A DNA stretch of 33,786 nt from positions 1 through 33,786 of the IMG/VR virus record IMGVR_UViG_3300003690_001752. One strand, written 5' to 3'. The DNA comes from a virus. Positions 1-33,786 of this stretch are shown in pieces. How positions within the stretch are numbered: the first letter of the stretch is position 1; every line of letters starts with the position of its first letter. The translations under genes and the position numbers were made by a program. The notes under the pieces were generated by a model. The model saw only the letters and a program-made list of their open reading frames with translations. It had not been told where the DNA came from and did not search any database.

Positions 1-10
1 GAAGGCCCGC

Positions 11-130
11 ATGGTCGAGAAGGGCGAGTGCGTGGTCGTGGAGCAGGGCTTACCGACGGGCGTCGAGGGGTCCATCGGCTTCGGGCTGGGCCTTTGTTTG
101 GCGCTTCTCTGGGCGACGTTCTTCCGCTAG
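11..130 (+). CDS. Possible small membrane protein, or 3' end of a gene cut by the left edge
   Basis: This reading frame is open from the left edge and ends at a TAG. Its last 20 or so residues form a hydrophobic stretch rich in Gly, Leu, Phe and Ala (GFGLGLCLALLWATFF), which looks like one membrane segment. The first ATG gives 39 residues, but the frame is also open upstream of it, so the gene may begin outside the window. It overlaps the non-conserved, charged tail of the convergent cytosine methyltransferase. The rightward lysis genes at the other end of the window are also small membrane proteins, so this could belong to the same late operon if the molecule is circular or permuted. No family is recognised and the call rests on hydropathy alone. 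Confidence 0.35.
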   Translation: MVEKGECVVVEQGLPTGVEGSIGFGLGLCLALLWATFFR

Positions 131-1159
131 CTGCATAATGATGCGGCCGACGTGTTCGGCAACCTGCGGGCAGACCGCGTTGCCTAATCCTCGCAGTCGG
201 TCCACCCGGGCGGGAACCCCATGAGCCACTCGACCCACGTCGGGTTCAAGGCTCCACGTTCCTCCGGGGGGCGGCCATCCATGTTCACCACGCCAGCCAG
301 TTTCGATTTGGCCGCCACCTTCGCCCAGTCGACGTTCGCTCCGCTGTCCTTCCAGTCCCTTGCGTTGGGCGTGGGCCATGTAAGGCTCTGCCGGGCAGTC
401 GATGACATCGCCGCCGATGTCTCCTGGGCAGGCGCAGAGATCGAAGTGTCCGCCGCAGGCGTCGCACCATCGCTCGCCGCAGGCGTCGCACCACTGCTGG
501 CCGCCCCCCAGCTCGCCTTTGGCGGATCCTTCGGCCCCACCGCCTTGACGGCCACCGCTAGGGGCGTTGACCCGTACCGCCTGCGCCGGGCCCGCTCTGC
601 CAGCCCGGTCTGCCGCTTGCGAAACGACTCGGGCGTCTCCGTCAGGTTGAACACCCCGGCGTCGGGCGTCGGCCACAATGAAGATCCGGTCGCGCCGGTG
701 AGGGGCGCCGACGGCTTGCGCTGGGATACAGTCCCATTGAGCATCGAACCCGCACGCGGCCAACTCTCCGAGAACCGCTCCCATCCAGTCGGCTCTAGCA
801 AGCAACGCTGGAACGTTCTCCAGCAGGACGACGGGCCTCCTTGGTCGAACCAAGCGAACGACGCGCATGAGTTCCCAAAAGAGGCCGGATCGGGAGGCTT
901 TGATTCCGCCCTGTTTTCCTGCGACTGACAGGTCTTGGCAGGGGAACCCGCCGCAGACGAGATCGATCGGTCCGAGTCGCTCAAGGCCATCCTCCGTGAT
1001 CTTCGTTATGTCGCCCAGGTTCGGCACGTCGGGCCAATGCTTCGCCAGGACCCGGCTCGCGTAGGCGTCGACCTCCGACTGTCCGACGACGGTCATGCCG
1101 GCGCGCTCGAGGCCGAGGTCCAGGCCCCCGATCCCGCTGAATAGGGACAGGACCCTCAC
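50..1159 (-). CDS. C5-cytosine DNA methyltransferase with cysteine-rich insert
   Basis: The enzyme transfers a methyl group from S-adenosylmethionine to C5 of cytosine in DNA. For a phage the usual role is protection from host restriction. Motif I is LFSGIGGLDLGL near residues 6-17. Motif IV is GFPCQDLS with catalytic Cys74. Motif VI is ENV at 114-116, motif VIII is the APHRRDR segment around 152-158, and motif X is GLGNAV near the C-terminus. The target-recognition region is unusual: a Gly/Arg-rich linker leads into a tandem Cys pair repeat (WCDACGERWCDACGG) followed by CAC, probably a zinc knuckle. It starts with GTG, overlapping the upstream stop (GTGA). It is the last gene of the leftward operon. 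The final 27 residues are charged, not part of the fold, and overlap a possible rightward ORF. Confidence 0.93.
   Translation of the reverse strand: MRVLSLFSGIGGLDLGLERAGMTVVGQSEVDAYASRVLAKHWPDVPNLGDITKITEDGLERLGPIDLVCGGFPCQDLSVAGKQGGIKASRSGLFWELMRVVRLVRPRRPVVLLENVPALLARADWMGAVLGELAACGFDAQWDCIPAQAVGAPHRRDRIFIVADARRRGVQPDGDARVVSQAADRAGRAGPAQAVRVNAPSGGRQGGGAEGSAKGELGGGQQWCDACGERWCDACGGHFDLCACPGDIGGDVIDCPAEPYMAHAQRKGLEGQRSERRLGEGGGQIETGWRGEHGWPPPGGTWSLEPDVGRVAHGVPARVDRLRGLGNAVCPQVAEHVGRIIMQLAEERRPEKRQTKAQPEADGPLDARR
451..493. repeat. 19-bp direct repeat, period 24, encoding a doubled Cys-x-x-Cys knuckle
   Basis: Two identical 19-base copies (451-469 and 475-493) lie 24 bases apart, that is eight codons, inside the cytosine methyltransferase. 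On the coding strand each copy specifies W-C-D-A-C-G. The duplication is therefore in frame and doubles a putative zinc-binding element in the recognition domain. Confidence 0.85.
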
Positions 1160-1341
1160 TCGTCCGGGTCGCCGGTCAACTGCTTACAGAGCCAGGTCAT
1201 CACGTCGAGCTGCTGGTCGTTGAACGTCTGGGCCTGGCGCTGTTCGTTCAGCACGACCTCGAGGCAGTCGACCAGTTCGACGACATCCTCGGGCGTCATC
1301 ATCAGTTCCCAGCGGTCCTTCATTCTGTAGAAGTCGGACAT
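1156..1341 (-). CDS. Small acidic hypothetical protein (61 aa)
   Basis: No family is recognised. The protein is mainly predicted helix, with a charged N-terminus (MSDFYRMKDRWELM) and a middle section rich in Val, Leu, Glu and Asp followed by QQLDVMTWLCKQL. Its start overlaps the stop of the preceding small gene by one base (TGATG). Its stop overlaps the GTG of the cytosine methyltransferase, so it is translationally coupled on both sides. The coupling and the absence of an alternative reading make it a likely real gene. Nothing in the sequence gives a function. Confidence 0.7.
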   Translation of the reverse strand: MSDFYRMKDRWELMMTPEDVVELVDCLEVVLNEQRQAQTFNDQQLDVMTWLCKQLTGDPDE

Positions 1342-1532
1342 CAGCAGTAGGCCCAGAAGTCCCGCTCGGCCTGGCGCTGCTCGGCCCGGCCCTCGTTGAT
1401 CTCGTCGCGCATCCGTTCGCGCTGGAACGCTGCAGCCTCGTCGTCCCGGTCCTGCCGGTCGTCTTGCTCGCGTTCTCGGCGGGCGACCTCGTCGGCGACG
1501 GCTTCCTCGGTTCGGAATCGTGGATCGCTCAT
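1341..1532 (-). CDS. Highly charged small helical hypothetical protein (63 aa)
   Basis: The protein is almost entirely Arg, Glu, Asp, Gln and Ala, consistent with one long charged helix or coiled coil ending in DFWAYC. The frame is open further upstream, but the ATG at 1532 sits in an ATGA junction with the stop of the preceding gene, so this start was chosen. The upstream extension is Arg/Pro-rich and is probably the neighbour read out of frame. No function is recognised. It may be a small regulator or an anti-host protein of the early operon. Confidence 0.65.
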   Translation of the reverse strand: MSDPRFRTEEAVADEVARREREQDDRQDRDDEAAAFQRERMRDEINEGRAEQRQAERDFWAYC

Positions 1533-1828
1533 ATCGGTCTTCTGTCGGCTGGGCCTGTCACGGCGACCCATCGGCCATTGATGAGTTGCGGGATCTCGCC
1601 TCGCAGGTCGAGGCGAACGCCGCACATGTCGCAGCAGTGGCAAGGCGGATCTTTTTTTGCTCGGCGCTGGCAGCGGATCTGGTCGGCGAATCGCCGCAGC
1701 ATTCGGCGGACGTTGTCCTTGACTCGCCTGCGGACGATATGCTGCGCCCGAGGGATCGACGAGATGACGGCGGCCAGTTCCTCGTCGACGACGAACGGTC
1801 TAGGTCTAGGTCTAGAACGGGATATCAT
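1529..1828 (-). CDS. Basic Cys-rich hypothetical protein (99 aa)
   Basis: After a short Arg-Pro repeat the protein has an Arg-rich helical stretch (around residues 30-55). This is followed by a cysteine cluster, CHCCDMCGVRLDL, that could bind a metal, and a short C-terminal beta-rich piece. The composition suggests a small nucleic-acid-binding protein, but no family is recognised. The ATG lies inside the last codons of the annealase gene, so the two genes share 17 bases. The stop overlaps the next ATG (ATGA). Position in the recombination operon suggests an accessory to DNA metabolism, which is inference. Confidence 0.65.
   Translation of the reverse strand: MISRSRPRPRPFVVDEELAAVISSIPRAQHIVRRRVKDNVRRMLRRFADQIRCQRRAKKDPPCHCCDMCGVRLDLRGEIPQLINGRWVAVTGPADRRPI
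1797..1814. repeat. Three tandem GGTCTA hexamers
   Basis: Three perfect 6-base copies lie at the overlap of the annealase 3' end and the next gene's 5' end. On the leftward coding strand they give the Arg-Pro repeat at the N-terminus of the 99-residue protein, so copy number could change without breaking frame. Confidence 0.8.
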
Positions 1829-2570
1829 CGTCGACGTCCTGCGTGGCGGGGGCGTGGGCGGGGGCGGGGGCGTTCGTCTTCTCGCCCTTCGTCAAAGACC
1901 ACCAACGCAGCGGGCGCGACCTCCCGTTCCATTCCTCGACGCATCCGCCGACGCACTCGAGATCGGGGGCGCGGCTGCTCGGGTCCCAGTAATGCTGCGT
2001 TCGCCCGCGCTCGCCGCACTTCGGACACTCTTGCTGCGAGCCTCCTGCGCCCTGGCCGACGTTCGGGTCCGGGGGCGGGGCGGTGTTCACCCGGGGCGCT
2101 CCGTTGTCCCTGGGGGCCTGCTGGGGCCCTTCGTCCGTGTACCTGTTCTCCTGATGCGTACCGAGCCAGATATCCGCGCTCATCCCGATTCGTGCGGCGC
2201 AGCTCATGACGGCGTCCGTCAAGGACTTCTTGGCGAATTCCTCGTCGGGGATGTAGCCGTCTCGACGCTTCATCAATACCGGCGTGCATCCGTACCCCTC
2301 GAACTGGCCGAGCTGGTCGTTCCAGCGGTACCAGAACCTGACCCGGCACCAGTGGATCGGCTGCTTCTCGCCGGCGATCCCATCGGCCAGGACCTCGTAC
2401 CCCCAGCCGATTCCGCAGGGGCCGAGGACTTCGGTCAGTCGCTTCGCCCTCCACATCGGATCGATGGCTGTCCCCTTGAAGCCGCCGCTGCGTTGAAATT
2501 CCTTGGTGTATGCCGGGTCGGTCTGCTCGAGGGACTGCCAGAGTTCGGTCGGGTCGGGGGTCATCGTCAT
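1812..2570 (-). CDS. Rad52/ERF-type single-strand annealing protein with zinc ribbon and SSB-like C-terminal tip
   Basis: This is probably the phage single-strand annealase, which pairs complementary single strands during recombination and repair. The N-terminal 150 or so residues carry the family-type core: a KRLTEVLGPCGIGWGYEV segment, aromatic-rich strands (FWYRWND), and the diagnostic helix DEEFAKKSLTDAVMSCAARI with GMSADIWLG after it. Next comes a Cys-x-x-Cys ... Cys-x3-Cys element (CPKCGERG and CVGGC), probably a zinc ribbon, then an Ala/Pro linker. The protein ends in DVDDDIPF. The last six residues are the same as the tip of E. coli SSB, which binds SSB-partner proteins. The start at 2570 was chosen because it forms an ATGA overlap with the Gp157-like gene. 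The 29 residues upstream in the same frame are not family-like. Confidence 0.82.
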   Translation of the reverse strand: MTMTPDPTELWQSLEQTDPAYTKEFQRSGGFKGTAIDPMWRAKRLTEVLGPCGIGWGYEVLADGIAGEKQPIHWCRVRFWYRWNDQLGQFEGYGCTPVLMKRRDGYIPDEEFAKKSLTDAVMSCAARIGMSADIWLGTHQENRYTDEGPQQAPRDNGAPRVNTAPPPDPNVGQGAGGSQQECPKCGERGRTQHYWDPSSRAPDLECVGGCVEEWNGRSRPLRWWSLTKGEKTNAPAPAHAPATQDVDDDIPF

Positions 2571-3055
2571 CGGATCCTCGCGTGGTACGTGGTAATCAGG
2601 GCGGCGCCCGGTACGTCGACGCCGGTCTTGAGGTAGGAGGCTATCGTCTGCTTGCACGGGCGGAAGGTGGCGGGGACTTCGACGACGAGGTCGTCAGTCA
2701 GCAGCTCGGCGTCGAGGATCTCGACCTTCGCCGACGACTGCAGGGTCGCCGAATGCAGGTCTCCGTCGAGGCGCTTGACGTCGTGCGCCTGCATCGCTTC
2801 GACGAGGCGCAGCTTCATGCGGTCGAGGCTGGCCCGGATGGCGTTGCGCCGCGCCTTGAGTCGGTCCAGCTCGTCCGTGATCGCCTTGTCCCGTGCGGCC
2901 AGGTCGGCGGCGACTCGCCCGTATGCGTCGATCTTCGACGGGATAAGCTCGGTCAGGTAGGCGTCGAGGATCGCTTCGGCTTCGCCCTCGTCGATCCCGT
3001 GGTCGCCTTCGAGGACGGACACGCCTGCGAGCAGGTTGTAAAGCGAGGCGCTCAT
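2567..3055 (-). CDS. Siphovirus Gp157-like protein
   Basis: The 162-residue protein matches the Gp157 family layout. It has an acidic helical N-terminus (MSASLYNLLAGV... then EAEAILDAYL), a long central coiled coil with repeated Lys/Arg/Leu (LDRLKARRNAIRASLDRMK), and a C-terminal half of short strands ending in the family-like IASYLKTGVDVPGAALI. The family is usually found beside annealases and SSBs in phage recombination blocks, as here. Its biochemical role is not settled. The frame is open a long way upstream, but the ATG at 3055 overlaps the preceding stop (ATGA) and starts the family-like sequence, so that start is used. Confidence 0.82.
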   Translation of the reverse strand: MSASLYNLLAGVSVLEGDHGIDEGEAEAILDAYLTELIPSKIDAYGRVAADLAARDKAITDELDRLKARRNAIRASLDRMKLRLVEAMQAHDVKRLDGDLHSATLQSSAKVEILDAELLTDDLVVEVPATFRPCKQTIASYLKTGVDVPGAALITTYHARIR

Positions 3056-3492
3056 GCGTCCCCGTGGTAGTCGGTCAGCGACATGAAGTCGGGCCGATGG
3101 GTAGCGTTCCACGTGACGGGGTGGGCGGCGACCTGCTCGTCGTCGGTCGGCGGCCAGGGGAGAATCTTCGGCTCCGGGTACCGCCGGCGGGGGCGCTCGT
3201 CGGACATCGGTTCGCACATGGTACGAATGGCGATGGTCGGCCCGTCGTCGATGCGCATGACCACATCCGCTCCGTACCAGCGCGCCCAGCCGCCGAACTT
3301 GTCGACGAAGTACTGCGCGATGGACCACGTTCCGCCGAGGTCGTCGCCTTCGTCGACAAGCGGAAGCCGCCCTTCGGCGTTGTCTGCCCATCCGCAGGAC
3401 AACTCGATGCTGGCGGTCCCGTGGTCGATGGTCGTCGACGCGATGTCGAAGCCGGTGTCGTGGCACCACTGGACGAAGTCGTGAAGGGTCAT
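3052..3492 (-). CDS. Hypothetical early protein (146 aa)
   Basis: No family is recognised. It begins MTLHDFVQWCHDTGFDIAS and has a mixed alpha/beta pattern with several Trp residues, a GGWARWYGADVVMRID segment, and an Arg/Pro-rich region (PRRRYPEPKILPWPP) near residue 105. An unusually good ribosome site, AAGGAG, lies five bases upstream of the ATG, so this gene can start translation independently of the short gene before it. It heads the tightly coupled block running to the methyltransferase. Confidence 0.75.
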   Translation of the reverse strand: MTLHDFVQWCHDTGFDIASTTIDHGTASIELSCGWADNAEGRLPLVDEGDDLGGTWSIAQYFVDKFGGWARWYGADVVMRIDDGPTIAIRTMCEPMSDERPRRRYPEPKILPWPPTDDEQVAAHPVTWNATHRPDFMSLTDYHGDA

Positions 3493-3501
3493 TGGGTCTC
3501 C

Positions 3502-3708
3502 TTAGAAGTAGGGGTTTAGCTTCGCCTCGCGAGCAAAGTTGGCCGTCGCATCCTGCCAGCCTCGCCGCCACCACTGAGCCTTCAGAAATTCCGAATCGGT
3601 TTTGTCGGATGAATCGTGCGGGCAGGCGTCGAGCGGCGCACCTTCGATTGCGGCGACATAGCCTGCGGCGATCATGCGCTCTTTGGTGGGGATGGTATTG
3701 CGGGTCAT
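3502..3708 (-). CDS. Ribosome modulation factor (RMF)-like small protein
   Basis: The 68-residue protein carries the RMF-type pattern: a Gly-Tyr-x-Ala-Ala start of a helix (AAGYVAAIEG), then Ala-Cys-Pro, then a charged spacer, then WWRRGWQDATANF, which matches the family's W-x-x-G-W-x-x-A ending. E. coli RMF is 55 residues, folds into two helices, and drives 70S ribosomes into inactive 100S dimers. Whether this copy binds ribosomes is inference from the pattern. An upstream ATG at 3738 is in frame but has no ribosome site. The ATG at 3708 has GGAG seven bases upstream and is preferred. It is the first gene leftward of the divergent control region, so it should be expressed very early. Confidence 0.66.
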   Translation of the reverse strand: MTRNTIPTKERMIAAGYVAAIEGAPLDACPHDSSDKTDSEFLKAQWWRRGWQDATANFAREAKLNPYF

Positions 3709-3768
3709 CGTCGTCTCCGTGTTGTGCGTCGTGTTCATGAGTAGGACGGTAGACCAGACCCGGACGGA

Positions 3769-3787
3769 TTACAAGTACCAATTGTAA
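3769..3787. promoter_or_regulatory. 19-bp palindromic operator candidate
   Basis: Perfect 6-base half sites TTACAA and TTGTAA are separated by seven bases, with one further symmetric pair inside the spacer. Two-fold symmetric sites of this size are typical targets of dimeric HTH repressors. The site lies between the divergent RMF-like and repressor genes, where a bound repressor would cover promoters in both directions. Confidence 0.65.
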
Positions 3788-3795
3788 AAAAGATT

Positions 3796-3823
3796 CCCGC
3801 TTGTGGTTTTTTCCACCTGCGGG
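3796..3823. promoter_or_regulatory. Nested inverted repeat upstream of the repressor start
   Basis: CCCGC pairs with GCGGG, and inside it GTGG pairs with CCAC around a loop of six T. A 2-by-2 base internal loop lies between the stems. It ends 13 bases before the repressor ATG, which has no clear ribosome site. It could be a second operator or an RNA hairpin in the repressor leader. A terminator is unlikely because no T tract follows. Confidence 0.5.
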
Positions 3824-3836
3824 CATACTCGCAGCC

Positions 3837-4049
3837 ATGAAGATCCAAGAACTATTCGCGTCGCGACTGCGGTCAGAAATGAGCCGCCGGGGCGTCAGGC
3901 TGTCGGACCTGGCCGCCGAGCTGGGGGTCTCCGTCAACTCGGTCTCGAACTGGCGACGGGGTCAGGCGCTGCCGACCATCCCCCGCCTGGTCGAGATTGC
4001 CGACCAGCTCGACGTGACGACCGACTGGCTGCTCGGACTCGAGCCTTGA
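3837..4049 (+). CDS. Cro/XRE-type HTH transcriptional regulator
   Basis: This 70-residue single-domain protein has the HTH_3 signature: SDLAAELGVSVNSVSNWRRGQALPTIPRLVEIADQLDVTTDWLL. Helices 2 and 3 (residues about 21-40) form the helix-turn-helix, and Ser-x-x-Ser-Asn-Trp lies in the recognition helix. The size and lack of a C-terminal cleavage domain suggest a Cro-like or minimal repressor rather than a LexA/CI type. The ATG at 3837 was chosen because the upstream extension would begin inside the hairpin region and adds non-homologous residues. It probably binds the adjacent 19-bp palindrome and controls both early operons. The next gene's TTG start overlaps its stop. Confidence 0.88.
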   Translation: MKIQELFASRLRSEMSRRGVRLSDLAAELGVSVNSVSNWRRGQALPTIPRLVEIADQLDVTTDWLLGLEP

Positions 4050-4450
4050 GTTGGACCGTCGTCGTCGAAGGCGTCCCCGTGGCGCAGCCCCGCCCCCGCG
4101 TCTACGGGACGCACACCGTCAGCGACAGCAAGAAGTCGAAGGCGTGGAAGGACGAGGTCGCCTGGGCCTGGGGCGCCGGGCCGAAGTACGACGGGCCGGT
4201 CTGTCTGCGCCTGATTTTCTTCCTTCCCAGGCCGAAGCGGCTGCTGCGGAAGAAGGACCCGGACAAGGCGATCCCCGCGCCCGTGCGCCCGGACGTGGAC
4301 AACTTGGCGAAGGCTGTCCTCGATGCGCTCGAGGGTCTGGCATACGACAACGATTCGCAGGTCATCGCCCTCGACCTCCGCAAGCTGTACCCCGGGAAGT
4401 CGGAGCCGCCGGGCGTGCTGATCCAGGCGATCGCATGGGAGGACGTATGA
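4046..4450 (+). CDS. rusA: RusA-family Holliday junction resolvase
   Basis: RusA enzymes cut four-way DNA junctions as dimers in the presence of magnesium. The core signature is clear: PVAQPRPRV near residue 11, then RPDVDNLAKAVLDALEGLAYDND with acidic residues Asp83, Asp85 and Asp101/Asp103, corresponding to the essential aspartates of E. coli RusA. The length of 134 residues is close to the family norm of about 120. The start is TTG at 4046, in a TTGA junction with the repressor stop. No ATG or GTG lies before the conserved strand, and the same TTGA coupling recurs in two late genes. It probably works with the annealase of the leftward operon in phage recombination. Confidence 0.92.
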   Translation: MSWTVVVEGVPVAQPRPRVYGTHTVSDSKKSKAWKDEVAWAWGAGPKYDGPVCLRLIFFLPRPKRLLRKKDPDKAIPAPVRPDVDNLAKAVLDALEGLAYDNDSQVIALDLRKLYPGKSEPPGVLIQAIAWEDV

Positions 4451-4941
4451 TTTGGCGGGAGTCATGGCGCTGCGATCCGGCGGCCCGCGCGCTCGCCGAC
4501 CGCCACTACAACAGGAAATCGGTCGGCGCTGCCGACTTCGTGCCGCCCGGCAGATGCCTGGTCCTGTACGCTGACACGGCGGAGGGACAGGCCTTCTGGG
4601 TCACATCGTGGCCCTTCGCTGAATACGTCAAGCATGAGTGGGCCGGCGCGTGGATCTGTTCGGCGTTTCGGAATGAAGGGGCGGCGCTGTCGTCTAGCCT
4701 GATCTCGGAGGCTGTCGCGGCGACGCGTTGGAAGTGGCCCGACGTTCCTCCGCTTGGGATGATCACCTTCGTAGATCGGTCGAAGGTCCGCCGTAAGCGA
4801 GACCCCGGACGATGCTATCGCCGGGCCGGGTTCGAGCCCTGCGGGGAGACGAAGGGGGGCCTGCTCGCCTTACAACTCAGCCCTGAGCGAATGCCTGCAG
4901 CGGAGCCTCCGACTCAGCAGCAGCTGAGGCTTTTCACATGA
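4447..4941 (+). CDS. GNAT-fold phage protein, possibly Mom-like DNA modification enzyme
   Basis: This 164-residue protein belongs to a type often seen in phages of high-GC hosts. It opens with RESWRCDPAARALADRHYNR, continues with FVPPGRCLVLY and WVTSWPFAEYV, and ends with GMITFVDRSKVRRKRDPGRCYRRAGF. The last part resembles the GNAT motif where a strand is followed by a Tyr-x-x-x-Gly-Phe helix and a closing strand (ETKGGLLALQL). Phage Mu Mom, which acylates adenine in DNA, is a GNAT-like enzyme. The similarity in layout, and the position two genes before a DNA methyltransferase, suggest a Mom-like role, but this is inference. An ordinary acyltransferase is the alternative. The ATGA junction with RusA fixes the start. 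Confidence 0.6.
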   Translation: MIWRESWRCDPAARALADRHYNRKSVGAADFVPPGRCLVLYADTAEGQAFWVTSWPFAEYVKHEWAGAWICSAFRNEGAALSSSLISEAVAATRWKWPDVPPLGMITFVDRSKVRRKRDPGRCYRRAGFEPCGETKGGLLALQLSPERMPAAEPPTQQQLRLFT

Positions 4942-5162
4942 CCGAGGACGCCTCCGCCGTCATGTCGACGCTTGGGATTCGTCGCGGGCTGTCGCTGCAT
5001 CAACTGGCCCGCGAGCTCCGATGGTCGAGACCCGGGGCGGACGCCCCGACCAAGGCGTTCGACACTCATCGCGTATGGCGAGCGGTGTCATCGCTGCGTA
5101 TGGCCGGCTTTATCGAGGAACGCGTAAGCGTCGCGGGTTCGCGCTGGAAGGTGGTCCGATGA
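4938..5162 (+). CDS. Small winged-helix-like DNA-binding protein (74 aa)
   Basis: The sequence reads as a compact winged helix: GLSLHQLARELRW as helix 2, a recognition-helix region around HRVWRAVSSLRMAGFI, and a terminal hairpin ERVSVAGSRWKVVR. This resembles the bottom half of MarR- or replication-type winged helices. No precise family is recognised. It is coupled on both sides by ATGA junctions, between the GNAT-fold protein and the methyltransferase, so it may regulate this block or act with the methyltransferase. Both roles are inference. Confidence 0.62.
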   Translation: MTEDASAVMSTLGIRRGLSLHQLARELRWSRPGADAPTKAFDTHRVWRAVSSLRMAGFIEERVSVAGSRWKVVR

Positions 5163-5199
5163 AAAGGGGCGGCGACCTCGACCCTATAGCCCGACCCCC
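5156..5199. repeat. 44-bp direct repeat, left copy (methyltransferase 5' end)
   Basis: This 44-base stretch matches 6295-6338 at 37 of 44 positions. It includes the identical 13-base start CCGATGAAAAGGG and a CTATAGCC block at the same distance from the ATG. Together the copies bracket the methyltransferase gene from start codon to stop codon. Confidence 0.88.
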
Positions 5200-6301
5200 G
5201 GCGCCCCGTAACGTCTGCCTCGTCGGCGACGCGGCCGAGCAGCTCGCCACGCTACCGGCGGGGATCGTTCAGACTTGCGCCACGTCGCCGCCCTATTGGG
5301 GGCTGCGTGACTATGGCACGGGATCATGGTCGGGTGGCGACACCGACTGTGATCACGCCGCGCCGCCGACAGGAGGGAGAAAGAAGGGATCTACGCTCTC
5401 TGGCTCTGGCAATCGCGAGGGCTTCAGCGCGGACGGTCAGTTCAAGAGTGTTTGCGGGATTTGCGGGGCCCGCCGCACGGACAGCCAACTCGGGCTTGAG
5501 TCCACGCCGGATGAGTACGTCGCCCGGATGGTCGAGGTGTTCCGCGAGGTGCGGCGGGTGTTGCGGGACGACGGGACGCTTTGGCTCAACCTCGGGGACA
5601 GTTACAACGGGTCAAGCGGGAGCGGGGGCGACACGCCGAAGCAGTCTACCAACGTCGGCAGCTTTCACGATGGGGGGATTCGTCGAGCCCCCGGCCTCAA
5701 GCCCAAGGATCTAGTCGGCATCCCGTGGCGCGTCGCCTTCGCCCTACAGGCCGACGGCTGGTATCTGCGCTCGGACATCATCTGGCACAAGCCGAACCCG
5801 ATGCCCGAGAGCGTGACCGACCGGCCCACGTCGGCGCATGAGCACGTGTTCCTCCTGTCGAAGTCGGCCCGCTACTACTACGACGCCGACTCCATCAGGG
5901 AGCACACGGAACACGTCGGCGCCACATGGGAGGACCGGCAGGCTATGGGGTTCCGGGGCGACACGAAGCACCCTACAAGGGATGCGATCGAATCTGGGAT
6001 GTCGATTCCTTCGTTCGCGGCGAACAAGAACGGCCGCAACCGCCGCTCCGTCTGGACCGTCGCCACCCGCCCCTACGCCGAAGCGCACTTCGCCTGCTGG
6101 CCCCCGAAGCTCGTCGCCCCGATGATCCAGGCCGGCAGCAAACCGGGCGACCTTGTCCTCGACCCCTTCATGGGATCCGGCACCACAGCCCAAGTCGCCC
6201 AGGATCTCGGCCGGGACTGGATCGGCGTCGAGCTGAACCCGGACTACATCAAACTGCAGGACAAACGAACGGCGCAGCTATCCCTGATGGGTCTCCGATG
6301 A
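5159..6301 (+). CDS. Beta-class DNA N4-cytosine/N6-adenine methyltransferase with metal-binding insert
   Basis: The enzyme methylates an exocyclic amine in DNA using S-adenosylmethionine. The catalytic motif IV, TSPPYWGLRDYG, lies at residues 42-53. The SPPY form is common in N4-cytosine enzymes but also occurs in N6-adenine ones, so the target base is undecided. Motif I, DPFMGSGTT, is at 335-343, followed by DWIGVELNPDY. This order (IV before I) defines the beta class. Between motif IV and the next helix sits an insert with Cys64/His66 and Cys99/Cys102 (VCGICG), probably a zinc site. The ATG at 5159 overlaps the previous stop (ATGA). The frame is open upstream but unrelated. The whole gene is flanked by 44-bp direct repeats, suggesting that it was gained as a cassette. 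Confidence 0.92.
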   Translation: MKRGGDLDPIARPPAPRNVCLVGDAAEQLATLPAGIVQTCATSPPYWGLRDYGTGSWSGGDTDCDHAAPPTGGRKKGSTLSGSGNREGFSADGQFKSVCGICGARRTDSQLGLESTPDEYVARMVEVFREVRRVLRDDGTLWLNLGDSYNGSSGSGGDTPKQSTNVGSFHDGGIRRAPGLKPKDLVGIPWRVAFALQADGWYLRSDIIWHKPNPMPESVTDRPTSAHEHVFLLSKSARYYYDADSIREHTEHVGATWEDRQAMGFRGDTKHPTRDAIESGMSIPSFAANKNGRNRRSVWTVATRPYAEAHFACWPPKLVAPMIQAGSKPGDLVLDPFMGSGTTAQVAQDLGRDWIGVELNPDYIKLQDKRTAQLSLMGLR

Positions 6302-6338
6302 AAAGGGTCTTCGACCCCGAGACTATAGCCAGACCCCC
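6295..6338. repeat. 44-bp direct repeat, right copy (after the methyltransferase)
   Basis: This is the second copy of the repeat found at the methyltransferase start, 37 of 44 bases identical and with the same ATG-to-CTATAG spacing. Read from its ATG it would encode the same Met-Lys-Arg ... Ile-Ala-Arg-Pro-Pro peptide as the methyltransferase N-terminus. It probably marks the old 5' end of this position. Confidence 0.88.
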
Positions 6339-6366
6339 GACAACCCTTTCGACAGAAGGAGCAGCT

Positions 6367-6642
6367 ATGAAGTGGGTAGATGGACGCGAGTACAATATCC
6401 CAGCGGATACGTTTGACGTCATATGCGGAGCCGACAGGATGCTTATCGGCTACCGCCATGACGGCGATGACGGCGACCCCGTGCGCGCCAAGGCGGCGCA
6501 GATTCTGGCGAGGATGCTCACGGGAGACCACGCCGATCAGGTCGCCAAGTGGCTCGGCTGGCAGTTGCACGACTGTCGCCAGGCGAGGTCGCCCTCGGAC
6601 CTCGAGAAGAAGTCGACCGATGATCTTGCTGCTGATAGGTGA
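6367..6642 (+). CDS. Hypothetical early protein (91 aa)
   Basis: No family is recognised. The protein starts MKWVDGREYNIPADTF, has an Asp/Gly-rich middle (YRHDGDDGDPVRAKAAQ) and a helical region with MLTGDHADQVAKWLGWQLHDC. An ATG at 6298 in the same frame lies in the direct repeat and overlaps the methyltransferase stop. However, the ATG at 6367 has AAGGAG five bases upstream, and the residues before it merely copy the methyltransferase N-terminus, so 6367 is preferred. Its last codons form the left arm of a strong hairpin, so translation to the stop would affect folding of that RNA. Confidence 0.7.
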   Translation: MKWVDGREYNIPADTFDVICGADRMLIGYRHDGDDGDPVRAKAAQILARMLTGDHADQVAKWLGWQLHDCRQARSPSDLEKKSTDDLAADR

Positions 6643-6669
6643 GACCCCCTTAGGGGTCTATCACCTATC
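6634..6669 (+). terminator. Strong hairpin at the end of the early operon
   Basis: Nine pairs (GATAGGTGA with TCACCTATC) stack on six more (GACCCC with GGGGTC), with only a 2-base TA bulge and a CTTA loop. The stop codon of the upstream gene is inside the left arm. There is no T tract, so it is not a classical intrinsic terminator. It could pause or end early transcripts, protect the mRNA end or be a protein-binding site. Confidence 0.55.
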
Positions 6670-6681
6670 ACTTGACGGACG

Positions 6682-6690
6682 TGGTACTAT
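6682..6690 (+). promoter_or_regulatory. Extended -10 promoter candidate for the replication genes
   Basis: TGGTACTAT fits an extended -10 element (TGn followed by TACTAT, four of six matches to TATAAT). It lies about 100 bases before the initiator start, in a non-coding AT-richer patch directly after the hairpin. A TTGACG nearby is too close to serve as its -35. The paired TATCAC motifs just upstream (6659 and 6666) could be a regulator site. Confidence 0.4.
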
Positions 6691-6720
6691 CGACGGGTCG
6701 GGTAGCTCCCGGCCACTACG

Positions 6721-6763
6721 CCCGCCCTGGCTCCTGTTCCCTTCGTCTGGGGGCCGGGGCGGG
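6721..6763 (+). promoter_or_regulatory. GC-rich leader hairpin before the replication initiator
   Basis: CCCGCCC pairs with GGGCGGG, and the stem continues through a run of GC and GU pairs (about 15 in all) around a 13-base loop. It ends 11 bases before the GGAGGA ribosome site of the initiator gene. A very stable stem here could limit ribosome access or respond to a regulator. The sequence shows the structure but not its use. Confidence 0.5.
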
Positions 6764-6787
6764 GCGGCATTGACGGAGGAATGAAAG

Positions 6788-7420
6788 ATGCTTCGAGAAG
6801 ATATGGTCGAATGCGCCGCCCTGGTGGGAAAGGCGCTGGTGTTGTGCCAGTACGGACACGGCAAGGATGCAGCCGAGCCGCTCGCCGAGGCGCTGTCGTT
6901 GCTGCAGAAGGCCCCCGACGCGCAGCGCCAGAAGTGGCGGGAACGAAAGCAGGCCCAGCGGGCAAGCATGTCCCCTGATGTCACGGGGACATCGTTGGAC
7001 GTCACGGGGAAAGGGTGTGACGTCACGGGGGACTCAGTAGTAGAAGAAGTGGAAGAAGTAGTAGTGGAGGAAGTAGTCCCCCCCGTGTTCGTCTCGATGG
7101 ACGATGTCGACGCGGTGCTGACGAGTTGGAACGCGCTGACCGGATCGTCGATGCGAACAGGACCGACCCGATCGAAGCGGTCCGCCGAGCAGCTCCGCTC
7201 CCTGCTCGTCCGCCTGGCCAAGGAAGAAGGCGACGACGTCGCAGCCGCAAGGAGCAAAGTCGGAGAGGTCGTCAAGTGGCTATGGGCCGACCGGGCCGGG
7301 ACCGACCTGGCGAAGTACGTCGTCCCGTCCACCGTCTGCCGCAAGTGGGACGCCTACGCCGAGCAGATCACGGTCCCAGACAACGGATCGACCTCGAGCG
7401 CCTGGAACCCAAGGGCATGA
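6788..7420 (+). CDS. Phage replication initiator/replisome organiser with Phg_2220_C-like domain
   Basis: The C-terminal part (about residues 100-200) has the layout of the conserved phage C-terminal domain: an initial helix with WNALTGS, a variable basic stretch, and the closing KYVVPSTVCRKWDAYAEQI, like the family's Tyr-x-x-Pro-x-Thr-Leu ... Lys-Phe ... Tyr. Such proteins bind the origin and load the helicase, and the next gene is DnaB. The N-terminal 60 residues are helical and basic at the end (RQKWRERKQAQRA). The middle is a Val/Glu-rich linker preceded by three heptapeptide repeats (DVTGxxx) encoded by iteron-like DNA. The ATG at 6788 has GGAGGA seven bases upstream. The ATG at 6781 is too close to that site and out of frame. 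The N-terminal domain is not assigned to a family. Confidence 0.72.
   Translation: MLREDMVECAALVGKALVLCQYGHGKDAAEPLAEALSLLQKAPDAQRQKWRERKQAQRASMSPDVTGTSLDVTGKGCDVTGDSVVEEVEEVVVEEVVPPVFVSMDDVDAVLTSWNALTGSSMRTGPTRSKRSAEQLRSLLVRLAKEEGDDVAAARSKVGEVVKWLWADRAGTDLAKYVVPSTVCRKWDAYAEQITVPDNGSTSSAWNPRA
6968..7077. other. Candidate replication origin (iterons plus purine tract)
   Basis: Three 12-base units, GATGTCACGGGG then GACGTCACGGGG twice, start at 6977, 6998 and 7019, exactly 21 bases apart, so all face the same side of the helix. The first unit is overlaid by an 8-base inverted repeat (ATGTCCCC/GGGGACAT, 6968-6992). Directly after comes a 42-base C-free, AG/T tract (7036-7077) that is AT-richer than the surroundings. 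Iterons followed by an easily melted tract inside the initiator gene match the lambda O/ori arrangement. Origin function is inferred. Confidence 0.6.
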
Positions 7421-8733
7421 AGTTCTCCGCCCTTCCCTGGTCCATCGAGATCGAAGCCGCCGTGATAGGAGCGGCGCTCATCGACCCGGAGGTCGCCCGA
7501 AGCGCAGGACTGACAGCAGAGGACTTCGCCGACGGACTCAACAGCCGGATCTGGCGAGTGATCTCCGAGCTCGACATAGGCCCGGGATTCGCTTCCGCCG
7601 TCGAGGTCTGGACCATCCTGCTGGCAGAAGGCGCAGGCGAGGACGTCAAGCGAAGGCTCATCGACTGCGAGGAATCAACGCCGTCCTCAGACCTTGGCCG
7701 ACACTACGCCGACCTCGTCCGCCGCACGGCGACAGCTCGGCGCTTCGCCGCAGCATGCGGGGCGGCCCATGAACGAGCCCACGACGGAGACCTGAGAGAC
7801 CTCGACGCCTTCGTCCGAGAAGCCTATGCGGAGATCCGGGACGCAGCCGAAGCCTTCGACGTGGCGCTCGGGACTCGAGGACGGACCGCCGCCGCCGCAC
7901 TGGCCGACGAAGTCGAAGCCCTGCAGCGGCGCATAGCAGACCCGAACGACCACCGACGACTGCTCACCGGATTCGCCGACGTCGACCGACTGATCCTCGG
8001 GTTCGAGCCGGCGGACTACATCGTCGTAGGGGCCAGACCGTCGATGGGAAAGACCGCCCTGCTGCTGCAGATCGCCGCAAACATCGCCCGATCAGGCCGC
8101 GCCGTCTCACTGTTTTCGCTAGAACAATCCACCCCGAAGATCATGCAGCGACTTCTATCCCAGGAATCCCAGGTCGACTTCGGCGCAATCCGAACGGGCC
8201 GGGACTTCGGCGACCGCATGGTCGACCGAATCGTCGCAGCTCAAGACAGGATCGCCGACTGGAACCTGACCATTAGAGACGACCCGGCAATGACACCGGC
8301 AGCCATACGATCCGCAGCAACCCAGGACAAAGCCTCGATAGGATGCGACGTCATCATCGTCGACCATCTGCACGATGTACGACCCGACGTCCGAAATGAA
8401 TCCAGATACGTTCAGGTCTCCGACGTAAGCCAGGCGCTCAAAGCAACGGCAAAAGACCTCGACGTTCCGCTCGTCCTGGCAGCCCAGCTCTCAAGAGATG
8501 CCCACGATCCGAAACGCCCGCCAACCCTCCGACACATACGGGACAGCGGACGCATCGAGGAACACGCCGACATCATCGCCCTGCTGCACCGAGACGACTA
8601 CTTCGACCCGAACACCCGCCCAGGCGAAGCAGACCTGATGATCGCAAAGTGTCGAGACGGCGAGACCGGACGAGTGACCCTGACATGGCGACCTCAATGC
8701 CTGCGCTTCGAGAACAAAGCATTCGGACCATGA
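7417..8733 (+). CDS. dnaB: DnaB-type replicative helicase
   Basis: This hexameric 5'-3' helicase unwinds the phage fork. The N-terminal domain (residues about 8-110) has the DnaB start SIEIEAAVIGAALIDPEV. The RecA-like motor carries Walker A GARPSMGKT at 205-213, the SLEQS segment near 235, Walker B DVIIVDHLHD around 311-320, and LVLAAQLSR near 352-360 (motif H3). A C-terminal RIEEHADIIALLHRDDY segment corresponds to H4. The 438 residues are close to the usual 450-470. The ATG at 7417 overlaps the initiator stop (ATGA). The frame is open upstream but only as the initiator read out of frame. Pairing with the initiator suggests that the phage supplies both helicase and loader. Confidence 0.95.
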   Translation: MKFSALPWSIEIEAAVIGAALIDPEVARSAGLTAEDFADGLNSRIWRVISELDIGPGFASAVEVWTILLAEGAGEDVKRRLIDCEESTPSSDLGRHYADLVRRTATARRFAAACGAAHERAHDGDLRDLDAFVREAYAEIRDAAEAFDVALGTRGRTAAAALADEVEALQRRIADPNDHRRLLTGFADVDRLILGFEPADYIVVGARPSMGKTALLLQIAANIARSGRAVSLFSLEQSTPKIMQRLLSQESQVDFGAIRTGRDFGDRMVDRIVAAQDRIADWNLTIRDDPAMTPAAIRSAATQDKASIGCDVIIVDHLHDVRPDVRNESRYVQVSDVSQALKATAKDLDVPLVLAAQLSRDAHDPKRPPTLRHIRDSGRIEEHADIIALLHRDDYFDPNTRPGEADLMIAKCRDGETGRVTLTWRPQCLRFENKAFGP

Positions 8734-9116
8734 CCGACGAGCAAAGAACGAAACGGTCGATGAACAGAAAGCCCAGGAAGCCTAGAGCCCCAAGGGGAGG
8801 GGAGGGAGATACAGGGAGGGGAGGGGTCATGACGGATGTAGGATGGGAGGAAAGTCAAGCCCACATCTCCCACATGGGCGATCCCGCGGACTTGAAGGCG
8901 AACGCCGAACCCGCGCAGCAGTTGAACAGTTCGCCGGATGCGACCTACGATGAGCGCCTGGCAGAGCTCGAGGACCTCGCCTTCGAAGCCCTGCGGCAGA
9001 TCCTCATCCAGCCGAAGGACAAGCGGGCGAAGCTCAAGGCCGCCGAGATCATCTTGTCGAGGAAGGAGGACGGGGGATCGTTCGCCGACGCCGTCGCCGA
9101 CCTGCTCAAGGGCTGA
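8730..9116 (+). CDS. Small helical protein, possible small terminase subunit
   Basis: The N-terminus is basic and Gly-rich (KRSMNRKPRKPRAPRGG). The C-terminal half is a helical segment, DERLAELEDLAFEALRQILI followed by KDKRAKLKAAEIILSRKEDGG, which resembles the repeated-helix part of some small terminase-type proteins. That assignment is weak, and other phage proteins share the pattern. The ATG at 8730 makes an ATGA junction with dnaB and gives 128 residues. A second in-frame ATG at 8829, right after a run of GGGGA repeats that would serve as a ribosome site, gives 95 residues and keeps all of the recognisable part. The DNA between them is a G-quadruplex-type tract. Confidence 0.6.
   Translation: MTDEQRTKRSMNRKPRKPRAPRGGEGDTGRGGVMTDVGWEESQAHISHMGDPADLKANAEPAQQLNSSPDATYDERLAELEDLAFEALRQILIQPKDKRAKLKAAEIILSRKEDGGSFADAVADLLKG
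8794..8826 (+). repeat. Six-run G tract (potential G-quadruplex)
   Basis: Within 33 bases there are six runs of three or four G, separated by single A bases except for one 7-base gap. This fits the rule for an intramolecular G-quadruplex on the plus strand. It lies at the border between replication and packaging genes and just before an alternative start codon. Confidence 0.7.
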
Positions 9117-9156
9117 CACTTGACGACGCGCCCCCATTGCGGCGACCCTGTCGCCC

Positions 9157-9336
9157 ATGCCTGCACGAGTCGAAGCTGCGAAAGTCCTCGAGGAAGCCCT
9201 GACTGAGTACGGATATGAAGCGGTCGACATGCCGGCCGACGTGATCCTGCTCGCGCTCAAGGCGTCCGACGAGAAGCCTGACGACGACGAGGACGAGGAC
9301 GACGACGAGGACGACGAGCCCGACGAGGCCGCCTGA
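9157..9336 (+). CDS. Short acidic-tailed protein (59 aa)
   Basis: The ORF begins MPARVEAAKVLEEALTEYGY, a predicted amphipathic helix, and ends in a run of 20 or so Asp and Glu residues broken only by Pro and Ala. The run is encoded by simple GAC/GAG codon repeats. Its stop overlaps the ATG of the next gene (TGATG), the same junction used by other genes here, which supports it being real. An acidic tail of this kind can mimic DNA or bind basic partners. A Lys/Arg-rich 43-residue protein is encoded 1 kb downstream. No family is recognised. Confidence 0.6.
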   Translation: MPARVEAAKVLEEALTEYGYEAVDMPADVILLALKASDEKPDDDEDEDDDEDDEPDEAA

Positions 9337-10061
9337 TGCCGGCGGCTCCGATGGTGTTCGGGAGACCCGCTCTCTCTGATCTTGACCTGACTCGGTACGT
9401 AAACTTCAGCGACGACTTCCACGGATTTTCCTCCGAGCCCGGAGAGATCGGGCAGATGGGTTGGTCTGTCCACCAACAGGGAGACAACGGATCGATCCAG
9501 GGGAACCTATACGGTCAGTCAAACGGGATCATCACGTTGCGGGCGAACTCGGCCGTCGACTGGGCGAGTTTCTCTTTGTACGAGGACAAGGAGATGGCCT
9601 TCCCTTCGGAATTCGCCATCGGGTCGACGATGCGCGTCCGCTGGTACATGCGGCAGATCACGGAGTGCGCGTTCTGGGCAGGCTTGACCAACAACAAGAG
9701 CAACCTGCCGCTACTTTCTGGCGCCGTGGGATTCCTGGGATTCCGCTTCGACCCCGCCGTGTCGGCCAATGTCCAGTTCGTCGTAAAGGACGGAGCCGAC
9801 GCGGACAACGAGGACACGGTCTCGATCGTAGCCGGCGTTGCGCAGGCGATGACGACATACGAGGTCACCCGAGTCGCGACCGACGCCTACAGGGTTTCAA
9901 GCGGTGGCGCGGTCAAGGGGACTCTGTCGGGGGTCACCAACGACCCGCCAGCCGCGAACATGGAGCACACGATCGGCGCTTACGGCACCGCCGCCGCCGG
10001 GGCCACCATCAACCTGACCGTCGACTTTTACCAGGCTTTCTCCCCGCTGGATCGGAGATAG
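9336..10061 (+). CDS. Beta-rich probable virion protein (241 aa)
   Basis: The protein looks like a single beta-sandwich of the concanavalin/LamG sort: alternating short strands, FSDDFHGFSSE near the start, FAIGSTMRVRWYMRQI, then GFLGFRFD and the final ATINLTVDFYQAFSPL. Domains of this kind occur in phage fibres, decoration proteins and receptor-binding proteins. It is odd that it lies between the replication and terminase genes, away from the other appendage genes. No catalytic signature is visible. The one-base overlap with the acidic ORF fixes the start. Confidence 0.68.
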   Translation: MPAAPMVFGRPALSDLDLTRYVNFSDDFHGFSSEPGEIGQMGWSVHQQGDNGSIQGNLYGQSNGIITLRANSAVDWASFSLYEDKEMAFPSEFAIGSTMRVRWYMRQITECAFWAGLTNNKSNLPLLSGAVGFLGFRFDPAVSANVQFVVKDGADADNEDTVSIVAGVAQAMTTYEVTRVATDAYRVSSGGAVKGTLSGVTNDPPAANMEHTIGAYGTAAAGATINLTVDFYQAFSPLDRR

Positions 10062-10065
10062 ACGA

Positions 10066-10374
10066 ATGGCCGACAAGTATCGGACGAAGCTGTACGACTG
10101 GACCTCTGCGAAGGTCGTCGACGACGAGCTGGTCATCGACAAGTTCCAGTTCTGCCACGATGCGCAGGGTACCGACGTCTCCGCCGGAGTGACCGGCCGG
10201 ATCAATCGGCAAGATGTCGACCCTGTCGTCTATCCGCTCGCCGACCTCAAGACCATCTGCGCCGAGCTCGACGACGACGATCCCCGTGCCGATGAGTTCG
10301 CCGACCTGCAAACATCTGCCAAGTCTGCGAAGAAGCCCTCGAAGAAGAAGGCCAAGAAGAAGGCGGACGAATAG
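10066..10374 (+). CDS. Hypothetical protein with Lys-rich tail (102 aa)
   Basis: The first 80 residues are of mixed composition (YRTKLYDWTSAKVVDDELVI, then an Asp-rich stretch DLKTICAELDDDDP). The end is nearly all Lys and Ala (AKKPSKKKAKKKADE), probably a disordered DNA-binding tail. It starts four bases after the preceding stop and is directly followed by another very basic small protein, both just before TerL. Small basic proteins at this point may help packaging. No family is recognised. Confidence 0.68.
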   Translation: MADKYRTKLYDWTSAKVVDDELVIDKFQFCHDAQGTDVSAGVTGRINRQDVDPVVYPLADLKTICAELDDDDPRADEFADLQTSAKSAKKPSKKKAKKKADE

Positions 10375-10506
10375 ATGCCGGTCCGCAAGGTCAAGGGCGG
10401 ATACCAGTACGGGTCTGGCGGGAAGGTCTACAAGAGCAAGTCCGACGCCGACCGTCAGGGCCGCGCCATCAAGTCGTCGCAGAAGGCCAAGCGCAAGAAG
10501 AAGTGA
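10375..10506 (+). CDS. Very basic mini-protein before the terminase (43 aa)
   Basis: The ORF starts on the base after the preceding TAG and ends in a GTGA junction with TerL, so it fills the space exactly. The sequence begins MPVRKVKGGYQYGSGGKVYK and contains KSKSDADRQGRAI, a Lys-Ser-x-x-x-Ala-x-x-Gln-Gly-Arg-Ala-Ile pattern seen in other small phage proteins, then a Lys/Arg-rich end. It is likely to bind nucleic acid. Its function is unknown. Confidence 0.62.
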   Translation: MPVRKVKGGYQYGSGGKVYKSKSDADRQGRAIKSSQKAKRKKK

Positions 10507-12173
10507 GCGCCGGCCGGCTTCATCCCGAGATCGCTCGAGAGTTGATCCGGTGCAAGGGCGACTTCGCCCACTTCTGCACGACCTATCTCCGCATCGTCGA
10601 TAAATCGGGCGTATTGATCCCGCTGATCCCGCACGACGCGCAGCACGAGATCCTCGACCTGCTGGACGGCAACCTCTGGAGCTTCGTCCTCAAGGCCAGG
10701 CGGATCGGCTGCACGACCATTGTGTCGGCGTGGATCTTCTGGCGTTGTCTGTTCGGTCCTCATCTCAAGGCGGCGGTCCTCGCCCACTTGTCCGAGTCCG
10801 CCGAGGGGATCTTCGAGACCTATCACACCTTCTACGCCGAGCTCCCCGAATGGATGCGCGTCCTGTTCCCGACGAAGAAGTCGAACGTCCGGGCGATCGA
10901 GTTCAGCCACGGCGGACGGATCCGGGTCGCTTCGGCGAGGACGGAGAAGCTGCGCGGCGGCGGCTATCAGATCGTCCACGCCGACGAGGTCGCCATGTAT
11001 TCGGACGTTCAGCGAATGATGAGGTCGGCGTTCTCGGCGGCGGACGGTGGGGCATCGATCATCATGTCGACGACGGCCAACGGGGTGAACGAGGCGTACC
11101 ACTTCTGGCATGCGACCGGATCGTTCTCCCAGTCCCGCTACTTCAAGAAGCACTTCGTCTCATGGCTGGCAGACGCGACGGCCCGCACGTCGAAGGACTC
11201 GCCGGAATACGTGGAGCCATTCACGGACCCGGGCCTGATGCTCTGGGAGTCGGAGCTGCGGGCCCGATGTCCGGGGATCACGGCGGAGCAGCTCGCCTAT
11301 GCCCGGGTCCAGTTCATCAAGCTCGGCGGGTCGCCTGACAACTTCGATCAGGAGTTCCCGACGGAAGCGGCCCTTGCGTTCATCCTGTCGGGCAAGCCGT
11401 ACTTCTCGAAGCGGTTCGACGAGGCGCTCGGTCATGAGCCCGTCGAGGGTCTGATCGTTCAGGACGACCCGATCGACTATCGAACGTATGCGATGGGAGT
11501 CGACACGGCGGGCGGTGTTCCAGGCGGCGACTATTCGGCCTGCTACGTCGTCGACGTGTCGGACCGGGACCGCCCTGTCGAGGTCGCGTCTCTGTACATT
11601 CGGATGAACGTCGAGCCCTTCGCCGACGCTGCTCTTGACCTGGCGAGGAAGTACAACGCATACGTCGCCATCGAGCGGACGGGTATCGGCCTGGCCGTCG
11701 TTCAACGCTTCAAGCACTCGGGTTATCCGTACCTATTTCGGACGACGGTCCCGGGCAAGGTCGGCCAAGAGTCGACGGAGCGCATTGGCTGGGATGCGTC
11801 GGAGCGGTCTCGTCCTGCGATGCTGTCGGCGCTGCAGTCGGCGATCAACCTCGGACGCCTCGAGCCCATCGACCCCCGTCTAAAAAACGAGATCAATACG
11901 TTCGTCTGGGATAAGACGGGCCGACCGGACCACCAGGGCGGGGCGCACTCGGACATGATAGTCGCCGCGGGCCTGGCGCTGATCGCTGCGAGTCAGAGCG
12001 AGGAAGTCCACGCCGAGGATATGCGGATGGCTCATCGGCCGATCAACGCTCCCGAGCGGATCAAGTGGGAGATGGCGACCGGCCGCCTGTACGACCCTTC
12101 CGACGCCTACGCCGACGACCGGCCCCGCAGCCTAGACGAAGGCGTCACTCTGGACGTCCTGCTATCGCCCTGA
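10503..12173 (+). CDS. Terminase large subunit
   Basis: This is the packaging motor ATPase and nuclease. The ATPase domain has a deviant Walker A, KARRIGCTT at 64-72, with the lysine at the front of the loop and Cys where many relatives have Lys. Walker B is IVHADEV with Asp161/Glu162, and the coupling motif is STTANG at 189-194. The RNase H-like nuclease has Asp334 (GVDTAGG), Glu391 (AIERTG) and Asp484 (GGAHSDMIVAAG). The 556 residues are typical. It starts with GTG in a GTGA junction. The last 60 residues (after about 500) are polar and less conserved. The scaffold, capsid and portal genes follow. Confidence 0.95.
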   Translation: MSAGRLHPEIARELIRCKGDFAHFCTTYLRIVDKSGVLIPLIPHDAQHEILDLLDGNLWSFVLKARRIGCTTIVSAWIFWRCLFGPHLKAAVLAHLSESAEGIFETYHTFYAELPEWMRVLFPTKKSNVRAIEFSHGGRIRVASARTEKLRGGGYQIVHADEVAMYSDVQRMMRSAFSAADGGASIIMSTTANGVNEAYHFWHATGSFSQSRYFKKHFVSWLADATARTSKDSPEYVEPFTDPGLMLWESELRARCPGITAEQLAYARVQFIKLGGSPDNFDQEFPTEAALAFILSGKPYFSKRFDEALGHEPVEGLIVQDDPIDYRTYAMGVDTAGGVPGGDYSACYVVDVSDRDRPVEVASLYIRMNVEPFADAALDLARKYNAYVAIERTGIGLAVVQRFKHSGYPYLFRTTVPGKVGQESTERIGWDASERSRPAMLSALQSAINLGRLEPIDPRLKNEINTFVWDKTGRPDHQGGAHSDMIVAAGLALIAASQSEEVHAEDMRMAHRPINAPERIKWEMATGRLYDPSDAYADDRPRSLDEGVTLDVLLSP

Positions 12174-12283
12174 ACGGGACGCACTAGACAAAGCCGCCGA
12201 CGTCTCCCACAATGCCCGCCAAGGCATCGCGTCGCGGGCGTAACCCGCGGGCCCATGCAGGCCAGCCGAAACAGGAGTCGGAA
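12174..12283. other. Intergenic or alternative N-terminus between TerL and scaffold
   Basis: This stretch has no clear promoter or terminator. The part from 12212 is open in the scaffold frame and encodes a basic peptide (PAKASRRGRNPRAH), so it is either leader RNA or the true start of the scaffold. It is one of only a few gaps in the late region. Confidence 0.4.
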
Positions 12284-13117
12284 GTGGAGCAGATCACAAG
12301 CGTCGCAGATGCGTTCGCCGCACGTAGGGCGGCCCAGGCGGAACCTTCCGCCGAAGCCGTGTCGGGTTCGAAGCCCGACAGCCCGACCGCCGAAGTCCCG
12401 ATCGAGACCCCCGAGGTCGAAGTCGAGGCGACGGAGCCGACAGCTGAGGCCCCCGAGGTCGAAGCCGGCGTGGTCGAGACCCAGGCGGACGCGGAACCCG
12501 ACGTCGAGCCGACAGGTTCAAAGCGACTGCAACGCCGACTCCGCAAGAAGATCGCCGCACTCAAGGAAGCCGAAGCCAAAAGCGTGGGGCTGCAGGAACA
12601 GCTCGACCAACTCAAGGCGAAGGTGGAGGAAGCGGTCGACAAGCGAGACGGAAAGTCGGGCGATTGGCTCGACGGCTTGGTAGGTAAGGACGATCCCGCG
12701 CCGAAGGCGGCCAAGTCGGACGACGATGTCGATCCGGCGGTCGCCGAGGTCAAGGCCCGTCTGCATCGAATGGAGGTCGAGACCGAGACGGTCCGGCTGC
12801 GTTCGGAGCTCGCCGAGGTTGCGAAGGAACATCCGGCGGTTCCCGCCGAGCTGCTTCTTCGGGCCGTCCAAGTCGATGAGTCGGCGGATCTGTTCGAGGT
12901 CGCAGAGCGTTATGACGCGTGGATCGAAAAGCAGATCGAAGCTCGAGGACCCGTTCACGTAAGCGCCGACGATGAATCGGCCGCCGTCGCTCGTCGCCCT
13001 ATGGGCAAGTCGAGCGGGGGAGGTACGCCATCGAAGGCACCGGCTGACAAATATGCGGGCGCGACTTCCATTCGGGAGCTTTTCAAGCGAAGGAGGGATA
13101 CCGCCCGTTCGACATAA
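12284..13117 (+). CDS. Probable scaffolding protein
   Basis: The protein lies directly before the major capsid gene and has scaffold composition. It has a long low-complexity Glu/Pro/Val/Ala region (about residues 15-80), a coiled coil (LQRRLRKKIAALKEAE then LQEQLDQLKAKVEE), a second helical region (EVKARLHRMEVETETVRLRSEL), and a basic C-terminal helix (SIRELFKRRRD), which in scaffolds contacts the coat protein. No protease motif is seen. A GTG at 12284 has AGGAG six bases upstream and is preferred because the gene is not coupled to TerL. The in-frame ATG at 12212 would add 24 mostly basic residues but has no ribosome site. Both remain possible. Confidence 0.8.
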   Translation: MEQITSVADAFAARRAAQAEPSAEAVSGSKPDSPTAEVPIETPEVEVEATEPTAEAPEVEAGVVETQADAEPDVEPTGSKRLQRRLRKKIAALKEAEAKSVGLQEQLDQLKAKVEEAVDKRDGKSGDWLDGLVGKDDPAPKAAKSDDDVDPAVAEVKARLHRMEVETETVRLRSELAEVAKEHPAVPAELLLRAVQVDESADLFEVAERYDAWIEKQIEARGPVHVSADDESAAVARRPMGKSSGGGTPSKAPADKYAGATSIRELFKRRRDTARST

Positions 13118-13129
13118 GGACCTCGAACG

Positions 13130-14401
13130 ATGCCCCATTCTCTGACCACCTTGCAGGCGATCCTCGACGATCTGCGTGCCCCACTTCGAAATATCATCGG
13201 AACAAAGACCAAGGTCCTGTCATGGGCCGAGAAGTCGCCCATCGTCGGCGGCGGGAAGCAGGTTCTGCAGCCTGTCATCGTCGCAGACGACACGGGTCAT
13301 GGCTGGATCACGGACGGCGGAAACTTCGCCGCCGCCGCCGGTGGAGATCCGCTACAGCTCACGATCCCGTATGAGTTCTTCGCCGGTCGTTTCCGCATCA
13401 CGGGACCGACCATCGAGGCCGCGGGCGAAGGGAACAGCCAACTCGAGAACGCCGTTCAGTGGTCGATGGAGCGCCTCGTCGCTTCCGTGACGTCCAGCCT
13501 CAACCGCTTCACGTGGTCGGGTAACCGGACCCTCGGGTTCATCAACGAGCACGAAGCGAAGGCCGGCAACAGGATCTGGGAGTTCACGGGGGACGCCCAG
13601 AAGGTCGCCAACCTGATCGCCACCGTCGGCGGTCCCATCACTTGCGACGTGATCAACATGGCGACCTACGCCACGATCGGAGCTGTCACCATCTCGGCGG
13701 CAGACGTCACGGGTTCCCGTGTCACGGTCGTCCCGGCGCTCGACACCGCCGCCGCCGGCGTCGCCGGCTTCCCGCACGCCTTGCGCTGCACCAACGCCGG
13801 GCTAGGGCTCGAGAACGAGATGGCCGGCATCTATGAGAACGTCGGAAACCCGATCCACTTCGGCGCGAATCGCGTGACCGGCGTCGGTACGCAGTTGCTA
13901 CAGGCGAACATCCTGTCGCTGGCGACCGCCGGGAACCACGACCGCGGGAACCTGACGCTGCAGAGGGTCCAGCAACTGCTGGATCGCATCTCGCAGCGGA
14001 CCCGAGGCGAGGGTCGTCCGACTCGCGCCTTCTACCATCCGACCTGCGCTGCCGAGATCGCGAACCTGTTCCAGGGCGCGGCCACGATGCAGGTCAACGT
14101 CGGGACCGGGAGCGGACTCAAGGTCGACGGCGGAGTCATGCCGGGCGGGTTCAGCTACGGTGGGATCCCGTTCATCGAGGACGTGGATTGCGCCCGGGGC
14201 GGGATCTTCTTCATGCAGGACGATACTTGGTCGACCTACATGATGCGTGGCGGCGACTGGGACGGGGACGTGTACAACTTCCAGGGGACCGACGCCGTCG
14301 AGCGGGTCTGGAAGCAGTACTTCAACCTCGGGAACTTCGGCCCGAACTTCACGGGCGCCATCACGGGCCTGCAGTTCGACGGGGCTGTCGCGGGTACCTG
14401 A
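13130..14401 (+). CDS. Major capsid protein
   Basis: The assignment rests on size (423 residues), position after scaffold, and sequence character. It has an N-terminal helix (LTTLQAILDDLRAPLRNIIG), a strand-loop-strand region with GWITDGGNF and PLQLTIPYEFFAGRF, then a spine-helix-like NAVQWSMERLVASVTSSLNRF, many Gly-rich loops, and a C-terminal end with FGPNFTGAITGLQF. The pattern is compatible with the HK97 coat fold, though no diagnostic motif is visible. An AAGGA ribosome site stands nine bases before the ATG, suiting high expression. The portal gene follows later, the reverse of the common portal-scaffold-capsid order. Confidence 0.85.
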   Translation: MPHSLTTLQAILDDLRAPLRNIIGTKTKVLSWAEKSPIVGGGKQVLQPVIVADDTGHGWITDGGNFAAAAGGDPLQLTIPYEFFAGRFRITGPTIEAAGEGNSQLENAVQWSMERLVASVTSSLNRFTWSGNRTLGFINEHEAKAGNRIWEFTGDAQKVANLIATVGGPITCDVINMATYATIGAVTISAADVTGSRVTVVPALDTAAAGVAGFPHALRCTNAGLGLENEMAGIYENVGNPIHFGANRVTGVGTQLLQANILSLATAGNHDRGNLTLQRVQQLLDRISQRTRGEGRPTRAFYHPTCAAEIANLFQGAATMQVNVGTGSGLKVDGGVMPGGFSYGGIPFIEDVDCARGGIFFMQDDTWSTYMMRGGDWDGDVYNFQGTDAVERVWKQYFNLGNFGPNFTGAITGLQFDGAVAGT

Positions 14402-14428
14402 TACGAACGACGGCAGGAGGTCGAGATC

Positions 14429-14614
14429 GTGGTCATCGCCTTACAAGTCCTCGGGCTGTTTGCGTTGGCCGTCGTCGACCTCCTGCTCGTCGTCGTCACC
14501 GTTCGGAACATTCGGTCGCTACGTCGGGAGGTCCAGGCTGACGCCCAGGCTTCCCGGCGTGCCGATCTTGTCGCCATCGACTCGATCGCCGATCTGTTTC
14601 AGGAGGTCGGCTAG
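14429..14614 (+). CDS. Small single-pass membrane protein (61 aa)
   Basis: Residues 2-24 are hydrophobic (VIALQVLGLFALAVVDLLLVVV) and form one membrane helix. A charged helical tail (RNIRSLRREVQADAQASRRADL) follows. AGGAGG lies eight bases before the GTG, one of the best ribosome sites in the window. Its place among capsid genes suggests a virion or assembly membrane protein rather than a holin, but a lysis role cannot be excluded. No family is recognised. Confidence 0.72.
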   Translation: MVIALQVLGLFALAVVDLLLVVVTVRNIRSLRREVQADAQASRRADLVAIDSIADLFQEVG

Positions 14615-14994
14615 TGCTCAATCCGTCCGCATTCAGAAGAAACACCGAAGCCCGGCGGATCGCCGCTGAACAGCTCGAGGCCCAGGCCAGGAAGGACGAA
14701 GCTGCGGAGTCGGCGGAGACCGCAGGAGGCGTCCAGCTCGGCGGGACTCTGCTCGGCGCTTTGATCGGAGCCATTGCCACTGGCGGAACGCCGCAGGGCG
14801 CTGCGCTCGGGGCCTCCATCGGGGGAGGTCTCGGGACCGGAGTCGCCGGCGTTGTCTCCCCTGACGCCATCGGGGCGACGTCCGCGATCGCTGGGTCGAC
14901 CTCTGGGATCGCCGGCATTGATCGCTTCCTCAAGATGCTCGAGGAGGACGAGAAGAAGAAGGCTGGGGCTTCTTTGCTGTCGGAATCCAAGTGA
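14614..14994 (+). CDS. Glycine-zipper virion-type protein (126 aa)
   Basis: A charged helix (residues 1-40) leads into a long Gly/Ala-rich region with regularly spaced glycines (GGTLLGALIGAIATGG, then AALGASIGGGLGTGVAGVV). This is typical of glycine-zipper segments that insert in membranes. A charged helix with LEEDEKKK ends it. Podovirus ejection proteins often have such regions. It begins with GTG overlapping the previous TAG by one base and ends in a GTGA junction with the portal. The function is inferred only from composition. Confidence 0.68.
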   Translation: MLNPSAFRRNTEARRIAAEQLEAQARKDEAAESAETAGGVQLGGTLLGALIGAIATGGTPQGAALGASIGGGLGTGVAGVVSPDAIGATSAIAGSTSGIAGIDRFLKMLEEDEKKKAGASLLSESK

Positions 14995-16808
14995 AACCAC
15001 ACCGACTATCGGAGGAATTCTCCGACGAGATCGAACAGAGCAAGTCGAGCAAGAGCAGATCCGAGCTGCTCTGGGATCTGTCCCGCCTGTTCCTTCAAGG
15101 TCAGCAGCACGTAAGCTATGACCGCTCCGAGGGTCGGCTTCGGGTCCTAGAGACGGACGAGAAGCGTTACAGAGACGACCAGATCACGCCGCTGTACAGG
15201 GCCATCGTCTCGACGCTCGCTGTCGAGTATCCGAGCCCGTCGATCCTGCCGGCGTCGCCTTCGTCCGAGGACATCCTTAAAGCCAGGGCGTCGCTCGAGG
15301 CCGTCCGCTACTACTGGGCGACCGCCGGCCTCAAGGGCATTTATCAAGAGCTGATCGAATGGCTCGTCTCCTGCGGTAACGCCGCGCTTCATACGGTCTA
15401 CGATCCCGATGACGGGGCGATACGGACGGAGCTGGTCAACCCATACGATCTGTTCTATCAGGCCGGGACGACGGACCCGGCCCAGACATCCTTCGTCGCC
15501 GTCCGCCGCCTGGCTGACCGGGAGCAGCTCCAGGATCAATGGAGCACGTCGTCGTCGGAGATCGAGGACGCCCCCGAGGTCAAGTCCAGATCCTCAATCC
15601 TCGAGGACGAGACGATCCGCGACGGCGTCGTCGAGGTGTATGACGTATATTACGACGACGGATCCCACGAGGTCCGCCTGGTCGACCACGTCCTCGACCA
15701 TGATGAATGGGATACGGAGACCACGCCTGTAGCCCTTTTCCGCTACATGAGGGTCCCGGGTCTTCTCTGGGCCAAGGGGATGACCGAGGACCTGATCGAT
15801 CTTCAAGTCCTGTACAACCGGAAGAACGCGCAGATCATCGAAGCGATCGACATGTTCGCGGACCCGTACATTCTGGTCCCTGCCGGGTCTGCGGTCCCCG
15901 GTAACGCCTTCAAGGTGGGAGCGAGCAAGGTCGTCCGCTACAACTCGGCGCACGGATCGCCCTCCTATATGCTCGGCGCGTCCCTACCGCCGGAAGCCTA
16001 TGCGGACCTGCAGCGCATTCGGGCCGATATGCTCAACGTCGCCGGCGTTCATTCTGCGTCGCTCGGTCAGACCGCCCGGGGCGTCAACTCGGCGAAGCAC
16101 GTCGACGCGCTCAAGCAATCGGACGCATCGCAGCTCCAGCCGACGCAGGCCGGGATCGAGGCGTCGACCGTCGACGTCCTGCGGACCGTCCTCGTCCTGA
16201 TGCGGGAGCACTGGACGGAGCGCCGGTGGATTCGTGCGCTCGACTCGACCGGGGCGCTGATCAATCGGGAGCTGTCGGCGACGGATCTCGTCGAGGTTCC
16301 CGAGGTCATCATCGAGGCCGGGTCTCTGTTCAGAAACGAGACCGCCGACAAGCGACAACGGGTCATCGAACTGCACGCCGCCGGATTGCTACAACCCGAC
16401 GAGGCCATGCAGGAGATGGCCTTCGGCACGTCGAGCCGCTTCGTCCTCGACAAGATCGCCTCGATGTCTCACGCCGGCGAGTTGCTCAATGCGGCGAAGG
16501 CCGGCTTCGACATTCAACTGTTCCCGACCGACGACGTCGACGTCATTCGCCGGGTCTTCGAGGACTTCATGCGGACCGAGGACTTCTACAACCTCGAGAT
16601 CGCCATTCAGCAGCACATCGCCGTGGTTCTTATGAGCCTGACGGCCGGGCTTATGGCGGGAGCTCCCCCGCCGATCGCCAAGGGGGAGCTCCCCGAGCAG
16701 CCTCAAGGCGGCGGTCCCGGCGTTCCGCAGGTTCCCGGCCTTCCCATCGCCGAGGAACCCGGGGGTCAACCGGCTGACGCTTTGTTCGGTAGCGCGGAGG
16801 TCGCCTGA
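14991..16808 (+). CDS. Portal protein (podovirus type)
   Basis: The portal is a dodecameric ring at the capsid vertex through which DNA passes. The 605 residues have the expected layout. An N-terminal helical region is followed by the strand-rich wing with NPYDLFYQAG, VEVYDVYYDDGSHEVRLV and PVALFRYMRVPGLLWAKGM. The stem-helix region EDLIDLQVLYNRKNAQIIEAIDMFADP is typical of portals. The crown-side helices and a Pro/Gly-rich C-terminus (PEQPQGGGPGVPQVPGL) complete it. T7 gp8 is 536 residues. It starts with GTG in a GTGA junction. Being downstream of the capsid gene is unusual. Confidence 0.88.
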   Translation: MKPHRLSEEFSDEIEQSKSSKSRSELLWDLSRLFLQGQQHVSYDRSEGRLRVLETDEKRYRDDQITPLYRAIVSTLAVEYPSPSILPASPSSEDILKARASLEAVRYYWATAGLKGIYQELIEWLVSCGNAALHTVYDPDDGAIRTELVNPYDLFYQAGTTDPAQTSFVAVRRLADREQLQDQWSTSSSEIEDAPEVKSRSSILEDETIRDGVVEVYDVYYDDGSHEVRLVDHVLDHDEWDTETTPVALFRYMRVPGLLWAKGMTEDLIDLQVLYNRKNAQIIEAIDMFADPYILVPAGSAVPGNAFKVGASKVVRYNSAHGSPSYMLGASLPPEAYADLQRIRADMLNVAGVHSASLGQTARGVNSAKHVDALKQSDASQLQPTQAGIEASTVDVLRTVLVLMREHWTERRWIRALDSTGALINRELSATDLVEVPEVIIEAGSLFRNETADKRQRVIELHAAGLLQPDEAMQEMAFGTSSRFVLDKIASMSHAGELLNAAKAGFDIQLFPTDDVDVIRRVFEDFMRTEDFYNLEIAIQQHIAVVLMSLTAGLMAGAPPPIAKGELPEQPQGGGPGVPQVPGLPIAEEPGGQPADALFGSAEVA

Positions 16809-17488
16809 TGTTCGTCGACGGAGTCGGGGACCTGTTCCGCCTGTACTGCGACGAGGACGATGAAACGTTCCTGGCTGCGGCCCAGGTCACCGGCGCGCTC
16901 ACGGTCGGCTATTCGCAATTCCGCCGACAGGTCGTCACGACCGATCCCTATTCGTATACGACCAGAGTCAGCATCTCGCCCACGGCGGACAGCTACGACC
17001 TTGCATCCGTCGCAAATCCGACGCGCATTCTCGGCGCTTCGCTCGCCCCGGGCGCAACGCTTCGAATGTACCAGCTCATCAAGGTCGTAAACGTCGACAC
17101 GGCGGGCGACGTAAACTGGTATTACCGCGGGGCCGGGTCCGTCGAGGAGATGGACCGCCTGTCGAATCGCTACGTCTTGAGCGGGACGGTGCTGCGGTTT
17201 TCCTCCGACCAGTCTGGCGAGACGGTTCGCCTTGAATATGTCCCCGTCTCCGCTGTCGACTGGACCCAGCTCACCACGGGCGACAATGAGTTCATCGACG
17301 ACTTCGACGCGTTCCATGACCTGATCGCCCTGTACGCATACAAGCAGTATTCCATCAGAGACGGGGCGGCTAACCCTGAACTCGACAAGCAACTGGCGTT
17401 GCGAGAAGTAGACCTCGATCTGTATCTAAACGGCGGTCGCGTGCCAGAGATGAGCGATCACGTTCTTCGCGAACGCCGGCGAACCTGA
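16808..17488 (+). CDS. Head-tail adaptor protein
   Basis: Position between portal and tail nozzle and the size of 226 residues fit the podovirus adaptor (P22 gp4, T7 gp11). The N-terminal half is of mixed strands, with YLYDLAS-like content and VNWYYRGAGSVEEMDR. The C-terminal half is helical, with FDAFHDLIALYAYKQYSIRDG, matching the helix bundle that inserts against the portal. The basic tail ends in RERRRT. It is joined to both neighbours by one-base TGATG overlaps. Confidence 0.75.
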   Translation: MFVDGVGDLFRLYCDEDDETFLAAAQVTGALTVGYSQFRRQVVTTDPYSYTTRVSISPTADSYDLASVANPTRILGASLAPGATLRMYQLIKVVNVDTAGDVNWYYRGAGSVEEMDRLSNRYVLSGTVLRFSSDQSGETVRLEYVPVSAVDWTQLTTGDNEFIDDFDAFHDLIALYAYKQYSIRDGAANPELDKQLALREVDLDLYLNGGRVPEMSDHVLRERRRT

Positions 17489-20232
17489 TGGCGATAAGCA
17501 AGCAAGAGGTTGACGTCATGCCGACGGGTATGACGCCAGACATGCACGGCGATGGGCCCTATGTGCAGAACGTGTATCGCCGGGCCGACGCATGGCTCGT
17601 CCGTCAGGGCTTCGGACAGGTCGCACAATGGGACACGACCTTCGCCTTCGGATCGATCACGGAGCCGAAGCATCTAGGGTCGGCCGTCATGCGGACGGAC
17701 TTCGGCCATGAGCAGATCGTCACGGTAATCTCGGCGACCATCTTCACGGGCGCCCTGTACCAAGGGGACGACGCCAGGAAGGTCGGTCAGTACGTGCGGA
17801 CGTACATCGCCAGCATCTACGACGTGACGACGGATCGGACCTGGGAGGAACTGCTGCACCCGAGGACGTCCGACCTCAACGAGCGCAACGACAAGCGGGC
17901 GGCGCTGTACGAGACCGACGTCGACATCGACGTGCAGCGATACCTGCAGGCCGACGACCGGGGCTTCTTCTTCGTCGAGTTGTCCGACGTCATGTATTTC
18001 GGCAGCCCCCGGGCGGGCCTTTGGGCGTACATTCCTTCGACCTTCGACGGCTGGGAACCCCGGACGCAGCAGGTCAACTCGGTCGACGCTACCGACTGGC
18101 GCTTCAAGGGATACGGGGAATCGGCGTCGATCGTGCGGGTATCGGCCTCGCCTGGCCTGTTCCCCGATGCGTTCGCGTATCTAACGGATACGGAGTTTCC
18201 CAGGCCCAGGGCTGCGGCGGCAATCTTCGGGCGACTCGCCATAGCGGATCGTCGCAGCGTGTACTTCTCGGACATTCGCCGACCCTCGTCGATCATCGCC
18301 GACAACTTCCTGACCATCCCGAGCGAGAACGACATAGAGGCCGTGTCGGAGATCAACGGGGTTCTCGTGATCTCGACCTCGTCGGAGACCTTTGTGTATG
18401 CGCCCCCGCCCGGCGGCCAGGTCGTCACGGGCGGACGTCTGACGAAGGTCTCCGATGACGTCGGAGCTGTCGGGCCGACGGCGACAGTCAACGGGGGCGG
18501 GGCGCTCTGGTGGGCTGACCGCAATGGCATCTTCGCGACGACGACGGGCGTCGACATGCGCCGGGTCTCCGAAGGGTTCGAGGTCCTGTTCGCCGAATAC
18601 ATCACGAACCCGCTGACGCAGTTCTACGCCGCGTCGGGCTTCTCGAACCTGACGAACACGCAGCCCCGCATCGAACATCGCTTCGACCCGGAGCGGCTGA
18701 CGATGACCTGGGACCACGTTCGGGCGCAGCTGATCGTGACTATGCCGACTCAGGCGCTGTCGCTTGTGTTCAAGGATGGGGCCTGGTCGGTCTGGAATTA
18801 CGAATCGGTCATCGGTCCTGGCGGGGCGGCCACGGTCGACACTGTGACGAACCTCCCCGGGGCCTGGCTGATCATGGGGGAGGACCATCTTTACATGGTG
18901 TCGGTCTTCGATACGCCGACGCTGACGGACGACACACGGATCAGCGGGACGGGGGCGTCGTCGGGCGAAGTGTTCTCCGTTCCGTCCTATGCGGTCCTGC
19001 GCTACGGACACGGCGGCGGTCTGGACCGATCCATCGAGTCGACCGTCGAGGACCGTCGTCGCTTCGCCGGGAAGTGGTACAGCTTCGACGCTACGATGGC
19101 GGCGCAGGTCGGGCGAAACACGGTCTACATCGGCGAGCCGATCCCGGTCCCGGTCGGCTACGCGTACCCGACGCAGCCGACAGCGGCGACAGCGGATCAA
19201 TTCCTGCTGCCGATCGAGGTCGTCCCGGTCAATACGACGAACGGTCCGATCGACATCGCGATCACCTTCAACTTCGACAATACGCACTGGTTACCGATCA
19301 TGCGTAGCACGACGACGGCCGAGATCGACTTCATTCTGCCACCCGAGCGCCTCGAGTCGGCCCCGGGATATGCTCCCGGAGCTCCGGTCGGAGGGACCGC
19401 CGAGGTCCAGCTATACCAGGGGGGGGCCGTGTCGACCACGGGGAGCCAAGTCCGCATTCGATGGGACGGCGGTCAGGCCGGCTACGCTGGGTCGCCCTAT
19501 CAGCCCGAAATGAACCTGACGCCGAACCAACGCAATCGGCTGATCTGGGTCCCCTTCAAGTACACGGGCCCCATCGGCGACGACGTCCTGCAGATGGGGA
19601 TTCTCGGAATAACGGCGAATCTGACCTATGCCGCAGACCCGGGCGACCCGGTAGAATGTGAGCTGATCGCGTGGCAACAGGCGCTGCACGTAGCCGAGCG
19701 CCATAGCGACGACGATGTCGCCCAGGCCGTCGACTGGCTGATCAAGACCGATCAGGTCGGACTAAAGGACGGGCGACAGGTCAAGGCTCGGACGGCGTAT
19801 CTCAAGGTCCGAGGACAGGGCGAGTCCACGACGCAGATCCCACCGGAGGCGGTTCACGGGCTTCTCAACGCGCTGTTCGGGTCGGACTTCAAGGGATGGG
19901 CGTCGCAGATCGTCGATTATGGCGGCGACCTCCAGCGGGCGGCGAACGTCACGTCGCTGCGCTCCCGGCTCAAGAACTCGGCCGGGGCGATGGTCCAGCT
20001 CACGTTCAACAGCGCATCGCCGACCTATGGCGACCCGGCGACGCCAGCCACGGGGAACGTACTGATCGACGACCGGGCGCTGGACACCGTTGCTATCTCC
20101 GAATCCGTCAAGGGCGAGCATGTCGCGGTCATGATCTTCGGGCACATTCGCAACAGGGCCGAGGCGCTCGAGGTCGGTGAGTTCCGCCTGTCTCTCGTCC
20201 CGGCCGGCGGACGTCGAAGGCGTGGCCGATGA
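17488..20232 (+). CDS. Tail nozzle/hub protein (P22 gp10 / T7 gp12-like)
   Basis: The family signature is readable. After an N-terminal domain comes YFSDIRRPSSI near residue 260, then NDIEAVSEINGVLVISTSSETFVY, then DDVGAVGPTATVNGGGALWWADRNGIF around 325-350, the beta-propeller strands typical of podovirus nozzles. Repeated Trp-Asp and Gly turns continue to about residue 500. The C-terminal 400 residues add beta domains, including TAEVQLYQGG and a final EALEVGEFRLSLVP. At 914 residues it is larger than P22 gp10 (472) and T7 gp12 (794), so extra domains are present, possibly fibre-attachment or receptor-binding. An ATGA junction leads to the next gene. Confidence 0.86.
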   Translation: MAISKQEVDVMPTGMTPDMHGDGPYVQNVYRRADAWLVRQGFGQVAQWDTTFAFGSITEPKHLGSAVMRTDFGHEQIVTVISATIFTGALYQGDDARKVGQYVRTYIASIYDVTTDRTWEELLHPRTSDLNERNDKRAALYETDVDIDVQRYLQADDRGFFFVELSDVMYFGSPRAGLWAYIPSTFDGWEPRTQQVNSVDATDWRFKGYGESASIVRVSASPGLFPDAFAYLTDTEFPRPRAAAAIFGRLAIADRRSVYFSDIRRPSSIIADNFLTIPSENDIEAVSEINGVLVISTSSETFVYAPPPGGQVVTGGRLTKVSDDVGAVGPTATVNGGGALWWADRNGIFATTTGVDMRRVSEGFEVLFAEYITNPLTQFYAASGFSNLTNTQPRIEHRFDPERLTMTWDHVRAQLIVTMPTQALSLVFKDGAWSVWNYESVIGPGGAATVDTVTNLPGAWLIMGEDHLYMVSVFDTPTLTDDTRISGTGASSGEVFSVPSYAVLRYGHGGGLDRSIESTVEDRRRFAGKWYSFDATMAAQVGRNTVYIGEPIPVPVGYAYPTQPTAATADQFLLPIEVVPVNTTNGPIDIAITFNFDNTHWLPIMRSTTTAEIDFILPPERLESAPGYAPGAPVGGTAEVQLYQGGAVSTTGSQVRIRWDGGQAGYAGSPYQPEMNLTPNQRNRLIWVPFKYTGPIGDDVLQMGILGITANLTYAADPGDPVECELIAWQQALHVAERHSDDDVAQAVDWLIKTDQVGLKDGRQVKARTAYLKVRGQGESTTQIPPEAVHGLLNALFGSDFKGWASQIVDYGGDLQRAANVTSLRSRLKNSAGAMVQLTFNSASPTYGDPATPATGNVLIDDRALDTVAISESVKGEHVAVMIFGHIRNRAEALEVGEFRLSLVPAGGRRRRGR

Positions 20233-20822
20233 CTGTCCCGGTATACGAGCTGCTCGACCGCCTGGCCGACCGGCTTGGCGCTCATAATCTCCAGGCCCGG
20301 GAGGACAGTCGGGCCATCGTCGGATCGCTGCAGGTCACGACGAAGGGGACGGCGGTCGCAGAATCGAAGCTGCGGGACAACGTCATCAACCTGTCGGGCG
20401 GCGATCATGGCGGTATGAAGCTGACAAAGGCCGGGACCATCGTCGTCGGATCCGGGGACTGCAACCTCACGCGACAAGTCGTCATCGAGGGGGGCCTGAT
20501 TGTCCTGCGTGGTCTGCGCTTCGTCGCCCGAGCTGCCGACGCCGACAGAAACAATGCCGCCGCCCTGGTCACGGTCTCGGCCACGTCGAAGGTGATCTTC
20601 GTCGACTGCGTGTTTCGCAAAGCCGACAATGACTTCGGCGTCTTCATGACGGTCGCAAACGGGGGCCGGGTCAACCTGCTCGGCTGCTCGTTCATCGGTG
20701 GGGCGTCTGCTACGAACGCCATCAGCAACGCAGGAGCGGCGGCACTTGTGCAGCAGGCATTCGGGGCGAACACGTCCGGGGCGCCCCATGCGAACGTCAC
20801 GGCGACAGCGGAGATCACTTGA
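20229..20822 (+). CDS. Beta-helix tail-appendage protein (197 aa)
   Basis: After a helical N-terminal adaptor (VYELLDRLADRLGAHNLQ), the protein has repeating short strands with a 20-odd residue rhythm: GTIVVGSGDCNLTRQVVI, GLIVLRGLRFVARA, KVIFVDCVFRKAD and RVNLLGCSFIGG. The repeating pattern with stacked hydrophobics and Asn/Cys turns looks like a right-handed beta-helix, as in tail spikes and fibres. It is short for a full spike and shows no catalytic residues, so it may be a fibre or hub attachment protein. It follows the nozzle gene directly. Confidence 0.65.
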   Translation: MTVPVYELLDRLADRLGAHNLQAREDSRAIVGSLQVTTKGTAVAESKLRDNVINLSGGDHGGMKLTKAGTIVVGSGDCNLTRQVVIEGGLIVLRGLRFVARAADADRNNAAALVTVSATSKVIFVDCVFRKADNDFGVFMTVANGGRVNLLGCSFIGGASATNAISNAGAAALVQQAFGANTSGAPHANVTATAEIT

Positions 20823-21631
20823 GCACTCGCCGACTGACTGACGAGCAGTTCGCCGATGGGACCAGCATCGACGGCGACCGAATCGACCGCGCCCTCGAGG
20901 ACGTCGTCCGCCACGTAAACGACATTCCGCCCCGGGACATCGAGCGGCGCTTCGTCCAGACGCAGTTCGTCAGCGGTCAGATCCCGATGGACTTCGGGTC
21001 TGCCATCATCGGCGTCCCCTTTATGCGGGGCGACAATATCAACGCCGAGGTCGTGGGCGGGGTTCCCGCTGCGCCGTTCGAGAACGTCCGCCGGGCGAAG
21101 GGGACCTTCCATCAAGACCAGCTGATACCGTGGACCTGGACGCAGGCGGCATCATTCCTCCGCCCGGTCATCGTCGTGCAGATGGACTGGCTGCTGCTGA
21201 CCGATACGACCTTCAACAATGCGCTGGTCTACGACTCGTCGCCCCCGAGCGGGAAGACGAACGGGGACAGCGTCGACGACATTTCGGTCACGCTGACCGT
21301 CGACTCGCCCTTCGCCGCCGAGACCCGGACGGAGGACGCGCTTGTTCTGGTTCGGCGGAACTTCAAGGCGAGCGCCGAGAACGTGTCGCTTAAGTCGCCG
21401 GCCGGGTTTACCGATATGAACCCGGCGCATCCGACCTCGGCCGACGCGGCGCTCGATGGCGTATGGATTCAAGTCCGCGACATCGTGGTCCCGATCCCGC
21501 AGAACGCCCGGGTACGCTGGTCGCTGACCATTCCGCAATGGACGGGCGACCTGAACCCCTGGGGCGCCACGCCCTGGATGAAGCAACTGTCGAATAGCTG
21601 CATGACGCTGCTCGAGGAGGTCGAACCTTGA
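20819..21631 (+). CDS. Virion/appendage protein (270 aa)
   Basis: No named family is recognised. An N-terminal helical region (RRLTDEQFADGTSIDGDRIDRALEDVVRHVND) is of the sort used to assemble trimeric appendages. It is followed by a beta-rich body, with FLRPVIVVQMDWLLLTDT, VDDISVTLTVDSPF and RVRWSLTIPQWTGDLNPWG. It starts with TTG in a TTGA junction with the preceding gene, a pattern shared with the next gene and with RusA. The gene lies between a beta-helix protein and a larger beta protein, so a tail fibre or collar role is likely. Confidence 0.68.
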   Translation: MSTRRLTDEQFADGTSIDGDRIDRALEDVVRHVNDIPPRDIERRFVQTQFVSGQIPMDFGSAIIGVPFMRGDNINAEVVGGVPAAPFENVRRAKGTFHQDQLIPWTWTQAASFLRPVIVVQMDWLLLTDTTFNNALVYDSSPPSGKTNGDSVDDISVTLTVDSPFAAETRTEDALVLVRRNFKASAENVSLKSPAGFTDMNPAHPTSADAALDGVWIQVRDIVVPIPQNARVRWSLTIPQWTGDLNPWGATPWMKQLSNSCMTLLEEVEP

Positions 21632-23316
21632 GCGAGATAACCCGCAAGCGTCTCGCCCGCGGGACGAAGCTGATGCCTGAGCACGGCTTCGGGGCTTTGA
21701 GTTCGGCGGCGACGCAGCTCGGGGCGCAAATATCGGCGGACAATCTCGCCGACCCGCAGGGCTCGTTTCGCATCAACCTGCAGACGCCGGCGCTCGGCGG
21801 GTCGCTCTTTCTGAACACGGGGAACAAGGGCGAGCGGGGTCACCTGATGATCCCCTTCGTCCTTCCGCCCCCACAACAGGAGTTCTCGACGACGGGCCAG
21901 CAGGACACGGGCGACCCGTCATACATCCTCGACGAGATTCAAGTGTCGTTCGATCAACGGGCCGAGCCCTGCGCCATCATGGATCCGACCGCGGTCGGCG
22001 GCGGGCTGATGAACTTCGCCCAGGTCACGGACGCATACGATATTCGCCTGTCGATCAAGGAAAAGGAGATGCAGGTCTTCGCCGGATCGACGACGCCGAC
22101 GGTCCCGACGAACGAGGTCGCTGCGCTCGACATTCCGCCCGGGTTCTTCTCCGGGGCGAATGCTCGGGTGAACCCCGCCATCATCGGAGACCTTGAGGTC
22201 GCGCTGAATCCGTACCGGACATATGTCGTGTACGTCGAAGCCTCGTCGATGGCGCTGTCGGCGATCGACCTGGCGATGGTCTCGCTTGTGATCTCGCTCC
22301 GCTTCAAGACGAAGCTCAAGCAGCGGACGACCAGCTCGAACCAGATCCAGAACCTGCCGACGAAGCATAACGGGGCGCGCACGGCGGCGAGCGTGACGAT
22401 CCAGACGCCGGCGGTCGGGTCGCTCGTCCTAGCGGTCGCCCCGGCGGGGCTGCAGACGAACATCGAGACCGTCGACGGCGTCTTCTTGAATCGCCTGCGG
22501 GGCGGATACGGGAAGAACTGCGACGTCCCGCCCTCGCAGAATCTTCTGGTCGATAGCTGTTACGAGGTCATCGCGGTCAACCTGTTCGGGTTCTCGCAGG
22601 CGATCACGACGGCGAACATTGCGGATCTCCCATACGTCGGGGGCGCTCCGTATACGGGTGACACGATCGACCGGCGCATCATTCCGATCGTGTACCCGCT
22701 GACGATCCATCACGTCATCGCGGTGCAGTCTTGGGCGACGACGCCGTCGACGGGCAATCTGATCCCGAGCTCGGCGAACCTGATCCACGAGGTCGGCGTC
22801 GGCCTGGCGACGGGCCATCGGTCTGACGCGTACCGATACCAGCAGGTCGCCTATCATTCGTGGAACGAGACGTTGGCCGGGTCAGCAGCTCGGCGCTTGG
22901 ATCAGATCAAGGAACGAAGCGGCGGGAACATGGCGGGCAATCAGGACATCGCCGACATGCAGATGTTCCAGGTCCCTATCGTCAACGATGCCGGGGCCGG
23001 GGCGACGCGTGTCGGGGTCGGCTATCCGACGGCGTCGGCTACGACCGGGACGCCGGTCTTCTGCGGTCAGGGGATCACGGAGCTGGACGCCCGGTCGACC
23101 ATCGCTCAGGGATTCCCGGCCGGCGATGTCGCCCCCGTTACGAAGGGGGCCGAACAGTGGATCGAGGTCCGCTGGAAGTTCGGCGACAACGTCAACGGTC
23201 TCGGGTCTGGTGCGACGTACCCGTCCGGGACGGTCTTTGTCGGATACGGCGGATTCTGGGTGTACCTGATCTGCGAGAAGAATCTATCCCAGCCAGGCAG
23301 CGGAGGGATCTTGTAA
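21628..23316 (+). CDS. Large beta-rich virion/appendage protein (562 aa)
   Basis: It begins with TTG (MSEITRKRLARGTKLMPEHGF), overlapping the previous stop. It is rich in Gly, Thr and aromatic turns: PSYILDEIQVSFDQ, TYVVYVEASSMALSAIDLAMVSLVISLRFKT, and a C-terminal GTVFVGYGGFWVYLICEKN. Two similar-sized beta sections are separated by a basic linker near residue 225 (KTKLKQRTTSSNQ). No enzyme signature is visible. Position and composition suggest a tail fibre or receptor-binding structure shared with the 270-residue neighbour, which is inference. Confidence 0.68.
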   Translation: MSEITRKRLARGTKLMPEHGFGALSSAATQLGAQISADNLADPQGSFRINLQTPALGGSLFLNTGNKGERGHLMIPFVLPPPQQEFSTTGQQDTGDPSYILDEIQVSFDQRAEPCAIMDPTAVGGGLMNFAQVTDAYDIRLSIKEKEMQVFAGSTTPTVPTNEVAALDIPPGFFSGANARVNPAIIGDLEVALNPYRTYVVYVEASSMALSAIDLAMVSLVISLRFKTKLKQRTTSSNQIQNLPTKHNGARTAASVTIQTPAVGSLVLAVAPAGLQTNIETVDGVFLNRLRGGYGKNCDVPPSQNLLVDSCYEVIAVNLFGFSQAITTANIADLPYVGGAPYTGDTIDRRIIPIVYPLTIHHVIAVQSWATTPSTGNLIPSSANLIHEVGVGLATGHRSDAYRYQQVAYHSWNETLAGSAARRLDQIKERSGGNMAGNQDIADMQMFQVPIVNDAGAGATRVGVGYPTASATTGTPVFCGQGITELDARSTIAQGFPAGDVAPVTKGAEQWIEVRWKFGDNVNGLGSGATYPSGTVFVGYGGFWVYLICEKNLSQPGSGGIL

Positions 23317-23924
23317 TGGCGCTGGAATTTGAAGGACTAGCCGGTCTCGAGCGGCAATTCGCGGAGACCGAAGCTCGCAAGCGCGCAGCGTTGAAGCTCA
23401 AGGAATCACTGCCGGGGGCGATCCGCGCCCAGACTGCAGAGCAGCGCGGCCTGTATACGAAGGGGGCCGAAGCGAGCAGTCGATCCGTCCGAGGACAGGC
23501 CGCTCGGGCGCTGGCCGGGGCGCTCGCCCAGTCCGGGACCATCGGCGGGGCGGGGTTCGCCCAAGGTCGGCAGACGGCCATCGAGACCGGCGAGGCCATC
23601 GGGAAGATAGACGCCGGCTTAGCCTCCGACCTGGCGACTCTGTCCGGATCTCGTCAGGAAGCGATCGAGGCCGAGATTGCCGCCCTTGAGTTCGCGGCCG
23701 AAATACAGACGCCCGAGGAAGAAGCACGAGACCTGATCGCCGCGTATCGCCCGGAGATCCAGAGGATAATCAACAGGCACAAGGGACTCGACGACGACGA
23801 GGCGGCGATGGCGACGGAGATCCTCGACCTGATGCAGCAAGAGCCGAATCCGATCGCTCGTCAGTGGCTGGAGAACGAAGCGTATGGGGTCATGGACACC
23901 GGTCCCCACGCGAGGGATGTCTGA
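23316..23924 (+). CDS. Ala-rich helical internal/ejection protein candidate (202 aa)
   Basis: Nearly all predicted helix, it has FEGLAGLERQFAETEARKRAALKLKESL at the start, an Ala/Gly-rich middle (QAARALAGALAQSGTIGGAGF) that could contact a membrane, and long helices EAEIAALEFAAEIQTPEEEA and beyond. Small helical proteins placed before very large ones are typical of podovirus internal virion (ejection) proteins such as T7 gp14. The ATG overlaps the previous stop by one base (TAATG). The frame is open far upstream, but only as the neighbour out of frame. Confidence 0.68.
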   Translation: MALEFEGLAGLERQFAETEARKRAALKLKESLPGAIRAQTAEQRGLYTKGAEASSRSVRGQAARALAGALAQSGTIGGAGFAQGRQTAIETGEAIGKIDAGLASDLATLSGSRQEAIEAEIAALEFAAEIQTPEEEARDLIAAYRPEIQRIINRHKGLDDDEAAMATEILDLMQQEPNPIARQWLENEAYGVMDTGPHARDV

Positions 23925-23925
23925 G

Positions 23926-25656
23926 ATGGCAAGGATCCTGCCGAGTGGCGCGGCGTTCCGCCGACGTATCGTTCAGCCTGCGCCGATTCAGGTCGGTCCT
24001 GTGCCGAGGACTGGACCCAAGGAGCTGCTCGAGGGTCTGCAGTTCATCGAAGCCCTGGCCGGGTCCAAGGTTCTCGGGGCTGTCCTCGCGGGTCTCGGCT
24101 ATGTCGGCGAACAGGCTGTCGCCGGCGTCCGTGGTTTGCTCGACGAGCCCGATCTTGACGAAGCGGCGGAGGCGCTGGCGGCGAAGGGCGTCAGCCTTGA
24201 GGACCTGCAGGCGTCCATCCCGCAGGACATGGCGGCGGCCCCTGGCGTCGACGCTGCGCATTCTGCGCTTCTTCCTGGGGGCATTGTCGGCGTACCAGAC
24301 TTGGCCGACGAGTACGTCGTCGAGTCTCGTCAGCTGCTGCAGTCTGGAATGACGCCCGCCGACGTGGCGCAGCACTTTCAGTATCGGGGCGACGTCCCGA
24401 CCGAACTGGTCCCGGAGATTCTGGCGAAGGCTCGACCAGAGCCGACGGAGCGAGACGCCATTCAGTCTCAGGTCGTGGAGCGGGTCGCTAAATTCCTTCA
24501 AGGCGGCGGGGCAAAGGCCGACGCCATTGCGACTATGGTCGACCGGGGCGCAACCCCTGACGAAGCCCGGCAGATCGTGCAGTCGGCTATGGCGCAGATC
24601 GCCGAGACGCCCGAGCCTGTCAGACCGCCGCATCAGGCCGAGGTCATGGCGGCGCTGCAGCAAGGCGTCGACCCTGCGCAGATCCTCGACGCCCTGGTCA
24701 AGCGGGACATCGGCGACACGCCGGCGGACGTGCTGACGATGGCGGCCCGACGGGAAGAAGCGCAGTCGGTCATCGACGAAGCCCGGGGGGCGCTGGGTCC
24801 TGCTGCTTCGGTCGAGCTGATGGCGCGGGAGGACGAGGTCGCCGCCGTGCAGGTCGGCGGGTTCGGGGAGGCGCTAGCCCTGGCGGCATCGGCAGACACG
24901 CCTGAGAAGCGGACAGAGGCCGTCGCAATGGCGGAACGCCACGCACCCATGCGGACGATCCTCGACTATGTGTTCCCGGGGCCTGCAAAGCTCGCAGCGG
25001 CGAAGGCGGCCGAGGCGCTGATGCCAAGGGCCGAACGCATCCAGACGGCCGCAGATCTCGCAGAACTGCAGTCCAAGGCGGCCCGGCGCGAGGCGAAGAC
25101 ACAAGCCGAGGTGGTCCGGGCGGAACAGGCGAAGTCGCGAATCGAGCAGGGAGAGCGAAGGCTACAAATGCAGATCGACAAAGCGGCGGCCGAGGCCAAG
25201 ACCGCCGCCGATAGGCTGGCCGACCTCAAGGCGAAAACAGCAGCTCGAAAGGCGAGCACCAGAAAGATCAAAGAAGAACTCAAAGCGAAGAATAAGGGCG
25301 ACAGCATCGACGTAAAGACGCACGTCAAGAACCTTCTGTCGAGCGTCCAGCTTGAGAAGCGTTCGCTGAATTCAATGATCAGCTCGTTCAAGATTGCCGC
25401 TGCGTCGAACCGCGGACTTGCAGGGGCCAAGGAAGTTCCGAAGCGCCCGGCGGACGTGCTTCTCTCTGAATGGGCGCCGCGCCTCGCCGCCATGATGGAA
25501 CGCCGCGCAACTGCGGGAACAAAGGCGACCGAGCAGACAAACGAGGTCACTGCGGCTGAGGAAAAGCTGACCAAGTTGAACGCCAAAGAAAATAAGATCC
25601 AGAAGATACGCAACGAAAGCGGACTCAAGGCTTATCTGGACGGGGCGGACAAGTAG
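23926..25656 (+). CDS. Ala/Glu-rich helical internal virion protein candidate (576 aa)
   Basis: The N-terminal 70 residues include PKELLEGLQFIEALAGSKVLGAVLAGLGYVGEQAV, a hydrophobic helix pair. The middle is a run of short helical repeats with a Gly-[VAD]-[TDS]-Pro turn (QSGMTPADVAQHF, DRGATPDEARQIV, QQGVDPAQILDAL, KRDIGDTPADVLTM). The C-terminal 200 residues are a long Lys/Ala/Glu coiled coil. This fits an ejected internal core protein acting with the giant protein next to it. The start at 23926 has GAGGGA eight bases upstream. An ATG nine bases earlier (23917) would overlap the preceding gene. No catalytic domain is recognised. Confidence 0.7.
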   Translation: MARILPSGAAFRRRIVQPAPIQVGPVPRTGPKELLEGLQFIEALAGSKVLGAVLAGLGYVGEQAVAGVRGLLDEPDLDEAAEALAAKGVSLEDLQASIPQDMAAAPGVDAAHSALLPGGIVGVPDLADEYVVESRQLLQSGMTPADVAQHFQYRGDVPTELVPEILAKARPEPTERDAIQSQVVERVAKFLQGGGAKADAIATMVDRGATPDEARQIVQSAMAQIAETPEPVRPPHQAEVMAALQQGVDPAQILDALVKRDIGDTPADVLTMAARREEAQSVIDEARGALGPAASVELMAREDEVAAVQVGGFGEALALAASADTPEKRTEAVAMAERHAPMRTILDYVFPGPAKLAAAKAAEALMPRAERIQTAADLAELQSKAARREAKTQAEVVRAEQAKSRIEQGERRLQMQIDKAAAEAKTAADRLADLKAKTAARKASTRKIKEELKAKNKGDSIDVKTHVKNLLSSVQLEKRSLNSMISSFKIAAASNRGLAGAKEVPKRPADVLLSEWAPRLAAMMERRATAGTKATEQTNEVTAAEEKLTKLNAKENKIQKIRNESGLKAYLDGADK

Positions 25657-25659
25657 CCG

Positions 25660-28600
25660 ATGGCGTCCTATGAGGACATAACGGATCCCCTGGAGGGCGG
25701 GCTGTCGGTCGAGCCCGACCCGGATCCCCTGGCGTCGGAACCCCTAGCGTCGGAACCCGAGCCGCTGATGTCGGAGGCGGAACCCGAGCCGCTGATGTCC
25801 GTCCCAGAACCCGAGCCCGTTGTCATCGGGGCCGGGGAGGAAGAACCTACCGTCGCCCTCGAGGCGCGACCCCCGGATCCCGTCGACGTTTCACGCCTTC
25901 CCTGGTGGAGCCTGCCGACCACTGGGGAGGATCTGGTCTTTGTCGAGTCCGTCGGAGGCGGTCTCCGCACGATCAGGCCGACCGGGCCGCGCATCGACCC
26001 GAGGATCGACATCGCCGAGGTCCCTGATTCGGTGCGCCCTATGCTGCATTCCTTGCGATACAAGCGGCGCGCAGATGCAGCGATCAAGAGCATCCGAGGA
26101 ATGCAGAACGCCGGCGAGGACTTCGACCAGCTCAAGGCGGAAAGGCCGGAAGTGTTCCGGGTTACGATGGACTCGATCACGGATCACGTCACCGAGACGG
26201 TCAGCAAGACGAAGCCCGTCGAGATCGTTCGCCGCCTGGTCTCTCTGAACGCGAACGCCCGCGGGGCGCTTTGGGGCGTAGCGAAGGCCGGCGGCGCTGC
26301 TCTCGAGGACCTCATCGGTCCGTTGGTCATGCCTGAGACCCTGGTCGGAGACCCGGACGAGCGGGCCTTCGAGTCCGCCATCGGGGAAGCCTACGGAATG
26401 ACCGAGGCCGATCTGGAGAAGATGGTCGCGCAGTCTGAGGAACTGGGCGGATATGGTCGGCTCGAGAACTGGAGGCGTGACGTCGACGAGAACGTCATGG
26501 GAATGGTCGGCCTCGTCGAGTTCGCGATGGGCCAGGCTAAAGAAGATGTCTTGATGCACGGCGACCTCGTCGACCTGTTCAAGTCTCAATTCCAGTCGGG
26601 ATCGCAGTTTACTGAGAAGTTCGTCGGCGGAATGATCGGCGGGTCTGCGGCGCTTGTTCGTCATCTTCCGACTGCGCTGGCGAATCGTCCCATGACGACG
26701 ATGATGATGATCCTTCCGATTCTCAAGGCGGTCAGGGCCCGGGGAATGGTCCCCGATCGTCTCGGGAACATCATCAACGCGACTGATGAGTTCGCCACGA
26801 TGCAAACCCGAGACATGGCGACGACGGTCAAGCTGGTCCCCTATATTGCGACTCGGGCGCTGCGAGACGTCCTGATCTCGGGGAAGCTCAAGACGAGCCT
26901 GCGGGGCGTTCCGGGGGAGGTCGGCCGATCTGCGCGTCGATCCTTGGCCGAGGTCGAAGGCGCATTATCTGCGGGCGAGGCGACGACCGTCCTACCCGCC
27001 GAATGGGGAGCGGCGCTTCAACGCTGGATCACGTCGAAGCGTTATCAGGACGACATGACGGTCCAGCAGATCGCCGACCTGGTCGACGTGGATCCTGGGG
27101 CAGCCCGTGCGGAGATCGAAGCGATAGCGGGGGAGCTGGCCCGAGCTACGGAGCGGGGCGACCTCACGGCGGAAGCCTTCATGGTTCCTCCAGAGGCGAT
27201 GCGCGTTCGGTCCCTGGACGAGCTGCGGGGCGAGTTGCCCGGGGCGGCGAAGGCGGCGGTCCCCGAGGCGGCGGCGGGCGAGGTCTTTCTGCATGGAACG
27301 TCTAAACGTTTCGGATCTTTTCAGCCGCAGCGTGAAGGTCATGGGCTGTTTTATCTATCACCCCCGAGTCGCAGCCCTGGGCGGAAGACGCAGGCCGAAC
27401 ACATCGCCGGAGGACCATTCGGCGGCGAGCTTGCAGAGGTCTACATCGACAGAAGCAGGGTCAAGGAGTTCAACCCGATCGACGACCCGATTGCCGCTGA
27501 CATTGTTCGGACAGTTATCGCAGAAGTGAATCCGCCTGAAATCGTTGCGAAGCGGGCCCTCGGAGACCTGATCCCCTATCAATGGGCCCACCGGATCAAA
27601 GAACTAGCGGACAAGCACGGCTATAACGTTTTCGAGTTCGACGAGGCGTCAGTCCAGGGAAAAAGCATAGCGGTAAGCGACCCCACACTTCTAACGATAA
27701 AAGGATGGCGAGATCCTCCATTCGACAAACCGACCCCTGCTGTCGGGGCGGCGAAGGCGGCGGTCCCCGAGGCGGCGGCGGCGGTCCCTGAGGCGGCGGT
27801 CGAGATACTGACGCCCCGAGAGCGCAACGTCATGCGGGAGACCTTTTCGGTCGCCCCCGACGATCCGCGCTTCGACAAGGGGAAGCCGATCGCCGGCATC
27901 CCTGAGAAGCGACAGCGCGACATCGTCCAGACATCGCTGTCGGAGGTCATCCCAGAAGGGGCGACGCTGTTCCACGAGACCGACGCAGCTTCGGCTCAGA
28001 AGATTCTCGCCCGCACGGAGGAAGGACCGCGCCGACATGGCGACGTATACGTCAGCGACGACATCGACCTCGCGCTCGGCCAGGGCGGGAAGGGCGTCGT
28101 CCTCGAGTTCGATCCCCGCCTGGTCAATGGGACCGTCGCCCCGAAGGCCGGGGTCATGTTCGTCGAAGGCGGCGGCCGGGAGTATGTCGTCAATACCTCG
28201 GTCCCCGGATCTGTCGTGTCGATCACGGTCCCGTCCGAGCGGGCGATTGCTTCGCTTCGCAAGGTCGAAGGCTTGGCCGACCTGTTCGACTTCGACGGGG
28301 CGCAAAGTGTCGAGCGAGGGATCCGAATCGAACGCAGGAAGCGCCGCGACGTTCCGCCGCCGCCGATCCATCCGCCCGCAGCCGCCGCCCCCGTAGCACC
28401 GGCGTCCGCCCTCGAGCGTTACCGCCACTTCCGCGACGAGATCCTCGAGTCGGCAATGCCGGGCGAGGAGATCAAACTGCTAGCGGCCGAACTGCGGGAC
28501 GAGCTCGCCCAGGCCGCACGCGCTCCGATGGATCCGCCTGACGTCGTCCCGTTCGAGCTTGGTATGGCGCACCTTGACGCCGTCATCCGGGGCGTCGACC

Positions 28601-31600
28601 CGTCGGCGTTCGGGCCTGCGTATCCGTCTATGGGATCGAAGGTCGTCATCGAACTGGAGTCGATGGTCGATCCGACGGGGAAGATTCACCCGATGGGGAT
28701 CTCGACCGATACGGCAGCGATGATGACGCTGATGGAGGACCAGCCGGCGCTCGTCGAAGCTGCTCGCCCCATGATGCTGCTGACGGAGGACCAGATAGCG
28801 AAGGCCCGACAGGCGGGCATCATGGACGACGTCGACGCCCTGCGAGACCTGGCGAGCGTAGCGACCGATCCGCCGATGTCTCCGTCCATCCTGCAGGACG
28901 TTCAGGCGCTATCAGAAGCGCAGCCGATCGATGTAAAGCCCCGGGAGATGGTCCCCGACTTGTCTGCGCCGATCTTCGCCGACCTGCTCGACCCAGTGCT
29001 GGACTACATCCAAGAAGCCTACCCGACGGCGGCGGCGATTCCCGATGTCCCCTATGAAGGCGTCCGACTGCTGCAGGAGTTTCAGACAGCATCGCAGGGG
29101 GCGCAGCTCACGAGAAGCCGGGCGGCGACAATCCTGACCAATTCCCTGCTCGACAAGTCGGCGCAGCATCTTCGAGATCCGAAGCATCGAAGCCGTGTCG
29201 CAAAGCGGATCGCTGCAGGGCGCCCGGGGGTTACCGTGCGGGGCGTCGAGTTCAAGCTGAAGGAGCTGGCCGAATCGACGCTGCTCGACGACGCCATCGA
29301 TTATCGCCTGACCATTGAAGGGGAGTCGGTCTCGTTCCTCGACGAAGCGTTCGCAGCCTTCGACGACCTCCCCGGGAAGGAGCGCCGACGCGTCAAGGCG
29401 GACACGCTGCGCCAGGTCGGGACGGTCATCGCCGCCGATGTCGAGGCGCACAAGATCAAAGCCGCAATGATGAACGAGGTACGCCGCGGGCAGGAACTCG
29501 GTCCAGTCGGAAAGCCCGGGATCTTCGCGGCGAATCTTGTCGAGTCGGTTCTAGTCAAGGGAGAAGCGCCGCCGCAGTTGCCGTCTCGCTTCAATCCGAG
29601 GGACATCGCCGGGCATATCCGCGTCGACGCCGACAAGCTGATCCCGAACCTCGTCAAGAAGCTCGACATCGAGCCGACGATGGCCCGAGACATGCTGCTA
29701 GACTTCGCCGACGAATATCAGTTCGGCTATACGGCCCCGCGTCCCGAGCTGACTCGCAAACTTCCGAAGTCGTCGATCGCAATGGGCGAGGCCGCCTATC
29801 AGCGTGGGGCCCTGATCGCCGAAGGAGACCTGGCGCCCATCGTCAGGGCGGTCGGGAAGGGATACGAGGAGACGGTCGGGTGGGGACTGCAGGCGACCTC
29901 GTTCAGAGAGTCGGCGGTCAAATTGTGGCGCAAGCTGTCGGGCGTCATAAAGGGATCTCTGACCGTCAACAATCTCCCGGCTCACAAGAACAACTGGTTG
30001 GCGAACGTCGGAATGGTCGGGCTGGTCAGAGGGAAGACGCCCTTCGGCGTGGTCGCAGACCTCAAGGCGTCCGGGTCGTTGTGGAAGCAGTACCGCGAAG
30101 GGAAGTTGACGGACCCGGAACTTATTGCCGACTTCCGAGCCATCGAGCAGTCGGGACTTCTGGACACGTCGCTAGTCGACTTCGAGCTGGCCGGCCTGGA
30201 CCCAAGCGAAACGCCGGGACCGCTCAAGGCGTTCGAGCAGAAGGTATCCGCGCCGGCGTACAAGTTCGGGGACAATATCTTCAAGCTCGACGAGGCGCTC
30301 CGAAACATGCGGATCCTTCGTGAGATCGACCGAACGCTCGCCCCGGGCGAATGGATGCGCCTCGAGCTCGACGGTAAGCGGGTCACTTGGCTGACGAAGG
30401 ACGAGGCGGGTCAGTGGATGCAGACGACCACGCAGCCCAAGCGCAGCCCGGGATCGAACCTCCACATCATGAAGGGACCCGACGCTGCAAAGTATTGGAA
30501 GGAGGTCACGCCGCGGCAGGTCGACAGACTGTTTGCGACGGCCGCAGGAAAGACGGCTAAGGCTAAATTCTTCGACTATTCGGACGTTCCGATCTGGCTG
30601 GAATACCTGCGATCCAGTGGAGCGGGCGGCATCGTCTCGCCCTTCCTGACGTGGTCATGGAAATCCTTGGACATTCCCGGGATCAAGCGCGGACTTCTGA
30701 CAGAGGTCGCGACTGGCGACTTTGCCGTCGCCCCGTTGACGAATTCCTCCGTCGTGAATGGTCAGGCGATGGCGGCCGCCGTCGCGGTAAGCCTTCGGCG
30801 GGCGGCGCTGATGGGCGGACTTCGTTCTTCTCTGCTGACTGACGATCCGACGCAACTGCGCGAGGCGCTCACCTGGCTACCCTCCGACCAGAAAACGATG
30901 TTGGTCGAGGAAGGAACAAACCCGGGGTATCTGCGAGTCATGAACCTGAGAGGTCCGAACTTCACGGGAACGTCGGACACGCTGTTCCGTCTCGGGCTGG
31001 CGGCATATTACAAGGCGGCGCAGCAGCTCGATCCTGACTGGTCGGACGACCGCCTGTTCCCGCTCGACGCATCACGGGCCGAGATCCTCGACGTCGACGC
31101 CATCATCAAGAAGCGAAAGGTCACGCCAGAGGCGGCGCGGGACATCGTCAGGCGTCGAAAGATCGCCCTAAAACTCAAGGGTGGGGCCATCGCTTCGGCC
31201 CAGGACGTTCTTAATCTGGCGGGGATGGCCGGTTCCCCATTCATGGACGCGCTAGCCTCCTACCGGGAGACGGACTTCAAGGGTCAGGAGGTCACTGCGG
31301 CGAGGATGTTTTCGGAGTTCTCGACGATGCTGGTCGGCGGAACTCCTGCGACGGCTACATCGATCATGATGGCGATGAGAGACGAGACGACGCCCTGGTC
31401 GACGCGGCGTTACGCCATCAAGGCCGACACTCGACTGACCGAGGACTTTGCGCGATGGGCGACGCGTCGCCTTTTGGGCTGGGGCTGGCGCGATGTCAAC
31501 GGGATCGAAGCGAAGAAGAAATGGGCGGACAAGATCGAGAAGGCGCTGAAAGGATCCCTGACGAGGGACCTCGAGGATCGCGTCAAGCGTCGAGAGTCCG

Positions 31601-31875
31601 CATTCAGGGCAGCGGTGGACGCCGGCGACATCGAAGCCCGTCGAGCTGCCGAACTGGGCGATGAGTTCAAGGGGATCAAGCCCTTACCGGAAGAACGCGC
31701 CCGACTCGACCAGCTCAATGGGTTCATCGCCGACGAGGTCGAGCGGGCGGTCGCCGACTATACGACCGTCATGGAGAGAATCTCCGAGAAGCAAAGGAAA
31801 CGCCGGAAGCCTCCCGTCCGGGTGCTCTTGGATGGGGAGCCCACGGGGATACAATTCGACCGATCATCACCATAG
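25660..31875 (+). CDS. Giant multidomain internal virion (polyvalent) protein with two ART-fold modules
   Basis: This single 2071-residue protein is the largest in the window. It starts with an acidic Pro-Glu repeat region (residues 10-70). A hydrophobic stretch, TMMMILPILKAV, lies near 345-356. Residues about 542-690 resemble an ADP-ribosyltransferase-fold module: FLHGTS at 543-548, GLFYLS, EVYID and a late GYNVFEFDE. A second module at about 768-890 has LFHETDAASAQKIL, VYVSDD, VLEFDP and EYVVNTSVPGSVVSI. Such folds occur in phage polyvalent proteins injected with DNA. The C-terminal half has FDYSDVPIWLEYLRSSGAGG followed by FLTWSWKSL near 1638-1670, like the conserved end segments of other giant phage proteins. 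No transglycosylase or polymerase motif was found. ART activity is not proven. Confidence 0.78.
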   Translation: MASYEDITDPLEGGLSVEPDPDPLASEPLASEPEPLMSEAEPEPLMSVPEPEPVVIGAGEEEPTVALEARPPDPVDVSRLPWWSLPTTGEDLVFVESVGGGLRTIRPTGPRIDPRIDIAEVPDSVRPMLHSLRYKRRADAAIKSIRGMQNAGEDFDQLKAERPEVFRVTMDSITDHVTETVSKTKPVEIVRRLVSLNANARGALWGVAKAGGAALEDLIGPLVMPETLVGDPDERAFESAIGEAYGMTEADLEKMVAQSEELGGYGRLENWRRDVDENVMGMVGLVEFAMGQAKEDVLMHGDLVDLFKSQFQSGSQFTEKFVGGMIGGSAALVRHLPTALANRPMTTMMMILPILKAVRARGMVPDRLGNIINATDEFATMQTRDMATTVKLVPYIATRALRDVLISGKLKTSLRGVPGEVGRSARRSLAEVEGALSAGEATTVLPAEWGAALQRWITSKRYQDDMTVQQIADLVDVDPGAARAEIEAIAGELARATERGDLTAEAFMVPPEAMRVRSLDELRGELPGAAKAAVPEAAAGEVFLHGTSKRFGSFQPQREGHGLFYLSPPSRSPGRKTQAEHIAGGPFGGELAEVYIDRSRVKEFNPIDDPIAADIVRTVIAEVNPPEIVAKRALGDLIPYQWAHRIKELADKHGYNVFEFDEASVQGKSIAVSDPTLLTIKGWRDPPFDKPTPAVGAAKAAVPEAAAAVPEAAVEILTPRERNVMRETFSVAPDDPRFDKGKPIAGIPEKRQRDIVQTSLSEVIPEGATLFHETDAASAQKILARTEEGPRRHGDVYVSDDIDLALGQGGKGVVLEFDPRLVNGTVAPKAGVMFVEGGGREYVVNTSVPGSVVSITVPSERAIASLRKVEGLADLFDFDGAQSVERGIRIERRKRRDVPPPPIHPPAAAAPVAPASALERYRHFRDEILESAMPGEEIKLLAAELRDELAQAARAPMDPPDVVPFELGMAHLDAVIRGVDPSAFGPAYPSMGSKVVIELESMVDPTGKIHPMGISTDTAAMMTLMEDQPALVEAARPMMLLTEDQIAKARQAGIMDDVDALRDLASVATDPPMSPSILQDVQALSEAQPIDVKPREMVPDLSAPIFADLLDPVLDYIQEAYPTAAAIPDVPYEGVRLLQEFQTASQGAQLTRSRAATILTNSLLDKSAQHLRDPKHRSRVAKRIAAGRPGVTVRGVEFKLKELAESTLLDDAIDYRLTIEGESVSFLDEAFAAFDDLPGKERRRVKADTLRQVGTVIAADVEAHKIKAAMMNEVRRGQELGPVGKPGIFAANLVESVLVKGEAPPQLPSRFNPRDIAGHIRVDADKLIPNLVKKLDIEPTMARDMLLDFADEYQFGYTAPRPELTRKLPKSSIAMGEAAYQRGALIAEGDLAPIVRAVGKGYEETVGWGLQATSFRESAVKLWRKLSGVIKGSLTVNNLPAHKNNWLANVGMVGLVRGKTPFGVVADLKASGSLWKQYREGKLTDPELIADFRAIEQSGLLDTSLVDFELAGLDPSETPGPLKAFEQKVSAPAYKFGDNIFKLDEALRNMRILREIDRTLAPGEWMRLELDGKRVTWLTKDEAGQWMQTTTQPKRSPGSNLHIMKGPDAAKYWKEVTPRQVDRLFATAAGKTAKAKFFDYSDVPIWLEYLRSSGAGGIVSPFLTWSWKSLDIPGIKRGLLTEVATGDFAVAPLTNSSVVNGQAMAAAVAVSLRRAALMGGLRSSLLTDDPTQLREALTWLPSDQKTMLVEEGTNPGYLRVMNLRGPNFTGTSDTLFRLGLAAYYKAAQQLDPDWSDDRLFPLDASRAEILDVDAIIKKRKVTPEAARDIVRRRKIALKLKGGAIASAQDVLNLAGMAGSPFMDALASYRETDFKGQEVTAARMFSEFSTMLVGGTPATATSIMMAMRDETTPWSTRRYAIKADTRLTEDFARWATRRLLGWGWRDVNGIEAKKKWADKIEKALKGSLTRDLEDRVKRRESAFRAAVDAGDIEARRAAELGDEFKGIKPLPEERARLDQLNGFIADEVERAVADYTTVMERISEKQRKRRKPPVRVLLDGEPTGIQFDRSSP
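25751..25799. repeat. 22-bp direct repeat, period 27, in the giant protein N-terminus
   Basis: Two identical 22-base copies (25751-25772 and 25778-25799) encode the Pro-Glu-Pro-Leu-Met-Ser nonapeptide repeat. The period is nine codons, so copy number can vary without changing frame. Shorter related units precede it. Confidence 0.85.
27241..27277. repeat. 37-bp direct repeat, left copy (before first ART module)
   Basis: This copy is identical over 37 bases to 27745-27781. It encodes an Ala/Pro linker, GAAKAAVPEAAA. The two copies start 504 bases apart, exactly 168 codons, so the segment between could be lost or gained in frame by recombination. Confidence 0.92.
27745..27781. repeat. 37-bp direct repeat, right copy (after first ART module)
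   Basis: This is the second identical copy of the linker repeat. A further partial copy follows it (GCGGTCCCTGAGGCGGCGGTC), extending the linker before the second ART-like module. Confidence 0.92.
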
Positions 31876-31884
31876 GATCAAATC

Positions 31885-32223
31885 ATGCCTGCATCAGACG
31901 TCACTAGAATCCAATGGGCTTCGAAGCCGCTCATCAACGCGAGGACAACCTTCAACCAACTCGCTGCGAACGCAGTCGCCGGTGTGGGCGAGGATCTATA
32001 TACGGATTTAGAGACGTTCTCCGACGTCGTGAATATGTCGGGGATGTTGATTAGCAACAACTCGGGGGCCGCCTCCTTCCTCCGCAGCGCCGCCGCGCCT
32101 GCCGGGGCCGGGGTCCTGATCCCCGACGGCGGGGGCTTGTACCTCGGATGGGACAACCCCGGGACGGGGGTCATCTTCATGGAGAACAGCGGCGCGGTCG
32201 ACTTCCTGATCTTCAATCCCTGA
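31885..32223 (+). CDS. Small Gly/Ser-rich hypothetical protein, probably structural (112 aa)
   Basis: No family is recognised. A mixed N-terminus (VTRIQWASKPLINARTTFNQLA) is followed by short strands and Gly/Ala-rich turns (MSGMLISNNSGAASFLRSAA, then GAGVLIPDGGGLYLGWD) and a C-terminal FMENSGAVDFLIFNP. The pattern suggests a small beta domain such as a decoration or fibre-tip protein. It has only a weak ribosome site, nine bases after the giant gene, and its stop overlaps the endolysin ATG (TGATG), linking it to the lysis genes in one operon. Confidence 0.65.
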   Translation: MPASDVTRIQWASKPLINARTTFNQLAANAVAGVGEDLYTDLETFSDVVNMSGMLISNNSGAASFLRSAAAPAGAGVLIPDGGGLYLGWDNPGTGVIFMENSGAVDFLIFNP

Positions 32224-32711
32224 TGAGTGACCTCATCGAGATGCCGCCGCTGCAGGTTCAAGGGCTTGCGCCGAACCTGTCCTGGGACGAGGTCCTGCGG
32301 GGTAGCGGGTACGACTCTGTCGCCGAGCTGCCCGAGGACGTGGCGCTCAACGTCGAGCGCATGGCGCAGCATATGTTCCAGCCCTTGCGCGACGAGCTGG
32401 GCTTCGGGCTGACGGTCCTGTCCGGGGGCGGGGTTCGGTCTCCTGCGATGAATCGGCGGGTCGGCGGGGCGAAGGCGTCGAAGCATATGCTCGGCGTGGC
32501 GCTCGACCTGCGGGCGTCGACGGAGCGGCGGACCCTGCAGATATACGACTGCGCTAACCAGATGCAGGGGGGGCGGATCCCCGTCGGGGGCCTGGCGCTG
32601 TACCTTCGGAAGGACGGCGGTGTTCGCTTCGTACACGTCGACGCCCGGGGCCTGGTGGGGGGACGACGAGCTCGCTGGAACGGCGGGTCCCGGCGATTGG
32701 CGCTCGCGTGA
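32223..32711 (+). CDS. M15-family (D-Ala-D-Ala/peptidase) endolysin
   Basis: The enzyme probably cuts peptide cross-links of peptidoglycan to release progeny. Zinc-peptidase signatures are present: SGGGVRSPAMNRRVGG at 67-82, then SKHMLGVALD with His88 and Asp95, and a later HVD with His138. Together these give the His-Asp-His zinc set of the Peptidase_M15 group. The length of 162 residues is usual for a single-domain endolysin. No signal peptide or membrane segment is visible, so it needs a holin for export. The frame is open upstream, but the ATG overlapping the previous stop begins the family-like part. The C-terminus is Arg/Gly-rich. Confidence 0.86.
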   Translation: MSDLIEMPPLQVQGLAPNLSWDEVLRGSGYDSVAELPEDVALNVERMAQHMFQPLRDELGFGLTVLSGGGVRSPAMNRRVGGAKASKHMLGVALDLRASTERRTLQIYDCANQMQGGRIPVGGLALYLRKDGGVRFVHVDARGLVGGRRARWNGGSRRLALA

Positions 32712-32953
32712 AGGAAGTCCTCGCCGGCATTGGTCTCCTCTTTCTGATGGGAGCCATGACGCACCTGTCGGTCGAGGCTGTCGTCGCCCAGGAGGAACGG
32801 GACGAGGCGGTCGCAGCCGCACGTCGGGCGGAAGCTGCTGCGACGTCGGCGGTACGACCTCGTCGAGGACCCTATGGCGAACCACTTGCGACACGCCGCC
32901 GCCATCAACTGCAAGCGATGCCGGATCTTGTCGGTCCGCGGGCCGTCGAATGA
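32708..32953 (+). CDS. Small membrane-anchored protein in the lysis region (81 aa)
   Basis: Residues 2-27 form one hydrophobic segment (VLAGIGLLFLMGAMTHLSVEAVV), followed by a Glu/Ala/Arg helix (QEERDEAVAAARRAEAAA). An inner-membrane spanin (Rz) has this general plan but is usually longer. The last 30 residues are Arg/Pro-rich and look less protein-like. Another frame over the same bases contains a short ORF (32874-32957) with INCKRCRILSV. It starts with GTG in a GTGA junction with the endolysin. A spanin or antiholin is possible; neither is proven. Confidence 0.58.
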   Translation: MKEVLAGIGLLFLMGAMTHLSVEAVVAQEERDEAVAAARRAEAAATSAVRPRRGPYGEPLATRRRHQLQAMPDLVGPRAVE

Positions 32954-32963
32954 GTGACTAGGC

Positions 32964-33254
32964 GTGGACGCGTTCCAGATTCTGACCGAGGCGGGGCCCT
33001 TGGGCCTGTTCGCGTTATATTTGATCATCAGCCAACGGAAGCAGCAGGAGCGCAGCGACAAGGCCATCGGAGAATTGCGGGATAGATATGACATCGTGGT
33101 GGACAAACAGGATAGGACGATCGAATCCCTCACGCTGTCTATCTCGACGAAGATCGACAGGCTGATGGACAAGACCGGCGTCGCTCAACCGCCCCCAGAC
33201 CGGCGTCGCTCAACCGCCCCCGCCGGCGCCCTCTGGCGCCACGCTGATGATTGA
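32964..33254 (+). CDS. Membrane-plus-coiled-coil lysis protein, frame-shifted at its C-terminus
   Basis: It starts with GTG and has one hydrophobic segment (PLGLFALYLIISQ, residues 11-23) and a helix rich in Arg, Asp and Lys (SDKAIGELRDRYDIVVDKQDR). This layout occurs in small holin-like and spanin-like phage proteins. After KTGVAQPPP (about residue 78) the protein ends in DRRRSTAPAGALWRHADD. That ending is created by a 25-bp tandem duplication that shifts the frame. Without it the protein would continue through an acidic helix (VAEAVEAALEDKQDD) and stop at 33307-33309, right at the next gene. The present form is therefore probably a mutant or an assembly artefact. Confidence 0.66.
   Translation: MDAFQILTEAGPLGLFALYLIISQRKQQERSDKAIGELRDRYDIVVDKQDRTIESLTLSISTKIDRLMDKTGVAQPPPDRRRSTAPAGALWRHADD
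33172..33221. repeat. Perfect 25-bp tandem duplication
   Basis: Two identical 25-base units sit head to tail (33172-33196 and 33197-33221). The unit is not a multiple of three, so one extra copy changes the reading frame of the surrounding gene. Confidence 0.93.
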
Positions 33255-33301
33255 ACGTAAAGTTGCCGAAGCCGTCGAAGCCGCCCTGGAGGACAAGCAA
33301 G

Positions 33302-33568
33302 ATGACTGACATGATCAAGACCCTCGCGTCATCCGGGGCGATTGTGGGCGTCGCCGCCGCCATGTCCATCGGGTTCGGATGGATCCCCAGCTCGTCGGAC
33401 CTCCAGAGGGTTGAGGCGAAGGCTGACCAGATCGGCGGGATCAAGGTCGACGTCGCCGTCCTCATGCAGAGAATGGAGACGGTGGAGAGGACCACCGGCA
33501 GGATCGAGGAGGCGCAGACCCTTCACTTCGACAAACTGATGGATAAAATCGAAAGGATTAAACGATGA
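33302..33568 (+). CDS. Small membrane/coiled-coil protein (88 aa)
   Basis: One hydrophobic N-terminal segment (SSGAIVGVAAAMSIGFGW) is followed by a coiled-coil helix (SDLQRVEAKADQIGG, VAVLMQRMETVERTTGRIEE and more). It resembles the preceding gene in plan and may be a relative or partner in the lysis complex. GGAGG stands nine bases before the ATG at 33302. An ATG nine bases further on is also possible. The open frame upstream is a remnant of the neighbour. The stop overlaps the next ATG (ATGA). Confidence 0.7.
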   Translation: MTDMIKTLASSGAIVGVAAAMSIGFGWIPSSSDLQRVEAKADQIGGIKVDVAVLMQRMETVERTTGRIEEAQTLHFDKLMDKIERIKR

Positions 33569-33786
33569 TGACCGCTATCCGTGGCCTCCTGAGCAGCAAG
33601 AAGTTCTGGTCCGCTATCCTGGGCAGCGTGATCGCCGCCGTGTCCGATCACCTTGGCATCGACCAGCAGACGGTGTTCGGCATCCTGGGTCTGTTCGGCG
33701 TCCAGATCGCCGGCCAGGGTCTACAGGATATGGGAGCCACCAAGACTCGCCATAAAATCGACGCCCTGTCGGTCGAGGTCGAGGAC
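33565..33786 (+). CDS. Holin-like protein, 3' end beyond the window
   Basis: The visible 74 residues begin MMTAIRGLLSSKKFWSAILG. They contain two hydrophobic stretches, FWSAILGSVIAAVSDH and VFGILGLFGVQIAGQGL, joined by a short polar turn (LGIDQQT), and then a charged tail (KTRHKIDALSVEVED). Two membrane helices, small size and a place after the endolysin fit a holin, which makes the membrane pore that releases the endolysin. The gene is cut by the right edge, so the true end is unknown. A double ATG at the start is reminiscent of holins with dual starts, though here they are adjacent codons. Confidence 0.68.
   Translation, partial: MMTAIRGLLSSKKFWSAILGSVIAAVSDHLGIDQQTVFGILGLFGVQIAGQGLQDMGATKTRHKIDALSVEVED

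Follow-up and report, generated by a model that had tools for sequence, protein, structure and literature searches.

The window that we analyzed is the whole of a linear virus record (IMG/VR IMGVR_UViG_3300003690_001752; 33,786 bases), which lacks a terminal repeat and might be a fragment. On its minus strand, an open reading frame (ORF) of 252 codons at 2570..1812 starts with ATG, stops with TAG and encodes a protein reading MTMTPDPTELW...TQDVDDDIPF, which the ORF, a match to phrog_7838 and an AlphaFold2 model of its core together identify as a Rad52-fold single-strand annealing protein. The mechanically longest version of this ORF begins at a GTG at 2657, but this codon falls inside the upstream gene, whereas the ATG at 2570 leaves an overlap of 4 nt with it, and the ATG is therefore the favored start. 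The upstream neighbor (2567..3055, minus strand) is a Sipho_Gp157 gene (PF05565, E 1e-21), as it is for many homologues of the annealase. GC3 is high both in the core of the annealase (0.85) and in its C-terminal third (0.87; 0.86 overall), which shows that the reading frame is genuine over its full length. The only further recombination gene recognized in the window encodes a RusA-like Holliday junction resolvase (4049..4450, plus strand; PF05866, E 3.5e-21). No exonuclease was found among the window ORFs scanned, the record being perhaps incomplete, so that such a gene could lie outside it. Two DNA methyltransferases (50-1159, minus strand; 5156-6301, plus strand), one of the C5-cytosine and one of the N4/N6 type, flank the recombination region, and a small gene at 3502-3738 (minus strand) matches ribosome modulation factor (PF04957, E 2e-9). 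Behind the structural genes lies an ORF of 2071 aa (25660-31875, plus strand), the first 1000 residues of which have no PHROG match.

As for the core of the annealase (residues 1-147; 2130..2570, minus strand), it is conserved in 99 homologues and was modeled with pLDDT >90 over most of its length by AlphaFold2, using 62 homologues. The protein matches phrog_7838 (E 6e-42) and phrog_7792, while no Pfam family, including Rad52 and ERF (PF04404), matches it at E ≤ 1. When the profile of the 62 homologues was compared with the PDB, the best nine matches were all RAD52 chains, the match being weak (E 0.017). The modeled core displays the Rad52 β-sheet/β-hairpin annealase fold: human RAD52 accounts for each of the 11 Foldseek matches at E ≤ 0.001 (E 1e-6 to 2.5e-4), and VIA-align gave Z scores of 12.5 for RAD52, 11.5 for Mgm101, 9.5 for Sak of phage 80alpha and 5.3 for Redbeta. 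Since the modeled fold matches RAD52, Mgm101 and Sak, the annealase is, by predicted fold, of the Rad52/Sak type. A reading made from the DNA letters alone (hereafter, the sequence-only reading) had called it Rad52/ERF-like; the Rad52 part of this label agrees with the fold matches, while the ERF part has to be dropped for want of a PF04404 match. Two other identities were considered and rejected. The protein is not an SSB, its core having a Rad52 fold rather than an OB-fold and no PF00436 match, and it is not an exonuclease, as its relatives are labeled in PHROGs and RefSeq, the model showing a Rad52 fold. The "exonuclease" label, found in phrog_7838 and on RefSeq records that include NC_006552 (F116p19), NC_020858 and NC_020488, is probably wrong for the Rad52-fold core. 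It has probably spread, we infer, from long fusions like ZF40 gp07, the ZF40 and BUCT708 relatives being 711-722 aa long with a large additional N-terminal part. We found no paper describing this Rad52-fold family (phrog_7838) among the open-licence literature.

After residue 147, the protein is predicted to be disordered. This part begins its recognizable features with a zinc-ribbon-like motif, CPKC-x20-C-x3-C (residues 182-210; 1941..2027, minus strand), formed by C182, C185, C206 and C210 and weakly similar, by profile comparison, to the ERF zinc module. There follow an Ala/Pro-containing linker (residues 211-244; 1839..1940, minus strand; NAPAPAHAPATQ), predicted to be disordered with pLDDT of about 45-50, and the SSB-type C-terminal tip DVDDDIPF (1815..1838, minus strand), in which DDDIPF itself occupies 1815-1832 and is encoded by GAC GAT GAT ATC CCG TTC (1832-1815). 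In the AlphaFold2 model, tip and linker have pLDDT of about 42-49 and do not dock on the core. The DDDIPF-coding site is the single one in the window, and none arose in 100 dinucleotide shuffles. The last six residues of Escherichia coli SSB are DDDIPF (PMC4118853). Both the zinc ribbon with its Ala/Pro linker and the identity of the last six residues with the E. coli SSB tip, which had been reported in the sequence-only reading, are thus borne out by the ORF and its codons, and the annealase has the arrangement seen in SSB, an amphipathic acidic DDDIPF at the extreme C-terminus preceded by a disordered linker.

The annealase family does not share the tip. DDIPF-like ends are absent from all 99 annealase homologues (0/19 from isolate phages or plasmids, 0/80 from IMG/VR), and the tip is therefore confined to the window annealase's own lineage. 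The sequence-only reading had taken random C-termini among homologues to speak against a docking role, and at the level of the family this is what we found, although not at the level of the lineage. The annealase sits on a long terminal branch (1.28) without close kin, the best core identity among the homologues being about 45%. A single-protein scan of viral contigs confirmed no relatives, the pattern EFAKKSLTDA, used for the nearest kin, returned three stretches, none of which resembled the query at the C-terminus in tblastn, and no phage record matched the C-terminal half alone. Sister phages L221-L224, reached via the terminase and showing 79-85% DNA identity over long stretches, stop short of the annealase gene. 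The sole homologues with C-terminal CxxC motifs are the VvAW1-like members, in which the pattern differs from that of the window protein.

The absence of the tip from 99 homologues favors an explanation by chance or decay, in which the acidic end is a functionless coincidence or remnant, possibly shaped by the start of an overlapping gene. Such a gene may exist: a possible next gene of 99 aa (1529..1828, minus strand) overlaps the annealase by 17 nt, its ATG (1828-1826) lies within the tip codons, as the sequence-only reading had pointed out, and a Shine-Dalgarno-like AGGA (1840-1837) sits 8 nt upstream of this ATG in the annealase tail, so that the two signals overlap the Q-D-V-D-D-D codons. 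As a real gene it is weakly supported by its sequence. It finds no match in Pfam, in PHROGs or by tblastn against phages, and its GC3, 0.69, is below that of the annealase (0.86), Gp157 (0.88) and RusA (0.90). The double constraint on the tip DNA that had been claimed from this overlap is therefore valid only if the next gene is real; the overlap stands, while the gene behind it has no homologues and a lower GC3. We rejected the overlapping start as an explanation of the tip, since its frame (ATG ATA TCC CGT TCT) does not dictate I-P-F; the overlap constrains at most some codons and leaves these three residues free.

Other evidence also argues against coincidence. All six residues (6/6) match SSB, and in the viral collection DDDIPF followed by a stop occurs in at least 120 stretches with TAR and at least 120 with TGA, whereas a permuted control using the same codons, D-I-D-P-D-F-stop, has no match in that collection. 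Of the 1,203 ORFs of 100 aa or more in the homologue loci, 5 end exactly in DDDIPF, and the tip-bearing ORFs listed from these loci encode SSB-like proteins or small ones made of a linker and the tip; the annealase is not among them. DDDIPF is also found independently on ERF annealases, as described below. From these comparisons, it seems unlikely that the annealase acquired DDDIPF by chance, and we consider a functionless end of either kind, coincidental or decaying, quite improbable. The tip is probably a real docking tag that has evolved repeatedly.

Among the matches listed, most proteins ending in DDDIPF look like SSBs or small ssDNA-binding-like proteins, and two are ERF annealases, L115 (PF04404, 4e-27) and L350 (PF04404, 9e-17). 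In L115, an ERF core is followed by a four-Cys ribbon (CPECG...APDFKC...C), a Pro-rich linker and DDDIPF, while L350 has the DDDIPF end without a ribbon. Search patterns from L115 that excluded the tip retrieved 32 viral loci, 20 of which encode exact DDDIPF with synonymous codon changes (GAC/GAT, ATC/ATT, TAG/TAA); remoter relatives (48-64% identical) end in DEIPF, DSTPF or GFPF. This shows that selection has kept the tip in at least one annealase lineage. DDDIPF is nevertheless not ERF-wide, since it is absent from four ERFs of isolated phages (Dulcita, prophiGD54-2, Silence and Pq0). A search of genome contigs using the ERF protein as query gave just two partial, unrelated-looking matches. 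The proposal of the sequence-only reading that an SSB-type tip recruits SSB partners or competes for them hence gains from the same tip on two ERF lineages and loses from the 0/99 homologues.

The zinc motifs of the window annealase and L115 have C-P-x-C and A-P-D-[FL]-x-C in common. Aligned by hhalign with the ERF zinc module, the window protein scored 26.7 (prob 49) vs 23.9 for the best of 100 shuffles that preserved the Cys residues and the tip. This is suggestive of homology between the two motifs, and it is possible that a C-terminal module is shared by, or was exchanged between, the window annealase and L115. A match of Stenotrophomonas phage Sonora to the ERF zinc module was discarded, as the annotated genes are on the other strand.

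The same end occurs on phage proteins that are not annealases. Six SF2 helicases end in DDDIPF (L133, L167, L171, L175, L343 and L347), and probably two more (L318 and L320); they have ResIII/Helicase_C, several with a UPF0547 zinc motif, in a RadD-like layout. E. coli RadD binds the SSB tip, and in these tip-bearing RadD-like helicases, too, the polarity of receptor and ligand looks reversed. Pam3_Gp34-like proteins (PF23977) also end in DDDIPF (L111 and L306 by test, L129 and L325 by resemblance). The Gp157 gene of the window has a weak match to DUF7307, a Pam3 gp33-like family, and tip-bearing proteins may often have genes of the Gp157/gp33 type as partners.

Where could the tip have come from? 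In 7 of the 99 homologue loci (L031, L042, L050, L056, L062, L065 and L075), the start of a tip-bearing SSB-like gene falls at -4 to +64 nt relative to the annealase stop, and in five additional loci such a gene lies farther away. An SSB recognizable by PF00436 is present in 18 of the 50 annealase-family records, and Firmicutes phages commonly pair erf and ssb (PMC8093625). Since tip-bearing SSB genes lie directly behind the annealase in several relatives, the most likely source is a neighboring ssb. A fused or transplanted SSB tail is plausible on these grounds, and it would have arisen either when the two genes fused in frame and the OB-fold was lost, or through recombination with the 3' end of ssb. 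No PF00436 SSB is found anywhere in the window, a linear record and maybe a fragment, outside which an ssb could lie. Among the ERF contigs, a PF00436 SSB is seen on 0 of 12 with a DDDIPF annealase vs 4 of 7 with a variant tip (hypergeometric about 0.009), a contrast that is only a hint, the contigs being related to one another as well as incomplete. Nor is a PF00436 gene seen on the contigs examined for L350, the Pam3_Gp34-like proteins and the helicases, several of these contigs being short fragments.

We propose that the C-terminus of the annealase is a genuine SSB-Ct docking peptide, the core sitting on ssDNA while the tail docks, and so recruits or captures, host SSB-binding proteins; we give this reading an even chance of being correct, the job of the tail being what we infer. 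As judged from fold and family, the core would assemble on single-stranded phage DNA and anneal it, and each oligomer would display DDDIPF several times over on its flexible zinc-ribbon/Ala-Pro tails. The tip could then serve as a dock for host proteins that possess an SSB-Ct pocket (RecO, RecJ, exonuclease I, RecQ, RadD, PriA, DnaG and others). In this way, the host machinery for repair and replication restart would act on annealase-coated DNA with no need of host SSB, for whose docking partners the annealase might compete successfully.

The chief rival to this, which we rate as unlikely, is that the tip acts within the annealase itself. It would fold back or bind a neighboring subunit, in the DNA-binding groove or at a site that reads SSB-Ct, and so regulate ssDNA binding or ring assembly, replacing the signal that a cognate SSB gives in trans. 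The tip-bearing SSB genes that adjoin the annealase in several relatives are in line with this, as are the stimulation of Sak4 annealing by the SSB tail of phage HK620 (PMC5928155) and the requirement for K253, in the C-terminal domain of Redbeta, in SSB binding (PMC8303780). However, tip and linker were modeled as disordered and undocked from the core (pLDDT about 42-49), and we identified no pocket for SSB-Ct on the core.

A different use of the same docking would be titration, the tip sequestering host SSB partners as a form of counter-defense and keeping RecO, RecJ, exonuclease I or SSB-sensing defenses off phage ssDNA. The docking chemistry is the same and implies it, an early protein made in abundance and ending in a free DDDIPF would compete with SSB, and the nearby Gp157 gene, Gam-like by its PHROG label, hints at a nuclease-control cassette. 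However, titration alone has no need of a tip that is carried by an oligomer binding ssDNA, and the return of the tip on other proteins that process ssDNA (ERF annealases, SF2 helicases) fits recruitment at DNA better. We therefore hold titration to be very improbable.

The docking reading can be widened. It is conceivable, and in our estimate somewhat short of an even bet, that the SSB tip has been grafted onto phage annealases time and again (in at least one Rad52-type lineage and two ERF lineages), often on contigs where no ssb is seen, making of the annealase an SSB-like hub that recruits or steals host SSB-dependent repair enzymes, the tip in the present case having come from an annealase-ssb gene pair. 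Annealases, SSB tips and the interaction between them are each already well known. An SSB tip built into an annealase and recurring across annealase families was not found in the open-licence literature, and the reversed polarity, the annealase bearing the tip rather than reading it, is the interesting part. In which hosts a phage annealase works is believed to hinge on how it reads the host SSB tail (PMC10711431, citing Filsinger 2021). An annealase with an SSB tail of its own would reverse this logic and could depend less on host SSB. If general, the SSB-Ct code would be a transferable tag on non-SSB phage proteins, invisible to current annotation, in which PHROGs and RefSeq give "exonuclease".

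When compared with known systems, the window annealase is closest in core fold, size and Gp157/Gam-like neighborhood to the phage Sak/Rad52-type proteins (80alpha Sak; the F116, ZF40 and VvAW1 homologues; human RAD52), but it carries the DDIPF-like tip that 0/99 of these homologues have. With the ERF annealases of freshwater phages (the L115 lineage and L350) it shares the succession of annealase core, linker and DDDIPF, and with the L115 lineage also a C-terminal four-Cys ribbon containing APD[FL]xC, whereas the core family of the ERF proteins, PF04404, is a different one. Bacterial and phage SSBs resemble it in the last six residues behind a disordered linker and, if the annealase binds ssDNA as its family suggests, in that as well, but they have an OB-fold (PF00436), in place of which the window protein has an annealase core. 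Annealases of the Redbeta and RecT type read the SSB tip (PMC8303780, PMC10711431); in lambda Redbeta/RecT the annealase thus receives the tip, whereas the window annealase carries it, with polarity reversed. The SSB of phage HK620 uses its tail, NDYPPF, to bring the annealase Sak4 to ssDNA coated with SSB (PMC5928155), which shows that tip-mediated coupling of annealases is real biology. There, too, an SSB-type tail is coupled to an annealase and stimulates annealing; in contrast to the single protein of the window, however, tail and annealase in HK620 belong to two separate proteins, and Sak4 has a RecA-like fold.
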